Source: Cohaesibacter sp. ES.047 (GTDB lineage Bacteria > Pseudomonadota > Alphaproteobacteria > Rhizobiales > Cohaesibacteraceae). Taken from it: a stretch of DNA of 64,000 nt. Within the stretch, counting starts at the first letter, position 1. Each line of letters begins with the position of its first letter. Under the pieces are notes generated by a model. It was not told where the DNA came from. It saw only the letters and a program-made list of their open reading frames with translations, and made no database searches. Location: positions 2,204,501 to 2,268,500 of the forward strand of contig NZ_LT907844.1 in NCBI RefSeq assembly GCF_900215505.1, read 5' to 3'. This document shows positions 1 through 64,000 of the stretch, piece after piece. The translations under genes were made by a program, and so were the position numbers.

Positions 1-635
1 TGCTCTCCATGCCGTCGGTCTTGATGATGTTGCCTGCTGGGTTCAATGAAGAGGACGATGGCCTCCTGGATGAGTTGGTCGAGACCAACGGCGATGCGAT
101 CGAGCATTTCATTGCAAAGGATCTCGAGCAGGAAAGCGTAAGCCTCCTTGTAACCGCAGCACAGGCCGGCGAGGGGCAGACCCTGACCGCCGATGTCCTG
201 CGCGAGTTTGCCATCGATTCCGGCTTCCATCCGGTGATCATTTCTCTGAAGGACCGGGCCGAGCAGGCCCACAAGGCGAGATCCGGAAGCAGAGCCAAGC
301 CACCGGATCGGGTTGCTCGTTTGCAGGTCTATGAAGAGTTCGACATCATCCCCTTCGTGACAGCCAAAGGCATCAGCAGTGCACAGGGGCTCACCCCGGC
401 GCTGTCCAAAGAGCTGGGCGATCTGATTGCTTTGTGTCGCGAGAATTATGGGTTCGTGATCCTCGAGACCCGGCAGATTGTCGATCCCGAGGCACTTGAG
501 GATCTGATTGATCTCGTCGATACCGCGCTTCTGGTCCTCAAGGATGCAGAATTGTCGGATGAGGACCTTGAAGACTGGCAGCTCTGGGCTGAGAATGCCG
601 GAGTGGCTCTGGTGCTCGACCAAACCCAAATTTAA
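1..635 (+). CDS. C-terminal part of an exopolysaccharide chain-length / tyrosine-kinase-like protein (5' end outside window)
   Basis: The reading frame is open to the window edge, so the Met at base 9 is probably internal and the N-terminal part lies upstream. The visible 208 residues resemble the cytoplasmic ATPase-like domain of Wzc/ExoP/CpsD-type polysaccharide co-polymerases. A segment reading SLLVTAAQAGEGQTLTA (about residues 46-61 from that Met) aligns with the family Walker A (AxxGEGKTxxA), but the P-loop Lys is Gln. FVILET at the position of the usual FVILDTPP Walker A' strand is also altered, followed by a VDTALLVL strand. It was therefore probably a non-catalytic, scaffold-type domain. 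The next gene, 12 bp downstream, is a WecG/TagA glycosyltransferase, which fits a capsule or exopolysaccharide locus. Family assignment is inferred from fold-like motifs; moderate confidence. Confidence 0.6.
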   Translation, partial: LSMPSVLMMLPAGFNEEDDGLLDELVETNGDAIEHFIAKDLEQESVSLLVTAAQAGEGQTLTADVLREFAIDSGFHPVIISLKDRAEQAHKARSGSRAKPPDRVARLQVYEEFDIIPFVTAKGISSAQGLTPALSKELGDLIALCRENYGFVILETRQIVDPEALEDLIDLVDTALLVLKDAELSDEDLEDWQLWAENAGVALVLDQTQI

Positions 636-647
636 GGTTTTCTCACT

Positions 648-1442
648 ATGATGCCTCTCAAAAATGAGGGGGTTTTGAGAGACATGACAGGCCATGCAGT
701 AACGACGGTTGGCGGCCTACCCATCACGGTTGACGATTGTGAAGGGGCGGCCCGGCAGATGATTGATCATGCCATTGCCGCAAGGGGCAAAGGCAATCCG
801 CCGCTCTATTCTTCATCCGCCAATGGACAGGTGCTGTCCATGTGCGCGCTTGATGCCAGCATCCGGTCGCTGTTTCTGGAGGCCGATATCCTGCACGCCG
901 ATGGCGAGCCTCTGGTGCGCGCCTCAAAGCTGCTCTGTCGCAAAAAGCTGCCCGAGCGCATCGCCACCACCGACCTTGTCCACTTTACTGCCCGCATCGC
1001 CCAGCAAGAAAAGGTCAGCTTCTACTTTCTCGGTGCGTCTCAGGATGAAATCGAAAAGGCTGTCAAAACGATGCAGAGCCTTTACCCGGATCTCATTTTT
1101 GCAGGCTATCGCAACGGATATATGAGCGAGAGCGAAGAGGCGGGCGTCATTTCCCAGATCAACCAGGCGGCTCCCGATATTCTTTGGATTGGCATGGGCG
1201 TGCCGCGCGAACAGCTCTTCGTGTCGCGTCATCGCAAGGAACTGACCGGCGTCGGCGTCATCAAGACATCCGGGGGCCTGTTCGATTTCCTCTCTGGCAA
1301 AAACAGCCGGGCACCGCGCTGGATGCAGAAATGGGGTCTTGAATGGGCCTATCGCATCGCTCAGGAACCGCGGCGTCTCTTCTGGCGCTATCTGACCACA
1401 AATCCACATGCCGCCTGGCTTCTGCTAACCCGTTCACGCTAA
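648..1442 (+). CDS. WecG/TagA/CpsF family glycosyltransferase
   Basis: A 264-residue protein of the WecG/TagA/CpsF family (GT26), which transfers a hexosamine or related sugar onto a polyprenyl-linked acceptor at the inner face of the membrane during polysaccharide assembly. Seen here: a SSANGQVLSM segment near residue 57, an acidic ILHADGEPLV motif near residue 80, FYFLGASQDEIEKAV near residue 124, DILWIGMGVPREQLF near residue 177 and the C-terminal GLFDFLSGKNSRAPRWMQKW stretch, all family hallmarks. Start uncertain: ATG 648 has AAGG ten bases upstream; ATG 684 is an alternative that removes 12 poorly conserved residues. It lies between the chain-length protein and a GH5 enzyme, so exopolysaccharide synthesis is the likely role. 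The sugar is not predictable. Confidence 0.9.
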   Translation: MMPLKNEGVLRDMTGHAVTTVGGLPITVDDCEGAARQMIDHAIAARGKGNPPLYSSSANGQVLSMCALDASIRSLFLEADILHADGEPLVRASKLLCRKKLPERIATTDLVHFTARIAQQEKVSFYFLGASQDEIEKAVKTMQSLYPDLIFAGYRNGYMSESEEAGVISQINQAAPDILWIGMGVPREQLFVSRHRKELTGVGVIKTSGGLFDFLSGKNSRAPRWMQKWGLEWAYRIAQEPRRLFWRYLTTNPHAAWLLLTRSR

Positions 1443-1454
1443 CGAGGATGTGCC

Positions 1455-2642
1455 ATGTCTATGAGCTGTTTCTTGCGCGGATCAATGCGGATTGTCTCGT
1501 GTTTCGCAGTTTGCTTCACGCTGGCCTTGATCACGGGGGTGACGACCGCTGCAATGGCAGGGGAAACAGAAGACGGACTGTCTTCCTGTGAAGAAGGGCG
1601 GGCCCTGTCTCCTGCCGGTGCTGATGCCAAGCTCGCCCGCGGCTTCAACCTGCCCAATTGGGAGCCCTCCCACACCGGTCTGAAGCCCGATAAAGCCCTG
1701 CTTGAGCTCTTGCGCAAGGAGGGCTTTTCCCATGTTCGCCTGCCGGTCGATGGCGAATGGCTGATGGCCGACTTCACTGACGTCACCGAGACGGATCGCT
1801 ATCTGGCAACGCTTGAGAAAGAGGTGCTGCGCCTCAATAAGCTGGGCTTCGCCGTTACGGTCGATATGCATCCTGGCGGACGGTTTCAGGCGCTGCACCG
1901 TATGGTGCCAGACAAGGCGTTTGCCTTGCTGATCGAGGCATGGGACCTCGTCGTCTCCCGGTCACGCTCCTGGCCGAAGGACGACATCTATTTCGAGCTG
2001 CTCAATGAGCCTGTGCCATCACAAGACATCTGGTGGTCGCAGGCTCAGGTCCTTGTCACACATCTCAATGCGGCAGCCCCCACGCGCGGGCTGATCGTTG
2101 GCCCGGCTGTTTTCCAGCGCTATGAGCCGCTTCTTTCGGCGCAACCTCTCAAGGGCAACCGGCTCACTTATGCAATCCACTATTATGATCCGTTCGTCTT
2201 CACGCATCAGGCCATGTCGTGGGATCCGGGCTCCTATCTCTCTAAGGTCGGCCAATTGCCATTCCCCGGCAATTCCGACCACCCGCAGGTCGCAAAAGCC
2301 GTTCAAAAACTGAAGGATGAAGGCAAGGCTGCTGGCGCCGATGACATCGAGAAAGCTTATGAAGAAAGTTGGGATGCGGCGCGCGTTGCCGCTGATCTCG
2401 CTCCGGTCGGGGAATGGTCAAAACGTTATGGGGTGCCAGTGATCGTCAACGAATTCGGCGTCCTGACCTTTGACGTGGATCCGTGGGCACGGCACGACTG
2501 GCTCGCAGCCGTGCGAAAAGGGGCCGAGGACGCGTGTCTGGGCTGGACCCATTGGGATTTCTCCGACGGCTTCGCTCTGGTGGACAGCGCCACCACATTG
2601 CCTGATCCGCTCGTCCTTGATGCCTTGTTCGGCGCGCGGTGA
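1455..2642 (+). CDS. Secreted glycoside hydrolase family 5 (cellulase-type) enzyme
   Basis: A 395-residue protein with an N-terminal signal peptide (hydrophobic core around residues 14-32, probable cleavage after AMA) followed by one GH5 TIM barrel. Visible landmarks: ARGFNLPNWEP (strand 1), HVRLPVDGEWL, VTVDMHPGG, the acid/base Glu in FELLNEP, the HYYDPFVFTHQ segment and the nucleophile Glu in VIVNEFGV, then GWTHWDFSDGF. Both catalytic Glu are present, so it should be active, probably as a beta-1,4-endoglucanase, with substrate unproven. GAGG eight bases before ATG 1455 supports the start. It follows the glycosyltransferase by 12 bp. Polysaccharide loci often carry such a hydrolase to trim or release the polymer in the periplasm or outside. 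Confidence 0.9.
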   Translation: MSMSCFLRGSMRIVSCFAVCFTLALITGVTTAAMAGETEDGLSSCEEGRALSPAGADAKLARGFNLPNWEPSHTGLKPDKALLELLRKEGFSHVRLPVDGEWLMADFTDVTETDRYLATLEKEVLRLNKLGFAVTVDMHPGGRFQALHRMVPDKAFALLIEAWDLVVSRSRSWPKDDIYFELLNEPVPSQDIWWSQAQVLVTHLNAAAPTRGLIVGPAVFQRYEPLLSAQPLKGNRLTYAIHYYDPFVFTHQAMSWDPGSYLSKVGQLPFPGNSDHPQVAKAVQKLKDEGKAAGADDIEKAYEESWDAARVAADLAPVGEWSKRYGVPVIVNEFGVLTFDVDPWARHDWLAAVRKGAEDACLGWTHWDFSDGFALVDSATTLPDPLVLDALFGAR

Positions 2643-2768
2643 TCCAACATACCAACGAAACTGAACCGGTACATTTGGTCACCTGCCGCCGGACCGGAAA
2701 AGCTGTTAGGCTGGTTGCAAGACCGGATGCATGGGGTGAACCGAACAACAGACGAAAGCGCGGGTAAA

Positions 2769-3104
2769 ATGACAGGACGTGCCCTTCATGTCCTCTTCAT
2801 TGTGGCGCTCTTCATGTTCTCTTCTTTCACGGTTTCCCGTGCCTTAGCTTACTCCGGCGAGCTTTACAGGGTCTGCGGTCTCAACCCCTATGGCGACAAT
2901 TATCTGTCCCTTAGAACATGCGGTTCGACACGCTGTCGTGAAATCGCGCGTCTTGGTCCGGGAACGCCTTTGCGCTCGTTTGAGCCCGTCGGTATGCATG
3001 GGTGGCGCGAGGTCGAGGTCCTGCCGAGCCTTGACGCACCGTATGTAGGGGGCTATCAGATTGGTTGGGTCTTTGAAAAATATATCTGCACCGTGCGATA
3101 TTGA
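2769..3104 (+). CDS. Small secreted bacterial SH3-like domain protein
   Basis: From ATG 2769 this is a 111-residue protein with a clear signal peptide ending near SRALA, then one domain of about 80 residues. The pattern YLSLRTCGSTRCREIARLGPGTPLRSFE...GWREVEV...GWVFEKYI is typical of bacterial SH3 (SH3_3-type) domains, which bind peptidoglycan or other periplasmic partners. Four Cys (in CGLN, TCGS, RCRE, YICT) suggest two disulfides. The frame is open further upstream, but a start at 2727 or 2715 would put 14-18 charged residues before the signal peptide, so 2769 is preferred. It follows the GH5 gene in the same direction; function beyond binding is unknown. Confidence 0.7.
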   Translation: MTGRALHVLFIVALFMFSSFTVSRALAYSGELYRVCGLNPYGDNYLSLRTCGSTRCREIARLGPGTPLRSFEPVGMHGWREVEVLPSLDAPYVGGYQIGWVFEKYICTVRY

Positions 3105-3258
3105 CAGGGAACCCAAGGTCGGCAACCGGATCGGAAAGTCCGGGTGACAGCAAGCGGCTGAGCAGGACATCTTGCCAGTGCGCTGCCCGCCGTGCATTCA
3201 ATACCCCCTTCAGGGCCGCATAGTGCGGTTTCGCCAAGTTCAGGACCTTGCCACGAAA

Positions 3259-3879
3259 ATGACTATCAGACTGCATCAGGGTGACTTGCCCAATCTCAAC
3301 CATTATAACAGCATTTCAGCAGTCGCGATTGATACCGAGACAATGGGCCTTCACCCGCACAGGGACCGTTTGTGCGTTGTTCAGCTCTCCCCCGGTGACG
3401 GCAGCGCCGATCTCATCCAGATCGCCAAGGGGCAGACCGAAGCGCCTAATCTGTGTTCCTTGCTGGGCAACGACAATCTCACGAAAATCTTCCATTTTGC
3501 CCGCTTCGACATGGCTATTTTGTTCCACACCTTCGGCGTGATGCCCAACCCGGTGTTCTGCACCAAGATCGCCTCCAAGCTTACCCGCACCTACACCGAC
3601 CGCCACGGTCTGAAGGATGTGTGCCGCGAGTTTCTCGAAGTCGACATTTCCAAACAGCAGCAAAGCTCCGACTGGGGGGCCGACAGCCTCACGGAAGCCC
3701 AGAAGAAATATGCCGCCTCCGACGTGCTGCATCTGCATGGGCTGATGGGGATCTTCCGCGCTCGCCTGTCTCGCGAAGGGCGAAAGGACCTGGCCCAGTC
3801 CGCCTTTGATTTCTTGCCTGCGAGAGCCAAGCTTGATCTGGCTGGATGGCCCGAGGTCGATATTTTCGCTCATACCTGA
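3259..3879 (+). CDS. RNase D-like 3'-5' exoribonuclease
   Basis: A 206-residue protein consisting almost only of a DEDDy 3'-5' exonuclease domain. Visible catalytic motifs: Exo I DTET (AIDTETMGL), Exo II HFARFDMAIL with the metal-binding Asp, and Exo III YAASDVLHL (Y-x3-D). It lacks the HRDC domains of full-length RNase D, as in the short alphaproteobacterial form that trims RNA 3' ends. Start chosen at ATG 3259, because upstream in-frame codons give an unconserved Arg/Cys-rich tail; the nuclease core begins about 25 residues later. It lies upstream of lptC in the same direction, with about 170 bp between them. Biological substrate is not shown by the sequence. Confidence 0.88.
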   Translation: MTIRLHQGDLPNLNHYNSISAVAIDTETMGLHPHRDRLCVVQLSPGDGSADLIQIAKGQTEAPNLCSLLGNDNLTKIFHFARFDMAILFHTFGVMPNPVFCTKIASKLTRTYTDRHGLKDVCREFLEVDISKQQQSSDWGADSLTEAQKKYAASDVLHLHGLMGIFRARLSREGRKDLAQSAFDFLPARAKLDLAGWPEVDIFAHT

Positions 3880-4051
3880 GGCTTTCGATCGTCGATGCTG
3901 AGCTTTGCTGGGCGAAATCGTGCATGACGATTGGTCGTTCAGCGAGGTCTGTCGCCCGATTGGGTCTTGATTTGGTCTTGATTGGCGACACATAGGGAGA
4001 AGGAACGTCGGCGCGCCGCAAGGCGACCATGCAAACACCAAAGGGCAAAGC

Positions 4052-4828
4052 ATGCAGGACAAGACGGGACAGAATGAAACGGATCCTTTCCTGTATCCGC
4101 CGGAGCAGATTGCTTCGCCGGGCAGGTCCTTTCATGCGAACCGCATCATTTCGTCCACGGAACAGCAGCGTGCCTTCAGAAAGGCGCAGCGCCACACGCA
4201 GCGCGTCCGGTTGCTCAAGTGGGGCGCTCCGCTGCTTGCCCTTGGGATCATCGCCGGGTTCGTGACATGGGTCGCCCAGCAGAAACCGCCGCCGCCGCCC
4301 GAGGATCTGGCCGTCCAACAGGAAGCCTTCAAGCAGGAGGAGCTGATCATGCAGAATCCCAAGCTGAACGGCTTTTCTCAGGGCCGCGCCTATGAGGTCG
4401 TCGCTGCCCGGGCCATCCAGAATGTCACCCAGCCCGATGTCATCAATCTCGAAGACATCTCGGCGCGCATCACGGATGACAAGCAGCAATGGGTTACGCT
4501 CACATCAACCAAAGGCCAATTCAACCAGACCAGCGAGCATCTTGAACTTGATGGTGCCGTCGATGTGAAGTCATCCCTTGGCTATGGCCTCAAGACAGAG
4601 GCCGTCGAGGTCGAAATGACAAAGGGATACATGAAAACCACAGCACCCGTTGATATCCAGTCCAAGGATATCAAGCTTTCCGCAACAACGCTCGAAGCGA
4701 TCGACAATGGCGAGGTGTTCCGCTTCACCGGCAATGTGCGTTTGCGCATTGATGCAGGAATGTTGAACGAGCCTTCCACAAGCCGCGATCAAACCGCTGA
4801 TGCGCCCCAAGAGGAGGCGAACCAATGA
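4052..4828 (+). CDS. lptC: LPS export ABC transporter periplasmic protein LptC
   Basis: A 258-residue protein of the LptC/YrbK family, the bitopic inner-membrane member of the LptB2FGC machine that extracts lipopolysaccharide and hands it to LptA. It has an about 55-residue cytoplasmic, basic N-terminus, one transmembrane segment (LLKWGAPLLALGIIAGFV), a proline run, then a beta-jellyroll of repeats (TSTKGQFNQ, LELDGAVDVKSS, FRFTGNVRLRI). AAGGGC five bases before ATG 4052 supports the start. It overlaps lptA by four bases (ATGA), so the two are co-translated. The long N-terminal cytoplasmic tail is usual in alphaproteobacteria. Confidence 0.93.
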   Translation: MQDKTGQNETDPFLYPPEQIASPGRSFHANRIISSTEQQRAFRKAQRHTQRVRLLKWGAPLLALGIIAGFVTWVAQQKPPPPPEDLAVQQEAFKQEELIMQNPKLNGFSQGRAYEVVAARAIQNVTQPDVINLEDISARITDDKQQWVTLTSTKGQFNQTSEHLELDGAVDVKSSLGYGLKTEAVEVEMTKGYMKTTAPVDIQSKDIKLSATTLEAIDNGEVFRFTGNVRLRIDAGMLNEPSTSRDQTADAPQEEANQ

Positions 4829-5400
4829 GCAACACACTTTCAAAGGCGCGTACCTTTATTGGCCTCATGCTCCTGTTGCTGGTCTGCTTGTCGGGTGCCC
4901 TCTTTATGCTGTCCAGCCCCTCGTCGGCCCAGGGCATGACGGATGTTGTCTCCGGCCTGCGCACAGATCCCGATGCCCCGATCGAGATCGAGGCGGACCA
5001 ACTTGATATCTTCGACAAGAAAAAGGTCGCGATTTTCAAGGGGCGCGTCGTGGCGCGGCAGGGGGATACGCTTCTCAACACCGCCAGTCTGACCATTCAC
5101 TATTCCGGTGGTGGGGCTGGAACAGCCCAGTCCATCACCCGGCTTGAAGCCAATGGCGGGGTCAAGGTTTCGCAAAAAGACCAGAATGCCACCGGCGACA
5201 CGGCCTTTGTCGATATGGCCAAGGAAGTCATCACGCTCAGTGGTAATGTCGTTCTGACGCAAGGGGGCAACGTTCTGCGGGGCACGAAGTTGACGATCAA
5301 CATGCGCTCCGGGGCAGCCCGACTTGCCGCCAACACCAACAACAGCAAAAACGGCGGCTCGGGTCGTGTGCAGGGGCTTTTCATCCCCAAGAAGCGCTAG
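4825..5400 (+). CDS. lptA: LPS transport periplasmic protein LptA
   Basis: A 191-residue OstA-like protein that forms the periplasmic bridge carrying lipopolysaccharide to the outer-membrane LptDE complex. A signal peptide (hydrophobic LLLLVCLSGALFML, cleavage near SSAQG) is followed by the OstA repeats: PIEIEADQLDIFDKKKVAIFKGRVVARQGD, ANGGVKVSQKDQNATGD, VITLSGNVVLTQGGNVLRG. GAGGAGG before ATG 4825 gives a strong ribosome-binding site inside the end of lptC. About 260 bp of non-coding sequence then separates it from lptB, where E. coli has the two genes adjacent. Confidence 0.94.
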   Translation: MSNTLSKARTFIGLMLLLLVCLSGALFMLSSPSSAQGMTDVVSGLRTDPDAPIEIEADQLDIFDKKKVAIFKGRVVARQGDTLLNTASLTIHYSGGGAGTAQSITRLEANGGVKVSQKDQNATGDTAFVDMAKEVITLSGNVVLTQGGNVLRGTKLTINMRSGAARLAANTNNSKNGGSGRVQGLFIPKKR

Positions 5401-5664
5401 GACTTGAATCCTGCCGCCTGACCTAATCTGTTTATATCTCTTGGTGTTTTAACAAAATCTGCTTTTTGTGAGCCTTTATGGCCTGCGAAATGCCGCATCA
5501 GAAGGCAAACTGTCTCGACATTGCGAAAATTAGTATTTATGAGCAGTTAATGCGATTTTGCAGACCTGCACTTCCATGAGCGCGACAAGCGCCCATATCT
5601 GAACCAGATCCACCCGAGGGATCCAACCACCGGCGGCAGGCCAAGACCCATTTTGCGCTCGAAC

Positions 5665-6468
5665 ATGACCGATTCAGATCTCTACACCCAGCATCCTGAT
5701 GATCAGGTTGAGGATCACCAGATTGATCCCAATATGCGGGACGAACAGGGATGGCTGACCGTTCATGGTATCGGCAAGAGCTACAAGAAGCGCACGGTGG
5801 TCACCTCGGCGTCTCTTGCCGTGCGCCGCGGGGAAGCGGTTGGCCTTTTGGGGCCGAACGGTGCGGGCAAGACGACGGTCTTCTACATGATCACCGGCTT
5901 GGTGCGACCGGACAAGGGCTATATCTCTCTTGATGGCTTCGACATCACCAAACTGCCGATGTATCGCCGGGCGCAGCTGGGGATCGGCTATCTGCCGCAG
6001 GAAGCGTCCATCTTTCGTGGTCTCAATGTGGAAGACAACATCATGGCGGTGTTGCAACTGGTTGAGAAGAATCGCAAAAAGCGCCGGGAACAACTCGACC
6101 AGCTTCTGGAAGAATTCACCATCACGCATTTGCGCAAATCCATGGCGATTGCCCTGTCCGGTGGTGAACGTCGTCGGCTCGAAATTGCGCGCGCTCTGGC
6201 GTCGCGCCCCTCGTTCATGCTGCTTGATGAACCCTTTGCCGGGGTCGATCCCATTGCGGTTGGCGACATTCAGCAGTTGGTCCGCCATTTGACAGCGCGC
6301 GGCATCGGTGTTCTCATAACCGATCACAATGTGCGCGAAACCTTGTCGCTGATCGATCGTGCCTATATCATCCATTCGGGTAACGTGCTGACCAATGGCA
6401 CGCCGGAGGAAATCATCTCGGATCCAGATGTGCGCCGTCTCTATCTGGGCGAAGGTTTCACGATGTAG
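5665..6468 (+). CDS. lptB: LPS export ABC transporter ATP-binding protein LptB
   Basis: A 267-residue ATPase that powers LPS extraction with LptF, LptG and LptC. All ABC motifs are visible: Walker A GPNGAGKTT, Q-loop GYLPQEASIF, signature LSGGERRRLEIARAL, Walker B FMLLDEPFAG and the switch His in ITDHNVRE. Length and sequence fit LptB (YhbG), with a 25-residue acidic N-terminal extension before the domain. ATG 5665 is chosen; a TTG four codons upstream (5653) is possible. It sits just before rpoN, as in most proteobacteria; lptF/G are not in this window. Confidence 0.95.
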   Translation: MTDSDLYTQHPDDQVEDHQIDPNMRDEQGWLTVHGIGKSYKKRTVVTSASLAVRRGEAVGLLGPNGAGKTTVFYMITGLVRPDKGYISLDGFDITKLPMYRRAQLGIGYLPQEASIFRGLNVEDNIMAVLQLVEKNRKKRREQLDQLLEEFTITHLRKSMAIALSGGERRRLEIARALASRPSFMLLDEPFAGVDPIAVGDIQQLVRHLTARGIGVLITDHNVRETLSLIDRAYIIHSGNVLTNGTPEEIISDPDVRRLYLGEGFTM

Positions 6469-6764
6469 AGCCTTGCGGCCAGGCAGGATACAGGGAAGGT
6501 CTTTCAACACTTCCCCACAGCTTGACCGGTTCAAGCTTAAAAAATGTGCGTGTGCGTAATTTGGGCACAATGAGGCACGAAATCCTAGAGAAATGAATGG
6601 GCTGACACAAAGCCCGGAATGCAATCAATAGGCTTTTCAAAGGGCTAATTAACTCAAAATACGAGCTTTTTCCTCAAGGCCATTTTTTGAATTATGCATT
6701 CAGACACATCACTGCTATATATAACAAGCAAATCTCGTACCAACTGATGCGAAACGGGTGAGGA

Positions 6765-8363
6765 ATGGCGATATCTCCAAGACTGGATCTTCGACAGAGC
6801 CAATCGCTGGTTATGACACCCCAGCTGATGCAGGCGATTCAGTTGCTGCAAATGTCGAACATGGACCTCGTGGCCTATGTGCAGCAGGAGCTAGAGAGCA
6901 ATCCTTTGCTGGAGACTGTGAGCAACGATTCGCCAACTTCGGAAGGCAGCGAAGCGGATGGCTCGGACAGCCGGAGCGAAGACGGATTTGCTGCAGAAGC
7001 CGCAACCAAGGCATCCGAGGTGAACGAGGCCAATGCCGAGCTTTCCGGTGAAGGCCCCGCCTCGCCGGACCTGTCCGAGCAATTGGACGTCTCGAGTTCG
7101 GAGAATATGGACGCGATTTCCAACGATCTGGATGCGCGGCTGGACAATGTGTTTCCCGACGACAATGGCCCGGCTGAACAGGCGACACCCCAGCTCAATG
7201 ATCCGTGGATGTCGACGCCGATGCGCGACGGTGGCTTTAATCCCGACTACGATCTGGAATCCGTGCTCGCGGGCGAGATTTCCCTTGCGGACCATCTCGA
7301 ACAGCAATTGACAACCGCGATCAGTGATGTGCGTGGCCGCGTGATCGGTCAGTTCCTTATCAACGAGCTGGACGAATTCGGCTATCTGCAGACGGACTTG
7401 TCGCTTGTTGCCAACCGGCTTGGTGTTGACACCGCCGAAGTCGAGGCCATCCTCGACATCCTGCAGACCTTTGAGCCATCGGGCGTCTTTGCGCGCTCCC
7501 TGTCGGAGTGCCTCGCGTTGCAGCTCAGGGAGTTGAACCGCTATGATCCGGCCATCGCATGCCTCTTGGACAATCTGGAACTGCTCGCCAAACGCGATTT
7601 TGCCGCCTTGCGCAAGATATGCAGGGTCGATGATGATGATCTCAGTGAAATGGTTGCAGAAATTAGAGCGCTCAATCCGCGCCCCGGCAGCGCCTTCGGT
7701 CATCTGACGGTCCAGCCGGTCATTCCCGATGTCTTTGTCAAACCGGCTTCCGATGGCAGTTGGCGGCTCGAGCTGAACAGCGACACCCTGCCGCGTGTGC
7801 TGGTCAATCGGACCTATTATTCGGAAATCACAAAGACCAAGTCCGGCAAGCAGGAGAAGGACTTTCTGATCGATTGCCTGCAAAGCGCAAACTGGCTGGT
7901 CAAGAGCCTTGATCAGCGGGCGCAGACGATCCTCAAGGTCGCGACCGAAATCGTCAAACAGCAGGATGCCTTCTTCACCTACGGCGTTACACATCTCAAA
8001 CCGCTCAACCTCAAGACCATTGCCGACGCGATCCAGATGCACGAGAGCACCGTCAGCCGCGTGACCTCCAACAAGTTCATCGCCACAAACCGCGGCACGT
8101 TCGAGATGAAATATTTCTTTACCTCGGCGATTTCGGCGACAGAAGGCGGCGACAGCCATTCCGCCGAAGCGGTCAAGCATCGGATCAGACAGGCCATTGA
8201 TGCGGAAAGCGCAGACAAAGTCCTGTCAGATGATGCCCTGGTCAAACTTCTGCGCGATTCGGGAATCGATATTGCCCGGCGCACCGTCGCAAAATACCGC
8301 GAAGCCATGCATATTCCCTCTTCGGTTCAGCGCCGGCGAGAGAAAAAGGCCGCCCACGCCTGA
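6765..8363 (+). CDS. rpoN: RNA polymerase sigma-54 factor RpoN
   Basis: A 532-residue sigma-54, which directs RNA polymerase to -24/-12 promoters that need an AAA+ activator, controlling nitrogen, transport and other functions. Region I is visible at the N-terminus (LRQSQSLVMTPQLMQAIQLLQMSN, Gln/Leu-rich), then an acidic region II (about residues 50-140), the core-binding region III, an HTH near ESTVSRVTSNKF, and the diagnostic RpoN box ARRTVAKYRE close to the end. It starts after GAGG at ATG 6765. It is followed by hpf and ptsN, the conserved rpoN neighbourhood. The acidic linker is long but normal for alphaproteobacteria. Confidence 0.96.
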   Translation: MAISPRLDLRQSQSLVMTPQLMQAIQLLQMSNMDLVAYVQQELESNPLLETVSNDSPTSEGSEADGSDSRSEDGFAAEAATKASEVNEANAELSGEGPASPDLSEQLDVSSSENMDAISNDLDARLDNVFPDDNGPAEQATPQLNDPWMSTPMRDGGFNPDYDLESVLAGEISLADHLEQQLTTAISDVRGRVIGQFLINELDEFGYLQTDLSLVANRLGVDTAEVEAILDILQTFEPSGVFARSLSECLALQLRELNRYDPAIACLLDNLELLAKRDFAALRKICRVDDDDLSEMVAEIRALNPRPGSAFGHLTVQPVIPDVFVKPASDGSWRLELNSDTLPRVLVNRTYYSEITKTKSGKQEKDFLIDCLQSANWLVKSLDQRAQTILKVATEIVKQQDAFFTYGVTHLKPLNLKTIADAIQMHESTVSRVTSNKFIATNRGTFEMKYFFTSAISATEGGDSHSAEAVKHRIRQAIDAESADKVLSDDALVKLLRDSGIDIARRTVAKYREAMHIPSSVQRRREKKAAHA

Positions 8364-8870
8364 TTTTTGCCACGAAGCCAGACGTGTTGAACCGGCTTCT
8401 GTTGCCCCCGGGCGTGAAGTCTGTCTCAGGGAGTGCGGGAGTGCTGGTTGCACGCAAGGATCGAGACATCTGCAACGCCTTTTTGCAATGAAAGAAAATC
8501 TCTGGTCCTGATTGCATTTCATTAATTTCATTTTTGAAAACATAGTGGAAAAACCTAGGGCCAACTGTCAAACCGTATAATGCTTGTCATGTTTCCTAGT
8601 CAAAGCTGCAAAAATTTGGCACACTCAATGTATGCGTGAGAGACAGTCCCAGCACATTGACTTTTACAAGGTGAGCGCGTATGAGAGCGCAACCCGTTTT
8701 CAGGCCTTTGTGGACTTGGGGAATGGTTCCGCGCTTCTGGTCGACCCGGCTTTCAAGCTTTAGCGATGCAACGCCGGTCGCACCTGATGAAACAGTCAGG
8801 TACCTCTGGTAGTCATCGATAGAATGGACGGTTTGATCATTCCATTGACCCAAATTGAATAGGGGGTTCT
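8364..8870. other. Intergenic region rpoN-hpf
   Basis: 507 bases without a recognised gene. It holds a TATAAT-like hexamer near 8575 without a good -35, a duplicated ATTTCATTA stretch near 8515, and one possible 43-codon reading frame (8632-8763, listed separately). I see no convincing terminator for rpoN. Confidence 0.5.
8632..8763 (+). CDS. Possible small protein of 43 residues upstream of hpf
   Basis: An ATG-started frame of 43 codons ending in TAG. Its codons look non-random (HIDFYKVSAYESATRFQAF, then LGNGSALLVDPAFKL), but no clear Shine-Dalgarno sequence precedes the ATG and I do not recognise a family. It could be a real small protein, the remnant of one, or chance. Low confidence. Confidence 0.2.
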   Translation: MRERQSQHIDFYKVSAYESATRFQAFVDLGNGSALLVDPAFKL

Positions 8871-9443
8871 ATGACGTTTCGAGTATCTGGCAAACAAGTT
8901 GATGTGGGCGAATCTTTGCGCACCTATGCCGAAGACACCGTGGCCGATACGGTCGGGAAGTATTTCGACGGCACTTTCAGTGGTCAAATGACACTGGAAA
9001 AGGAAGGCATCGGCTTCAAAAGCGACCTCGTCGTTCATCTCGATACTGGTATGGTCATGCAGGCCAGTGGGTCGGACCTTGATCCACAGAAGAGCTTTGA
9101 CAATGCTGCAGAACATATCGACAAGCGTCTTCGTCGATACAAACGGCGCCTGAAGAGCCACCGCGCTGATTTCCACGAAAGCCCCGAAGCGATTGAAGTC
9201 GCTTATGGCGTTTTGCAGAACCCTGATACTCAGGACGAAATTCCTGATGATTTCACGCCCGTCGTGATCGCCGAGTCCACTTCGCCGATCAGAACCATGA
9301 CCGTCGGAGAAGCCGTCTTGGCTCTGGATATGACGGATGCACCGGTCGTGGTCTTTCGCAATGCTGGCGATGATGGTATCAATGTCGTCTATCAGCGCAA
9401 GGACGGACATGTGGGATGGATCAACCCGTCTCTTGTCAAATAA
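8871..9443 (+). CDS. hpf: Long-form ribosome hibernation promoting factor
   Basis: A 190-residue HPF/RaiA protein. The N-terminal domain (about residues 1-105: FRVSGKQVDVGESLRTYAED ... DKRLRRYKRRLKSH) binds the small ribosomal subunit. The C-terminal domain (about 135-190: SPIRTMTVGEAVLALDM ... RKDGHVGWINPS) is the dimerisation domain found only in the long form, which produces 100S ribosome dimers directly without RMF. AGGGGG six bases before ATG 8871 supports the start. The rpoN-hpf-ptsN order is conserved. It probably protects idle ribosomes in stationary phase or starvation. Confidence 0.95.
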   Translation: MTFRVSGKQVDVGESLRTYAEDTVADTVGKYFDGTFSGQMTLEKEGIGFKSDLVVHLDTGMVMQASGSDLDPQKSFDNAAEHIDKRLRRYKRRLKSHRADFHESPEAIEVAYGVLQNPDTQDEIPDDFTPVVIAESTSPIRTMTVGEAVLALDMTDAPVVVFRNAGDDGINVVYQRKDGHVGWINPSLVK

Positions 9444-9450
9444 ATTAAGC

Positions 9451-9476
9451 GCCAGCGGGCTTTTTTTCCCGTTGGC
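9451..9476 (+). terminator. Stem-loop after hpf
   Basis: GCCAGCGGG (9451-9459) pairs with CCCGTTGGC (9468-9476) with one G-T pair, around a T-rich loop, eight bases after the hpf stop. The T-run lies inside the loop and not after the stem, so it is an imperfect intrinsic terminator at best. Confidence 0.4.
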
Positions 9477-9595
9477 TCTCGCTCAGGATCAGCCTTTTCT
9501 ACATCGTTCTGAAAGGTCAAGGGCTGATCAATTGCAGATAGAAACATCATGCTTTTCGTAACTGAAGGGCATGATGTTTTACATATGAGAGTCTG

Positions 9596-10060
9596 ATGGA
9601 ACTGAACGAACTACTCGACCCTGAAGCGATTGTGCCCCTGCTCAAAGCGAGCAGCAAGAAACAAGTGATTCAGGAGCTCTCGGAGCGCGCCGCAGACCTG
9701 ACGGGACTGTCCCAAAGCCACATTTTCGATAAACTCCTTCAAAGGGAGCGTCTTGGATCCACAGGTGTTGGCCAGGGCGTTGCAATTCCTCACGGGAAAT
9801 TGCCGGAACTCGAACGTATTTACGGTATCTTTGCATTGCTCGACAAGCCTGTCGATTATGATGCGATGGATGATAAACCGGTTGATATTGTTTTTCTTTT
9901 GCTCGCGCCCGAGGGCGCTGGTGCCGATCATCTCAAGGCGCTTGCACGCATTGCAAGGCTTCTGCGAAATGAGGACACGCTGGCCAAATTGCGGGCCGCG
10001 ACAGATTGCGACGCAATCCGTGCAGTCCTTTGTCAGCTTCCTGCTTCAGACGCAGCATAA
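9596..10060 (+). CDS. ptsN: PTS IIA-like nitrogen regulatory protein PtsN
   Basis: A 154-residue EIIA-Ntr, the terminal phospho-acceptor of the nitrogen PTS (PtsP-NPr-PtsN), a regulatory cascade that does not transport sugar. The phosphorylated His is in GVAIPHGKLPE (about residue 66). Family features: N-terminal LLDPEAIVPLLKASSKKQVIQEL, RERLGSTGVGQG and the C-terminal AEGADHLKALARIARLLR-type helix, here beginning EGAGADHLK. It is the last gene of the lpt-rpoN block. In rhizobia PtsN affects potassium uptake, nitrogen signalling and two-component kinases; which of these apply here cannot be read from the sequence. Confidence 0.95.
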   Translation: MELNELLDPEAIVPLLKASSKKQVIQELSERAADLTGLSQSHIFDKLLQRERLGSTGVGQGVAIPHGKLPELERIYGIFALLDKPVDYDAMDDKPVDIVFLLLAPEGAGADHLKALARIARLLRNEDTLAKLRAATDCDAIRAVLCQLPASDAA

Positions 10061-10280
10061 CCAATTGCGTGATGCGAAGGATATCGCATTCCGGTTGGCT
10101 TGCATTCTTTGCATTTCGGCCGGTTGACGGCGATATCCGGTTCCAATTCGGGTAGCCAGACCTCTATTCGTAAAACTGACAAGCTAAGCAGGTATCCCCG
10201 ACAGGATTGTGTGGGGATGCCAAGGACTTTGCCTTGTCGGGAGCGATGGGCGTCGGCTGCACCGTAAAGAGGGACCGAGC

Positions 10281-11630
10281 ATGACGGATGCGAACAAGGA
10301 CATCGAAAAGACGCCAATCGGCAAGACACCTGTCGGCGAAGCGCCGAGCTATCGCGAGGCCGCAATGGTATGGTGGCGCATTGGCGTTCTGTCCTTTGGG
10401 GGGCCGGCTGCGCAAATCGCCCTGATGCATCGGATGGTCGTTGACGAACGAAAATGGTTGAGCGAGCAGCAGTTTCTCAACGCATTGTCCTTCTGCATGA
10501 TGTTGCCCGGCCCCGAGGCCATGCAGTTGGCGACCTATGCCGGTTGGCGTCTTCATGGTGTTGCGGGCGGCTTGATGGCAGGGCTGGCCTTTGTTTTGCC
10601 CGGTGCTGCAGTCATCCTTTGTCTTGCGGCAGCTTATGCTCTTTACGGTCAGGCACCCTTGGCGGCATCGCTCTTCATGGGCATCAAGGCTGCGGTGCTT
10701 GTCATCGTGCTCGAAGCCTTGCTCAAGGTCGCAAGAAAGGCCTTGAGCGGTCCGGCACACTGGCTGATCGCCGCCTTTGCCTTCGTTGGCATCTTCTTTC
10801 TCGAATGGCCGTTTCCGCTCATTATAGCCTTTGCCGCACTCTATGGCTTGCGGCACGGGCGTGGGCTCGCTCAAAATGGTGAACAAACGGCGGAGCCGCA
10901 GGGCACCCCCGATAAAGTCACGTTTATCAAGACACTCACGACGGTGTTGGTCTGGCTCGTCATCTGGTGGCTACCCGTGGCGCTGGTCTGGGCCCTGGCT
11001 TCACCGGATGCATTCGGCACCATTGGACTGTTCTTCTCGAAGCTGGCCATGGTGACCTTTGGCGGCGCTTATGCGGTGCTGGCCTATATGGCACAGGACG
11101 CCGTCGATCTTTATGGCTGGTTGAGCGCCACGGAAATGATGGACGGATTGGGACTGGCGGAAACCACCCCGGGGCCGCTTATTCTGGTCACTGAATTCGT
11201 GGGGTTTCTGGCGGCCGCACGCGTTGAAGGCGGCGTTAATTTATGGCTCGGTCTTGCCGGTGCCATGTTGACCCTGTGGGCGACCTTTGCCCCTTGCTTT
11301 CTGTGGGTCTTTGCCGGTGCGCCCTATATCGAGTGGATCAGCGCCCGTCCACAACTGCGCGAGGCCCTAAGGGCCATCACGGCAGCCGTCGTCGGTGTCA
11401 TTCTCAATCTGTCGGTCTGGTTTGCGCTTCACGTCTTGTTCGATACTGTAGAAAAACAACAGGTCGGGCTTCTCAGCCTTCACGTCCCAAACTGGCAGAG
11501 CTTCAACCCCGAGGTCTTTGTGCTTTCCCTTTTGGCCGGCTACATGTTGCATGTCCGGCAATGGTCGATCGTGAAATGCCTTGCCGTGACGTCGGGACTG
11601 GGGCTTCTGATCGGCCTGCTTGGTGTCTGA
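10281..11630 (+). CDS. chrA: ChrA family chromate transporter
   Basis: A 449-residue long-chain CHR protein: two homologous CHR domains. The N-terminal half carries LSFGGPAAQIALMH...WLSEQQFLNALSFCMMLPGPEAMQLATYAGW and the C-terminal half VTFGGAYAVLAYMAQDA...EMMDGLGLAETTPGPLILVTEFVGFLAA; both have the family FGG and PGP motifs. About ten membrane segments are apparent. Known members export chromate and probably other oxyanions. Start taken at ATG 10281 after GAGGGACCGAGC; the frame is open to GTG 10209 but the extra residues look non-coding. No chrB/chrR regulator is adjacent, so this may be a housekeeping copy. Confidence 0.9.
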   Translation: MTDANKDIEKTPIGKTPVGEAPSYREAAMVWWRIGVLSFGGPAAQIALMHRMVVDERKWLSEQQFLNALSFCMMLPGPEAMQLATYAGWRLHGVAGGLMAGLAFVLPGAAVILCLAAAYALYGQAPLAASLFMGIKAAVLVIVLEALLKVARKALSGPAHWLIAAFAFVGIFFLEWPFPLIIAFAALYGLRHGRGLAQNGEQTAEPQGTPDKVTFIKTLTTVLVWLVIWWLPVALVWALASPDAFGTIGLFFSKLAMVTFGGAYAVLAYMAQDAVDLYGWLSATEMMDGLGLAETTPGPLILVTEFVGFLAAARVEGGVNLWLGLAGAMLTLWATFAPCFLWVFAGAPYIEWISARPQLREALRAITAAVVGVILNLSVWFALHVLFDTVEKQQVGLLSLHVPNWQSFNPEVFVLSLLAGYMLHVRQWSIVKCLAVTSGLGLLIGLLGV

Positions 11631-11659
11631 CCGGCGTTTCTCATATGGGCTGGACATAA

Positions 11660-11692
11660 AAAAACCGGCTCAGACAGTGGTGAGCCGGTTTC
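11660..11692 (-). terminator. Rho-independent terminator of the ibpA-DUF1150 operon (possibly bidirectional)
   Basis: An 11-bp perfect stem (AAACCGGCTCA at 11662-11672 with TGAGCCGGTTT at 11681-11691) lies between convergent chrA and the DUF1150 gene. Read on the minus strand it ends in a seven-T run, the classic form; on plus the T-run is short, so it may serve chrA weakly. Confidence 0.85.
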
Positions 11693-11718
11693 TGGTTTGG
11701 CTGAACGAGAGCGTCATC

Positions 11719-11997
11719 TTAGTGAACGCTAACTGTCTCGATGTCGTGACGCATTGCGCTGAGCTTGACAGCGGACTCGCTGCCTGCAAGAGCAATGGGC
11801 TGGCCCTGCACATCAAGCAAGGCCCACAATTCCTGATTTGCAGGGATGTCCGGGGCTTCGGGGAACATGTCGAGCACTTCGTCCACGCTCACCTGCCGGA
11901 CATAGGCCATGCGACGCTCTAGCATGATCGCTTCCAGGCCGTCTTCCATCTCATCGCTGTCGTACATTTCTTCATCAAACATGGCATCTGCTTTCAT
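11719..11997 (-). CDS. DUF1150 family protein
   Basis: A 92-residue acidic protein matching the alphaproteobacterial DUF1150 family: an acidic N-terminus (MFDEEMYDSDEMEDG), a MAYVRQVSVDEV helix, and the closing ELWALLDVQGQPIALAGSESAV. The function of the family is unknown. It lies 62 bp downstream of ibpA on the same strand, with a terminator just beyond, so the two form a short heat-shock operon. The conserved pairing with a small heat-shock protein suggests a role in protein quality control, which is inference only. Confidence 0.9.
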   Translation of the reverse strand: MKADAMFDEEMYDSDEMEDGLEAIMLERRMAYVRQVSVDEVLDMFPEAPDIPANQELWALLDVQGQPIALAGSESAVKLSAMRHDIETVSVH

Positions 11998-12059
11998 GTT
12001 GGATCCGTTTCAGGCCACCTTGGGAGGCGGTGGGTGAAGAGACCTCAGGGGACGGACAG

Positions 12060-12512
12060 TTACTCTTTGACGTCAATGGCTATCTTGCGGACCACCTTTT
12101 CCGGTTCTGGCCGGGCAAGATCGATGGACAGCAGACCATCTTTCAATTCGGCGCCGAGAATTTCGATACCTTCAGCCAGCACGAAGGAGCGCTGGAACTG
12201 GCGGGCGGCGATCCCGCGATGAAGATACTGGCGGCTCTGGTCATCCACCTGCCGACCACGAATGACGAGCTGGCTTTCTTCAAGCGAGACGTCAAGCTGA
12301 TCACGGGTGAACCCGGCCACGGCCAGCGTGATGCGCAACACATCTCCGCAGCCGCCATTTCCTTCGAGCAATTTGCTCTCGGTCGGATCCAGTCGTTCAA
12401 TATTATAGGGTGGGTAGCCCTCGTTCGACCCCTTGGCGACACGATCAAGCACACGCTCGACCTCATCAAAGCCGAGCAGGAATGGGCTGGAAAACACAGA
12501 CATACGAGACAT
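12060..12512 (-). CDS. ibpA: Hsp20/IbpA-type small heat-shock protein
   Basis: A 150-residue small heat-shock protein: an ATP-independent holdase that keeps unfolding proteins soluble. The N-terminus SSPFLLGFDEVERVLDRV and PPYNIER are typical of class A rhizobial IbpA. The alpha-crystallin domain (about residues 38-135) runs from DVLRITLAVAGFTRDQLDVS to FVLAEGIEILGAELKDGLLSIDL. Start set at 12512, as AAGGA lies six bases upstream on the minus strand; a longer frame from 12539 would swallow that site. Upstream are an RpoH-type promoter and a ROSE-like RNA thermometer, listed separately. DUF1150 follows in the same operon. Confidence 0.93.
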   Translation of the reverse strand: MSRMSVFSSPFLLGFDEVERVLDRVAKGSNEGYPPYNIERLDPTESKLLEGNGGCGDVLRITLAVAGFTRDQLDVSLEESQLVIRGRQVDDQSRQYLHRGIAARQFQRSFVLAEGIEILGAELKDGLLSIDLARPEPEKVVRKIAIDVKE

Positions 12513-12560
12513 TGGCGGTCCTTCATCGGTAAGCGACACGCGCGGCTTTTACCCGGTCGG
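12513..12560 (-). promoter_or_regulatory. ROSE-like RNA thermometer covering the ibpA ribosome-binding site
   Basis: In the minus-strand transcript, UCGCU (12536-12532) can pair imperfectly with the AGGA Shine-Dalgarno (12522-12519) in the ROSE manner: U-A, C-G, a G-G mismatch, a bulged C and U-A. The stem is extended outward by G37-C18 and by GCG (12541-12539) with CGC (12517-12515). U(U/C)GCU opposite the SD is the known ROSE signature of alphaproteobacterial small heat-shock genes. A CCCG/CGGG hairpin lies just upstream. Structure drawn by hand, not folded by program. Confidence 0.6.
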
Positions 12561-12734
12561 GCATCAAGCCAATGAGTTTTTGGCAACCTGTGCGCTGTTT
12601 CTCAAAGCGCAGCAGAGGCTCCCATTGCCTTTCTGGCCAGTCGGACGACCTTCGTCCGCTAGATCAGAATTCGGGCCGGCGGTACACCACACCCAACGGG
12701 TCAAACCTTGGTTCAAGCATCTGACCCTCTCCCA

Positions 12735-12763
12735 ATATGGGGCCAATCTCGCAAGTCTTCAAG
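12735..12763 (-). promoter_or_regulatory. RpoH (sigma-32) type heat-shock promoter of ibpA
   Basis: On the minus strand CTTGAA (12763-12758) is followed after 15 bases by CCCCATAT (12742-12735), a near-perfect match to the sigma-32 consensus CTTGAA-N11-16-CCCCATnT; the C-rich stretch before CTTGAA also fits. Transcription would begin near 12728 and leave a 5' leader of about 215 bases before the ibpA start. Confidence 0.8.
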
Positions 12764-12955
12764 GCGAACTTGCGCACGGCTGAATAAACCGCGCAGTTTT
12801 CTATGCGCAGCAGCGGGTTTTGTAGCTTCTGTCTCTCTTAATCCAGATTCTTGAGGTCTTGCGGGCAGGCTGTTGCTCTCCCCACACACCAAAGAAGCGC
12901 AGAAAGATTGCCTTCGTTGGCTTGGCGATTGTCGCTGTGCGAGGTCAAACCATGA

Positions 12956-12990
12956 AAAAAGCCGTCCCGATGCGTTCGGAGCGGCTTTTT
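12956..12990 (-). terminator. Bidirectional intrinsic terminator downstream of gcrA
   Basis: AAAAAGCCG (12956-12964) pairs with CGGCTTTTT (12982-12990), and the stem continues inward through CCGA/TCGG around a short loop. T-runs flank both sides. It lies about 150 bases past the gcrA stop on the minus strand, so it would end a gcrA transcript with a fairly long 3' UTR. Confidence 0.75.
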
Positions 12991-13141
12991 ATTCGATGCG
13001 ACGGCGAGTTTTTGGTCTTCTTGTGTCTTTACTTCAGATCTTGGCATGCGGCCAACCCGCAAATTTTAAAGGGCTGGCAGCACGTCTTTGTATCGTAAGG
13101 ATTGGCGGGCTTCAAAGAGGCGCCTCGCCTTCCTTGGCGCG

Positions 13142-13660
13142 TCAGCTTGCTTTCTTGGCGCGGCGGCGCTCGGAGCTCGGCTGATAGGCAACCTCTGCAT
13201 GATATTTGCAGTAAGGGGTGCCTGCATCGGATTTATGTCCGCAGAAGTGGAAATCACCATCACCGGGATCGCCGATCGGCCATTTGCACGTGTTTTCCGT
13301 CAGCGTCAGGATCGAAGCGCGCTTGGAAATGGGAACCACGACAGCATCCACGTCCTGCTTTTTATGGGCTTTCGGTTGCGGTGCCATTTGCGGCTTTGTA
13401 TCCGCCTTCAGCGCCGTTGCTCCGACAGTGGTCGTTGTGCCGCTGTTCGGCCGGCTGGCTCTCGGGGCCTGCGTTTTTGGGCGACGAGCCCGTGGGGGTG
13501 TCGTTGTGGTCTTTGCCCGACCAGATAGACCCAGACGATGGACCTTACCGATCACGGCATTGCGTGTTACGCCGCCAAGTTCCGCTGCAACCTGACTGGC
13601 ACTCAGGCCTTCCGACCAGAGTTTCTTAAGAAGTTCGACTCGTTCGTCAGTCCAAGACAT
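13142..13660 (-). CDS. gcrA: Cell-cycle regulator GcrA
   Basis: A 172-residue GcrA, which binds RNA polymerase sigma-70 and stimulates promoters containing CcrM-methylated GANTC sites. The N-terminal helix-turn-helix (about residues 1-45) is the diagnostic MSWTDERVELLKKLW...AAELGGVTRNAVIGKVHRLGLSGR. A low-complexity Thr/Pro/Arg linker follows, then the C-terminal CKWPIGDPGDGDFHFCGHKSDAGTPYCKYH domain with four Cys and His, which contacts sigma-70 region 2. GGAGGC seven bases before the start at 13660 supports it. Upstream are a 16-bp palindrome, a CtrA-type half-site, GANTC sites and a DnaA box, suggesting cell-cycle control. It is divergent from argD. Confidence 0.95.
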   Translation of the reverse strand: MSWTDERVELLKKLWSEGLSASQVAAELGGVTRNAVIGKVHRLGLSGRAKTTTTPPRARRPKTQAPRASRPNSGTTTTVGATALKADTKPQMAPQPKAHKKQDVDAVVVPISKRASILTLTENTCKWPIGDPGDGDFHFCGHKSDAGTPYCKYHAEVAYQPSSERRRAKKAS

Positions 13661-13711
13661 AAAAATAGCCTCCGTCTCGACTGTTTAGAAGACAAATATG
13701 GGCCGCATTCA

Positions 13712-13727
13712 GTTGCAAATTTGCAAC
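13712..13727. promoter_or_regulatory. 16-bp perfect palindrome in the gcrA upstream region
   Basis: GTTGCAAATTTGCAAC is self-complementary over all 16 bases and lies 52 bases before the gcrA start. Symmetry of this kind usually marks the operator of a dimeric regulator. The regulator is not known. Confidence 0.5.
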
Positions 13728-13774
13728 CAAAAGTTCTGTCCTCTAAATTGGATTGTAGTTTGCCGCATTGATAT

Positions 13775-13801
13775 TAGTAGTTAATAATTTGTAAACTACT
13801 A
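13775..13801. repeat. Inverted repeat with 8-bp arms
   Basis: TAGTAGTT (13775-13782) and AACTACTA (13794-13801) are perfectly complementary around an 11-base AT-rich loop. No T-run follows, so it is not an ordinary terminator. Confidence 0.45.
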
Positions 13802-13934
13802 TATCCAGTGACGTCGTCGCAATACAGCGTTAGGAATGAATTAACCCTTTTCCCCAGAAAACCGAATCAGAGGATGTCCAAAATTTTTTCAGCAATAGAA
13901 AATTGCATTTCCGCTCTCATGCCTGTTGAGTTGT

Positions 13935-13943
13935 TGTGGATAA
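13935..13943 (-). promoter_or_regulatory. Perfect DnaA box
   Basis: TGTGGATAA on plus is TTATCCACA on minus, the exact DnaA-box consensus, 275 bases upstream of gcrA. TTTGGATAA near 14091 differs by one base. DnaA is known to activate gcrA in Caulobacter; here the link is inferred from position. Confidence 0.5.
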
Positions 13944-14213
13944 GTTGTGGGCAAGCGTTATGATACCAGTATGAAGACCGGCGCCTGGTTCGAGAGCACG
14001 GATGCCAGAGCAGCATGTGCGGACTCTCTGATGATGCGTTGATCACTCTCTGCGACGGTGAGTGGCACGACAATGATCAACCTATTGCCTTTGGATAAAG
14101 GCTTCCACGCAGTAAGTGCATACTTCGCTAAGGCATTCAATTCATGATTTCACGGACTGTTTATAAATTCGCCTCATCGCTTCGCTATTAAATCGCAATA
14201 TTTTCGCGCTTAT

Positions 14214-14230
14214 CACAATATAATATTGTG
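14214..14230. promoter_or_regulatory. 17-bp perfect palindrome overlapping a TATAAT hexamer
   Basis: CACAATAT and ATATTGTG flank a central A. The plus-strand TATAAT at 14219-14224 lies inside it, so a bound dimer would block RNA polymerase. The -35 at 17-bp spacing is poor. The binding protein is unknown. Confidence 0.5.
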
Positions 14231-14322
14231 GAGTAACTCATTTAAAGCAGATTATTTTCTCTTCAAATGGCGCATTCAGATTGACAAACCGACTTCGGTC
14301 CGGCAAAAGAAGACCTTCGCTG

Positions 14323-14346
14323 GCCGCCGATGGGGCGGCTTTTTTT
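14323..14346 (+). terminator. Strong intrinsic terminator without an annotated gene upstream
   Basis: GCCGCC (14323-14328) pairs with GGCGGC (14334-14339) around a five-base loop, followed at once by seven T (14340-14346). It points along plus, but no protein gene precedes it on that strand for about 660 bases. It therefore ends either a small RNA or a prematurely terminated argD leader. Confidence 0.75.
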
Positions 14347-14507
14347 GTTGCTTTTCCGCCGAAAAGCCGACGGTGACGATCGGTGGAGAAGAGCCTGTCG
14401 ATACCTGCCTGAAACGCCTTTCCGGTTCGATCTAGAAAGCGTGTCAATCACGGGCGGGAGTTTCGGTGAAAACAGGGGACCGGAATCTTGGGACGAGGGT
14501 GAATAAA

Positions 14508-15701
14508 ATGACACAATCTTCGCTGTTTGCCACATATGCACGTGCTGATCTGAAGTTCGAAAAGGGCGAAGGCGCTTGGCTGACAACGCAAGATAACCGA
14601 CGCTTCCTGGACTTTGCTGCAGGCATTGCCGTCAACAGCCTTGGCCATGCGCACCCCCATCTGGTGGATGCGCTCAAGGCTCAGGCGGAGAAGCTGTGGC
14701 ATGTCTCCAACCTATATGACATTCCCGGGCAGCAGCGTCTGGGTGAACGGCTCTGCGCAGCGACTTTCGCCGATAAGGTGTTTTTCACGAACTCGGGAGC
14801 CGAGGCTCTCGAATGCGCGGTAAAGACCGCCCGGCGCTACCATTACGGCAAGGGCAACGTGGATAAAACCACGATCATCACATTTGATGGGGCGTTTCAC
14901 GGCCGCACGCTGGCAATGATCGCGGCCGGTGGACAGGAAAAGTATCTTGAGGGCTTTGGGGAAAAGGCCCCCGGCTTCGTCAATCTGCCCGCTCCGGATA
15001 TCGATTTGGTGAAGTCGGCAGTAGGGGAAACCACAGCTGCCATCCTCATCGAACCGATCCAGGGAGAGGGCGGAATTCGCGAAATTGCGCCATCTTTTCT
15101 CCAAGCACTTAGAAGCTTGTGCGATGAATTGGACATCCTGTTAATTTATGATGAGGTTCAGACCGGTGTTGGTCGGACGGGATACCTGTTCGCCCATCAG
15201 GAATATGGCATCGAACCGGACATCATGGCCATCGCCAAGGGTATTGGCGGCGGCTTTCCGATGGGGGCCTGCATGGCCCGCGAAGAGGTCGCTCAGGCCA
15301 TGGTTCCTGGCACACACGGCTCTACCTATGGTGGCAATCCGCTGGCCATGGCCGTCGGCAATGCCGTTCTTGATGTCGTTTTGGAAGAAGGGTTCCTCGA
15401 ACGCGTTCGCGATATCAGCCTCGTGCTGAAGCAGCGTCTGGCAGAAATTCGGGATGCCCATTCTGATATCTTGACCGAAATCAGGGGACGCGGTTTGTTG
15501 CTCGGACTCAAGCTGACCGTCCCTCCTGCCGAGCTTCTGGCCGCATGCCGTGGCGAAGGACTGCTCGCGGTTCCGGCTGGTGACAATGTGCTGCGATTGG
15601 CACCGCCGCTGATCATCGGCCAAGAAGAAATAGATTTTGCAATGAATAGTCTGGACAAAGCGCTCGCAAAAGTGTCCGCTAACCAGAAAGACAATCATTA
15701 G
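14508..15701 (+). CDS. argD: Acetylornithine aminotransferase
   Basis: A 397-residue class-III PLP-dependent aminotransferase that converts N-acetylglutamate semialdehyde to acetylornithine in arginine synthesis, and often does the succinyldiaminopimelate step of lysine synthesis as well. Visible: [17 protein letters not shown] (phosphate-binding), [32 protein letters not shown], and the PLP-lysine in [14 protein letters not shown], then [11 protein letters not shown]. Start at ATG 14508 is preferred over GTG 14466, because homologues begin just before [10 protein letters not shown]. argF follows 20 bp later. A terminator 160 bases upstream may attenuate expression. Confidence 0.95.
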
Positions 15702-15721
15702 GAACAGGGGGATTGCAGGCT

Positions 15722-16657
15722 ATGTCTAACGATCCTATTCGCCATTTTTTGGATTTGGAACAACTGGACGCCACGACGCTCAAGACGATCATGGCGACCG
15801 CACATGAAATCAAGACCAAGCGCAAGGTGGAACGCAAGACCGATCTGCTTGCCGATCAGGTCGTCGCGCTCGTCTTTGACAAGCCGTCTACACGGACCCG
15901 CGTCTCGTTCGATGTCGGGATCCGCGAGCTGGGTGGTGAGTCCTTGATGCTGACCGGGGCCGAAATGCAGCTGGGCCGCGGGGAGAGCATCCCGGATACG
16001 GCGCGCGTTTTGTCCCGTTTTGTCGATTGCATCATGATCCGGATGCTGGATAACGAGGCGGTTGAGGAACTGGCAAAATATGCCTCCGTTCCCGTGATCA
16101 ACGGTTTGACCTATTTCTCCCATCCCTGCCAGATCATGGCGGACGTGATGACCTATGAGGAACATCGCGGCTCGCTTGAAGGCAAGGTCGTGACCTGGGT
16201 TGGCGACTACAACAATGTGCTTGTGTCCTGGTTGCAGGCTGCCGAGAAATTTGATTTCACCATGCGTGTGGCTGTGCCGGACGAGCTGATGACCGACTTC
16301 GAGGTGATCAATCGCCTGCGCGATCGTGGTGTCAAGATCGAGTTCTGCGACACCGCAGAAGACGCTGCAGACCAGTCTGACCTGATCATCACTGACACAT
16401 GGGTCTCGATGGGCGATGAAGATGCCGAACATCGACACAATCTCTTGAAACCCTATCAGGTCAACACCAGATTGATGGCTCTGGCCAAGGATGACGCCCT
16501 GTTCATGCACTGCCTGCCTGCCCATCGCGGCGAGGAAGTGACGGACGAGGTGATCGACGGGCCGCAGTCGGTGGTCTTCGACGAGGCCGAGAACCGGCTA
16601 CACGCACAAAAGGGCATTATGGTCTGGTGCTTCAACAAGGCCTTGGGTGACAGCTGA
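15722..16657 (+). CDS. argF: Ornithine carbamoyltransferase
   Basis: A 311-residue OTCase that makes citrulline from ornithine and carbamoyl phosphate. The carbamoyl-phosphate loop [10 protein letters not shown], the [11 protein letters not shown] motif, the ornithine-binding DTWVSMGDE (an SMG loop) and the catalytic [11 protein letters not shown] loop are all intact. ATG 15722 is chosen over an in-frame TTG three codons upstream; AGGGGG lies ahead of it. It forms an operon with argD and is followed by hslO, an arrangement common in rhizobial genomes. Confidence 0.96.
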
Positions 16658-16725
16658 CCCCAGCGGGCGATCATGCCGGGCCTTATTGAAGACCCGGTCT
16701 TGACGCTTTAAGCTCAAACAATCAC

Positions 16726-16753
16726 AAGGGTGGATGCGACCGTATCCGCCCTT
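16726..16753 (+). terminator. Stem-loop between argF and hslO
   Basis: AAGGGTGGAT (16726-16735) pairs with ATCCGCCCTT (16744-16753) with one wobble, around an eight-base loop. What follows is T-rich but broken (TGCCTTTGCC), so termination may be weak; it could adjust expression between argDF and hslO. Confidence 0.4.
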
Positions 16754-16808
16754 TGCCTTTGCCCAATGATGGCCAGCCATCAGACGGGGCGAAGAAAGCG
16801 AGATCTTC

Positions 16809-17804
16809 ATGACCGAACAAATGCCAAGCCTTGCTGAGATGGATCGCGTTCTTCCCTTTCAGGTCGACAGACTGGATGTAAGAGGGCGCGTGGTTCATCT
16901 CAAGGATTCCGTCTCCAGCATCATCCAGCGCCATGACTATCCCGATGCGGTCAACCGGTTGCTCGCCGAAGCCATTGCTCTGACGACCCTGCTCGGCTCA
17001 TCCCTCAAGTTCGAGGGCAAGCTCATTTTGCAGGTTCAGTCACAAGGAGCGGTGAACATGCTGGTGGTTGATTTTCAGGCACCCGATGCCATCCGTGCCT
17101 ATGTCCGCTTTGACGAGGAGGCGCTTGCCGCGCTGATCGCCAAGGGGGAGACCAAGCCCGAGCAGCTGCTGGGTGAGGGGCATCTGGTGATGACCATCGA
17201 TCAGGGCCAGTATATGAACCGCTATCAGGGGGTTGTTGTGCTCGACGGCAAGAGTCTGGAGGAGGCAGCTGACAGCTACTTCCTACAGTCAGAGCAGTTG
17301 CCGACACGCGTGCGCCTTGCTGCCACCGAGATGGTGTCTCGGCAAGAGGGCGAAAACCCGAGGAGTGAATGGCTCGTCGGCGGTCTGCTGGTGCAGTATC
17401 TGCCGCATTCCTCCCAAGACATTCCCCATCGTGATCTGCATCCCGGTGACCATCCCGATCCGGATATGCAGGGCATCCTTCACGTCACCGAGGCGGACGC
17501 ATGGCGTGAGTGTGAGGCGCTTGTCTCGACCCTGACAGACCAAGAATTGACCGATCCGGCGGTGTCTGCAGAGACGCTGCTTTACCGGCTGTTTCACGAG
17601 AACGGCCCGCGGGTCTTTGATGCCACGCCCGTGGTCGATCAATGCACCTGCAGCCGCGAGCGCATCAGCGCCATGATGAGCAATTTCTCGGATGAGGAGC
17701 TCGAAGACCTGCTGGTCGATGGCAAGATTGAAGTGACATGCGAATTCTGCAGCACGCGCTATGAATTCGACCCGCAAGAGAAGAAAGGCGCCAGCGGAGC
17801 CTGA
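16809..17804 (+). CDS. hslO: Redox-regulated chaperone Hsp33
   Basis: A 331-residue Hsp33, a cytoplasmic holdase activated by oxidation when its zinc is lost. The N-terminal folding domain (LPFQVDRLDVRGRVVHL ... VNRLLAEAIALTTLLGSSLKFEGKLILQVQSQG) is followed by a linker and the C-terminal redox switch. There CTCSRERISAMM supplies C-x-C and CEFCSTRYEFD supplies C-x2-C, so all four zinc-binding Cys are present. No clear sigma-32 promoter is visible directly before it. It probably shares transcripts with argDF or uses its own promoter in the 150-bp gap. Confidence 0.95.
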   Translation: MTEQMPSLAEMDRVLPFQVDRLDVRGRVVHLKDSVSSIIQRHDYPDAVNRLLAEAIALTTLLGSSLKFEGKLILQVQSQGAVNMLVVDFQAPDAIRAYVRFDEEALAALIAKGETKPEQLLGEGHLVMTIDQGQYMNRYQGVVVLDGKSLEEAADSYFLQSEQLPTRVRLAATEMVSRQEGENPRSEWLVGGLLVQYLPHSSQDIPHRDLHPGDHPDPDMQGILHVTEADAWRECEALVSTLTDQELTDPAVSAETLLYRLFHENGPRVFDATPVVDQCTCSRERISAMMSNFSDEELEDLLVDGKIEVTCEFCSTRYEFDPQEKKGASGA

Positions 17805-17848
17805 GTTATCCTCGGAAACCGAGCCGCCAGACACTGTTGTAACGTATG

Positions 17849-17877
17849 AAAAACGCCCGGGAACGGGCGTTTTTTGT
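17849..17877 (+). terminator. Rho-independent terminator of hslO
   Basis: AAACGCCCG (17851-17859) pairs with CGGGCGTTT (17864-17872) around a GGAA tetraloop, followed by further T. It lies 45 bases after the hslO stop. Confidence 0.88.
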
Positions 17878-17938
17878 TTGTGTGATACAATCGGATACAA
17901 AATGACGTAAAAGTTTGATTGTGCGCAAATACCGCTTT

Positions 17939-17952
17939 TGAGAATATTCTCA
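17939..17952. promoter_or_regulatory. 14-bp perfect palindrome upstream of the RND efflux operon
   Basis: TGAGAATATTCTCA is fully self-complementary and lies 189 bases before the adaptor start used here. It is a plausible operator for a dimeric repressor, but no regulator gene is adjacent. Confidence 0.45.
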
Positions 17953-18141
17953 TAAGAGAAACCCGAACTGTCTCGCCATATGGCCAAAATCCGTTCCGGG
18001 CATCCAACCTTGTTGCGATCACGTATGAAGTGTGAAGCCTTGCGTGACCGCATCTTAGTGGATCAACAGCTGCAGCAGGAAAGCCACAAACCGGGCCACC
18101 TGCCGTCTGATGATCCCGCAGCCTCTGTCGACCCGAGGACC

Positions 18142-19578
18142 ATGAATTATCATAGCGATGAAAAGCCTCAGCCAATGCTGGACCGACAGGCCCCCAGCCG
18201 GGCGGACACGAACGAAGCGCCGGACCGGCAACCAAGCCGATCGGCTGGACGCAAGGTCATGTCGGCCGTGCGATGGTTTTTCCGCCTCGCATTGCCGCTG
18301 ATTGTCATCGTGGCTGCGGCATCAATTATGAATATGCTCGTGGCGACCAAGCCCGAGGTTCAGCGCAGGCAGGCTCGGGAGCAGGCCTATGCCGTCCAGT
18401 TGGTCAAGGCCTCCCCCGCGACCATTCAGCCCGATATTCTGGTCTATGGCACCGTGTCCGCCGCCCGGCGGGTGGATCTCCGCGCATTGGTTGGTGGTGA
18501 GGTGATCTGGGTCAGCCCCGAGCTGGTTGAGGGCGGCACCATCGCAAAGGGCGCAGACTTGGTCCGCGTGGATCCGTTCGAGTTCGAAGGGGCTGTGGAA
18601 GAAGCCAACGCCAATCTGGCAGAGGCCAGAGCACGATTGGCCGAGACAAGGGCATCGAGTGCCAGCGAACAAGCAAGCCTTCAATTCCTTCTTGAGCAGG
18701 AACGCATTGCCCGCTCCGATCTTGAACGCGCCGAGACGCTGATCAAGAGCGGCAGTCTCACCCGGCAAGCGCTCGAAAGCCGGAAATTGACCTTCTCGCA
18801 ACGCGAGCAGGCGGTGAAGGCCGCCCAGAACAATCTGCTCGTCCAGAAGGCGCGGATCGATCAGCAGCAGGCGAACATCGAGCGTTTGAACTGGAAGCTT
18901 GAACAGGCCCGCCGCAATCTGACCAACACGACTTTGACGGCGCCGTTCACAGGCGTTGTCCTGAGCAAGTCTGTCGCGTTGGGGCGTTCGGTCTCGGGCA
19001 GCGACACTTTGGTCTCGCTCTATGATCCTCAAGAGCTGGAAGTTCGCTTTACCATCTCCGACGCGCAATATGGCCGCCTGACTTCGGGCAACAACCAGCT
19101 CGTAGGCCGCCAGATCACAGCCAACTGGAAACTGGGGGATAGCATCCGCAGCCACAAAGCGGTGATCGAACGGATCACTGCGGAGATCAGTGCGGGCGAT
19201 GGCGGCATCGAGGTTTACGCCCGGTTTGCCAAGGGCACCGACCTGCGTGCGGGCACCTTCGTGGAGCTGGTCGTGCCAGACAGGAACTATTCCGATGCCA
19301 TCCGCATACCGCAGGCGGCGCTCTATCTGGGGCACACGGTCTATGTGCATGAGGATGGACGCATGCAGCCGCGCACCGTCGATGTTCTGGCCTATCTCGG
19401 CGATGATGTGCTGATCGATGGGTCGGCTCTTGGAGACGAGGCCGAGATCATCGCCACCCGCATTGCCGAAGCTGGCCCGGGCCTCAAGGTCGTGTTGCCT
19501 GAAGCGCCAGCTCAGGATAGCGATGAAAGCAACAATCCGCCCGCTCAGCCCGCCGACCAGACGGAGCGCACTCAATGA
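18142..19578 (+). CDS. RND efflux system periplasmic adaptor subunit
   Basis: A 478-residue membrane-fusion protein (HlyD/AcrA type) that links the inner-membrane pump to an outer-membrane channel. A hydrophilic 35-residue N-terminus is followed by one membrane anchor (ALPLIVIVAAASIMNMLVA). Then come a lipoyl half-motif, a long coiled coil (about residues 145-260, rich in AEARARLAET and Gln/Glu), the second lipoyl half (TTLTAPFTGVVLSKSVALG) and beta-barrel domains. Start at ATG 18142, preceded by GAGG at five bases; the frame is open back to 17980. It overlaps the permease gene by four bases. No TolC-type channel gene is present, so one encoded elsewhere must be used. Confidence 0.9.
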   Translation: MNYHSDEKPQPMLDRQAPSRADTNEAPDRQPSRSAGRKVMSAVRWFFRLALPLIVIVAAASIMNMLVATKPEVQRRQAREQAYAVQLVKASPATIQPDILVYGTVSAARRVDLRALVGGEVIWVSPELVEGGTIAKGADLVRVDPFEFEGAVEEANANLAEARARLAETRASSASEQASLQFLLEQERIARSDLERAETLIKSGSLTRQALESRKLTFSQREQAVKAAQNNLLVQKARIDQQQANIERLNWKLEQARRNLTNTTLTAPFTGVVLSKSVALGRSVSGSDTLVSLYDPQELEVRFTISDAQYGRLTSGNNQLVGRQITANWKLGDSIRSHKAVIERITAEISAGDGGIEVYARFAKGTDLRAGTFVELVVPDRNYSDAIRIPQAALYLGHTVYVHEDGRMQPRTVDVLAYLGDDVLIDGSALGDEAEIIATRIAEAGPGLKVVLPEAPAQDSDESNNPPAQPADQTERTQ

Positions 19579-22500
19579 GCCGGATGGATCCAAGGGGCAG
19601 GGGCGGGGCCGTCGCCTTTTTCGTGCATCACCCCAACGCCGCCAATCTGTTGATGATCCTGCTGCTGATGGCGGGCGTGTTCGCCCTGTCGCGCATGAAC
19701 ACTCAGTTCTTTCCCACCGTGGCAACCGACACGCTCCGTATTTCCGTCGTCTGGACCGGTGCCAGCGCAGAGGATGTGGAAGCCAACATTCTCGAGATTG
19801 TCGAACCGAAGATCCGCTTTGTCGACGGCGTCGACAATATCCAGTCCGTTGCCCGCGAAGGGTTCGCTTCGATCTATCTAGACTTCAAGCCCGGCGCAGA
19901 CATGCAGGCGGCCCTGCGCGATGTGGAAACAAACCTCGACACCATCACCACCTTTCCCGATCAGGCCGAAGATCCTGAAGTGTCCTATTTGCAGTTTCGG
20001 GATGATGTCGCGCGGCTGATCCTGTCGGGGCCTTTCGACGAGACGGCCTTGCGGGGCTTTGCGCGCACCATGCGTGACGATCTGATCGAGCGCGGCATCG
20101 ATGCGGTGGAATTCACGGGCCTCAGAGATGAAGAGTTCTTCGTTGGCATCAGTGACTATGATCTGCGCCGACTGTCTCTGACCATTCAGGATGTCGCCAA
20201 TGCGGTGTCATCCAACAGCCGCGATTTGCCGTCGGGCAGTGTCCGGGATGGCATCGAGAAGCAGGTCAGAACCCTTGCTGTCGAGGAAAGACCCGAGCAG
20301 CTCGCAGGGATCGAGATCAAGTCTCAGATCAGCGGATCAAGCGTCGAGCTGGGAGATATCTCCCGGATAGAAAGACGCCTCAATCCCGATCAGGTGCGCG
20401 GTATCATGCGCGGCCAGTCGGCGATCCAACTCGTGGTCAAGCGTGCTTCCAGCGCGGATTCCCTCAAGGCATCCGCCATCGTCGCAGACTATCTTGAGCA
20501 AGCAAGGCAGACCTTGCCGCCGACCCTCAAGATTACCCAATATGACTCGCTTGCCGAAGCGCTCGTCGACCGCATTCTGCTGCTCGTCAAAAACGCGGCG
20601 TCCGGCCTTCTGGTGGTGATGATCATCCTCGCCATTTTCCTCAATTTGCGTACGGCCCTTTGGGTCACGGCGGGCATTCCCATCGCGATGCTGGCGGCTT
20701 GCGTCATCTTGCTGGCCCTTGGCCAGACGATCAACATGATGTCGCTCTTCTCCTTCATCATGATGCTCGGCATCATTGTCGATGACGCGATTGTCATCGG
20801 CGAGGAGACGACAACCCGCTATGAGGATGGCGCGCCGGGTGTGGTCGCTGCCGAAGGGGCGGGCAAGCGCATGTTCATGCCGATCACGGCAGCATCTCTG
20901 ACCACCATCGCGGCATTCTCGCCTATCCTGATGATCGGCGATGTGATCGGCCAGATCATGGGTGTTCTGCCGGTCGTTGTGATTTCCGTTCTGCTGGCGA
21001 GCCTCGTCGAGTGCTTTTTCATTCTTCCTGGCCATCTCGCGCACTCCATGACACCGAGCCATCACCGGGGCTGGAGCGTCAAGCGGGTCATTGTCGTCGG
21101 CCTCGTCATTGTCCTGCCGCTGGTCTCTTTCTACGCCCTGTCCCCGGAACTTGTTGCAAAGTTCGGAGGGGTATCCGAAAGCGCGTGGATCTGGCTGCAT
21201 GCATTGATCGACGGCTTGGGGCCTCTGGCGATCCCCGCGCTTGCCGTCGGGAGTTTCCTGCTGGCCTGCCTTGCCGAGGTGGCTTCCGTGTGCCGGACAA
21301 GGAAAGCCGAGCGGCTCGGTCACCATGGACGGCAGGAGGAAGGGGCCTTTCGCCGTGGCTTCGACAAGGGCTTTTCTGCCCTGCGTGATGGGCCGTTCCG
21401 TTCGCTTGTAACCCTTGCCTTTGATTGGCGCTACACCACACTGGCCATCTGCATCGCCTCCATGCTGCTCGTCGTCGGTGTCTTGCGCGGAGGCCGCATC
21501 GGCTTTGTCTTCTTCCCGTCTGCGGAAGCCGAGACGCTCACCATTTCGCTGGTGTTCAATGTCGGGATTCTGGAAGAAGATGCCATTGCCATCATCAACG
21601 AGGTCGATGACGCGATCTACGAGACCGAGGAAGCTGTCGGCAAGGGCGAGAAGCTGGTTGTTGCCTCCTTCACGACCCTTGGGACCTCAGGCAGGACAAC
21701 TGCTGACAATGTGGCATCCTTGCGTCTGCGCCTGACCAGCTCGGAGCAGCGCAGCGTGCGCACCGGCACCTTTCAGGAGGCACTGCGCGCCAGAATTCCC
21801 CAGATCGCCGGTCTACGCCGCGCCTCCATCCGGGGCCAGCGAGGCGGACCACCCGGAGCCGATCTCGACATCCGCCTCACCGGGGCAAATGCTGAGATCC
21901 TCAAGGCGGCGTCTGTTGATTTGCAAGCCCGGCTGTCTTCCTACCCGGGCGTGAGCGAACTTGATGACAATCTGCCCTATGGCAAACCAGAGCTCGTTCT
22001 TCAGCTCACTCCAAGAGGCGAGAGGCTCGGCTTTACGACCCAGTCCATCGGTGGTGCGGTGCGCGATCTGATCGACGGGCGGACGGCGCGCAAGCTGGCC
22101 ATCTTCGAAGATGAGGTGGACGTCAAGATCCAGCAGTTGAGCGAGGAGAACCGGGACAATCTGAGATCCCTTTGGGTTAAAAGTCCCTCTGGACCGTATG
22201 TTCCCTTGATGGAAGTGGTCTCGCTCACAGACCGACAGGGCTTTTCGTCGATCCAGCGCTTTGACGGCAAGACAACGGTCGCCGTGACGGGAGATGTGGA
22301 TTCAGAGGTGGTCACGGTCTCGGAACTGGTGGCCGAGCTGGACAAAGACCTGATGCCGCGGTTCGCAGCCGAGCATGGTGTGGGCTACAGCTTCTCGGGC
22401 CGCAACGAGGAACGGCAGGAGGCCTTTACCGATCTCAAGATCGGAACCATCATTGCGCTGGCGTCGATCTTTGTCATCCTCGCGTGGGTGTTCGCATCCT

Positions 22501-22985
22501 ACCTGCGTCCCTTCGCGATCATGATGATCATTCCGTTCGGAGTGGTCGGGGCTGTGCTGGGCCATTATCTGCTGGGCTTCCAGCTTACCATTCTGTCAAT
22601 GATCGGCCTGCTCGGACTTGCGGGCATTCTCGTCAACGACTCGATTATCCTTGTCAGTCGACTGGATGAGCGGCTGGCGCATGGAGAGAGCCTGAAGCAG
22701 TCAGCCATCGGCGCAAGCTGTGATCGCTTGCGGGCGGTTCTGCTCACATCCCTCACCACCGTTGGTGGCCTCACGCCGCTTCTGTTCGAAACATCCGTAC
22801 AGGCGCAGTTCCTCAAGCCCATGGCGGTGACCATCGTCTTCGGACTTGCCGTGGCCACCCTGTTCGTCCTGTTCCTTGTGCCATGCCTCTTCGGTGTCGG
22901 TCTCGACATCCGCAATCTGTTCCAATGGTTGTTGCATGGTGGCGCAAAAGAGAGGCAACGCTCCGCCTCAAGCCCGGCGGAATAG
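19575..22985 (+). CDS. RND family efflux transporter permease
   Basis: A 1136-residue proton-driven RND pump with two homologous halves. Visible: N-terminal FFVHHPNAANLLMILLLMAGVFAL, FFPTVATDTLRISVVWTGASAEDVE, the charged transmembrane motif MMLGIIVDDAIVIGEE, and in the second half GLLGLAGILVNDSIILV. The family is usually about 1020-1060 residues; the excess is an insertion at roughly residues 495-595, between TM6 and TM7. It carries two additional hydrophobic segments (VIVVGLVIVLPLVSFYAL and IPALAVGSFLLACLAEV). Substrate is unknown; the pair resembles drug-exporting RND systems rather than metal pumps, which is inference. Confidence 0.92.
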   Translation: MSRMDPRGRGGAVAFFVHHPNAANLLMILLLMAGVFALSRMNTQFFPTVATDTLRISVVWTGASAEDVEANILEIVEPKIRFVDGVDNIQSVAREGFASIYLDFKPGADMQAALRDVETNLDTITTFPDQAEDPEVSYLQFRDDVARLILSGPFDETALRGFARTMRDDLIERGIDAVEFTGLRDEEFFVGISDYDLRRLSLTIQDVANAVSSNSRDLPSGSVRDGIEKQVRTLAVEERPEQLAGIEIKSQISGSSVELGDISRIERRLNPDQVRGIMRGQSAIQLVVKRASSADSLKASAIVADYLEQARQTLPPTLKITQYDSLAEALVDRILLLVKNAASGLLVVMIILAIFLNLRTALWVTAGIPIAMLAACVILLALGQTINMMSLFSFIMMLGIIVDDAIVIGEETTTRYEDGAPGVVAAEGAGKRMFMPITAASLTTIAAFSPILMIGDVIGQIMGVLPVVVISVLLASLVECFFILPGHLAHSMTPSHHRGWSVKRVIVVGLVIVLPLVSFYALSPELVAKFGGVSESAWIWLHALIDGLGPLAIPALAVGSFLLACLAEVASVCRTRKAERLGHHGRQEEGAFRRGFDKGFSALRDGPFRSLVTLAFDWRYTTLAICIASMLLVVGVLRGGRIGFVFFPSAEAETLTISLVFNVGILEEDAIAIINEVDDAIYETEEAVGKGEKLVVASFTTLGTSGRTTADNVASLRLRLTSSEQRSVRTGTFQEALRARIPQIAGLRRASIRGQRGGPPGADLDIRLTGANAEILKAASVDLQARLSSYPGVSELDDNLPYGKPELVLQLTPRGERLGFTTQSIGGAVRDLIDGRTARKLAIFEDEVDVKIQQLSEENRDNLRSLWVKSPSGPYVPLMEVVSLTDRQGFSSIQRFDGKTTVAVTGDVDSEVVTVSELVAELDKDLMPRFAAEHGVGYSFSGRNEERQEAFTDLKIGTIIALASIFVILAWVFASYLRPFAIMMIIPFGVVGAVLGHYLLGFQLTILSMIGLLGLAGILVNDSIILVSRLDERLAHGESLKQSAIGASCDRLRAVLLTSLTTVGGLTPLLFETSVQAQFLKPMAVTIVFGLAVATLFVLFLVPCLFGVGLDIRNLFQWLLHGGAKERQRSASSPAE

Positions 22986-23018
22986 GCTGAAATTGGCCGA
23001 GGTCAGCAACAGACCAAG

Positions 23019-23050
23019 AAAAAGGGGATCAGGCGCACACCTGATCCCCT
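23019..23050 (-). terminator. Terminator of the DUF2189 gene
   Basis: A perfect 10-bp stem (GGGGATCAGG at 23024-23033 with CCTGATCCCC at 23040-23049) is followed on the minus strand by TTTTT. It lies between the convergent RND permease and DUF2189 genes and may also affect plus-strand transcripts. Confidence 0.8.
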
Positions 23051-23149
23051 CCCATAGTCGAAACCATCTCGCATGATATCTAACGACCGTCAACGCATGT
23101 TCGTGTGGGGACTAAAAATATGCGCTGGCAGACCCATTATCGGCCTCAC

Positions 23150-24013
23150 TCAAGATGATGTATTGGATTCTATTGCTGTTTCATCAAGTATGATTGCTCT
23201 TCGATAAAGATGCCATGTTGCATGACCGAGCAGCGGCAGAATGACAATCAGGCCCAGAAGCAGCGACGCCAGACTGACCAGCATCATGAAGGCAATGAAA
23301 ATGGCCCAGCTCAACATGGCCTTGCGGTTGGCGAGCACACACCGGATCGAGGTGATCATGCCGGTGATGAAATCGACGTCGCGATGAAGGAGCATGGGAA
23401 AGGAAATGGCCGTGATCGAGAAAACGGCGAGCCCCAGTCCTGCACCAGCCAGATTGCCAACCACCAGAAACAGGGCACCCTCCGGAGTCGCGACAACGGT
23501 GCTGATCAGCGTCGATGGGCTGAGCGCCTCGAGACCAAAGAAAATCACGTAAAGAAAGATCGCGATATCGATCCATATGATGAAGGCAAAGCCCGTGACC
23601 AGCGCCATCCAGCGCAATTCCTTGGTCTCTTTGCCGAAGATCGCACCGAATACCGCTCCGGGCGAAAGCGGGAGACCATATTCCCTGCGGCGGCTGATTT
23701 CATAAAGTCCCGCAGCGATGAAGGGGGCGATCAACGCAAAGCCCGAGGCCAGCGGATAAACCAGATAGGGAAGGCTATAGACCGAAAGGAGCCACAAAAG
23801 AAGCCAGCCAGCGAGAGCATAGAAGGCACCGAAGAACAGACCATAAGGCGCGCTGTGTTGCAGATCCCGCATGCCGGCGCTGAGGGCATAGGTCAGATCT
23901 TCCGTCGTCAGGTCCCTGATCTGCGGCTCATTCAGCGAGGCAACAGTCGAAGGGTTCGAAGACGGCGCTGCCGGAGCATCGTCAAGCGTTCCGTGGTTGG
24001 CAATATCAGTCAT
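23150..24013 (-). CDS. DUF2189 domain integral membrane protein
   Basis: A 287-residue inner-membrane protein of the DUF2189 family (function unknown). After a 35-residue polar N-terminus comes the family motif ALSAGMRDLQHSAPYGLFFGAFYALAGW, then about six membrane segments, with AGLYEISRRREYGLPLSPGA and the WMALVTGFAFIIWIDIA and FSITAISFPMLLHRDVDFITGMITS segments typical of the family. GGAGGAGG before the start at 24013 fixes it. It is convergent with the RND genes and has its own terminator; 210 bp separate it from the SDR gene upstream on the same strand. Confidence 0.88.
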   Translation of the reverse strand: MTDIANHGTLDDAPAAPSSNPSTVASLNEPQIRDLTTEDLTYALSAGMRDLQHSAPYGLFFGAFYALAGWLLLWLLSVYSLPYLVYPLASGFALIAPFIAAGLYEISRRREYGLPLSPGAVFGAIFGKETKELRWMALVTGFAFIIWIDIAIFLYVIFFGLEALSPSTLISTVVATPEGALFLVVGNLAGAGLGLAVFSITAISFPMLLHRDVDFITGMITSIRCVLANRKAMLSWAIFIAFMMLVSLASLLLGLIVILPLLGHATWHLYRRAIILDETAIESNTSS

Positions 24014-24223
24014 AACATCCTCCTCCGGGGCCTCCTGCGGCTTGCCTCTTCACGCTGCCTCCAGAGGGGAATGCTGTCGTGACAGGCGCCGCATCCCGTT
24101 CGTTGTCATTGATGCAACGACCCTATCCTAACGGGAATTTGATGTGACACAATGTCGCAATTGGATTGAGGCAGCAAAAATATCCAAAGATACGCAAGGA
24201 TGTGGGAAAGTGGCGATCAGATC

Positions 24224-24970
24224 CTAGACGTGCTGCCCGCCATTGATATGCACTTCGGCACCAGACACATAGGAGCTGGCGTCCGAGCAAAGATAAAAGA
24301 TCGTGTCGGCGACTTCCGATGGCAGGCCGAGCCGGCGCATGGGAATGCCCTCCACGATCTTCTCGGTGCCAGGCGACAGGATCGATGTATCGATCTCTCC
24401 GGGCGCAATGGCATTGACGCGGATCTTGTGCGGACCGAAATCTGCCGCCATTTCCCGGCTCAGGGAAGCAAGGGCCGCCTTGGAGGTTGCGTAGGCGGTT
24501 CCGGCAAACGGGTGGACCCGCATCCCGGCAATCGAGGTGACATTGACGATCGACCCTTCTGCTGCCTTCAGTTCTTCGAACAGGCCGCGCGCCAGCATGA
24601 TTGGAGCGAAGAAATTGACCTGAAAGACCTGACGCCAGATATGCATCGGCGTTTCAAGACTGTCCAGCCGATTGCCATCCTCGTTTTTCGGGCTGATGGC
24701 GGCATTGTTGACCAGCGCGTTTAGTTTTCCGCCTTCGGCGGCCAGCCGGTTGCGGATTTCTCCCACGGCGACGCCCAGACTATCAGGATCGGACAGATCA
24801 ATCTGGATGTGGTCCGCTTCCCCCATCGGCCAGGGGCATTTGTCGGAAAAAGGATGTCGCGAACAACTGATCACACGCCACCCTTCCTGCGAAAAGCGTT
24901 TCACCGTGGCATGACCGATACCGCGGCTTGCGCCTGTTAGCACAAGGGTCTTCCGTTCACTGTTTTGCAT
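24224..24970 (-). CDS. Short-chain dehydrogenase/reductase (SDR) oxidoreductase
   Basis: A 248-residue classical SDR with a Rossmann fold. NAD(P)-binding TGASRGIGHAT is near residue 10; NNAA, the catalytic Ser in VNVTSIAG and the Y-x3-K motif YATSKAAL are all present, and a FYLCSDASSYVSGAEVHINGG end is usual. Arg and Ser after the first beta strand (SCSRHPF) hint at NADP, as inference. Start at 24970, with AGAGGA before it; the frame is open to 25003. It is divergent from bfd, sharing an upstream region of 117 bp. Substrate unknown. Confidence 0.9.
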   Translation of the reverse strand: MQNSERKTLVLTGASRGIGHATVKRFSQEGWRVISCSRHPFSDKCPWPMGEADHIQIDLSDPDSLGVAVGEIRNRLAAEGGKLNALVNNAAISPKNEDGNRLDSLETPMHIWRQVFQVNFFAPIMLARGLFEELKAAEGSIVNVTSIAGMRVHPFAGTAYATSKAALASLSREMAADFGPHKIRVNAIAPGEIDTSILSPGTEKIVEGIPMRRLGLPSEVADTIFYLCSDASSYVSGAEVHINGGQHV

Positions 24971-25087
24971 GATCAAGTCCTCTTTCCTTAAAGATAGGGA
25001 CAAGAAACCTGTTTGCCAATGGCGATATCAATTCTTATATGGGCAGTGAGAGACATCTCTGGGGATTGAAAAGTGAAGAGTTAGAAA

Positions 25088-25351
25088 ATGATCATCTGTC
25101 ATTGCAACAAGATAACTGATCAGGAAATCCTCGAGATTGCTGAACATCTGAAAAAGGAAGAACCCGATACCCCGATACGATCGAACAAAATCTACCGTGG
25201 CCGGGGCTGTCGCGCCAAATGCGGCTGCTGTCGTCCGATGATGGAGGCTCTGCTTCTGGCGAATGGATATGATGTTTCGGTTGCAAAGCGAGACGAGATC
25301 GAGCGCCTGCAAGTCCGTCATTTTCAGGGGTGTCCACCTTTCACCCCCTAA
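25088..25351 (+). CDS. bfd: Bacterioferritin-associated ferredoxin-like [2Fe-2S] protein
   Basis: An 87-residue protein of the BFD-like family. Bfd reduces the haem of bacterioferritin and so releases stored iron. The cluster ligands of the family are C-x-C near the start (Cys4, Cys6) and C-x2-C later (Cys45, Cys48 in KCGCC). Here two extra Cys (41 and 47) flank the second pair. Compared with E. coli Bfd (64 residues) it has a longer C-terminal tail. It lies 248 bp upstream of bfr in the same direction, separated by an Irr-type palindrome, so the two probably respond to iron separately. Confidence 0.88.
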   Translation: MIICHCNKITDQEILEIAEHLKKEEPDTPIRSNKIYRGRGCRAKCGCCRPMMEALLLANGYDVSVAKRDEIERLQVRHFQGCPPFTP

Positions 25352-25446
25352 GTGTGACGTGAGCGCTTGTGCCATCTTGGAATAAAGAGCGGACAGTGGC
25401 ACAATTCTTCGCGGGGCTCTTGACCGGGGCAACTGGACGCATTAAA

Positions 25447-25461
25447 TTAGAATTATTCTAA
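25447..25461. promoter_or_regulatory. Irr-box / iron-control-element-like palindrome upstream of bfr
   Basis: TTAGAA-TTA-TTCTAA is a perfect inverted repeat with the half-site of the rhizobial iron control element (TTTAGAA..TTCTAAA). It lies about 140 bases before bfr. In Rhizobiales, Irr represses iron-storage genes when iron is scarce; that this site binds Irr is inference. Confidence 0.65.
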
Positions 25462-25599
25462 AGAGATTATGTGATGGACGGCAGTAAACGACCAAGAAAG
25501 TGGAACGCGGATTTGCGTATTTCCTCTTGTCTTTCAGATCGCTAACATTGGGCCACCCATTCCGGATTTTGACTTGAACTATAGCAAAAGAGGATCGAC

Positions 25600-26085
25600 A
25601 TGAAGGGCAATGACACTGTAATCGAATATCTCAACAAGGGCCTGCGCAGTGAACTGACGGCTGTCAGCCAGTATTGGCTGCACTATCGTCTTCTGGACGA
25701 CTGGGGTTACACCAAGATGGCCGCCAAATGGCGCGAAGAATCCATCGAGGAAATGCACCATGCCGACAAGTTCATCGAGCGCATCCTGTTCCTCGAAGGT
25801 CATCCGAACCTTCAGCATCTTGATCCGCTGCTGATCGGTCAAGACATCAAGGAAATCCTTGAAAGCGACCTGAAGGGCGAAATTGGCGCCCGCACCCTTT
25901 ACAAGGAAGGCCGGGATGCCGCCGAGAAAGCTGGCGACTATATCAGCAAGGCGCTGTTCGAAGAGTTGATGGCTGACGAAGAGGGCCACATCGACTATCT
26001 CGAAACCCAGCTCAGCCTCTACGCCGATCTCGGCAAGGAAAAATATTGCCAGCTTCAGGCCGGCAACGCAGGCGAAACCGAATAA
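25600..26085 (+). CDS. bfr: Bacterioferritin
   Basis: A 161-residue bacterioferritin subunit, which assembles into a 24-mer iron-storage shell with haem between subunits. All ferroxidase ligands fall at the canonical positions: Glu18, Glu51, His54, Glu94, Glu127 and His130; the haem ligand Met52 is present as well, so the protein should oxidise iron and bind haem. It starts at ATG 25600 and ends in a rho-independent terminator. The Irr-type palindrome upstream and bfd before it make an iron-storage and release module. Confidence 0.97.
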
Positions 26086-26125
26086 TCCTCAGTCTGTTCA
26101 AGACAATCTGAGTGATCCGATCGTG

Positions 26126-26156
26126 AACCCCGCATCCGCCGCGATGCGGGGTTTTT
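26126..26156 (+). terminator. Rho-independent terminator of bfr
   Basis: AACCCCGCAT (26126-26135) pairs with ATGCGGGGTT (26144-26153), followed by more T, 40 bases after the stop codon. Confidence 0.9.
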
Positions 26157-26360
26157 CGTTGTTCTATACATGACAAAAGTCTCCACGCTCTCGCGGGTTT
26201 CAACCACTTGTGAATTGACCGTGTACCGATGGATTTGAAACAACTCGATCCAGAGTTCAGCCAAGCACAGGTCTGGCAGGCATTAAGGCCGAACGGCTTG
26301 AGCAATCCGGCGCATCCGCAACAGCGACGCGCCCAATCTGTTGCCCTGAAGGAGAAGAAG

Positions 26361-27641
26361 ATGTTTGCCGCCCCGTTTCATTGCGCAGCCGGCTCAAAGG
26401 CTCACACGTCACCCTTGCTGCGGGCGACAGGTCTTGTGGGACTTTGCCTCATTGCCGCAACCATAATGCATCCCGCGACCCTCGATGCAGCCGAAATCGA
26501 CCCGTCTGACTGGGACGCAGTGCTCGCCGAGGCAAAAGGCCAGACGGTTTATTTTCATGCCTGGGGCGGTGGGGATCGCATCAACGCCTATATCGATTGG
26601 GCGGGTGACCAGATTAAGGATCGCTACGGCGTCACTCTCCAGCATGTGAAGGTCAGCGACACCGCCAACGTGGTCTCCCAGATCGTTGCCGAGAAGGCCG
26701 CGGGTAAAGATGAGGGCGGTTCGGTTGATCTGGTCTGGATCAACGGTGAAAACTTCGCCTCGCTCAAGGAAAAGGGGCTCCTGTTGCCCATGAGCTGGGC
26801 GCCGGACCTGCCGAACTATCGCTTCGCCGACATCAATGGGAAACCGACCCTGACAACGGACTTCACTGTCCCGACTGATGGTCTTGAAAGCCCATGGGGC
26901 ATGGCGCAATTGTCCTTCTACTATGACAGTGCCGTTACGACCGATCTGCCAAAGTCTGCAGCCGAACTGCTCGACTGGGCCAGAGCCCATCCGGGGCGCT
27001 TTGCCTATCCCAAGCCACCTGACTTCCTCGGCTCTACCTTCCTCAAGCAGATCGCGCTTGAGCTTGCGCCCGATCCATCGGTGATGGCCGAGCCTGTCAC
27101 CGATGAGAGCTATGGCCCCGTCGCCGACAAGCTCTTTGCGTATCTCGATGCGCTGCATCCCCATCTCTGGCGCAAGGCGCAGGCTTTCCCAGACAATGTG
27201 TCGTCGCTCAAGAATCTTCTGGCCGACAGCGAGATCGAGATCGCCTTCACCTTCAACCCCGGCGATGCGTCGGCGGCAATTGCCAACAACGAACTGCCTG
27301 ACACTGTGCGCTCCTTCACCTTTGATGGGGGAACCATCGGCAACAGTCACTTCGTCGCCATCCCGTTCAATGCCAATGCCAAGGCGGGGGCCATGGTTCT
27401 GGCCGATTTCCTGCTCTCGCCCGAGGCGCAGGCCCGCAAACAGGATCCGGACATCTGGGGGGATCCGACCGTTCTGGATCTGGCGAGCCTTGGAGCCAAT
27501 GATCGCGCTTTGTTTGATCAGCTCGATCTGGGCATCGCAACGCTCAAGCCCGATGAGCTGGGGCCGACACTGCCCGAACCGCACAGCTCATGGATGGAGC
27601 GGCTCGAAGCGGACTGGACCAAACGCTACGGCGTGCAATAA
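26361..27641 (+). CDS. ABC transporter substrate-binding protein, YnjB-like
   Basis: A 426-residue periplasmic binding protein. ATG 26361 has GAAGGAGAAGA ahead of it and a signal peptide (TGLVGLCLIAATIMHPATLDA) shortly after; the frame is open back to 26229 but those residues look non-coding. Features such as WDAVLAEAKGQTVYFHAWGGGDRINAYIDW, VDLVWINGENF and the C-terminal WGDPTVLDL ... LPEPHSSWMERLE match the E. coli YnjB family, part of an importer whose substrate is not established. It is followed by a fused double permease and an ATPase, so the set is complete. Confidence 0.85.
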   Translation: MFAAPFHCAAGSKAHTSPLLRATGLVGLCLIAATIMHPATLDAAEIDPSDWDAVLAEAKGQTVYFHAWGGGDRINAYIDWAGDQIKDRYGVTLQHVKVSDTANVVSQIVAEKAAGKDEGGSVDLVWINGENFASLKEKGLLLPMSWAPDLPNYRFADINGKPTLTTDFTVPTDGLESPWGMAQLSFYYDSAVTTDLPKSAAELLDWARAHPGRFAYPKPPDFLGSTFLKQIALELAPDPSVMAEPVTDESYGPVADKLFAYLDALHPHLWRKAQAFPDNVSSLKNLLADSEIEIAFTFNPGDASAAIANNELPDTVRSFTFDGGTIGNSHFVAIPFNANAKAGAMVLADFLLSPEAQARKQDPDIWGDPTVLDLASLGANDRALFDQLDLGIATLKPDELGPTLPEPHSSWMERLEADWTKRYGVQ

Positions 27642-27700
27642 GCTGATCTGAACCAAGGGGTGGCCGTTCGCGGCCATCTCTTTGCAAGGCGTAACCCGAC

Positions 27701-29398
27701 ATGAAACTCCGTGCCTCCAATCTGGCAACCACCGCCGCGCTTGCCCTCATGATCGGGCCGATTCTTGCCGGTCTTGCCGGATCGTTGGCCCCTGCCTTTG
27801 GCTGGCTGCCAACGCTTGGAGGGGAGGCGCTGAGCCTTGATCCCATGCGGGCGCTTGTTGCAACGCCCGGGATTTCGCGGTCCATTGGTCTCAGTCTCGC
27901 GTCTGGTGTGCTGACAACGCTGCTTGCCCTGATGGCGACCATCGGCCTGCTTGCCGCCTGGTCCGGAACGCGGTTTTTTGGCTGGATGCAACGGCTGATC
28001 TCGCCGCTTCTGTCCATCCCTCACGCTGCGACCGCCTTTGGCTTTGCCTTTCTGCTTGCACCCTCTGGCTGGCTGGTGCGGTTGCTCTCGCCTGAACTCA
28101 CTGGCTGGGCCCGCCCGCCGGACTGGCTCTTCCCTCATGATCCTTACGGCCTTGCGATGATAGCGGGCCTTGCTATGAAGGAGCTCCCCTTCCTGCTGCT
28201 CGTCAGCCTTGCCGCCCTGCCGCAGACCAATCCGCGCCGTCATGCCAACGTTGCCCGAACACTGGGGTATGGCCGGATGGCTGCTTGGATCTATGGTGTT
28301 TGGCCGCTTTTATATGCGCGCATCCGCCTGCCGGTCTTTGCGGTGATTGCCTATGCAAGTTCCGTCGTTGATGTCGCGCTTATCCTCGGTCCCACCAACC
28401 CGCCGACTCTTGCCGTCCAACTTGTGCGCTGGATGAGCGATCCGGATCTCGATATGCGCTTTCTGGCGTCCGCAGGCGCCATCCTCCAGCTTGGGGTGAC
28501 CCTTTTCGCCCTGCTCATTTGGTGGTGTGGCGAGCGTTTGGTGGCGCGACTGTTCGGCTGCGGCCATCACTCCGGCCTGCGGTTTCAGCGCGATGGTTGG
28601 CTGCGTCTGTGTATCGCCATGACCAACGTCATTGCCACCCTTGTCATGGTCCTTGGCCTCGCCGGTCTGGCGGTCTGGTCCTTTGCCGGTTTCTGGCGTT
28701 TTCCCGATGCCTTGCCCCGCAGTCTGGGGCTTGTCACATGGCAGCGGCAGGCTTCAATGCTCGTCGAGCCGCTGATCAATTCGATCCTGATCGGTGGCGT
28801 GGCAACGCTCATTGCGCTGTTTGTCACCGTCGCCTGCCTCGAAACAGAAAGCCGAAGAGGGCGTCAGGCAGGACAATCTTGGCTCGGTCTCGTCTATCTG
28901 CCGTTGATCGTACCGCAGGTGGCCTTTCTGTTCGGGCTGCAATTGCTGTTTCTGTTCTCCTCAGTCAACCATTCTTCTGGCGCTATCATTCTGGGACATC
29001 TGGTGTTCGTCATGCCTTATGTCCTGTTGTCGCTTGGCGATCCGTGGCGCAACCTTGATCCACGCTATGCCCAGCTGGCAGCCAGTCTCGGTCGCAGCCG
29101 CTGGACCGCTCTGTGGCAGATACGCCTGCCGCTTCTCATTCGCCCGATCCTGACCGCCGCCGCGGTCGGCTTTGCGGTCTCCATCGGCCAGTATCTGCCC
29201 ACCATTATCATCGGTGGCGGGCGCTGGGAAACCATCACCACCGAAGCCGTGGCGCTGAGCGCCGGAGGCAACCGTCGCCTCATCGGGGTCTATGCCCTGA
29301 TGCAGATGCTGTTGCCCTTCCTCGGCTTTCTCGTCGCCATGCTCGTCCCTGCCTTACTCTATCGCCAGCGCCGCGATATGCAGACGGCGGGTCATTAG
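27701..29398 (+). CDS. ABC transporter permease with two fused membrane domains, YnjC-like
   Basis: A 565-residue integral membrane protein with two BPD_transp_1 domains in tandem (about 12 membrane segments), as in YnjC, FbpB or ThiP. The EAA loops that contact the ATPase are visible near residues 185-215 (ARTLGYGRMAAWIYGVWPLLYARI) and 460-490 (AASLGRSRWTALWQIRLPLLIRPI). It lies 59 bp after the binding protein and 8 bp before the ATPase. One gene therefore supplies both membrane halves of the importer. Substrate unknown. Confidence 0.87.
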   Translation: MKLRASNLATTAALALMIGPILAGLAGSLAPAFGWLPTLGGEALSLDPMRALVATPGISRSIGLSLASGVLTTLLALMATIGLLAAWSGTRFFGWMQRLISPLLSIPHAATAFGFAFLLAPSGWLVRLLSPELTGWARPPDWLFPHDPYGLAMIAGLAMKELPFLLLVSLAALPQTNPRRHANVARTLGYGRMAAWIYGVWPLLYARIRLPVFAVIAYASSVVDVALILGPTNPPTLAVQLVRWMSDPDLDMRFLASAGAILQLGVTLFALLIWWCGERLVARLFGCGHHSGLRFQRDGWLRLCIAMTNVIATLVMVLGLAGLAVWSFAGFWRFPDALPRSLGLVTWQRQASMLVEPLINSILIGGVATLIALFVTVACLETESRRGRQAGQSWLGLVYLPLIVPQVAFLFGLQLLFLFSSVNHSSGAIILGHLVFVMPYVLLSLGDPWRNLDPRYAQLAASLGRSRWTALWQIRLPLLIRPILTAAAVGFAVSIGQYLPTIIIGGGRWETITTEAVALSAGGNRRLIGVYALMQMLLPFLGFLVAMLVPALLYRQRRDMQTAGH

Positions 29399-29406
29399 GA
29401 ATGCCC

Positions 29407-30150
29407 ATGATCAAACCGGATCTGAAACTTGTTCACAAAGAAGACGTTCCTGCAGAGGATGACAGTCGCCTGCAGGATCGCGGCAGCGTGATGAGCCTCT
29501 CGCTTGACGCCATTCGGATCGCGCTGGGCGGCAAACGCCTGCTTGAGCTGTCCTGCACCATCGAACCGGGCGAGATCGTCACGATCATGGGGCCGTCCGG
29601 TTCGGGAAAATCCACTTTGCTGGCCTATATCGGCGGTTTTCTTGCGCCCGAGTTTGAAGCCTCCGGGCGTGTGCTGTTTCATGGCGAGGATGTCACGGAA
29701 CGCCGGGCAGAGCTGCGCCACATCGGCATCCTGTTTCAGGACCCGCTGCTCTTTCCTCACATGTCCGTCGGTGGCAATCTCGCCTTCGGGCTGACCTCCA
29801 GCGTCAAGGGTCGCCAAGCCCGCAGCGCCAAGGTCAATGAGGCTCTGAAGGACATCGATCTGGAGAATTTCGCGGCGCGGGATCCGGCCACCCTGTCAGG
29901 CGGCCAGAAAGCGCGGGTGGCGCTTGCTCGTGTGCTCTTGTCCGAACCCTGTGCCCTGTTGCTCGATGAACCCTTCTCCAAACTTGATGCCGGTTTGCGC
30001 GACCAGATGCGAAAGCATGTCTTTGATCGGGCACGGCTGAATGGCCTGCCCACTCTTCTCGTCACCCACGATGAGGAAGATGCCAACGCCGCTGGTGGCC
30101 GCATCATCCGGCTTGATGAACCCTCGACCCATTCACCGATCTCCGCATGA
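29407..30150 (+). CDS. ABC transporter ATP-binding protein, YnjD-like
   Basis: About 247 residues; a complete ABC ATPase with Walker A GPSGSGKSTL, Q-loop ILFQDPLLFPHM, signature LSGGQKARVALARVL, Walker B ALLLDEPFSKLD and switch His in LVTHDEEDA. The start is uncertain: ATG 29401, 29407 (AGGA six bases before) and 29491 are all in frame; the last removes a polar 28-residue tail and fits the size of E. coli YnjD. It completes the YnjBCD-like operon. The YnjD-type family lacks the C-terminal regulatory domain of sugar importers, as here. Confidence 0.88.
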   Translation: MIKPDLKLVHKEDVPAEDDSRLQDRGSVMSLSLDAIRIALGGKRLLELSCTIEPGEIVTIMGPSGSGKSTLLAYIGGFLAPEFEASGRVLFHGEDVTERRAELRHIGILFQDPLLFPHMSVGGNLAFGLTSSVKGRQARSAKVNEALKDIDLENFAARDPATLSGGQKARVALARVLLSEPCALLLDEPFSKLDAGLRDQMRKHVFDRARLNGLPTLLVTHDEEDANAAGGRIIRLDEPSTHSPISA

Positions 30151-30202
30151 CAGAGTCGCAAAAGCGCTTGCCTCGCTCCCGATAAGCGGGTAGGGGCAAG
30201 GC

Positions 30203-32662
30203 ATGAGCGAGACCCTACCGACCTTTTTGCCCCAACTGCCGATCCGCGAAGCGTTGCCGGATCTGTTGACCGCGCTCAAGACCGGCAGTCGTGCCGTGCT
30301 CATCGCCCCGCCGGGTGCGGGCAAAACCACCTGCGTGCCGCTCGCCTGTCTCGATCAACCATGGCGCGACGGCCGCATCATCATGCTCGAACCCCGCCGT
30401 CTGGCCGCCAGAGCTGCGGCGCATCGCATGGCTGATCTTCTGGGCGAACCGGTTGGCAAACGTGTCGGCTATCGCGTCCGCATGGACAGTCGCATCTCCA
30501 AGGACACGATCATAGAGGTGGTGACCGAGGGGATCTTCGCCCGCATGATCGTTGATGATCCCAGCCTTGAAGGCATCTCTGCGGTGCTGTTCGACGAATT
30601 CCACGAGCGCAGTCTTGATGCGGACACCTCGCTCGCCTTCACCCTTGAGGCGCAGGATGCTCTGCGAGAGGATCTGCGGCTGATTGTCATGTCCGCGACC
30701 CTTGACGGTGGACGCGTCGCCTCGATCCTCGATGACGCACCGGTGATCGAGAGTATGGGCCGCGCCTATCCCGTCGAGACCCGCCACATACCGCGCAAGG
30801 CGCGGGATCGGCTAGAGGATGCCGTGACCAATGCCGTCCATCAGGCCATGCGGGAAGAAGATAGCTCGGTGTTGGTATTCCTGCCAGGACAGGGCGAGAT
30901 CCACCGCGTTGAGGAGCGTCTTGCAAAAGGCATCGATAAGGACGTCATCCTTGCCCCGCTCTATGGCGCGATGGACGGACGGGCGCAGGATCGCGCCATC
31001 CAGCCGCCACCCAAGGGCAAGCGCAAAATTGTACTGGCCACCTCTATTGCGGAAACGTCCCTGACCATCGATGGCGTGCGGATCATCATTGATGCGGGAC
31101 TGGTGCGCAGGCCACGCTACGAACCCAACCTTGGCATTTCGCGGCTGGAGACCGTGCGGGTTTCCCGCGCCAGTGCCGATCAGCGGAAGGGCCGTGCCGG
31201 ACGCACCGAGCCGGGCGTCTGCTATCGCCTCTGGGATCAGGGTCAGACAGCAGCGCTTGCTGCCTTCGAACCTCCCGAAATCCTTGAAACCGATCTTTCT
31301 CGCCTCGTGCTCGATTGCGCGTTGTGGGGCGAGACCGATCCGTCCAAGCTGAGATGGCTGGATGAGCCGCCCGCTGCCGGTTGGCTCGAAGCCGTCAAGC
31401 TGCTGACCTCCCTTAATGCCCTCGATGAGGATGGCTTGTTGACCGATCATGGCCGCGCCCTTGCTGACCTGCCGCTGCCGCCACGATTGGCGCATATGCT
31501 GGTGACCGCCCGCAAGAAGGGCGACGGCGTAATCGCAGCCCATATCGCGGCCTTGCTGACCGAAGGCGGGCGTTTTCGCCACAATGATCTGAGGCATCTC
31601 CTGCAGGATCTGGCCTCTGGCAGACTGCCCCGCGCCCGCGACATCAAGGGCATGGCCAAACGATGGATCAAAGGGAAGGCAGAGGCGCGCATCCAGCCCG
31701 AGGAAGCCGGTCGCATTCTGGCGCTTGCCTATCCCGACCGCATCGCCATTCGGCGCGGCGCGGAAGGGCGCTATCTTCTTGCCTCGGGGCGGGGCGGGGT
31801 GCTCGATGGCAATGACCCGCTGGTTACCGAAAGCTTTCTGGTCGTTGCCGACCTGCAAGGCTCTGCTGGCAATGCCCGCATCACCTTGGCCGCTCCCATC
31901 GCTCGCAAGGTGATCGAGGAAGAGTTCGCCGATCTGATCACCGAAGAAGAAGACATCTCCTTTGATCGCCAGAGCGGTGCGGTCAGTGCAATGCTTCAGA
32001 CACGGCTCGGGCGGATCGTTCTTGCAGAAAAGCGTCTCAGGGCACCATCGTCTGAAGCGGTAGAACAGGCGCTGATTGCCGCGATTCGCAAGGAGGGCTT
32101 GCGCGTTCTGCCTTTCACCAAAGAGCTGAAACGATGGCGCGGGCGCATTCGCTTCCTTGCCGAGCGCGAGGACGGCTGGCCCGATCTTTCGGATCAGGGT
32201 CTGCTCGATACGCTCGAGGACTGGTTGCAGCCATTCCTTGCAGGCAAGACCAGCCTTTCGGCGATCACCGCTGCGGATGTGCGCAATGCGCTTGAGGCGC
32301 AAGTCCCCTACGATAGGTTGATGGCGGTGGAGCACCTTCTGCCGACGCATTTCGTTGTGCCGACAGGATCGAAAATCCCGATCGATTATGACGCAGAGAA
32401 TGGACCAGTTCTGGCGGTCCGGGTGCAGGAGCTGTTCGGTCTTGCAACCCATCCCACCATCATGCACGGCAAATTGCCGCTGTTGCTGCATCTCCTCTCG
32501 CCCGCCCATCGCCCCATTCAGCTCACCCGTGATCTACCCGGCTTCTGGGTCGGAAGCTGGAAGGATGTGAAAGCGGATATGCGCGGACAATATCCCAAAC
32601 ATGTCTGGCCCGACGATCCGCTGAACACGCAAGCGACCCGGCGCGCCAAGCCGCGAAAATGA
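30203..32662 (+). CDS. hrpB: ATP-dependent RNA helicase HrpB
   Basis: An 819-residue DExH-box helicase of the HrpB family. Motifs: I GAGKTT, Ia EPRRLAARAAA, II DEFH (LFDEFHERSLDAD), III SAT, IV LVFLPGQGEIHRVEE, V ATSIAETSLTIDGV, VI QRKGRAGRTEPG; then the HA2/HrpB C-terminal domain ending KHVWPDDPLNTQATRRAKPR. Its cellular role in bacteria is poorly known. ATG 30203 is preceded by GGGGCAAGGC, which can form a hairpin with upstream bases. It lies 52 bp after the ABC ATPase but need not be functionally linked. Confidence 0.95.
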   Translation: MSETLPTFLPQLPIREALPDLLTALKTGSRAVLIAPPGAGKTTCVPLACLDQPWRDGRIIMLEPRRLAARAAAHRMADLLGEPVGKRVGYRVRMDSRISKDTIIEVVTEGIFARMIVDDPSLEGISAVLFDEFHERSLDADTSLAFTLEAQDALREDLRLIVMSATLDGGRVASILDDAPVIESMGRAYPVETRHIPRKARDRLEDAVTNAVHQAMREEDSSVLVFLPGQGEIHRVEERLAKGIDKDVILAPLYGAMDGRAQDRAIQPPPKGKRKIVLATSIAETSLTIDGVRIIIDAGLVRRPRYEPNLGISRLETVRVSRASADQRKGRAGRTEPGVCYRLWDQGQTAALAAFEPPEILETDLSRLVLDCALWGETDPSKLRWLDEPPAAGWLEAVKLLTSLNALDEDGLLTDHGRALADLPLPPRLAHMLVTARKKGDGVIAAHIAALLTEGGRFRHNDLRHLLQDLASGRLPRARDIKGMAKRWIKGKAEARIQPEEAGRILALAYPDRIAIRRGAEGRYLLASGRGGVLDGNDPLVTESFLVVADLQGSAGNARITLAAPIARKVIEEEFADLITEEEDISFDRQSGAVSAMLQTRLGRIVLAEKRLRAPSSEAVEQALIAAIRKEGLRVLPFTKELKRWRGRIRFLAEREDGWPDLSDQGLLDTLEDWLQPFLAGKTSLSAITAADVRNALEAQVPYDRLMAVEHLLPTHFVVPTGSKIPIDYDAENGPVLAVRVQELFGLATHPTIMHGKLPLLLHLLSPAHRPIQLTRDLPGFWVGSWKDVKADMRGQYPKHVWPDDPLNTQATRRAKPRK

Positions 32663-33183
32663 GCATTCTCGATGCCGACCAGACAAAGTGCCCGTCCGCC
32701 CGTTGATTCCCCTTCAGCGAGAGTGGGATGCATAGGATTTTGGATAATTATCAACTGACAACAGGGAAACGTAATGTGACCATTTCGCGTTCAACTGATG
32801 ATTTTTTGCGATCAGTACTAAGCCCAAAGTGAAATATCTGTAGTATTTTGGCGCATAATTTACTGCAAAAGGTATAATTAACAGAATTTTCATCTGCATC
32901 AATCCGCATTGCAAGTGCCGCCAGAAGGCACGCTCCGGCATTGACACTCCACACCAACCCCTTGGCATTAAAGAAAAGAAATTTTCTGGCTGCAAACCGG
33001 GCAAGACCATGCAAGACTGTCCTTCAATGTTGTGCCAGACCCGTATTGCTTTGCAACAGACGGGCCGACAGGGTCGAGCGGATGCCAATCATTGCCGAAG
33101 GCAAACCTCTCCCGCACGGCATGGAACCAACGATAATTTGTTCCTTGAGCAATCGGGACGAAACACTCACGAAGGGGATTTGC
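32663..33183. other. Intergenic region upstream of the nucleoside uptake cluster
   Basis: 521 bases, AT-rich between 32740 and 32900. It contains a perfect 10-bp palindrome GATAATTATC (32743-32752) and a TATAAT (32873-32878) without a good -35. It probably holds the promoter of the BMP-type binding protein gene, whose reading frame stays open back to 32941 but with no signal-peptide character before 33184. Confidence 0.5.
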
Positions 33184-34182
33184 ATGTTGCGTCAATTTTT
33201 TGGTGCCGCTGTGCTTGCAACCATGATGGTCGCAAGCCCTGCATCTGCTGCTGACATCAAGCCTGCCGTTGTCTATGACCTTGGTGGCAAGAACGACCAG
33301 TCTTTCAACCAGTCTGCCTATTTCGGCGCTGAAAAATACATGAAAGATACTGGAACCGAATATAGCGATTTCGAGATCCAGAATGACACCCAGCGCGAAC
33401 AGGCTCTGCGCCGTTTCGCTAAACGGGGTCACAATCCGATCATTGCCATCGGGTTCTCGCATGCTGGTGCGCTGGCGAAAGTGGCACCGGAATTCCCGGA
33501 CACAAAATTCGCCATTGTGGATGAAGTTGTTGATCTGCCAAATGTTCGCTCCATCAAGTTCAAGGAGCACGAAGGCTCGTTCCTCGTCGGCCTGCTCGCT
33601 GCAAAGGCGGCCAAGACTGGCAAGGTCGGCTTTGTTGGCGGCATGGATATCCCGCTCATTCGCGCCTTTGCCTGTGGCTATAAGCAGGGTGCCAAGGCTG
33701 CCAATCCTGATGTTGAAATCTTCGAGAACATGATCGGCACGACCGGCGCTGCATGGAACGACCCTGTGAAGGGTGGGGAACTGGCCAAATCCCAGATCGA
33801 CCGCGGCGCTGACGTGATTTATCACGCTGCTGGTGGTTCGGGTTCTGGTGTTCTGCAGGCTGTGACTGACGCCGGTAAACTCGGCATTGGCGTCGATTCC
33901 AACCAAAATGCCCTGCATCCAGGCAACATGCTGACCTCCATGGTCAAGCGTGTTGACACCGCAGTCTATAGTGCCTTCGAGGATCTGGCTTCTGACAACT
34001 GGACTTCAGGCATCTATGTTCTCGGACTGGCCGAGAATGGCGTAGAATGGGCTGATGATGAGTATAACAAGGACCTGATCACCGCCGATATGCGCGCTGC
34101 TGTCGATCAGGCATCCAAGGAAATCATCGATGGAAAAATCGTTGTCCACGACTATCGTGCTGACAACAGTTGCCCATTCTAA
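33184..34182 (+). CDS. BMP-family nucleoside-type ABC transporter substrate-binding protein
   Basis: A 332-residue periplasmic protein of the Med/BMP family (PnrA/BmpA-like), which in characterised cases binds purine nucleosides. It has a signal peptide (LRQFFGAAVLATMMVASPASA) and the family motifs VYDLGGKNDQSFNQSAYFG, GFSHAGAL, FLVGLLAAKAAKTGKVGFVGGMDIPLIRAF, IYHAAGGSGSGVLQA and IGVDSNQ. ATG 33184 follows AAGGGG. A strong terminator lies right after the stop, before the ATPase gene, so the binding protein is probably made in excess of the membrane parts. Neighbouring salvage genes agree with a nucleoside substrate. Confidence 0.92.
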   Translation: MLRQFFGAAVLATMMVASPASAADIKPAVVYDLGGKNDQSFNQSAYFGAEKYMKDTGTEYSDFEIQNDTQREQALRRFAKRGHNPIIAIGFSHAGALAKVAPEFPDTKFAIVDEVVDLPNVRSIKFKEHEGSFLVGLLAAKAAKTGKVGFVGGMDIPLIRAFACGYKQGAKAANPDVEIFENMIGTTGAAWNDPVKGGELAKSQIDRGADVIYHAAGGSGSGVLQAVTDAGKLGIGVDSNQNALHPGNMLTSMVKRVDTAVYSAFEDLASDNWTSGIYVLGLAENGVEWADDEYNKDLITADMRAAVDQASKEIIDGKIVVHDYRADNSCPF

Positions 34183-34200
34183 GCGGTTGACTTTGGAATA

Positions 34201-34240
34201 AAATGTGCCCCGTCCTCATTCTCGGATGGGGCGCATTTTT
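34201..34240 (+). terminator. Rho-independent terminator after the BMP gene
   Basis: AAATGTGCCCCGTCC (34201-34215) pairs with GGATGGGGCGCATTT through most of its length, and TTTTT follows. Placed between the binding-protein and ATPase genes, it would reduce read-through into the rest of the operon. Confidence 0.88.
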
Positions 34241-34448
34241 ATTGCCATCAATAGTCAGATAATCGCTTGGAGCGCAAATTATCTACCGGCCGGCCACATC
34301 AGTGGCTCCTGAGCAACAAAGCCCACCCATACCACTCCGCACCATAAGTGAAGAGTGGGTCCCGGTTTATCTGTCCGGCAGTCTGGTTGAAGACACTCTC
34401 TGCGAGGCAAATAATAGGCGGGAGGGGCTGATAATTGGGGAAGAGATC

Positions 34449-36128
34449 TTGCATCTGGACGAGAAAACAAAGGCGCAGGGCAACAAAGGAGCCGGTGCAC
34501 AAGGCTCTGGTGATGGGCAAACCGACGCGGTGCCCGCCATCCGTCTGGTCGGAATCGAAAAGCGGTTCGGCCCGGTCTACGCCAACAAGAATATCGATCT
34601 GAATGTCGCAAAAGGCTCCATTCACGGGATCATAGGTGAGAATGGCGCCGGCAAGTCGACACTGATGTCTATCCTTTATGGTTTTTATCAGGCTGATGGC
34701 GGCGAAATCTATGTGAATGGCAAACGCGAAACCATTCCTGATAGTCAGAAGGCCATCGCCGTTGGCATCGGTATGGTGCACCAGCATTTCATGCTGGTTG
34801 ATAGTTTTTCGGTGCTTGAGAATGTGGTGCTCGGTGTGGAAGGCGGGTTGCTGCTACAAAAGGGCGAGGACAAGGCGCGCGCTGAGCTCGAGCGTCTGGC
34901 TGACGAATATGAGCTGAATATCGACCCTGACGCCCTGATCGAGGATCTCCCTGTTGGATTGCAACAGCGTGTCGAGATCCTCAAGGCGCTCTATCGTGGC
35001 GCAGACATTCTTATTCTGGACGAGCCAACCGGGGTGCTGACCCCGCCGGAAGCCGACCACCTGTTCCGCATTCTCGAGCAGTTGCGCGATCAGGGAAAAA
35101 CCATTCTGCTCATCACCCACAAGCTACGCGAAATCATGGCCATCACCGATGAGGTTTCGGTTATGCGCCGAGGCGAAATGGTGGGCTCGGTGCACACCTC
35201 TGAGACCTCTGTTGAACAATTGGCCGAAATGATGGTTGGCCGCCATGTGCTGCTCAATGTCGAGAAAGGCCCTAGCAACCCAACCCGCGAAGTGCTCTCG
35301 GTTGAAAATCTGACGGTTACCGACAAGCGCGGCGTCGATCTGGTTAAGGATGTCTCTTTCAAGGTCCGTGCGGGCGAGATTGTCGGCATCGCCGGCGTGT
35401 CCGGTAATGGCCAGAGCGAGCTTATGGAAGCCATCGCAGGCATGATCACGGCCCGCTCGGGTACCATTGCAATCAATGGTGAAGTTACCAAGAAGCCCGA
35501 TGCGCTGGATCGCCGCCATCGCGGCATGGCCCATGTGCCTGAAGATCGTCATCGCACCGGACTGGTGACAAAATTCCCGGCCAAGGAAAACATGATCCTA
35601 GGCTATCAGGACAGTGAAAAATATGGTGAAGGCCTGTTTCTCGATCCTACGGCGATCCTGAAGGAAACTCAGGACTTCATGGTGGATTTCGATGTCCGCC
35701 CAACGGATCCGCATTTGAAGGCCGCCAACTTTTCGGGCGGCAACCAGCAAAAGCTGGTGTTGGCCCGCGAAATGGAACGCGACCCGGATATCCTGTTGGT
35801 TGGACAGCCAACGCGCGGTGTTGATATCGGTGCCATTGAGTTCATTCACAAACGGCTCATTGAAATGCGCGATGCCGGCAAGGCCATTTTGCTGGTGTCG
35901 GTGGAACTGGATGAAATTCGGTCCTTGGCCGACCGTATCCTTGTGATGTTTGACGGCAAGATCGTGGGTGAGCGTCCGGCAGGGGCAACCGAGCAGGAAC
36001 TTGGCCTGATGATGGCTGGCATTAACGACCCCGCCGAGATGGGAACAGATCCTATGGTCAGCGCAGAACTGGCCCGAGACAATACAGATAAGGCCCTCGT
36101 TGAAATGGCCAAAGGGGGTGAAAAATGA
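34449..36128 (+). CDS. Nucleoside ABC transporter ATP-binding protein (two ABC domains)
   Basis: About 559 residues with two ABC cassettes. The first has Walker [11 protein letters not shown], a Q-loop at GMVHQHFML, signature-like [15 protein letters not shown] and DEPTGVLTP. The second has a degenerate Walker [11 protein letters not shown], signature [14 protein letters not shown] and [12 protein letters not shown]. This matches RbsA/NupA-like ATPases paired with BMP proteins. The start is uncertain: TTG 34449 has GGGGAAGAG just before it and is preferred; GTG 34302 would add 49 unlikely residues. It overlaps the first permease by four bases. Confidence 0.9.
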
Positions 36129-37243
36129 GCGCGCAATCTGAAAAACTGCCCCGTTGGGTCGATTATGGCCTGATCCCGTTGCTCAATCTGGCCGCCGCCT
36201 TGCTGGTCTCCGGTATGGTGGTGCTGTTGATTGGCGAAAACCCGCTCGAAGCGGTCTATTGGCTGGTGCAAGGTTCGCTTGGCTATGGCGAAGGCATCGG
36301 TTTTACGCTCTATTACACCACAAACTTCATCTTCACCGGCCTTGCTGTCGCTGTTGCCGCTCATGCTGGCATGTTCAACATCGGTGGGGAAGGGCAGGCC
36401 TATGTGGGAGGCCTTGGGGTGACGCTCGCCTGTCTGGCGCTGGACCATTATGTGCCATGGTATGTGACCTTTCCGTTCGCGTTGATTGGGGCTGCGGTGT
36501 TCGGGGCGGCGTGGGCCACCATTCCGGCCTATCTTCAGGCCAAGCGCGGTAGCCACATCGTGATCACCACGATCATGTTCAACTTCATATCCTATTCCCT
36601 GATGGCCTATCTACTGGTGCAGGTCTTCAAACAGCCTGGCTCCATGCAGCCGGAAAGTCGCACCTTCCTTGAAGGCGGCCGCCTGCCTTTCATTCATGAT
36701 GTGGCCGGATGGTTCGGCATCAAGATGGCCGCTTCCCCTCTCAACCTGTCCTTCGTGGTTGCCCTTTTGGCCTGTGTTTTTGTTTGGGCGCTCATCTGGC
36801 GCACGCGACTTGGCTATGCCATTCGAACGTTCGGAACCAATCAGGACGCCGCCGTCTATGCGGGCATGAATCTGTCGCGCATCATCATCATTACCATGAT
36901 GATCTCCGGCGGCCTTGCCGGTCTGATGGCCCTCAACGAGGTCATGGGCGCGCAGAACCGCCTGCTACTCGATTATGTCACCGGCTATGGCTTTGTTGGG
37001 ATTGCCGTAGCGCTCATGGGGCGATCTCACCCGGTGGGGATCATCATGGCATCGATCCTGTTTGGCATGCTCTATCAGGGCGGTGCCGAGTTGGCGTTTG
37101 AAATGCCCAAGATCACCCGCGATATGATCATTTCCATTCAGGGGCTGGTGATCCTCTTTGCCGGTGCCATGGAGCATATGTTCCGTCCTGCGCTGGTGCG
37201 GATTTTCACATCAAGCCACAATGAACTTGGACAAGAGGCGTAA
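36125..37243 (+). CDS. Nucleoside ABC transporter permease 1
   Basis: A 372-residue permease of the BPD_transp_2 (LivH/RbsC-like) superfamily with about ten membrane segments. AGMFNIGGEGQAYVGG, GSHIVITTIMFNFIS and GYGFVGIAVALMGRSHPVGII are characteristic of the NupP/YufP-type subunit. ATGA overlap with the ATPase gene and 12 bp to the second permease show a single operon. It forms the channel with the second permease for nucleosides delivered by the BMP protein. Confidence 0.92.
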   Translation: MSAQSEKLPRWVDYGLIPLLNLAAALLVSGMVVLLIGENPLEAVYWLVQGSLGYGEGIGFTLYYTTNFIFTGLAVAVAAHAGMFNIGGEGQAYVGGLGVTLACLALDHYVPWYVTFPFALIGAAVFGAAWATIPAYLQAKRGSHIVITTIMFNFISYSLMAYLLVQVFKQPGSMQPESRTFLEGGRLPFIHDVAGWFGIKMAASPLNLSFVVALLACVFVWALIWRTRLGYAIRTFGTNQDAAVYAGMNLSRIIIITMMISGGLAGLMALNEVMGAQNRLLLDYVTGYGFVGIAVALMGRSHPVGIIMASILFGMLYQGGAELAFEMPKITRDMIISIQGLVILFAGAMEHMFRPALVRIFTSSHNELGQEA

Positions 37244-37255
37244 GGGAGCGTGACC

Positions 37256-38227
37256 ATGGACCTATTGCAAACACTCATTCTTACGACAGACTCGGCCGTT
37301 CGCCTCTCTGTTCCGCTTCTTTTCGCCTGTCTTGCCGGGCTCTATTCCGAACGCTCCGGCGTTGTTGATATCGGACTGGAAGGCAAGATGCTTGGTGGCG
37401 CCTTTGCCGCTGGTGCCGTCGCCGCGGTAACAGGCTCTGCGTGGCTTGGGCTGTTGGCAGCCGTGCTGGTGTCCATCGGTCTGGCGCTGGTGCATGGCTA
37501 TGCATCGATTACCCAACGTGGCAACCAGATTGTATCGGGCGTTGCCATCAACTTCGTGGCGGCTGGCCTGACCGCTCTGCTCGGACAAGCCTGGTTCAGT
37601 CGCGGCGGCAAAACCCCGCAATTGCCCAATACGGCTCGCTTCAATGAAATTATCTTGCCTTTTGCCGATGCCGCCAAGGATATTCCAATTATCGGTTCAA
37701 TTTATTCCGAAGTCATTTCGGGGCATTCCCTGCTGGTTTACGCTGCCTTTGCCGCTATTCCGCTGACATGGTGGGCGCTTTATCGCACCCGCTTTGGCTT
37801 GCGTTTGCGCGCAGTGGGGGAAAATCCAGGTGCGGTTGATACGGCCGGTATTTCGGTTGTATGGATGCGCTATCGCGCCGTTGTCATCACGGGCGTTTTA
37901 TGCGGCTTTGCAGGGGCTTATCTGTCCATTGCCCAGTCTGCTGGCTTTTCCAAAGACATGACCGCAGGCAAGGGTTTCATCGCACTTGCGGCGCTGGTCT
38001 TTGCCAAATGGAAGCCGCTCAACGCGCTTGGGGCCTGTTTCCTTTTCGGCTTCCTTGATGCAGTCGGTATTCGCTTGCAGGGCACCCAATTGCCGGTTAT
38101 CGGCGAAGTGCCAGTGCAGGCCATGCAGGCTCTGCCTTATGTGCTGACCGTTGTGCTGCTGGCAGGCTTCATCGGCAAATCCATTCCACCGAAGGCATCC
38201 GGTGTGCCATACGTGAAGGAACGCTAG
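37256..38227 (+). CDS. Nucleoside ABC transporter permease 2
   Basis: A 323-residue permease, NupQ/YufQ-like: TTDSAVRLSVPLLFACLAGLYSERSGVVDIGLEGKML at the start, RGNQIVSGVAINF in the middle and LRLRAVGENPGAVDTAGI later are family signatures. ATG 37256 is eight bases after GGGAG; GTG 37250 is also possible. It is followed 7 bp later by cdd, tying transport directly to catabolism. Confidence 0.92.
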   Translation: MDLLQTLILTTDSAVRLSVPLLFACLAGLYSERSGVVDIGLEGKMLGGAFAAGAVAAVTGSAWLGLLAAVLVSIGLALVHGYASITQRGNQIVSGVAINFVAAGLTALLGQAWFSRGGKTPQLPNTARFNEIILPFADAAKDIPIIGSIYSEVISGHSLLVYAAFAAIPLTWWALYRTRFGLRLRAVGENPGAVDTAGISVVWMRYRAVVITGVLCGFAGAYLSIAQSAGFSKDMTAGKGFIALAALVFAKWKPLNALGACFLFGFLDAVGIRLQGTQLPVIGEVPVQAMQALPYVLTVVLLAGFIGKSIPPKASGVPYVKER

Positions 38228-38234
38228 GGTCGCC

Positions 38235-38669
38235 ATGTCAGAACCATCCCTTGCTTTGACCAAAGACAGCCTAGAGCTCCTCAGTCTCGCCACAAAAGCG
38301 CGGGACAAGGCCTATGTGCCCTATTCGAAATTCAGGGTCGGGGTTGCCTTGCGTACGCGCTCAGGCACCGTCCATGTGGGCTGCAACATCGAGAATGCCT
38401 CTTATCCCGAAGGCTGGTGCGCCGAAACGTCCGCCATTTCCGCCATGATCATGGCGAGTGACGGCGCCGGAAGCTCCGAGATCGAGGAACTGGTGGTGGT
38501 CGCCGAGCACAGCCAGCCGATCACCCCGTGTGGTGGATGCCGCCAGCGCATCAAGGAATTTGGCACGCCCGAGACGGTGATCCATTCGGCCGATCTGAAC
38601 GGCATCCAGAAAAGCTTTACGCTGGCGGGTCTGCTGCCCGCCGCATTTGATCTCAAAGCGGAGGAATAG
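38235..38669 (+). CDS. cdd: Cytidine deaminase
   Basis: A 144-residue tetrameric-type cytidine deaminase converting (deoxy)cytidine to (deoxy)uridine. The substrate motif KFRVGVALRT, N-x-E in NIENASYPEGWCAETSAI (zinc Cys and catalytic Glu) and PCGGCRQRI (two more zinc Cys) are intact. It lies between the nucleoside permease and the phosphorylase; its stop is immediately followed by the next ATG. Confidence 0.95.
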   Translation: MSEPSLALTKDSLELLSLATKARDKAYVPYSKFRVGVALRTRSGTVHVGCNIENASYPEGWCAETSAISAMIMASDGAGSSEIEELVVVAEHSQPITPCGGCRQRIKEFGTPETVIHSADLNGIQKSFTLAGLLPAAFDLKAEE

Positions 38670-39482
38670 ATGACCACCAAAGGTCTGGCACAGGATGCAG
38701 CACAGCGCATCCTCGACAAGGTGAAAGAACCTGTGACCGTTGGCATGGTGCTGGGATCAGGTCTCGGTGCCCTTGCCGATGAGGTCGAAAACGCCCACCG
38801 GTTTGCTTATTCCGAGCTGCCCGGTTTTCCGGTTTCCTCCGTCTCATCCCACGCCTCCGAGCTGGTCGTCGGCACCTTGATGGGCGTTCGCGTCGCGATC
38901 CTTGCAGGGCGCGCCCACTATTACGAAAAGGGCGACGCAACGGTGATGAAGCAGCCACTGGCAACCCTGAGAGCCCTCGGTTGTGAGCAGGTTTTGCTGA
39001 CCAACGCGGCAGGCTCGCTGCGTGTCGAGGTCGCGCCGGGCAATCTGATGCTGATCGAAGATCACATCAACTGGTCCGGCCGTTCACCTCTCATCGGAGT
39101 GGAATCCGACGACCGTTTCGTCGGGCTGACCGAGGTTTATGATGCTGAGATTCGCGCCAATCTCAAGAAAGCCGCTGCTCACGCCGGTGTGCCGCTGGAA
39201 AGTGGTGTCTACACGTGGTTCTCCGGGCCCAATTTCGAGACGCCGGCAGAAATCCGCGCAGCCCGGATCATTGGCTCGGATGCCGTCGGCATGTCGACTG
39301 TGCCTGAAGTGATCCTTGCGCGCTGGATGGGCCTCAAGGTGGGGGCGATCTCCACCATCACCAATTATGGGGCAGGCATGACCGGCGACGAGCTTTCACA
39401 CCATGAGACCAAGGAAGTCGGGGCGATCGGTGCGGAGAAACTGATCAAGGTGATCCGTGCCTATCTCGGCGCAATGGCCTGA
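38670..39482 (+). CDS. Purine nucleoside phosphorylase, class I (trimeric type)
   Basis: A 270-residue PNP of the PunA/MTAP superfamily that splits purine nucleosides with phosphate into base and (deoxy)ribose 1-phosphate. Visible: GMVLGSGLGALADEVE, phosphate-binding GRAHYYEKGD, LTNAAGSL, EDHINW and SGPNFETPAEIRAARIIGSDAVGMSTVPEVI, with STITNYGAGM near the end. The trimeric class normally prefers 6-oxopurines (inosine, guanosine). Start directly abuts cdd. Confidence 0.93.
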   Translation: MTTKGLAQDAAQRILDKVKEPVTVGMVLGSGLGALADEVENAHRFAYSELPGFPVSSVSSHASELVVGTLMGVRVAILAGRAHYYEKGDATVMKQPLATLRALGCEQVLLTNAAGSLRVEVAPGNLMLIEDHINWSGRSPLIGVESDDRFVGLTEVYDAEIRANLKKAAAHAGVPLESGVYTWFSGPNFETPAEIRAARIIGSDAVGMSTVPEVILARWMGLKVGAISTITNYGAGMTGDELSHHETKEVGAIGAEKLIKVIRAYLGAMA

Positions 39483-39565
39483 GGCCGGTTTCGAACCGCC
39501 CAACAGGCGCCTTCTGACAGCAACAAAGGGTTTTCAAACCCGCGCAGCAATGAAGAGACCACAGT

Positions 39566-40324
39566 ATGGACAGCAAACAGTTGGCTCGAAAGGCCATTTC
39601 TCTGCTTGATCTGACAAATCTCAATGATGATTGCACCGATGAGGCCATCGAGGCCCTGTGTGCCAAGGCGCAGACCCCCTATGGCAACACGGCCGCCGTC
39701 TGTGTCTGGCCGCGCTTTGTCAAAAAGGCGGGTGAATACCTCAAAGGCACCGGCATCAAGATCGCAACCGTGGTCAACTTCCCTCAAGGAGGCGAGAGCC
39801 TTGAGGCGACGCTTGACGAAACCGTCAAGGCCATCGCGGACGGGGCTGACGAGATCGATCTGGTCATCCCCTACAAGGCATTTTTGGCGCAGCGGCGCGG
39901 GTTCGCGGAAACGATGGTCCTCAGGGTCAAGGCGGCTCTGCCCGAAACAGTCAGGCTGAAGACCATTCTGGAAACCGGTGAATTGAAAGATCCTGCCATC
40001 ATCCGCGCTGCCTCCGATATGGCGATCACGGCAGGCGCTGATTTTATCAAGACCTCCACCGGCAAGGTCAGCGTCAATGCCACGCCAGAAGCAGCCGAGA
40101 TCATGATCAAGGCGATTGCGGACAGCGGCAAACCCGTTGGTTTTAAACCGGCCGGTGGTGTGCGCAGCTTGGATGATGCGGGCGTCTATCTCGCCATTGC
40201 CGAGAAACACATGGGCGCTGACTGGGCAAGTCCCGAGACCTTCCGGTTTGGCGCTTCGGGCGTGCTTGACGCCCTGATTGCAGTCATGGAAGGCGAAACG
40301 GCCGAAGCGGGCGAGGGCTACTGA
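39566..40324 (+). CDS. deoC: Deoxyribose-phosphate aldolase
   Basis: A 252-residue class-I aldolase cleaving 2-deoxyribose 5-phosphate to glyceraldehyde 3-phosphate and acetaldehyde. The Schiff-base Lys is in [49 protein letters not shown] and [11 protein letters not shown] are conserved. It accepts the product of deoB in this cluster. The stop overlaps the start of deoA by one base. Confidence 0.95.
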
Positions 40325-41634
40325 TGCTGCCACAGGAAATCATCCGCAAAAAGCGCGACGGAGGCACGTTGAGCGCTGAGGAAATTCAGTTTTTCGTCAA
40401 CGGCATCACCGATGATTCCGTGAGCGAAGGCCAGATTTCCGCGCTTGCCATGGCCGTGTATTTTAAGGGCATGGAATATGACGAGCGCGTTGCACTGACG
40501 CTTGCCATGCGCGATTCCGGCGAGGTGCTCGACTGGTCAGATCTGGATGGCCCGGTGATCGACAAGCATTCAACTGGCGGCGTCGGGGACAATGTCTCGC
40601 TGATGCTCGCACCGGCGCTTGCTGCCTCTGGTGTCTATGTGCCGATGATTTCCGGGCGCGGTCTTGGACACACTGGCGGCACCCTCGACAAATTTGACTC
40701 CATCCCCGGCTATGTCACCCAGCCCGACAATGCTCTTTTCCGCAAGGTAACCTCGGAGGTTGGCTGCGCCATCATCGGCCAGACCGCCAACCTGGCCCCG
40801 GCGGACAAGCGCTTCTACGGCATTCGCGATGTGACCGCGACGGTGGAGAGCATCCCGCTGATCACGGCATCGATCCTGTCCAAGAAGCTGGCCGCTGGCC
40901 TTCATGGCCTCGTGCTGGATGTTAAATCCGGCTCCGGTGCCTTCATGCCCAGCCACGAAGAGAGCATCGAGCTGGCAAAAAGCCTTGTTGCCGTGGCAAA
41001 TGGGGCAGGTGTCAGGACCTCAGCCCTCATCACCGATATGAACGAGCCACTGGCCACCGCTGCCGGCAATGCCATCGAAATGAAGAATGCGGTCGAGTTT
41101 CTCACTGGAGCCGCTATTGATCCGCGCAACTGGGACATCACCGTCGCACTGGGAGCGGAGATGCTGACCATTGCGGGGCGTGTCGCGGATCGGGACGAGG
41201 GCACCCGCAAGATGGAAGAGGTCTATCGCTCCGGCGCGGCAGCTGAAAAGTTCGGCCAGATGGTCACAGCCCTTGGCGGTCCTGCTGACTTCATGGAACG
41301 CTGGCAATCCCATCTGACCCTCGCGCCCAAGGTCGTTGATGTGTTTGCCGAGCAGGAAGGCGTTGTCGAGGCCATCGATACGCGGCAGGTCGGTATTGCG
41401 GTGGTTGAGCTTGGTGGCGGCCGGGTCCGGGCAAAAGACGCCATCGACCACTCGGTGGGCCTTGATCAGCTTGCCGGTCTTGGTGCAAAGGTCGATGCCG
41501 GGACACCGATTGCAAGGGTCTATGCCCACAATGACGATCAGGTCAAACTGGCAACGAACCGCCTTCGCAAGGCCTACAGCATTGGTGCGTCCGGTGCGCA
41601 AAGCAACAGCATCTATCAGATCATCGATCGCTAG
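40324..41634 (+). CDS. deoA: Thymidine phosphorylase
   Basis: A 436-residue class-II nucleoside phosphorylase that converts thymidine or deoxyuridine to base and deoxyribose 1-phosphate. The N-terminal alpha domain starts [20 protein letters not shown]. The phosphate site [27 protein letters not shown] and [11 protein letters not shown] are exact family signatures, and a C-terminal PYNP domain follows. Uracil or thymine released can be recycled by upp further down. Confidence 0.96.
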
Positions 41635-41711
41635 GCGGTCGAGCGCATGTGACGGGTTGAGCGGTCGGTGTCTTCCGTGCCGCTCCCTTTGACTTAACAG
41701 GAGAGAACGGT

Positions 41712-42950
41712 ATGGCACGGGCATTTCTACTGGTTCTGGATTCCTTTGGCATCGGCAACGCGCCCGACGCCGACCAATATGGCCATCCTGAGAGCGATAA
41801 GGGCTCGGATACCCTTGGCCATATCGCAGCTGCTTGCGCCAACGGCAAGGGCGACAAGGAAGGTTTGCGCTCTGGCCCGTTGAGCCTGCCAAATATGGAC
41901 CGGCTCGGTCTGGGCCTCGTTGCCGAGAAGGCAACCGGTGCGCGCCCGGCCAATCTTGATTACAGGGGCGAGCCAGAAGCGCTCTGCGCCAACGCACTTG
42001 AGATTTCCAAGGGCAAGGACACCCCGTCCGGCCATTGGGAAATCGCAGGCGTCCCTGTGCCTTTTGACTGGGGCTATTTCCCGGACAAGCAGCCGACCTT
42101 TCCCGCCGACATGACCCGGGCCTTTATCGAGAAGTCGGGCGTGCCAGGTATCCTTGGCGACAAACATGCCTCGGGCACGGTGATCATTAACGAGTTGGGA
42201 GAAGAGCATATCCGCTCTGGCAAGCCCATCTGTTATACCAGCGCGGACTCGGTCTATCAGATCGCCGCCCACGAAGAGCACTTTGGCCTCGAGCGGCTCT
42301 ATGAGATCTGCGAAATTGCCTATGAGTTGGTCAAGCCTTACAACATTGGCCGGGTCATCGCGCGGCCCTTCATCGGCGAGACACCAGCCGATTTCGAGCG
42401 CACCGGCAACCGGCGAGATTTTTCGGTCCTGCCGCCCGAGCCGACCTTGCTGGACCGCACCAAGGCGGCAGGGCGTCAAGTGTTTGCTGTTGGCAAGATT
42501 TCCGATATCTTCGCCGCCCAAGGCGTGACGAAAAAGATGAAGGCCACCGGCAACCCGCAGATTTTCGAGACCACGCTGAAGGCCATATCCGAGGCGGGAG
42601 ACGGCGATCTGGTCTTCTCCAATCTCGTTGATTTCGACATGCATTATGGTCATCGGCGCGACATTCCCGGCTATGCCGCCGCGCTGGAATACTTCGATGC
42701 GCGCATCCCCGAACTGGAGGCTGTTCTCAAGCCCGGCGACATGGTGATCCTGACCGCCGATCATGGCTGTGATCCGAGCTGGCCGGGAACCGATCACACC
42801 CGCGAACAGGTGCCGGTGATGATGTTCGGGCCGGGTATCAAGGCACGCTATGCCGGTCAGCGCGGGACGTTTGCCGATATCGGCGAGACTGTGGCCGACC
42901 ATCTGGGACTGACCCCCGGCAAGCACGGCACATCCTTTCTCAAGGCATGA
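41712..42950 (+). CDS. deoB: Phosphopentomutase
   Basis: A 412-residue alkaline-phosphatase-superfamily mutase moving phosphate from C1 to C5 of (deoxy)ribose. Metal-binding [12 protein letters not shown], the phosphothreonine region [51 protein letters not shown] are all present. It connects the phosphorylases to deoC or the pentose phosphate pathway. RBS GGAGAG precedes ATG 41712; the stop overlaps the next small gene. Confidence 0.96.
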
Positions 42951-43228
42951 GGATGAAAGGGATGATGCTTAAAACAAATGGCCTGATCGGGGTTGCTGCA
43001 GTCCTTCTCGTCGTCGCTGGACCAGCACCAGTCAGGGCCGATGACACCAAGACCTGCCCTGTTGATCCCAGAGAGGCGGCTCACACGATGTGGCCCATGA
43101 AGGAGGCCTTCGCCCCACAGATGCGCATGCTCAAGGGCAAGCACGCCTGTGGTCAGTGGCTCCGATGTGAGCGCCGCCTCAAGACCACAGAATGGCATTG
43201 CAAGTGGCTCGGCGACAAAGAGTCCTGA
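42947..43228 (+). CDS. Small secreted Cys-rich protein of unknown function inside the nucleoside cluster
   Basis: Up to 93 residues, overlapping deoB by four bases (ATGA). A signal peptide ([19 protein letters not shown]) is followed by about 60 residues with four Cys (37, 68, 74, 85) and three Trp, suggesting two disulfides in a compact periplasmic domain. The true start may be 42962 or 42965. I do not recognise a family. Its translational coupling to deoB and the add gene just after suggest co-expression with salvage, but the role is unknown. Confidence 0.7.
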
Positions 43229-43258
43229 AACGACAACGACAGAACCAACGGACAAAGC

Positions 43259-44281
43259 ATGGCATCCAAAGCGCTAGAATCCTCAGGCAAATCCCTTCTG
43301 AAAGCCGAATTGCACGTCCATATTGAAGGGGCAGCCCATCCGGAACTTGTGCAGAGGCTCGCCGCGCGGCACGGAACCAACCTTGACGCCATCATGCGCG
43401 CGGATGGGACCTATATATGGGAAGACTTCACCACCTTCCTCCAATGCTATGATCGGGTGGCTGCCGTTATCACCACGCCTGAGGATTATGCCGACCTCAC
43501 CGAGGACTATCTGCTGCGCAACGCTGCCGAAGGGTGCGCCTATACTGAGTTCTTTCTCTCGCCTGACCATGTCGCACTTCTGGGGATGAGCTACGACAAC
43601 CTCCTTGAAGGCGTCACCGAAGGCTTGCGGCGCGCCCGCGAGACATGCGCCGCTCAAGGGTTCCCCATCGATGCCCGTTTCATTGTCACGTGCCTTAGGC
43701 ACATGGGGCCGGAACCGGCCATCGAAGTGGCAAAACGCGTGGCGGCGAGACCGCATCCGCTTGTGACCGGCTTTGGCATGGGAGGGGACGAACGCCTGCA
43801 TTCGCAGCTTGCGTTCAAACCAGCCTTCGAGATTGCGCACGATGCGGGGCTCGCCTGTACCACCCACGCTGGAGAGTTTGGCGGACCGGAGAGCGTCCGC
43901 AACGCCCTTGATCATCTGCCGGTGACGCGTATCGGTCACGGCGTTCGGGCGAGCGAGGATGCCGACCTGATGCGACGGCTGGAGGATGAGCAGATCCTGC
44001 TGGAGGTATGCCCGCATTCGAATGTGGCGCTCGGTGTTTATCCATCCTTGTCCGATCATCCGCTCACAAAGCTGATGGCCGCAGGGGTCAAGACAACCGT
44101 CTCCTCTGATGATCCCCCTTTCTTTGCGACGTCCATCGGCAAGGAATACGACGCCCTGCAAGCCCTTCATGACTGGGATCACGCCACCATGGAAGGCTTC
44201 ACCCGGCGGGCCTTCGAGGCAGCCTTTGTCGATGAGCCCACCCGGTCAGAGTTGCTGGCCCGGCTTTCGCATCCGGTCTGA
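43259..44281 (+). CDS. add: Adenosine deaminase family protein (adenosine or adenine deaminase)
   Basis: A 340-residue metal-dependent deaminase. Zinc ligands are visible: H-x-H in [11 protein letters not shown], His in TTHAGE (with the catalytic Glu), His in RIGHGVRAS and Asp in SSDDPPFF. The first motif reads HxHIEG; true adenosine deaminases usually have HLDG, and adenine deaminases HIEG, so the substrate may be adenine. In either case it feeds purine salvage next to the phosphorylase. It starts 30 bp after the small secreted protein. Confidence 0.85.
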
Positions 44282-44415
44282 TCGCATTTGTTAACAGTCG
44301 CATCAAGAAAGCGGTTCGTGGGTCGCAAAGCATGATGCCTGCTTCTTGCCCTTTTGACTTGCCATCGGCTAAGAAGAGGGGATGTCCCCAAACCAGAAAT
44401 ACGAAGGATTCGGCC

Positions 44416-45045
44416 ATGGAGCAGGTAACCGTCGTCAACCACCCGCTGGTGCAGCACAAGCTGACCATCATGCGCGAAAAGGATACGTCGACCGCGTCCT
44501 TCCGGCAGCTGTTGCGCGAGATCTCTCACCTGCTTTGCTATGAAGCCACGCGTGAGCTGGAAATGACCACCAAGAACATCGAAACGCCTCTGATGGAAAT
44601 GAAGGCACCAACCCTTTCGGGCAAAAAGCTGGTCTTTGCGTCGATCTTGAGGGCTGGCAACGGTCTTCTTGAAGGCATGCTCGATCTGGTGCCGGCAGCG
44701 CGCGTTGCCCATGTCGGCCTTTACCGCGATCCTCAAACCTTCGAAGCTGTCGAATATTATTTCAAGGCGCCCGAAGATCTTGAAGATCGGTTGGTGATCG
44801 CGGTGGACCCGATGTTGGCAACGGCCAATTCGGCCGTTCTGGCAATCAATAAGCTCAAGGAGCGCGGTGCGCAAAACATTCGCTTTGTGTCGCTTCTGGC
44901 TGCTCCTGAAGGCATAGATGCCTTCACGACGGCTCATCCAGACGTGCCAGTGATCACTGCGGCCATCGACAAGAAGCTGAATGAGAAAAACTACATCCTG
45001 CCCGGCCTCGGTGATGCCGGTGACCGGATGTATGGCACCAAGTAG
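44416..45045 (+). CDS. upp: Uracil phosphoribosyltransferase
   Basis: A 209-residue enzyme making UMP from uracil and PRPP. Conserved blocks: [46 protein letters not shown], the PRPP-binding [12 protein letters not shown] (the usual GG of LATGGS is AN here) and the C-terminal [17 protein letters not shown] 44416 is chosen because homologues begin right before VTVVNHP; the frame is open to 44332. It closes the nucleoside cluster. Confidence 0.95.
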
Positions 45046-45072
45046 CTTTTTGGTGCGGATCGGTGTCCTGGA

Positions 45073-45096
45073 ATGAACCCGCTTGGGCGGGTTCAT
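45073..45096 (+). terminator. Stem-loop after upp
   Basis: ATGAACCCGC (45073-45082) and GCGGGTTCAT (45087-45096) form a perfect 10-bp stem with a four-base loop, 27 bases after the upp stop. No T-run follows, so it is either a weak terminator or an mRNA-stabilising hairpin at the end of the cluster. Confidence 0.5.
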
Positions 45097-45208
45097 ATCC
45101 CGTTTACGCTGAGCGGTGAAATGCACGCTGATCCGGTGGCGTCTTAACCGGATGGTTGGGCTTGCCTGTCACTGTGTCCAAAACTCACGGCAACAGGACA
45201 CGTCCATC

Positions 45209-45745
45209 ATGGCACGCCTTATTTTTCTTGCCATACTGGCTATTGGCGTCTTCAGCGTCATTCCCCCGCTGGCCCAAAAATGGGCAGTCGAGAATGGCTA
45301 TATGGAGCCGGGCGGCACAAGCGATCCCTCAGCCTATGTGAGCACCAAGGAACCCGCCAAGAAAGTCCGGCGCAGTGGCCGAGCGGTGCTGCGGGCGGAT
45401 TCCAGTGGCCACTATGTGGTCAAGGCCTATATCAACAACCGCCCGATCCGTGTCGTTATCGACACCGGCGCAACGGTCGTTGCCTTGACTTACGAGGATG
45501 CGAAAAGCTTGGGGTTATATCCCAAAAAATCCGATTTCACGGTCCCGGTCAACACGGCCAACGGGCGCATGTACAATGCGCGGGCACAGTTGCAATCGGT
45601 GCGGATCGGAGAGGCCGAAGAGCGAAACATCAAGGCCATCATCGCCCCGAAAGGCGCGCTTGGTATCAGCCTGATGGGAATGAGTTATCTGAAGAAACTC
45701 AAAAGCTTCCGCTTTTCAAACGGCAAACTCATTCTTGAAAGCTGA
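45209..45745 (+). CDS. TIGR02281-family aspartic protease (clan AA, membrane-anchored)
   Basis: A 178-residue protein: an N-terminal membrane anchor or signal (ARLIFLAILAIGVFSVIPPLA), then one retroviral-pepsin-like fold. The catalytic triad motif is VVIDTGATVVALTYEDAKSLGL, with NNRPIRVVIDTG before it and SLMGMSYLKKLKSFRFSNGKLIL at the end. Such alphaproteobacterial proteins probably act as dimers in the periplasm; target unknown. ATG 45209 has AGGAC upstream; the frame is open to 45116. Confidence 0.88.
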   Translation: MARLIFLAILAIGVFSVIPPLAQKWAVENGYMEPGGTSDPSAYVSTKEPAKKVRRSGRAVLRADSSGHYVVKAYINNRPIRVVIDTGATVVALTYEDAKSLGLYPKKSDFTVPVNTANGRMYNARAQLQSVRIGEAEERNIKAIIAPKGALGISLMGMSYLKKLKSFRFSNGKLILES

Positions 45746-45792
45746 GGTTTGGTCCCGCCCGCCATGGCGAGCGGAACATCTCATGGCAATGC

Positions 45793-46407
45793 CTAGACGT
45801 CGAAACCGTAGCCTCTGAGATCCTGCGCCAGCAGATAGGGGCTGGTGAAGTGATGGGCATGCATGCCAACCGCCCGCGCGGCCTCGACATTCTTTGCGCT
45901 GTCATCGATGAACAGGCAATCCGAGGCATCCAGATTGTTGCGTTCCAGAAGAACCCGATAGATTGCCGGATCGGGCTTGATGAGCTTTTCATCCCCCGAG
46001 ATCACAATATCGATGAAGGCCTTCAGGGTCGGAAATCGGTCCTGACATTCTGCGAAGGTGTCAGCGGCAAAGTTGGTGATGGCATAAAGCGGTGTGTTCA
46101 ATGCTTCGAGCCGTTCCTTGATCAGGACCGTTCCGGCAATCACACCCGGCACCATATGTTGCCAATGTTTGCGATAAGCTTTGATCTCGGTTTCATACTG
46201 CGGAAAGGATGGAATGAGCGCGGCTTCGGCCTCTTCCCAATTCCGGCCACGATCCTGTTCCAGATTCCAGGCTTCCAGACCGGTTTCGTCAATGAAGGCC
46301 TGCGCCGCGTCACGGTTCTGAAAATAGGATTCATAGAGATAATGCATGTCCCAACGCAGCAGCACATTGCCGATATCGAAGACCACGATTGACGGATTCT
46401 TGTTCAT
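45793..46407 (-). CDS. HAD-superfamily hydrolase
   Basis: A 204-residue HAD hydrolase of the YihX/epoxide-hydrolase-like type. Motif I VFDIGNVLLRWD has Asp but Asn instead of the second Asp (D-x-G-N-V-L), as in the YihX subgroup; motif II TNFA, motif III Lys in EKLIKPDPAIY and motif IV FIDDSAKNVEAARAVGM are present. It probably dephosphorylates small sugar phosphates. Start 46407 follows GGAG; 46422 is also in frame. It converges with the protease gene. Confidence 0.88.
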   Translation of the reverse strand: MNKNPSIVVFDIGNVLLRWDMHYLYESYFQNRDAAQAFIDETGLEAWNLEQDRGRNWEEAEAALIPSFPQYETEIKAYRKHWQHMVPGVIAGTVLIKERLEALNTPLYAITNFAADTFAECQDRFPTLKAFIDIVISGDEKLIKPDPAIYRVLLERNNLDASDCLFIDDSAKNVEAARAVGMHAHHFTSPYLLAQDLRGYGFDV

Positions 46408-46541
46408 TCCAACTCCAAGCATGAAGGCTATTGTGATTGATCCAGAAGGCGTATCACCGCAAGATGACCAATATATGATTCGATCCCATACTATCAGCCC
46501 AGATCAACAGCCAGACCAACCGTTAAGAGAGCCGCCGTTTG

Positions 46542-47714
46542 ATGTTTAAGACCCATGCATCCGCAACAGCCGTCCTGAAGGAAAAAGGCTCCAGAGCCCT
46601 GTTCCTGTTGGTGCTCTTGGTTCTTGGGCTCACCGCTCTGACGCCCAGAGTAAAGGCGCAGGACGTCGTCGAGAGCAGGGAGTTGGGCGATCTTGTCGCA
46701 CCAGCGCCGGAGCGAGCCAGCCCCGACACGGGCATGAACACGAGAACCGATGCCGATATCAACGGCGAGCCAATTGTTGATCTGACCGGCGCACCAGAGC
46801 AGACGCTTCCATCCTCCATCGAGACTTTGGGAGAGGCTCTCACCCAGAGCAGCGACAATCAGATCGAACTGATCGATAACACCCACACCCTGCGCATTGG
46901 TCTGATGGCCGAGCGAGGACCGTCCTATTTGCAACGGCGCATCAAACCCTTTCGCGACTATCTGGAAAGGGAGCTGTCGCGTCCCGTGGAGATCATCGCC
47001 TTTACCGATATGAAGGCAATGATGGGCGCGCAGACGTCAAAACAGATCGATTATGCGACCTACCCGGCAGGAGCCTTTGCCATGGCGCAGGCAGCTTGCG
47101 GGTGTTTGTTGCCTTTGGTCGCCCCCGTTTCTCAGTCGGCACCGGAAGGGATTTACATCCTGATGATCGTGCGCGCCCAGAGCGGCATCAAGAGCTTGGC
47201 GGACATGACGGGCCGATCGTTGGCCTTGTCGTCCCGCAGTGGCGCCTTGCCCTATCATATGGCGCTGAGCGAGCTGCAGCGGGCTGGCCTTGACCCGAAC
47301 CGGGATCTGGCGGTGGTGTATAGCCGCGATACCCCTCAGGAGGCTCTGTCCTTGTTGCAAAAGGGCGAAGTGGATGCGGCTCTGGTCTGGTCCTCGACCC
47401 AATACAGCCAGCGCCTGTTTGACAGCCCCGGTGCTGTTTCGGCCTTTCTGGAAGAAAGAAAGGCCAACACAGGGACGACCCAGAGGCCCGATTTCATCTC
47501 CATATGGAGTTCTCCGGCCATTCCAGCCGGTCCGCACGTTGTGCATGCGGACATGCCCAAACAGGACCGCGCCGATCTCATCACTGCCCTGACGGCGATG
47601 AACACGAAGGACCCGGCTGCCTATGATGCCATCGAGCTTTATCACGATGGTGGGTTCCGCCGCGTCTCGGTTGACGACTATGACCCCATCGTCAAGATCG
47701 CAACGGCGAAATAG
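46542..47714 (+). CDS. PhnD-like phosphate/phosphonate-type periplasmic binding protein, orphan
   Basis: A 390-residue secreted protein with a signal peptide (ALFLLVLLVLGLTALTPRVKA) and a long polar linker (about residues 40-110) before a PhnD-type domain. In that domain LRIGLMAERGPSYLQRRIKPFRDYLERELSRPVEIIAFTD, SKQIDYATYPAGAFAMAQ, LSSRSGALPYHMALSELQRAGLDP and GEVDAALVWSSTQYSQ fit type-II binding proteins. No ATPase or permease is nearby. It may therefore be a sensor-type binding protein or use a remote transporter. Some PhnD-like proteins work with regulators or pili; no such link is shown here beyond proximity to the tad locus. Confidence 0.78.
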   Translation: MFKTHASATAVLKEKGSRALFLLVLLVLGLTALTPRVKAQDVVESRELGDLVAPAPERASPDTGMNTRTDADINGEPIVDLTGAPEQTLPSSIETLGEALTQSSDNQIELIDNTHTLRIGLMAERGPSYLQRRIKPFRDYLERELSRPVEIIAFTDMKAMMGAQTSKQIDYATYPAGAFAMAQAACGCLLPLVAPVSQSAPEGIYILMIVRAQSGIKSLADMTGRSLALSSRSGALPYHMALSELQRAGLDPNRDLAVVYSRDTPQEALSLLQKGEVDAALVWSSTQYSQRLFDSPGAVSAFLEERKANTGTTQRPDFISIWSSPAIPAGPHVVHADMPKQDRADLITALTAMNTKDPAAYDAIELYHDGGFRRVSVDDYDPIVKIATAK

Positions 47715-47773
47715 GGGAAACGTCAAGGCGGTGAGCGGTGGTGCGGTGAGGGACAGGATCTGGACCGCAAGGC

Positions 47774-48325
47774 TCAGGAGCAGTTGATGGCCGATGAAAT
47801 CCGGGGTGTGAAGATGGCGTTGTCCCGGAAGGTCATGTCGGTGAAGCCTCTCGCGTCGCCGTACAGAGACCGACCGGAATAGAGAACCGTATAGTCGACT
47901 TCCGTCGCCGCCATCATGTAGAAACTGTTCGCAATGATCAGTCCCTCGGGCAGCGAATTCTCATCCAGCATTTGTGTGCCAAAGCTGCAGACCACGGTGA
48001 CCCGTTCTCTCGCATCCACTCTCAAGCCAATCAGGTTCGCCCGCTTGGTGTATTGGGTATAGGGGAACATGGCTTTGTCGAAAATATCCGACACCCTGTT
48101 CCAGTCCTCCGCACTGAAGGAATTACCCTGAGTGGCCAGATCCGCGATGATCGCTGCTGAAAGCGAGGCCTTGCGTTTCACGGCAATGGCGTTCGTTGCC
48201 TCCCACGTCGCAACGATCAGCAAGGCAAAGATTGGCAGAATGAGTGCAAACTCCACAACAGCGAGGCCCTTGTCGTCTTTTGCAAAGGGTCTGGAGTGAG
48301 ACCGAATCTTGCTCAGAATTGTCAT
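47774..48325 (-). CDS. TadE-like pseudopilin
   Basis: A 183-residue protein of the TadE/TadF family, minor pseudopilins of the Flp pilus. A prepilin-type junction G-L-A-V-V-E-F (Glu at +5 after the cleaved Gly) precedes a hydrophobic helix (FALILPIFALLIVATWEATNAI). The rest is a globular periplasmic domain of moderate conservation. It is downstream of another TadE-like gene on the same strand and was probably processed by the CpaA peptidase. Whether it is TadE or TadF by function cannot be said. Confidence 0.85.
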   Translation of the reverse strand: MTILSKIRSHSRPFAKDDKGLAVVEFALILPIFALLIVATWEATNAIAVKRKASLSAAIIADLATQGNSFSAEDWNRVSDIFDKAMFPYTQYTKRANLIGLRVDARERVTVVCSFGTQMLDENSLPEGLIIANSFYMMAATEVDYTVLYSGRSLYGDARGFTDMTFRDNAIFTPRISSAINCS

Positions 48326-48405
48326 CTCGGTTACCTGAAAACGCGCTTGAGGCTGGTTGCCCGGATTGCTGACTGCAGCGTCTGTTCTTTGCAGTCAGGG
48401 CCAGA

Positions 48406-48972
48406 TCAGTTGAAGGGTTCGTTGCGAAAGGCTGTGACGGATGTCAGGACGAAACGATTTGGCTTGTCGTCATTCGACGTGGCCAAAAGGTCGAACAGGC
48501 TGTTGAATGCCGTGATCGGCAATGTCGCCTTGACGATGACATAGTCAGCGCCATCGCCCGGATTATATTGCTCGTTGTCCTCCTCGGGAGCATTCGTTGA
48601 TAATCCTGCGAGCGAAGGTGAACTTTCCACGTCGATCAGGATGCTCTCGAGGCAATTCGCTTTGGGGATGGTCAGATAGGTGCAAATGAAATCCTTGAAT
48701 TCCCCCTGTCCCATTCCTGCGGCTTCGACGCGCCCGACCCTGATCTGTCGCCCGGCTTCCTGGACGGCATCTTCCAATGATGCACCAGTCCAGAAAAAGT
48801 GGGCAATCGAAATGATCACGAACAACATGCCAAAGAAAGGCGCTGCAACCAGTGCAAACTCGACGGCTGTCGCGCCATCTTCATCCCTGCTGAAACGGGA
48901 CGCCACAGCAGGCGGGGTCGGTCCGTGCTTGCGGTCGTGCCATTGGCGCACTGGTATGAACAAGGATCGCAT
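48406..48972 (-). CDS. TadE-like pseudopilin
   Basis: A 188-residue pseudopilin. RDEDGATAVEFALVAAPFFGMLFVIISIAHFFW is the type IVb prepilin motif: Gly before the cut, Glu at +5, then the hydrophobic helix. A long 30-residue basic leader precedes it. Start 48972 has GAGG seven bases upstream; TTG 48975 is in frame. It lies 80 bp before the second TadE-like gene and 280 bp after the stand-alone secretin N-domain gene, all on minus, so they may be one transcript. Confidence 0.87.
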   Translation of the reverse strand: MRSLFIPVRQWHDRKHGPTPPAVASRFSRDEDGATAVEFALVAAPFFGMLFVIISIAHFFWTGASLEDAVQEAGRQIRVGRVEAAGMGQGEFKDFICTYLTIPKANCLESILIDVESSPSLAGLSTNAPEEDNEQYNPGDGADYVIVKATLPITAFNSLFDLLATSNDDKPNRFVLTSVTAFRNEPFN

Positions 48973-49254
48973 CAATGAACCTCACACGAAAAATAAAAAC
49001 AGAGAAGGGCTCCTGCTTTTTCCAAGTGGAGCTCGGAGCCGCCCCATCATCAGGTCTTGCAAGGATGGCGGTTTGACAGGGCCGGAAAATGTGCCCCGTA
49101 TTTTGAACCCACGATGCCAGAAAATCGTTTAGGAATGATTGGCAAGGTTGGTTAATGAAGGCCACAGGCTGACCTGAGACAGCCAAAATCCGCCTGTTGC
49201 TGGCCGCAAGGTCAGCCGCAACAGTCCCTTCGCCGATCAGACCACGTCCGTGAA

Positions 49255-49734
49255 CTATTCTTCCTGCTGCATGTTGGTGGCCTCGCCATTGGCCATGTCA
49301 CGATAGGCCGTGATCTGGCCCGCCAGGGCCTTCAACTTGTCATTGTTGTCCCCGACGCGGAAGACCGGTTCACAGTAGGGTGAGCAGGCCATCGTTTCGC
49401 GACCCGTTCCCTTGTAGATCACGACATGGCTGTCCGTCGCAGAGGAGACCCGCAGCAACTCATCGGCGATCGGCTCCCCGTCGGAATCCAGAACGATCAG
49501 ATTGGTGGTGCCAAATTGCTTGCCGGTGATGATCAGGGTTTGACTGTCCTTGATCGTGGCATCGGCAATGGCTGGGTTCCCCAGGATGATCATGGCAGCA
49601 GGACGCGACACGCGCATCACCTTGGCCCGATCAACCTTGACGTCAATCATGGGATAGTCTTGGGCGGAGGCAACCGAACTGCCCAGAAGCAGTACAGACA
49701 GGACAAGTGCTGAAACAGCAGAAACGACTTTCAT
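49255..49734 (-). CDS. Stand-alone pilus-formation N-domain protein (paralogue of the CpaC N-terminus)
   Basis: A 159-residue secreted protein: signal peptide (ALVLSVLLLGSSVASA) and one T2SS/T3SS pilus N-terminal domain. VDRAKVMRVSRPAAMIILGNPAIADATIKDSQTLIITGKQFGTTNLIVLDSDG aligns closely in pattern with residues about 75-130 of CpaC in this window (VLVSNPTIADAVV, IGNKVGQANIVLFDGKG). It lacks the BON and secretin pore domains, so it cannot form a channel alone; it may plug, chaperone or dock to CpaC. Two Cys (ACSPYCEP) may form a disulfide. GGAG before the start. It is divergent from flp across a CtrA-box region. Confidence 0.85.
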   Translation of the reverse strand: MKVVSAVSALVLSVLLLGSSVASAQDYPMIDVKVDRAKVMRVSRPAAMIILGNPAIADATIKDSQTLIITGKQFGTTNLIVLDSDGEPIADELLRVSSATDSHVVIYKGTGRETMACSPYCEPVFRVGDNNDKLKALAGQITAYRDMANGEATNMQQEE

Positions 49735-50302
49735 ACCTAACTCCGTCGAACCGGTTGCAGGGCAGGGGCCGGATCTTCCCCTTGATATAGGTTGACAGCA
49801 ATGATCGCACAGAGATCTCGATGTGCGTGCAGCACGGCACCCATGAAGGTTTTTTCAGGCGCAGCTACGATCAACTTGGTCAAGGATGAAAAAAATTGGT
49901 GAAGGAAGACTTAAAGAGCGTCTCTGTCCAGAAAAACAGTACGCAAAGTCAGCGCCATTTCGTCAATATCAGTCAGTGTAATTATGATTCAGACAATGGA
50001 TGTTTGAGTGTTGAGTTGATTTAAAATTGCATTAATCATTATATACTAAGTAAATACGAAGCTTAAATTCTTTTCACTAAAATTTAACTGCGATATTTGC
50101 TCTGATTTCTGAGTTTTAAGTTATGAAATTTTAACTATAATAACGGGAAGGTTCGTATTTTACCGCTTTTAGGGGCATATTTAACTACTTGGAAACAGGT
50201 TCGGAATAAAAGTTTATTTGTCCGAGGCGATCTTCCTAATGCAAAAAGCATATGCCTCAGGATGGAAGAGCTGTCAAAACGTGGAATACTAGGAGTCCAA
50301 CC
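49735..50302. other. AT-rich divergent promoter region of the tad/flp locus
   Basis: 568 bases between the minus-strand secretin-N gene and flp; 49960-50250 is strikingly AT-rich compared with the rest. It contains a perfect CtrA box (50021-50035), a CcrM-type GATTC at 49986-49990 and several single TTAA half-sites. No protein gene or hairpin terminator is apparent. Confidence 0.6.
50021..50035. promoter_or_regulatory. Perfect CtrA box (TTAA-N7-TTAA)
   Basis: TTAAAATTGCATTAA matches the CtrA consensus exactly. It lies 268 bases before flp and 287 before the divergent secretin-N gene. CtrA activates the pilA pilin gene in Caulobacter, so cell-cycle control of this pilus is a fair inference. 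Confidence 0.65.
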
Positions 50303-50479
50303 ATGAAAAATTTTGCTCGTTTTATCGAAGATGAATCCGGTGCAACCGCAATCGAATACGCACTGCTCGCTGGCCTGATCGGCATCGGTATCGTAACCGC
50401 TGCAGGAACCCTGCGCGACGAAATCGTCCTTCTGATGGGTCGTATCTCTACCGCCCTTCAGGGTGCTGTCGTCAGCTAA
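50303..50479 (+). CDS. flp: Flp-type pilin subunit
   Basis: A 58-residue type IVb Flp pilin, the main building block of the adhesive Tad pilus. The short basic/acidic leader RFIEDESG is cut before ATAIEYALLAGLIGIGI (Glu at +5), followed by a short hydrophilic tail. AGGAG eight bases before ATG 50303 fixes the start. It has its own strong terminator, so it can be expressed far above the assembly genes that follow. CpaA, 185 bp downstream, should process it. Confidence 0.95.
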   Translation: MKNFARFIEDESGATAIEYALLAGLIGIGIVTAAGTLRDEIVLLMGRISTALQGAVVS

Positions 50480-50504
50480 TCGGCTGCACACGACCAGAAA
50501 TAAG

Positions 50505-50537
50505 CGAAAGGCTGCCCTCGGGCGGCCTTTCGTTTTT
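50505..50537 (+). terminator. Rho-independent terminator of flp
   Basis: CGAAAGGCTGCCC (50505-50517) pairs with GGGCGGCCTTTCG (50520-50532) with one wobble and a tight loop, followed by TTTTT. It isolates flp from cpaA. Confidence 0.93.
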
Positions 50538-50664
50538 GATTGCAATTATTCCTTTTATTTCAATCCTTTGGTAATGAGTTTCGTCTAGCATTTCGCTCGG
50601 GACAAGAGTTGCTTGAGCGATCCGCAAACACTGGATTGTCAAGTCGGATGCAAATGGGGGCTGT

Positions 50665-51195
50665 ATGATGTTGGACACGTTTTTCGCTTGGGCCTTGATG
50701 CTCTTTGCACCCTTGGTGTTTGCCTATGCAGGGAGCTCGGACCTGTTCAACATGCGCATTTCCAACCGCATCGCTCTTCTTTTATTGCTGCCCTTTCCGA
50801 TCTTTGCCTGGGGCGTCGATATGTCCTGGACCACGGCTCTTGCCCATGTCGGTGTCTCGATTGTCACGCTCGCCGTTTGCTATTTTTTCTGGATGCAAAA
50901 GTGGATAGGCGGCGGAGATGCGAAATTTGCAGCAGCAGCAGCCCTTTGGCTTGGCCCTGGTCTGACCATCTGGTTTTTCGCTGCCACATCGATTTACGGG
51001 ACGGTCTTGGCTCTCGTCCTCGTCATGTTCCGCGCACAGGTTCTCCCAGAGTTCATCCTCAAGATGGATTGGGCGCTGCGCCTTCACAACGTCAAACGTA
51101 TCCCCTACGGCCTTGCGTTGTCGGCGGCCGGATTGCAGTTCTATGCCATGTCCGACTGGATGTCGACCGGCGTCCATCTTGCAAGCATTTCCTGA
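50665..51195 (+). CDS. cpaA: Prepilin peptidase CpaA/TadV
   Basis: A 176-residue aspartic prepilin peptidase (A24A family) that removes leaders from Flp and the TadE-like pseudopilins. The two catalytic Asp are in SSDLFNMRISNR (Asp26) and the GxGD motif IGGGDAKF (Asp85). About five to six membrane segments; no N-methylase domain, as expected for TadV. GGGGG before ATG 50665. It is the first gene after flp in the assembly operon. Confidence 0.93.
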   Translation: MMLDTFFAWALMLFAPLVFAYAGSSDLFNMRISNRIALLLLLPFPIFAWGVDMSWTTALAHVGVSIVTLAVCYFFWMQKWIGGGDAKFAAAAALWLGPGLTIWFFAATSIYGTVLALVLVMFRAQVLPEFILKMDWALRLHNVKRIPYGLALSAAGLQFYAMSDWMSTGVHLASIS

Positions 51196-51397
51196 TCAGC
51201 CAGCCGTGTTGAAATGGGGCTCGCCGGTGCCGAAAACTCTGAAGCCGCAATGTACACGTGCCTTTGCGGCGAGTTTTGTACGGAATTTCCCAAGTCCAAA
51301 CCTTCAGAGAAACATTTATAGAAGCGAGTAAATTTCGGCTAAGTTAGCCGCAAATTGCAAGTTTCACTTTATATTAATCATACCTGCTTACCTGTCG

Positions 51398-51405
51398 TTA
51401 ACCAT
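51398..51405 (+). promoter_or_regulatory. CtrA-type half-site upstream of cpaB
   Basis: TTAACCAT lies 78 bases before the cpaB start used here, in the only long gap of the operon (51196-51482). It matches the common extended half-site of CtrA; a second TTAA is 24 bases upstream. Single half-sites are frequent by chance. Confidence 0.35.
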
Positions 51406-51482
51406 AAGTGTTGGACACTGTGTCAGGAGCGCCTGTGCGCTCGAATGCCGTCTGTCGCCTAGCATCCATGGGAACCAAGGAC

Positions 51483-52256
51483 ATGAAAGTAGCGCGTATT
51501 GCCGTAATTGCCATTGCACTTATTGCAGGATTGTTCGCCCTGATCCTTGCGAGATCGATGGGTGGCGGTGACAAGTCCGAACCAGTGGTGATCACCAAGG
51601 AAGCACCGCAGATCAAAATGGATGAGGTTTTGACGGCTGCGAACAACATTCCCCTTGGAAGCAATCTGACAGCGGACATGTTTGTCTGGCGCAAGTGGCC
51701 AGTGGGCAGCACTGGCCCGGGTTTCATCCTTCGCAGCAAGCGGCCTGAGGCCGACAGCGAATTGCTTGGCTCGGTTGCGCGTGGCTCTTTCCTCAGCGGT
51801 GAACCGATCAATGAAGCCAAGATCGCCACGGCAGGCAAGGGGATGATGGCCTCGATCTTGCCAAAGGGCTATCGCGCCGTTGCGACCCGCATCTCCCCGG
51901 AGACAAGTGCCGGCGGTTTCATTCTGCCCAAGGACAGGGTTGATGTGATCCTGACAGTCGAAAGCAACCGGGGCGTAGCCTCCGAGACGATCCTTAGCAA
52001 CATCCGTGTGCTGGCGATCGATCAGACGGTCGAGGATCAGGACGGCCAGAAAGTCGTCGTCGGAGAAACCGCGACCCTCGAACTGACGCCGAGCCAGAGT
52101 GAAGTCCTCGTCACCTCCCAGCGCCAGGGGCAACTCGCCCTTGCTTTGCGCTCTCTGGAAGACGCCAAGGGCGACGATCCGGACGTGGATGACAGAAGTG
52201 GAACGATCACGCTCGTGAGAAACGGCAATCTGATCAAGAGGACCGTGAAGCAATGA
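51483..52256 (+). CDS. cpaB: Flp pilus assembly protein CpaB/RcpC
   Basis: About 257 residues. One N-terminal membrane helix (VARIAVIAIALIAGLFALILARS) is followed by an SAF-domain-like region (VLTAANNIPLGSNLTADMFVWRKWP) and the RcpC domain (GMMASILPKGYRAVATRISPETSAGGFILPKDRVDVILTV). CpaB/RcpC supports the secretin in the periplasm. Start uncertain: ATG 51483 fits homologue length; ATG 51468 and GTG 51408 are in frame. It overlaps cpaC by four bases. Confidence 0.92.
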   Translation: MKVARIAVIAIALIAGLFALILARSMGGGDKSEPVVITKEAPQIKMDEVLTAANNIPLGSNLTADMFVWRKWPVGSTGPGFILRSKRPEADSELLGSVARGSFLSGEPINEAKIATAGKGMMASILPKGYRAVATRISPETSAGGFILPKDRVDVILTVESNRGVASETILSNIRVLAIDQTVEDQDGQKVVVGETATLELTPSQSEVLVTSQRQGQLALALRSLEDAKGDDPDVDDRSGTITLVRNGNLIKRTVKQ

Positions 52257-53743
52257 GTAAAGTTTTGGAGTTCGGGACCATGATCGACACCGCGCGCTCA
52301 ATTCCTTTAGTGGCTGGCGTGAAACCGCCATTCGCCAAGGCGATGCATGCGTTCCTGGCGATTGCCGCGGCCATCATGATGACCCTGACGATGGGCACAA
52401 TCACACCTGTTGAGGCCGCATCAACCATGCGCCTCAAGGCAGCCAGTGCCAATGGCCGCAATCTGACGGTTGGCCTCAACAAGTCGATTGTTATCGAGAC
52501 GCCACGGGACGTCCGCGATGTTCTGGTTTCCAACCCGACCATCGCCGATGCGGTCGTACGTAGCACCCGCCGCGTTTATGTCATCGGCAACAAGGTGGGG
52601 CAGGCCAACATTGTGCTCTTTGATGGCAAGGGCAGACAGATCGCCAGCTTCGACATCGACGTTGCGCGTGACAATTCCGCTTTGACTGCGCTTCTGCGCC
52701 GGACCATTCCCAGAAGTGACATCAAGGTCGAAGGCGTTGGTGAGGGGGTTGTGCTCAGCGGTCATGTTCGCAACCCGTCCGACGCGGAAAAGGCAAAAGA
52801 TCTTGCCGTGAGCTATGTTGGCGACGCCAAACTGGTCAGCAACTATATCGCCGTTGAAGCCCGCGAGCAGGTTCAACTGCGTGTCGTGGTCGCCGAAGTC
52901 GAGCGCAGCGTTACCAAGCAGTTGGGCATCAGCCTGACCGGACAGGGATCGCGCGGCGGCGCCTTGTTGGCCGGCATTGTCGACACGCCTTTTTCTGCCA
53001 GCCAGCTGCAATTGTCCAATACGGAACTCGGATTGCGTCTGGGGGGCGGAGGCAACGTTATTCAGGCCAACTTGAGGGCCATGGAGCGAAATGGTCTGGT
53101 TCGAACCCTTGCCGAGCCCAACCTGACAGCAATCTCCGGCGAACGCGCGGACTTTCTCGCAGGTGGCGAATTCCCGATTCCCGTTGGTCTTGACGAGAAC
53201 AAGATCTCCATTGAATTCAAACAGTTCGGTGTGTCCCTCGGCTTCCGGCCGATTGTGCTTTCAGAAAACCGGATCAGCCTGCAAATCAAGACAGAAGTCT
53301 CAGAGATCGACACCGAAACGTCAATCCAGCTCGGAAGTCAGACGAACGGCTTTGCCCTGACGATTCCCGGTCTGAAGGTCCGCCGTTCCGAAACGACGCT
53401 CGAACTGCCCTCTGGCGGTACGATGGCGATGGCAGGGCTGCTGAATGACGAGGTCCGCAAGAATATCGACGGCTTCCCCGTACTCAAGGATGTTCCGGTC
53501 CTCGGCGCGCTCTTCCGGTCCTCTGACTACAAGCGTGCTCAAACCGAACTGGTCGTCTTTGTCACGCCATACATCGTCGCACCTGTTTCGCGCTCCAAGA
53601 CCGCCTTGCCGACACAGAATCTTGAGCCGGCATCGGATATGAACTCCATTTTCATGGGCAAGCTGATCCGTCGCTATGACGTTTCCGGCGGCGCTCGGCG
53701 CGGTGTGAAATATCACGGCCGCTTCGGCTACAGCTACGAATAG
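52253..53743 (+). CDS. cpaC: Secretin CpaC/RcpA of the Flp pilus
   Basis: A 496-residue outer-membrane secretin. Signal peptide ending near PVEA; a pilus N-terminal domain (about residues 70-135), a BON-like domain (about 145-210), and the secretin core (LGISLTGQGSRGG ... VRTLAEPNLTAISGERADFLAGGEFPIPV ... GLKVRRSETTLELPSGGTMAMAGLLNDEVRKNIDGFPVLKDVPVLGALFRS). It forms the pore through which the pilus leaves the cell. The N-domain resembles the separate protein at 49255-49734. Confidence 0.95.
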   Translation: MSKVLEFGTMIDTARSIPLVAGVKPPFAKAMHAFLAIAAAIMMTLTMGTITPVEAASTMRLKAASANGRNLTVGLNKSIVIETPRDVRDVLVSNPTIADAVVRSTRRVYVIGNKVGQANIVLFDGKGRQIASFDIDVARDNSALTALLRRTIPRSDIKVEGVGEGVVLSGHVRNPSDAEKAKDLAVSYVGDAKLVSNYIAVEAREQVQLRVVVAEVERSVTKQLGISLTGQGSRGGALLAGIVDTPFSASQLQLSNTELGLRLGGGGNVIQANLRAMERNGLVRTLAEPNLTAISGERADFLAGGEFPIPVGLDENKISIEFKQFGVSLGFRPIVLSENRISLQIKTEVSEIDTETSIQLGSQTNGFALTIPGLKVRRSETTLELPSGGTMAMAGLLNDEVRKNIDGFPVLKDVPVLGALFRSSDYKRAQTELVVFVTPYIVAPVSRSKTALPTQNLEPASDMNSIFMGKLIRRYDVSGGARRGVKYHGRFGYSYE

Positions 53744-53812
53744 GGCCCGGCAATGAACAACGAAGTTGAGACATGCACCATGCACCACACCTTGCACATT
53801 GGGGCTGAGACA

Positions 53813-54508
53813 ATGGGAAACAGCAAGAGGTTTCTGCGCATGGCAGGGATTGCGACCTGCGCCCTGCTGCTGGTCGCTTGCCAATCAAACAAGCGTGAGA
53901 TCACCGGTTCGGTGCCTGACGACTATCGTCTGCGCCACCCGATCACGCTGCAACAGTCGGCAAAAACCATCGATGTCCCGGTCGGTATGCACAGCGAGGA
54001 CCTGACACCGGCATCGCGATCAGCGATTTCCGGCTTTGCCAGAGACTTTTTACGTGAGCGTGCTGCGGTCATTCAAATCATGGTGCCCTCGGGTGCGCAG
54101 AATGAATCGAGTGCGCAATATGTCGCAAGGAAAATCCGCAGCCATCTGATGCGTCAGGGTGTGGCTCACGGACGGATCGACATGATCCCCTACTCGGCCC
54201 TTGATGCAACCGACGCGCCGATCCGTCTCGCCTATCCTCGCATTGAGGCCAAGACACTGACGTGCGGAACCCATCCTGAGGATCTGGCAATGGATATGGC
54301 CAACCGCACCCATTTTGATTTTGGCTGTTCGACGCAACAGAATTTCGCAGCGATGGTTGCCAATCCGCAAGATCTTGTTCAGCCGCGAGGCTGGGACGCG
54401 CGTGATTCCAGCCGCCGTTCCGTCATATCCGAGAAATACCGCAACGGAGAGCCAACCTGGTCGGAAGACCTGGGTGCTGACACCGGCAAAAGCTCCAAGG
54501 TGAAGTGA
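53813..54508 (+). CDS. cpaD: Pilus assembly lipoprotein CpaD
   Basis: About 231 residues. Taking ATG 53813 gives a classical lipoprotein signal (KRFLRMAGIATCALLLVAC, lipobox LVAC). Starting at 53753 would put 20 hydrophilic residues before it, so the later start is preferred. The mature part has GSVPDDYRLRHPITL and GLARD-like SGFARDFLRE features of the CpaD/RcpB family, which assists secretin assembly at the outer membrane. Its stop overlaps the cpaE start by one base. Confidence 0.9.
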   Translation: MGNSKRFLRMAGIATCALLLVACQSNKREITGSVPDDYRLRHPITLQQSAKTIDVPVGMHSEDLTPASRSAISGFARDFLRERAAVIQIMVPSGAQNESSAQYVARKIRSHLMRQGVAHGRIDMIPYSALDATDAPIRLAYPRIEAKTLTCGTHPEDLAMDMANRTHFDFGCSTQQNFAAMVANPQDLVQPRGWDARDSSRRSVISEKYRNGEPTWSEDLGADTGKSSKVK

Positions 54509-55815
54509 TGAGTGATCAGGTTCTGCCCAACGAGAATTTTGAAGTTCCCTCAGATCTCGAGGCATTCGAGCAGGAGTTTTCCCAGCTCTCGCCTGAAGAA
54601 CTGACGGATATCCGGCCTTTGCCGCGTGTCTCCATGCATGCCTTTTGCGAGTCGCCTCAGCTCCTGTCGACGATAGAATCCGTGGCCAATGACAGACGCA
54701 TGGCCCGGGTGCACGTCAAGGCCGTGTCCGGTGGCATCCGTGCCGCGACCGAGTTCTTCTCGGAAGCGCCCACACCCAACCTTATCCTGCTTGAGGCGAA
54801 TATGGCCTATGAGGAGCTGTTGGAGGACCTCGACCGTCTCGCCGAAGTGTGCGATGTGGGCACAAAGGTGGTGCTCGTCGGGCACATCAATGACGTGCAG
54901 ATGTATCGCGATCTGGTTCGTCGTGGTGTCTCGGAATATATCGTCATGCCCGTCGGCCAGATCGAGCTTATTCAGGCGCTCAGCGATCTGTTCAGCAATC
55001 CCGAGAATGACCCGTTGGGCAAGTCCATTGCCTTCATTGGCGCCAAGGGCGGGGTCGGGTCTTCGACCATGGCCCACAATATCGGGTGGGCGATTTCGAC
55101 CGTCCATCAGCAGGACGTCATCATCACCGATTTCGATGTCGCTTTCGGGACTGCAGGACTGGATTTCAATGAAGATCCGCCCCAGACCATTGCCGATGCA
55201 ATCAAGGCGGCGGACCGACTGGACGACCAGTTTCTCGAACGCCTTCTGACCAAGTGCAGTGAACGCCTGAACCTGCTTACGGCACCGGCCGTGCTTGATC
55301 AAACCTGCGATTATGATGACGAGTTCTTCTCGCACATGCTCGAGCTTCTGCAAAACAGTGCGCCCTATACCGTCCTCGATCTGCCTCATTTATGGAGTGC
55401 CTGGAACAAGCATCTGTTGCTCGGCGCTGATGAGATTGTCATCACGGTGGCCCCAGATCTGGCCAACCTGAGAAATGTGAAAAACCTTTTGGACCTGATT
55501 GGGCAAGAAAGGCGCGGCGATCGTGAACCCTTCCTGATCATCAACCAGACCGGGATGCAGAAGCGGCCCGAGATCAAGGCCAAGGACTTTGTCGCGGCGC
55601 TCGAACGAACCGACTTCATCGAAGTTCCCTTTGATCCGGCAACCTTCGGTCTCGCCGCCAACAACGGTCAGATGATCAGTGAGTTGTCGGCAAGTGGCAA
55701 GATCGCCGACATCTTTGACAAGCTCGCATCCGACCTGACCGGTCGCACCGAAGCACCCAAGGCAAGCAAATCTCTGTTCGCTCCCCTTCTGGGAAAACTT
55801 AAAAAGTCCAAGTAA
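54508..55815 (+). CDS. cpaE: Pilus assembly ATPase-like localisation protein CpaE/TadZ
   Basis: A 435-residue protein with a receiver-like N-terminal domain (about residues 45-165, ending VSEYIVMPVGQIELIQAL) and a ParA/MinD ATPase domain. The deviant Walker A reads GAKGGVGSSTMAHN, Ser in place of the second Lys as usual in CpaE, and ITDFDVAFGTAGLDF is the Walker A' strand. CpaE/TadZ places the pilus machine at the cell pole. It is coupled to cpaD and followed by cpaF after 17 bp. Confidence 0.94.
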   Translation: MSDQVLPNENFEVPSDLEAFEQEFSQLSPEELTDIRPLPRVSMHAFCESPQLLSTIESVANDRRMARVHVKAVSGGIRAATEFFSEAPTPNLILLEANMAYEELLEDLDRLAEVCDVGTKVVLVGHINDVQMYRDLVRRGVSEYIVMPVGQIELIQALSDLFSNPENDPLGKSIAFIGAKGGVGSSTMAHNIGWAISTVHQQDVIITDFDVAFGTAGLDFNEDPPQTIADAIKAADRLDDQFLERLLTKCSERLNLLTAPAVLDQTCDYDDEFFSHMLELLQNSAPYTVLDLPHLWSAWNKHLLLGADEIVITVAPDLANLRNVKNLLDLIGQERRGDREPFLIINQTGMQKRPEIKAKDFVAALERTDFIEVPFDPATFGLAANNGQMISELSASGKIADIFDKLASDLTGRTEAPKASKSLFAPLLGKLKKSK

Positions 55816-55832
55816 CACTCTGAGAGTAAAGT

Positions 55833-57287
55833 ATGTTCGGAAAACGTGGTACGGATGGCACACAGAAAGCGACGCAGGCAACCAAGCCCGCGGCGCCTAA
55901 GCCTGCGCCCAAAAAGGCGGAAGAGGCGAGCGGTTACAAGCAGGCCGTGGAGGTGAACTATCAGCCCGTTGAGGAGACCGGCAATGGTGGTCGCTCCGAA
56001 CAATATTTCGATATCAAGACCTCCGTTTTCGGCGCACTGATTGACACCATTGACCTGGCACAGATGGCCCGGCTTGATTCCGAAACCGCACGTGAGGAAA
56101 TCCGTGACATCGTTTCGGAAATCATCGCACTGAAGAACATCGTTCTGTCGATCGCCGAACAGGAAGAACTGCTTGATGACATCTGCAACGACGTTCTGGG
56201 CTATGGTCCGCTCGAACCGCTTCTGGCGCGCGACGATATCGCCGATATCATGGTCAATGGCGCCGAGAAAACCTACATCGAGACAAGCGGCAAGGTCTTT
56301 TTGACCAACGTGCGGTTCCGCGACAACGGCCAGTTGATGAACATCTGCCAGCGCATCGTCTCGCAAGTTGGACGCCGGGTTGATGAATCGAGCCCTATCT
56401 GTGATGCGCGCCTGCCTGACGGATCTCGTGTCAACGTGATTGCTCCGCCACTGGCCATCGACGGTCCGACCCTGACCATTCGTAAATTCAGGAAAGACAA
56501 GCTGACTCTTGATCAACTGGTCAAGTTCGGCTCGATTTCCCGCGAGGGTGCCCGCATCCTGCAAATCATCGGCAAGGTTCGCTGTAACGTGATCATTTCC
56601 GGCGGTACGGGCTCGGGTAAGACGACTTTGCTCAACTGCCTCACCCACTATATTGAAGGGGACGAGCGTATCGTCACCTGCGAGGACGCCGCCGAACTGC
56701 AGCTCCAGCAGCCGCATGTGGTCCGGCTCGAAACGCGCCCGCCCAACCTCGAAGGCGAGGGCCAGATCACGATGACGGACCTCGTCAAGAACTGTCTGCG
56801 TATGCGTCCTGAACGGATCATCGTCGGCGAGGTGCGTGGCTTTGAGGCGTTTGACCTTTTGCAGGCCATGAACACCGGCCACGATGGCTCCATGGGAACG
56901 CTCCACGCCAACTCCCCGCGCGAGGCCCTGTCCCGAATGGAAGCCATGATCACCATGGGGGGCTACAACCTTCCCACCCGCACCATTCGCGAAATGATCG
57001 TCGGTTCTGTCGATGTGATCGTTCAGGCATCCCGCTTGCGCGACGGCTCCCGCCGCATCACTCACATCACGGAAGTGACGGGCATGGAGGGTGACGTGAT
57101 CACCACACAGGATCTGTTCGTTTATGAAATCCTGGGCGAAGATGCCAACGGCAACCTGTTGGGCAAGCACAAGTCCACAGGCATTGGCCGTCCGGCGTTC
57201 TGGGAACGCGCACGCTACTACAATCAGGAGGCGGACCTCGCTGCGGCCCTTGATGCGGCTGCCGAGCGTGATGCCTTCGAGCTATGA
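55833..57287 (+). CDS. cpaF: Pilus assembly ATPase CpaF/TadA
   Basis: A 484-residue secretion-type ATPase driving pilus extension and retraction. A low-complexity Lys/Ala/Pro N-terminus (about 30 residues) is followed by an all-helical domain, then the ATPase core: Walker [14 protein letters not shown], Asp box [21 protein letters not shown], Walker [19 protein letters not shown], His box [19 protein letters not shown]. Everything needed for activity is present. Confidence 0.96.
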
Positions 57288-57296
57288 GGAGCGAGC

Positions 57297-58301
57297 ATGA
57301 GCTTTATTGGCAATGACCTGATCATCACGATCGCTCTGTTTGTTCTGGTTGTTCTGTCGGTTCTGGGCATTGCCTGGGGACTGTTCTATCCGCGCTTGTC
57401 GAAGAATTTCAACCGCAACAAGCGTATCGACGCCATTGCCATGAACCGGGTTCAGATTGGCGACAAACGCAACCGCACGGCAGGCGCAGATCGGCGCAAG
57501 GACATCGAGGCCAGCCTGCGCAAAATCGAAGAACAGCAGAAGCAGGGTAGCAAGAAAAAGTCCACGCTCAAGGCCCGCCTCAAACAGGCCGGGCTGACCA
57601 TGACGGTGCGCCAATTCTGGCTCTACAGCGTCATCTCCGGAATAGTGACATTTTTCATTGCCATGATCGGCGGGCTGTCAGCATTGATCGCGCTGGGCGT
57701 TGGATTTGTCGGGTTTCTTGGCCTGCCGCATTTCTGGCTGGCCCGGAAACGCAAGAAACGGATGGCGAAATTCGTCGCCGAATTCCCCAACGCCGTAGAC
57801 GTTATCGTGCGCGGCATCAAGACCGGTTTGCCGCTCGGGGATTGCTTGATGATTGCGGCGGCGGAAACCGCGGAACCGGTAAAAAGCGAATTCCAGCAGG
57901 TGATTGACGAACAGGCCATGGGTCTGGCGCTCAACAAGGTTCTTCCCCGCATGCATGAGCGCGTGCCGATTGCGGAAACGAACTTCTTCGCCATCGTGAT
58001 TGCCATCCAGATCGAGGCGGGGGGCTCGCTTGCTGAAGCCTTGGGCAACCTGTCGCGTGTGCTGCGTTCGCGCGCCCAGATGAAACAGAAGATCGGCGCC
58101 ATGTCGATGGAAGCCAAGGCATCGGCGGCCATCATTGCCGTCATGCCTTTCATCATCGCTTTCATGACCTATCTGACACAACCCGACTACATCATGATCA
58201 TGTTCATCGAGCCCATGGGCAACATGCTCCTGGCGGTGACCCTTGCCTGGATGGCATTGGGTATCCTCGTGATGCGCAACATGGTCAGCTTTGAAATCTG
58301 A
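57297..58301 (+). CDS. tadB: Flp pilus inner-membrane platform protein TadB
   Basis: A 334-residue GspF-type membrane protein. One helix at the N-terminus, a basic cytoplasmic segment, two helices near residues 105-150, the T2SSF domain (AEFPNAVDVIVRGIKTGLPLGDCL ... IQIEAGGSLAEALGNLSRVLRSR) and two C-terminal helices. TadB with TadC forms the platform turned by CpaF. GGAG precedes ATG 57297, 10 bp after cpaF. Confidence 0.95.
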   Translation: MSFIGNDLIITIALFVLVVLSVLGIAWGLFYPRLSKNFNRNKRIDAIAMNRVQIGDKRNRTAGADRRKDIEASLRKIEEQQKQGSKKKSTLKARLKQAGLTMTVRQFWLYSVISGIVTFFIAMIGGLSALIALGVGFVGFLGLPHFWLARKRKKRMAKFVAEFPNAVDVIVRGIKTGLPLGDCLMIAAAETAEPVKSEFQQVIDEQAMGLALNKVLPRMHERVPIAETNFFAIVIAIQIEAGGSLAEALGNLSRVLRSRAQMKQKIGAMSMEAKASAAIIAVMPFIIAFMTYLTQPDYIMIMFIEPMGNMLLAVTLAWMALGILVMRNMVSFEI

Positions 58302-58367
58302 CGATGGGACACGGGGTTTGACAGACAGCCGCAATGACATGACCAAGGCAGGACGAGGAAACGACTG

Positions 58368-59336
58368 ATGATGGGCTTTGAACTCAATGATGTGTTCGCC
58401 GTGGTGACCGCGCTTGCCGTGATTGCGTCGATCATCGCTGCCGCCATGCCTTTCATGGAAGGGGATAGCCTCAATAACCGTATGAAGGCAGTTGCATCGG
58501 AGCGCGAAAAAATTCGAAAACGCGAGCGAGCTGCCCTCAGTGAAGGACGTGGTAACGGTCGGATTTCTTTGCGTGAAGAGCCCAAGCTGTTGGTCATGAA
58601 CATCGTCGACCGGTTCAAGATGCGGGATGCTTTCTCGGACAAGGGCACGAGGATCATGCTCAAGCAGGCTGGATTTCGCTCAGAAAACCACCTGATGACT
58701 TTTACGTTCTCACGCATCGTGGGTCCAATCATCGGTCTGGCGGTCGCGCTGTTCTATATCTTCGTGGTGATCAAACCAGACTACCCGACAATGGTCCGGT
58801 TGTTTATCTCGGTGTTGTTTGCCTATGCCTGCTATTACGCGCCGCTCCTGTATCTCAAGAACCGGATCGCCAAGCGTCAGAAATCCATCAATCAGGCTTG
58901 GCCGGATGCGCTGGATCTTCTGCTCATCTGCGTCGAGTCGGGCATGACGGCGGAGACCGGCTTTCAGAAGGTATCCAAGGAAATCGGCACTGCCTCTGTT
59001 GAGCTGGCCGAGGAATTGACGCTCCTCACAGCCGAGCTCTCCTATTTGCAGGATCGCCGCATGGCCTATGAAAATATCGGTCGGCGAACCGGGATTGAAA
59101 GTGTGCGAGCGGTGATGACGTCGTTGATTCAGGCCGAGCGCTACGGCACGCCTCTAGGGGATGCCATCCGCGTGATGGCTGAAGAGAACCGCGCCGAGCG
59201 CATGAGCGCAGCGGAGAAAAAGGCCGCCGCCCTGCCGCCCAAACTCACAGTGCCGATGATCCTGTTCTTCCTGCCGGCGATTTTCATCGTCGTGCTGGGA
59301 CCGGTGGCCGTGCAGTATTTCACCGGCCACTTCTAG
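58368..59336 (+). CDS. tadC: Flp pilus inner-membrane platform protein TadC
   Basis: A 322-residue partner of TadB with the same plan: N-terminal helix (VFAVVTALAVIASIIAAAM), two helices near residues 120-160, then the T2SSF domain (WPDALDLLLICVESGMTAETGFQKVSKEIG ... LIQAERYGTPLGDAIRVMAEENRAERMSAAEKKAA) and a final helix pair. It lies 66 bp after tadB and ends the plus-strand pilus operon, convergent with tadD. Confidence 0.95.
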   Translation: MMGFELNDVFAVVTALAVIASIIAAAMPFMEGDSLNNRMKAVASEREKIRKRERAALSEGRGNGRISLREEPKLLVMNIVDRFKMRDAFSDKGTRIMLKQAGFRSENHLMTFTFSRIVGPIIGLAVALFYIFVVIKPDYPTMVRLFISVLFAYACYYAPLLYLKNRIAKRQKSINQAWPDALDLLLICVESGMTAETGFQKVSKEIGTASVELAEELTLLTAELSYLQDRRMAYENIGRRTGIESVRAVMTSLIQAERYGTPLGDAIRVMAEENRAERMSAAEKKAAALPPKLTVPMILFFLPAIFIVVLGPVAVQYFTGHF

Positions 59337-59367
59337 AGCCGGGTAGCCCAAGCACACACTAGACAAC

Positions 59368-59396
59368 AAAAAAAAAGGGGCCATTGCGGCCCCTTT
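59368..59396 (-). terminator. Terminator between tadC and tadD
   Basis: AAAGGGGCC (59374-59382) pairs with GGCCCCTTT (59388-59396) around a five-base loop. On minus it is followed by nine T, a strong terminator for tadD; on plus the T-run is only three long, so it serves tadC less well. Confidence 0.88.
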
Positions 59397-59418
59397 ATGC
59401 TTGGCGAGCGTTTGTCTC

Positions 59419-60210
59419 TCAGCCTTGTTTTTGCAATTGCTTCCAGGTGCCGCGTTCATGCAGCATGCTTTTCAGGTAAGCCATGTTGGCTTCGGCCTGT
59501 TGCGGTGAAAGCTCGTTGCGGGCGATGGATTCGGCCTCGGCGAACTTACCCTGAAGCCCCAGAACCAGTGCCAGATTCTGCCGCACACGGCTGTCCGCCT
59601 TGGGGTGGATCGCCGCGCGGCGCAGATAACTTTCAGCCGAAACGAGGTCGCCCTCGAGCAGATAAGAAAGCCCGTAGTTACTGAGCACACTCGGCGCTTC
59701 GGGGGCTTTCAGCAGCGCCTTGTCATAGAATGAGCGGGCCCTGTTATATTCGCCCATTTGATCGTAGATCGCGCCCATGGCCGACTCGAGACGCCAGTCC
59801 GGTGTTGTCGGTGTCTGGGCCCGCTCGAGAACAGTCAACGCCTGCTGCAGACGACCAGCGGTGGCCAGAGACTTGCCATAGGCCGCAAGAATGACCTTGT
59901 CGTTGGTATGGCGCATCGCCAGCCCTTCAAGCACGGCAAGAGCCTGTTCGTTGCGCCCTGCTTGACGCAAAGCCTGCCCATAGTTGAGAGCGACTTTTGG
60001 ATCGTGCGGGTTGTTTTTGTAGCGCTTTTCCCAATAGATGATGGTCTCTTGCAGGGCCTGTTCGGACGCATATCCATTGCCCAGATGGGATGAGGAGGAG
60101 ACGCTTTTCTTCTTGGAACAGCCCGCAACCGCAACAAGCAGCGCGACCGAGGTAACGAGCATCGCCTTGCGGAAGCTCAGGCGCTGCGCGGATTTCATCT
60201 GGGCTTTCAT
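59419..60210 (-). CDS. tadD: Tetratricopeptide lipoprotein TadD
   Basis: A 263-residue lipoprotein (signal MLVTSVALLVAVAGC with lipobox VAGC) made of TPR repeats: DPKVALNYGQALRQAGRNEQALAVLEG, NDKVILAAYGKSLATAGRLQQALTVLERA, WRLESAMGAIYDQMGEYNRARSFYDKAL and further. TadD is needed for Flp pilus assembly, probably helping the secretin reach or assemble in the outer membrane. GAGG seven bases before the start. It is transcribed towards the tadC end, with a large inverted repeat in its upstream region. Confidence 0.92.
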   Translation of the reverse strand: MKAQMKSAQRLSFRKAMLVTSVALLVAVAGCSKKKSVSSSSHLGNGYASEQALQETIIYWEKRYKNNPHDPKVALNYGQALRQAGRNEQALAVLEGLAMRHTNDKVILAAYGKSLATAGRLQQALTVLERAQTPTTPDWRLESAMGAIYDQMGEYNRARSFYDKALLKAPEAPSVLSNYGLSYLLEGDLVSAESYLRRAAIHPKADSRVRQNLALVLGLQGKFAEAESIARNELSPQQAEANMAYLKSMLHERGTWKQLQKQG

Positions 60211-60290
60211 GGATCAACCTCACACCACTTGAATTACATTGGCCGGGCGCAATGCGGCGCCTGCCGGAGTTTTCAGTCTCCCTATCAATA

Positions 60291-60321
60291 AAGAATTAAC
60301 CCTAATGCTTGGTTAATTCTT
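60291..60321. promoter_or_regulatory. Inverted repeat with 11-bp perfect arms between tadD and the aminopeptidase gene
   Basis: AAGAATTAACC (60291-60301) and GGTTAATTCTT (60311-60321) flank a nine-base spacer. Each arm contains TTAACC, the form of a CtrA half-site. No T-run follows, so it is more likely an operator than a terminator. It lies in the shared 299-bp divergent region. Confidence 0.5.
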
Positions 60322-60509
60322 GCAATTTGCATCAATCTTCTGGGGTGTCAGCTCCGGTTCGTTTCGTTATTTTACCGGAGCGGTTTGCGGGCTATTTTCA
60401 CCGCGCGCGCTTTGCACTAGTCTTGCACCCAACAGTGCGGCGGATGCTTCTTGTTCCCGCACGGCATTCAAGATGCCGGTCCCCACAATATTTGGATAAG
60501 AACAAACAC

Positions 60510-61895
60510 ATGTCTGACCTAACGAAATCCGTTCCCATTTACCTCATTGAAGCCAGCAATGAAGCGCTTGTACCCAAAGGGTTGCCCGTCGCGGCGACCC
60601 AGTGGGTAGAGGCGACCGGCTTTTCCGCCAGTGAAGGGGAAATCTGCCTTGTGCCTGATGCTTCGGGAGAGCTGCTGGCTGTGCTGTTCGGCCTGGGCAA
60701 GAAACCGGCTCAGACGCGGTCCCCGTTTCTGACCGGTTCTTTGCCGACCAAGCTTCCCGCCGGCCGCTATCATTACATCACCGGTGCCTTGTTCGAGGAC
60801 AATCCGCATGGCTTGTTCCTGGCAACTCTGGCCTGGTACCTGGGAGCCTATCGCTTCGATCGCTACAAGGAAAATGCCAAGCCGATGCCCGAGCTGGATT
60901 GGCCGGAAGCTGTCGACCGTGATGACGTGATGCGGCAGGTCAAGGGCTGCACGCTGGCGCGCGATCTCATCAATATTCCAGCCAATGACATGGGCCCGGA
61001 AGAGCTCGAAGCGGTGACCCGCGGCCTTGTCGACACCCATGGCGCGAGACTTGAAGTAACCAAGGGAGAGGATCTACTTGCCGGAAACTTCCCCATGATC
61101 CACGCCGTTGGCCGGGGATCGATCCGCACACCACGCCTGCTCGATTTTATCTGGGGAGAGGAGAGTGACCCCAAGATCACGCTTGTCGGCAAGGGCGTCT
61201 GTTTTGACACCGGGGGCCTTAATATCAAACCCGGCTCGTCCATGTCGCTGATGAAAAAGGACATGGGTGGCGCAGCTTGCGTTCTCGGACTTGCCTCCAT
61301 GATCATGAGCGCCAAGCTTCCGGTGCGTCTCAGAGTGCTCATTCCGGCGGTGGAGAATGCCATCTCCGGTGATGCCTTCCGGCCCGGTGATGTGCTGCCC
61401 AGCCGCAAGGGACTGACCGTCGAAATCGGCAATACCGACGCAGAAGGCCGTTTGGTGCTGGCCGACGCTTTGGCATTGGCCGACGAGGAGGATCCGGATC
61501 TGTTGATCGACATGGCGACCCTGACTGGTGCTGCACGGGTGGCGCTGGGGCCGGATCTGCCGCCCTTCTATTCGGATGACGACGCGCTCGTTGCCGATCT
61601 GGCAGCAGAAGGCAAACGCCAGTGGGATCCAATCTGGAACATGCCCTTGTGGGATCCCTATGACGCAGATCTGTCCTCCGATATTGCGGATGTGAACCAC
61701 ATTTCGACGGGTGGCTTTGCCGGGTCGATCACAGCCGCGCTGTTCCTGCGCCGCTTTGTCAGCAATGCAAAATCCTGGTCTCATTTCGATATCTACGGCT
61801 GGGCACCCAAGCCGCAACCGGGCCGCCCGAAAGGCGGCGAGGCGCAGGCAATCCGCGCGATCTACGCACACTTGCGGGCAAAATTCGAGGCATGA
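60510..61895 (+). CDS. Leucyl aminopeptidase family protein (M17)
   Basis: A 461-residue M17 di-zinc aminopeptidase, PepB-like in length. The conserved signature NTDAEGRLVLADAL is present; other metal and active-site residues are in VGKGVCFDTGGLNIKPGSSMSLMKKDMGGAA and LIDMATLTGAARVALGPDLP. It removes N-terminal residues from peptides in the cytoplasm, probably as a hexamer. ATG 60510 is chosen, because the open upstream frame (to 60309) crosses a region with promoter-like repeats. It is divergent from tadD. Confidence 0.93.
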   Translation: MSDLTKSVPIYLIEASNEALVPKGLPVAATQWVEATGFSASEGEICLVPDASGELLAVLFGLGKKPAQTRSPFLTGSLPTKLPAGRYHYITGALFEDNPHGLFLATLAWYLGAYRFDRYKENAKPMPELDWPEAVDRDDVMRQVKGCTLARDLINIPANDMGPEELEAVTRGLVDTHGARLEVTKGEDLLAGNFPMIHAVGRGSIRTPRLLDFIWGEESDPKITLVGKGVCFDTGGLNIKPGSSMSLMKKDMGGAACVLGLASMIMSAKLPVRLRVLIPAVENAISGDAFRPGDVLPSRKGLTVEIGNTDAEGRLVLADALALADEEDPDLLIDMATLTGAARVALGPDLPPFYSDDDALVADLAAEGKRQWDPIWNMPLWDPYDADLSSDIADVNHISTGGFAGSITAALFLRRFVSNAKSWSHFDIYGWAPKPQPGRPKGGEAQAIRAIYAHLRAKFEA

Positions 61896-61916
61896 TGCGC
61901 AAAGTTGGCAATTGCA

Positions 61917-61943
61917 GGGGACCGAAAGCCGCGTTCGGTCCCC
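61917..61943 (+). terminator. Stem-loop after the aminopeptidase gene
   Basis: GGGGACCGAA (61917-61926) and TTCGGTCCCC (61934-61943) form a perfect 10-bp stem with a seven-base loop, 21 bases after the stop. No T-run follows, so termination would need help. Confidence 0.5.
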
Positions 61944-62072
61944 GATGCCTTGCACCATCGGCATGAATCAGCCTTTATTGATACGGAGCCGAAACAAGTT
62001 TCCTCACACTTCGCTGGTCGGGTGTGACAGGGCCGATGGAGTGGTGGCCAGCCATCACGCGAGTGATTTTCC

Positions 62073-62423
62073 ATGACGCTGAATGTGAGCGCCGGTCAGG
62101 CGCTGAAATTGTGGCACGATGTAACCCATCAACTTGTGTTGGAGGAACAGGCCGATCTGTCTGCGCGCCAGATGACCGTCCTGCTCACCGTCTATCTTGA
62201 AACACCGCCCCACACGGTTCGAGGCCTTGCCGCCAAACTGGGGGTGACCAAGCCCGCCATCACGCGCGCGCTTGATACGATGGGGCGCATTGGCCTTCTG
62301 ACCCGCCGCCGGGACGACAAGGACAAGCGCAATGTCGTGGTGCTGCGCACCGTCAAGGGCGCGCTTCATGTCGAGCGACTGGGCTACAAGATCGTCGAGA
62401 ACAGCCGCACCCTCGTGGATTGA
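62073..62423 (+). CDS. MarR-family transcriptional regulator, short
   Basis: A 116-residue winged-helix protein. LSARQMTVLLTVYLETPPHTVRGLAAKLGVTKPAITRALDTMGRIGLLTRRRDDKDKRNVVVLRTVKGALHVERL is a complete MarR DNA-binding domain (helices, recognition helix VTKPAITRALDTM, wing RRRDDKDKRNV). The protein is shorter than the usual 140-150 residues, having little of the C-terminal dimerisation helix. It lies 63 bp upstream of the NlpC/P60 peptidase, possibly co-transcribed. Ligand and targets unknown. Confidence 0.88.
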   Translation: MTLNVSAGQALKLWHDVTHQLVLEEQADLSARQMTVLLTVYLETPPHTVRGLAAKLGVTKPAITRALDTMGRIGLLTRRRDDKDKRNVVVLRTVKGALHVERLGYKIVENSRTLVD

Positions 62424-62486
62424 ACCTGCCGAGCCTTCGCCTGTCTGAACCTCCGCCGATCCCATGTCTCCAAGAACTGAACAACC

Positions 62487-63404
62487 ATGCTGAATCCCGC
62501 CCTCAATGCCTTTCGCCCCGACCTAGCCGACAAACGCCTTGAAGGGCAGGTGGAGGCAGACCGCTTCGTCGATCCACGCATCATGCGCGTGCAGATGCCC
62601 GTCGCGCCCGTCAAGTCTGCGCCCAATCCGATCAGCGGGCTGGACACGCAGGCGCTTCTGGGCGAAGTCGTGCGCGTCTTCGAGACAACCGACGATGGCT
62701 GGAGCTGGGTTCAGCTCGATGGTGATGGCTATGTCGGATATATGCCTTCGGCGATGCTAGGCCCGTTCGGCGGCGAACTCAGGGACAATTTTCTGGCTGG
62801 TGCACCGACCCATCGCGTGAGCGCTGTGCGCACCTTTGTCTATCCCGGACCCGACCTCAAACACCCGGCGGGCACCTTCCTGTCCATGGGGGCAGGGGTG
62901 ATTTTGGGTGAGGAAGTCACCACCCGAAACACGCGCTACCGCAAGCTGCTCAATCTGGTCACGCCAACGGGAGAGCCCGGTTGGGTCGTTGCCCAGCATG
63001 TGGCCGAAGTGGATGAAAAGGCCGCGGATTTCGTTGCTGTAGCCGAAAGCCTTGTTGGCACGCCCTATCTTTGGGGGGGCAAAAGCTCTCTCGGTATTGA
63101 TTGCTCGGGCCTTGTGCAGCTGGCTTGCGAGATGGTGGGCATCCCCATGCTGCGCGATGCCTCGATGCAGGAAGCGGACGCAGGCGAGGCAATTGATATC
63201 TCCGGTGGTTTGCCGGAACTGATGCGCGGGGATCTTCTCTTCTGGCCCGGACACGTGGGCATCATGAGCGATCCGGCAACGCTGCTCCACGCCAACGGTC
63301 ACCATATGGCCGTCGCCGCAGAGCCTCTGGACGCCGCCCTTGAGCGGATCAAGGCGAACGAGTTCGGTGCGCTGAGAGCATTGCGGCGACTGAAGCCTCA
63401 ATAA
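62487..63404 (+). CDS. NlpC/P60 family peptidase with SH3 domain
   Basis: A 305-residue C40 peptidase that should cleave D-glutamyl-diaminopimelate or related bonds in cell-wall peptides. N-terminal SH3-like segments (about residues 30-180: VVRVFETTDDGWSWVQLDGDGYVGYMPSAML; GEPGWVVAQHV) precede the catalytic domain (about 185-305). There Cys is in SSLGIDCSGLVQLACEM, His in GHVGIMSDPATLLHANGHH. No signal peptide is seen, so it may act on recycled murein peptides in the cytoplasm. It overlaps the convergent dehydrogenase by seven bases. Confidence 0.92.
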   Translation: MLNPALNAFRPDLADKRLEGQVEADRFVDPRIMRVQMPVAPVKSAPNPISGLDTQALLGEVVRVFETTDDGWSWVQLDGDGYVGYMPSAMLGPFGGELRDNFLAGAPTHRVSAVRTFVYPGPDLKHPAGTFLSMGAGVILGEEVTTRNTRYRKLLNLVTPTGEPGWVVAQHVAEVDEKAADFVAVAESLVGTPYLWGGKSSLGIDCSGLVQLACEMVGIPMLRDASMQEADAGEAIDISGGLPELMRGDLLFWPGHVGIMSDPATLLHANGHHMAVAAEPLDAALERIKANEFGALRALRRLKPQ

Positions 63405-64000
63405 CCTACGCTGCGATCCACCAGACTCTCCGGCTCCTTGCCCTCGGCAAACAGCATCACCTGACGGGCAAGATAATTGGCGGTTGAATTGGCATTCGAG
63501 CAGGCCGCATTGTGTGGGGTGAGGATAACGCCGGGCAGGGACCAGAGCGGGCTGTCCTTGGAGAGAGGCTCCACTTCAAACACATCAAGCGAGGCGCCCT
63601 TGAGGCTCCCCTCTTGGATGGCAGCGGCTATGTCATCCTCGATCTGCAGCTTGCCGCGCCCCGCGTTGAGCATATAGGGGCCACCCAGCACCCCGTCCTT
63701 AGCCATCTTGCGGAACAGGGAGAGATTGAGAATGCCCTCGGTTTCAGGCGTGTGCGGCAGGAGGCAGACCAGAATATCGGTCTTTGCCAACATGGCGTCG
63801 AGCCCGTCGTTGCCGTGATAGGTGACAAGACCATCAATCTGTTTGGGTGAGCGGCTCCAGCCTGAGACCTGATAGCCCATCACCTTGAGTTACTCGGCCG
63901 CATCAAGACCCAGAACACCCAGCCCCATGATCCCCACGCGCACATCGGCAGCGATCGGATCCTCAAGGAAGGCCCAACGGGATTCGCTTTGAGCTTTGAG
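63398..64000 (-). pseudogene. GhrA-type glyoxylate/hydroxypyruvate reductase, broken by an in-frame stop and cut by the window edge
   Basis: On minus, bases 64000-63893 encode the end of a NAD-binding region (VGIMGLGVLGLDAAE, the GxGxxG motif), then TAA (complement of 63892-63890) interrupts the frame, and the same frame continues with LKVMGYQVSGWSRSPKQIDG to the stop at 63398. The rest holds catalytic Arg (LNAGRGKLQIEDD), Glu (DVFEVEPL) and His (LTPHNAACS) of the GhrA branch of 2-hydroxyacid dehydrogenases. Relatives have a sense codon, typically Lys, Arg or Ser, at the stop position. So this is a single nonsense change, a read-through codon or a sequencing error. The N-terminus is outside the window. 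Confidence 0.8.

Follow-up and report, generated by a model that had tools for sequence, protein, structure and literature searches.

A putative promoter-proximal terminator ahead of argD in Cohaesibacter and across the Hyphomicrobiales

The gcrA-argD intergenic region

The window, meaning the whole 64,000-nucleotide stretch analyzed here, belongs to a genome of 5.1 Mb in one contig and contains an 847-bp intergenic region between the divergent gcrA and argD-argF-hslO genes. On the minus strand, gcrA (13142-13660) encodes the GcrA cell-cycle regulator, as indicated by a Pfam GcrA match above the cut-off (6.3e-60); the NCBIfam GcrA model also matches (6.2e-54), but under that model's curated cut-off. 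The plus strand carries argD (14508-15701), encoding acetylornithine transaminase (NCBIfam PRK01278, 1.6e-188; TIGR00707, 8.2e-137), argF (15722-16657), encoding ornithine carbamoyltransferase (NCBIfam TIGR00658, 3.4e-110), and hslO (16809-17804), encoding the Hsp33 chaperone (NCBIfam PRK01402, 2e-136), all above the respective cut-offs. Co-transcription of hslO with argD-argF is assumed. Near gcrA (13780-13860 and 13930-13955), the motifs TTTTCCCCAGA and GTAAACTACTATAT recur by eye in many loci of the order, and the same area holds TGTGGATAA, which by eye we take to be a DnaA-box-like site.

The first gene 3' of the feature under study is argD, which is preceded by a GC-rich stem-loop leading directly into a U-tract, the arrangement of an intrinsic terminator. 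The earlier note had placed a strong terminator at 14323-14346, with no close protein gene on the plus strand 5' of it, and both observations are borne out: gcrA runs leftwards from 13660, argD begins at 14508, and the sequence reads GCCGCC-GATGG-GGCGGC-T7, with arms at 14323-14328 and 14334-14339, a loop at 14329-14333 and a plus-strand T-run at 14340-14346. The first T can pair with G14322, giving the stem-loop GGCCGCC-GATGG-GGCGGCT (14322-14340, plus strand) that is supported by hairpin scan, conservation, pairing and folding. The 34-nt RNA spanning 14313-14346 folds into the terminator hairpin at -14.6 kcal/mol (z -2.0); should transcripts in Cohaesibacter also start further upstream, the longer RNA (14231-14350) folds otherwise, and the A-rich -10 region engages its U-tract in an extended stem.

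This -10 region is part of a putative plus-strand promoter (14281-14309) that lies between a palindrome, described below, and the terminator, and that was absent from the earlier note. Its -35 element, TTGACA (14281-14286), does not vary among the 14 sequences of the genus alignment, and a 17-bp spacer separates it from a putative -10 element, CAAAAG (14304-14309), which reads CAATAG or AATAGT in many relatives and was weak enough for a simple promoter scan to miss the promoter. Judged from the -10 element only, argD transcription would start at about 14312-14317. The stem begins about 5-11 nt after this predicted start, and the terminated RNA would measure ~30-35 nt here, as opposed to the 110 nt proposed earlier.

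The genus alignment (14 loci) contains three conserved blocks in front of argD: block A coincides with the palindrome, block B comprises promoter and hairpin, and block C is located at the ribosome site. In block B, TTGACA is followed 17-18 bp on by a -10-like hexamer, then the hairpin, then the T-run.

The perfect 17-bp palindrome CACAATATAATATTGTG (14214-14230), with TATAAT inside it at 14219-14224, is present exactly as previously described. Perfect palindromes with arms of at least 8 number four in the window (two odd, two even) and average 2.2 over 20 shuffles, and one of the even ones also falls within the gcrA-argD intergenic region. Shuffles of the 847-bp region yielded an odd palindrome in 19 of 2000 cases and any palindrome in 60 of 2000; against these shuffles, the 17-bp palindrome is only mildly unusual. 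An odd palindrome (arms of at least 7, last 340 bp before argD) occurs in 1 of the 18 genus loci, which rules it out as a conserved operator or promoter, and the palindrome-covered promoter proposed earlier gives way to an order-wide conserved promoter ~65 bp downstream. Most genus relatives carry the non-palindromic TATAAAATTTTGTGGATT at this site. The conserved block A extends to about 14259 and reads, in many relatives, TATAAAATTTTGTGGATT, 11 bases and AGCATAAAAT; within 14216-14259, 13 of the 14 aligned genus loci have TTGTGG followed 17 bp on, at constant spacing, by a CATAAAAT-like hexamer. Block A is perhaps a second promoter, in which case a start there might yield an RNA of ~80 nt in the genus, or perhaps a degenerate form of what we take to be a DnaA-box-like site.

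The rest of the argD leader (14347-14507, plus strand) varies in length and sequence across the alignment and ends in block C (14475-14500), where GGRGACC-N5-CTTGGGACRAGG stands just before argD in all 18 genus loci. This block holds TTG-GGA-CGA-GGR (CAA once in place of CGA), after which, by eye, one of the two following codons is a stop; it may be an element of the ribosome site or a mini-ORF that includes an Arg codon. As a leader peptide, the mini-ORF was rejected, being 3' of the terminator and seen in the genus only; an extension of the argD frame through block C was also rejected, as the frame is broken in locus L003, which is one base shorter. In Rhizobiaceae leaders, by eye, the U-tract is often succeeded by another small stem-loop, such as CCGGACC...GGAGTCCGG (L049, L062, L070, L097 and others).

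Conservation and specificity of the promoter-hairpin arrangement

The arrangement was scored in 198 loci with a strict test that demanded a promoter plus a terminator whose stem lies between -4 and +45 of the predicted start. It was found before argD in 18/18 genus loci, 98/112 other Hyphomicrobiales and 14/68 other Alphaproteobacteria, counts that come from related, unevenly sampled and hence non-independent loci, many of the Rhizobiaceae being drawn from the best 80 of 584. L031, a duplicate of L017, was removed, and other possible duplicates between collections still stand in these counts; 11 of the 61 relative genomes went unscored, as did 5 of the 74 others in which a match occurred. Shuffled sequences passed in 0/180, 10/1120 and 4/680 cases for the three groups, respectively; on the gcrA side of these regions, 0/107 passed. 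Any terminator within 300 bp, with or without a promoter, was seen in 18/18, 103/112 and 28/68 loci and on the gcrA side in 5/107. A terminator lies between gene and promoter, the latter recognized by consensus only, in 130/198 scored loci, as expected of an attenuator.

A second, T-blind test picked the hairpin near TTGAC by energy alone and then scored it for a dG of -10 or lower and at least 4 T of 8. Among loci with TTGAC, 13/18 in the genus, 97/108 in other Hyphomicrobiales and 14/57 in other Alphaproteobacteria passed, compared with 1.4%, 1.4% and 1.6% of the respective shuffles. Stems of dG -10 or lower, taken alone, were present in 13/18, 101/108 and 25/57 loci and in 4%, 8% and 9% of shuffles.

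By reading, the order promoter, hairpin, T-run was recognized in nearly all Hyphomicrobiales argD loci inspected, including Rhizobium, Sinorhizobium, Phyllobacterium, Mesorhizobium, Stappia and Aurantimonas. Most Rhizobiaceae loci have a stem that starts no more than 1-2 bases from the predicted start. Of 108 rows, 94 place it at most 12 nt past that point, and wrong automatic choices account for four of the remaining 14; in Aurantimonas-like loci and a few more it lies at +20 to +38. In the 130 loci, a set partly selected for T, positions 2-3 after the stem are T in 92-95% of cases, compared with 22% in the remaining leader, and the 8 positions preceding the stem are A in 5-25% of cases in the same partly T-selected set.

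The strict test failed in 14/112 other Hyphomicrobiales loci, four of which have no TTGAC within 300 bp, and in 54/68 loci of other Alphaproteobacteria. The failing Hyphomicrobiales loci are L027, L039, L045, L061, L069, L084, L094, L096, L121, L181, L185, L189, L193 and L200. For instance, the 300-bp limit cut off an otherwise visible promoter or hairpin in L045 and L096; L121, L185 and L189 show by eye a hairpin with a T-run in the absence of TTGAC; and L039, L069 and L084 have a hairpin with a poor U-tract (3 T of 8). Outside the Alphaproteobacteria, where 51 genomes had an argD match, none of the 12 loci read by eye showed the arrangement. Conservation separates the two features on which the earlier note had built its case: the terminator is kept across the order, and the palindrome in a single one of the 18 genus loci.

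The helix was evaluated on alignment A1, which comprises 50 Hyphomicrobiales loci out of 97 listed; the list omitted nine loci in which over 16 nt separate stem and start, and the 50/50 TTGAC of A1 is by construction, as TTGAC was the selection criterion. A seven-pair helix is paired in 91.4% of cells, with 18 cells changed on both sides, a level reached in 0 of 500 shuffles, and sliding the helix partners gave 36-60% pairing. However, the outermost pair, open in 24 of 48 sequences, accounts for 12 of the 18 double changes, the core is dominated by GCCGCC/GGCGGC, and the RNAalifold covariation term is -0.17; compensatory changes therefore lend modest support to the proposed helix. Among the 130 loci there are 88 distinct hairpins, and at the same place the stems of loci beyond the order differ markedly.

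A model of promoter, hairpin and tail (R1) was used to search for further copies. For its rows, the stem was set by hand in L004, L076, L092 and L094 and L061 was omitted, the automatic choices being wrong there. In the genome of the window, argD (E 1.9e-5) is the sole match with E < 1; the next has E 2.45 and is partial, and a second copy was rejected, since the four further matches are all partial with E > 2. At E of at most 0.5, 61 relative genomes gave 46 matches, of which 43 are full length and 3 are hairpin-only matches elsewhere. All 43 adjoin an argD match, as compared by eye, and they come from 42 genomes, 23 of them with their own loci outside the model; at the same threshold with stricter filters, 18 of the 61 genomes had no match and G023 a partial one only. 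Full-length R1 matches are confined to argD in the genomes searched.

A looser scan of 864 kb of the same genome, covering 1965 TTGAC sites, printed 36 loose promoter-plus-terminator matches, and by eye only argD among these joins TTGACA, a dG of -10 or lower and at least 5 T of 7. Stronger hairpins, with 6 T of 7 and at most 20 nt from the predicted start, occur at two sites on contig G000:C1, one near 58761 (minus strand) and one near 2774054 (plus strand); at these sites the sixth base differs, reading TTGACC and TTGACG, respectively, and they may be ordinary gene-end terminators.

Proposed attenuation without a leader peptide and its alternatives

We consider the feature to be a promoter-proximal intrinsic terminator, that is, an attenuator of argD-argF-hslO that operates without a leader peptide, and assign this reading a probability of about 0.68. 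RNA polymerase would start at the TTGACA promoter and make the GC-rich hairpin and U-tract within ~30-35 nt; part of the polymerases would stop at the U-tract and release a tiny RNA, and the others would read through into argD. The start site, termination in the cell and regulated read-through of argD are inferred. Read-through would be the way in which argD is reached because in 19/130 loci the aligned start codon lies at most 40 nt after the stem, a gap with scarcely enough space for a further promoter; the distance ranges from 17 nt to more than 200 nt. The earlier note had allowed for attenuation of argDF as an alternative, and this part of it stands, together with its strong terminator lacking a leader peptide; its promoter at the palindrome and its ~110-nt small RNA are not supported.

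The position of the stem limits how such an attenuator could be controlled. No clustered Arg codons precede the terminator in transcripts from the TTGACA promoter. Most lineages have the stem begin ~12 nt or less past the predicted start, too close to leave space 5' of it for a leader peptide, an aptamer or an antiterminator; the earlier note likewise saw no evident leader peptide with clustered Arg codons. For transcripts from this promoter, a stem at about +1 excludes leader-peptide, T-box and riboswitch control by geometry. Rfam covariance models gave no match at the gathering score in the window, and the four hits at E of at most 5 were far below it, at chance level. Since nothing upstream in the RNA can compete with the stem, control, if any, would have to act on the polymerase or the hairpin itself, and candidates include start-site choice, nucleotide supply during early synthesis, an elongation factor, and an RNA-binding protein or chaperone.

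The hairpin could alternatively be a 5'-terminal stem-loop that shields argD mRNA from decay, or a U-rich landing site for Hfq or S1, without terminating transcription. Such a role, which we regard as unlikely, would suit the stem position of most Rhizobiaceae loci, no more than 1-2 bases from the predicted start, and the few loci that retain the hairpin with a weak U-tract. Protection, however, requires no U-tract directly 3' of the stem and on that side only, and the T-blind choice still found such tracts behind strong stems in 97/108 Hyphomicrobiales loci. The 17 to over 200 nt between stem and start codon also argue against a translation enhancer.

The trans-acting small RNA gene proposed earlier, with argD served by other transcripts, appears very unlikely. 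It would account for a terminator without a close upstream gene on its strand, and the TTGTGG and CATAAAAT-like hexamers of block A could be the promoter of an ~80-nt RNA. Yet the scarcity of room for another argD promoter 3' of the terminator in those 19 loci stands against it, as does a released RNA that in most Rhizobiaceae loci would be little beyond hairpin and U-tail. The 88 distinct hairpins speak against base pairing in trans, and the Rfam search recovered no family. The regulated RNA of ~110 nt is thus not supported, given a conserved promoter ~65 bp further down, a drifting hairpin and full-length R1 matches at argD only. A reading by eye for a conserved unpaired seed showed no sequence shared between families outside hairpin and U-tract.

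There is only a very slim chance that the inverted repeat is an operator bound as DNA by a repressor. In most Rhizobiaceae loci it does overlap the predicted +1 (e.g., GCCGCC-N4-GGCGGC), a classical operator position, but the loop ranges from 3 to 15 nt across loci (counts of 0-2 are an artefact of pairing letters within loops), its distance to the predicted start varies from about -4 to +38, some arm changes are compensated and the T-run lies on one side of the hairpin only. The pattern of stem, loop and T-run fits an intrinsic terminator better than a DNA operator. Equally remote is a guard against transcripts entering from upstream, without regulatory meaning for argD: the upstream gene reads towards argD in many loci outside the Hyphomicrobiales (ABC-type permease-like by eye) and gcrA reads the same way as argD in L021, but gcrA points away in 108 of the 109 loci holding both genes, and argD's own transcripts meet the terminator too, since it is located 3' of their promoter.

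Possible control at initiation and relation to known systems

A rather improbable but specific version places the attenuator's decision at initiation: completeness of the hairpin's 5' arm, and with it the outcome of termination or read-through, would depend on which nucleotide the transcript starts with or on slippage at the initial pyrimidines. Start choice or slippage would be set by nucleotide supply, e.g., of UTP or CTP, nucleotides made from the carbamoyl phosphate that ArgF also uses. A conserved pyrimidine stretch (about GCYTTYC) is seen at the predicted argD start of many loci outside the Hyphomicrobiales (L112-L180). In 57 loci of other Alphaproteobacteria, T occupies positions 8 and 9 after the -10 element in 75% and 70% of cases, and position 8 is T in 94% of the 18 genus loci; the corresponding values at positions 8-9 are 25% and 11% in the Hyphomicrobiales set, which lacks the stretch, and 19% and 29% in 31 control sites, mostly unproven promoters. 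The stretch gives a hint towards initiation control, the control comparison being a weak one. Nucleotide-sensing start-site switching or reiterative transcription operates at pyrC, codBA, upp and pyrBI. Control at these genes can act within the first nucleotides, and the argD start outside the Rhizobiaceae carries the pyrimidine stretch; their sequences differ from the argD start region. If true, an initiation-stage attenuator would represent leader-free attenuation kept through much of the Alphaproteobacteria.

The promoter-proximal attenuator that we favor also invites comparison with the leader-peptide attenuators of the amino-acid operons trp, his, ilv and leu. In both, an intrinsic terminator ahead of an amino-acid operon would decide read-through; unlike those systems, the argD stem at most 12 nt from the predicted start (94/108 rows) leaves no place for a leader peptide or upstream antiterminator. 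UpsM, an RNA that derives from the 5' UTR of the dcw cluster (PMC5089854), is similar in that use of a Rho-independent terminator in an alphaproteobacterial 5' UTR frees a non-coding RNA. According to that report, its leader measures 268 nt and is confined to Rhodobacteraceae, whereas the argD hairpin lies almost at +1, spans the order and some loci beyond, and has a predicted product of ~25-35 nt. Similarly, 3'-end sequencing in E. coli mapped premature termination in 5' UTRs and presents 3' ends inside them as a regulatory layer (PMC7815308); that work concerns E. coli, and no mention of argD is indexed for it. Among the papers found in searches of largely open-access literature, titles and abstract beginnings describe neither a terminator or attenuator at argD in Alphaproteobacteria nor control of such kind for arginine genes of this class.

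A terminator at about the first transcribed bases would provide a simple and testable form of post-initiation control that needs no leader peptide or known riboswitch. It adjoins the gene of the cell-cycle regulator GcrA, and it raises the question of how polymerase may be stopped or released within ~30 nt.
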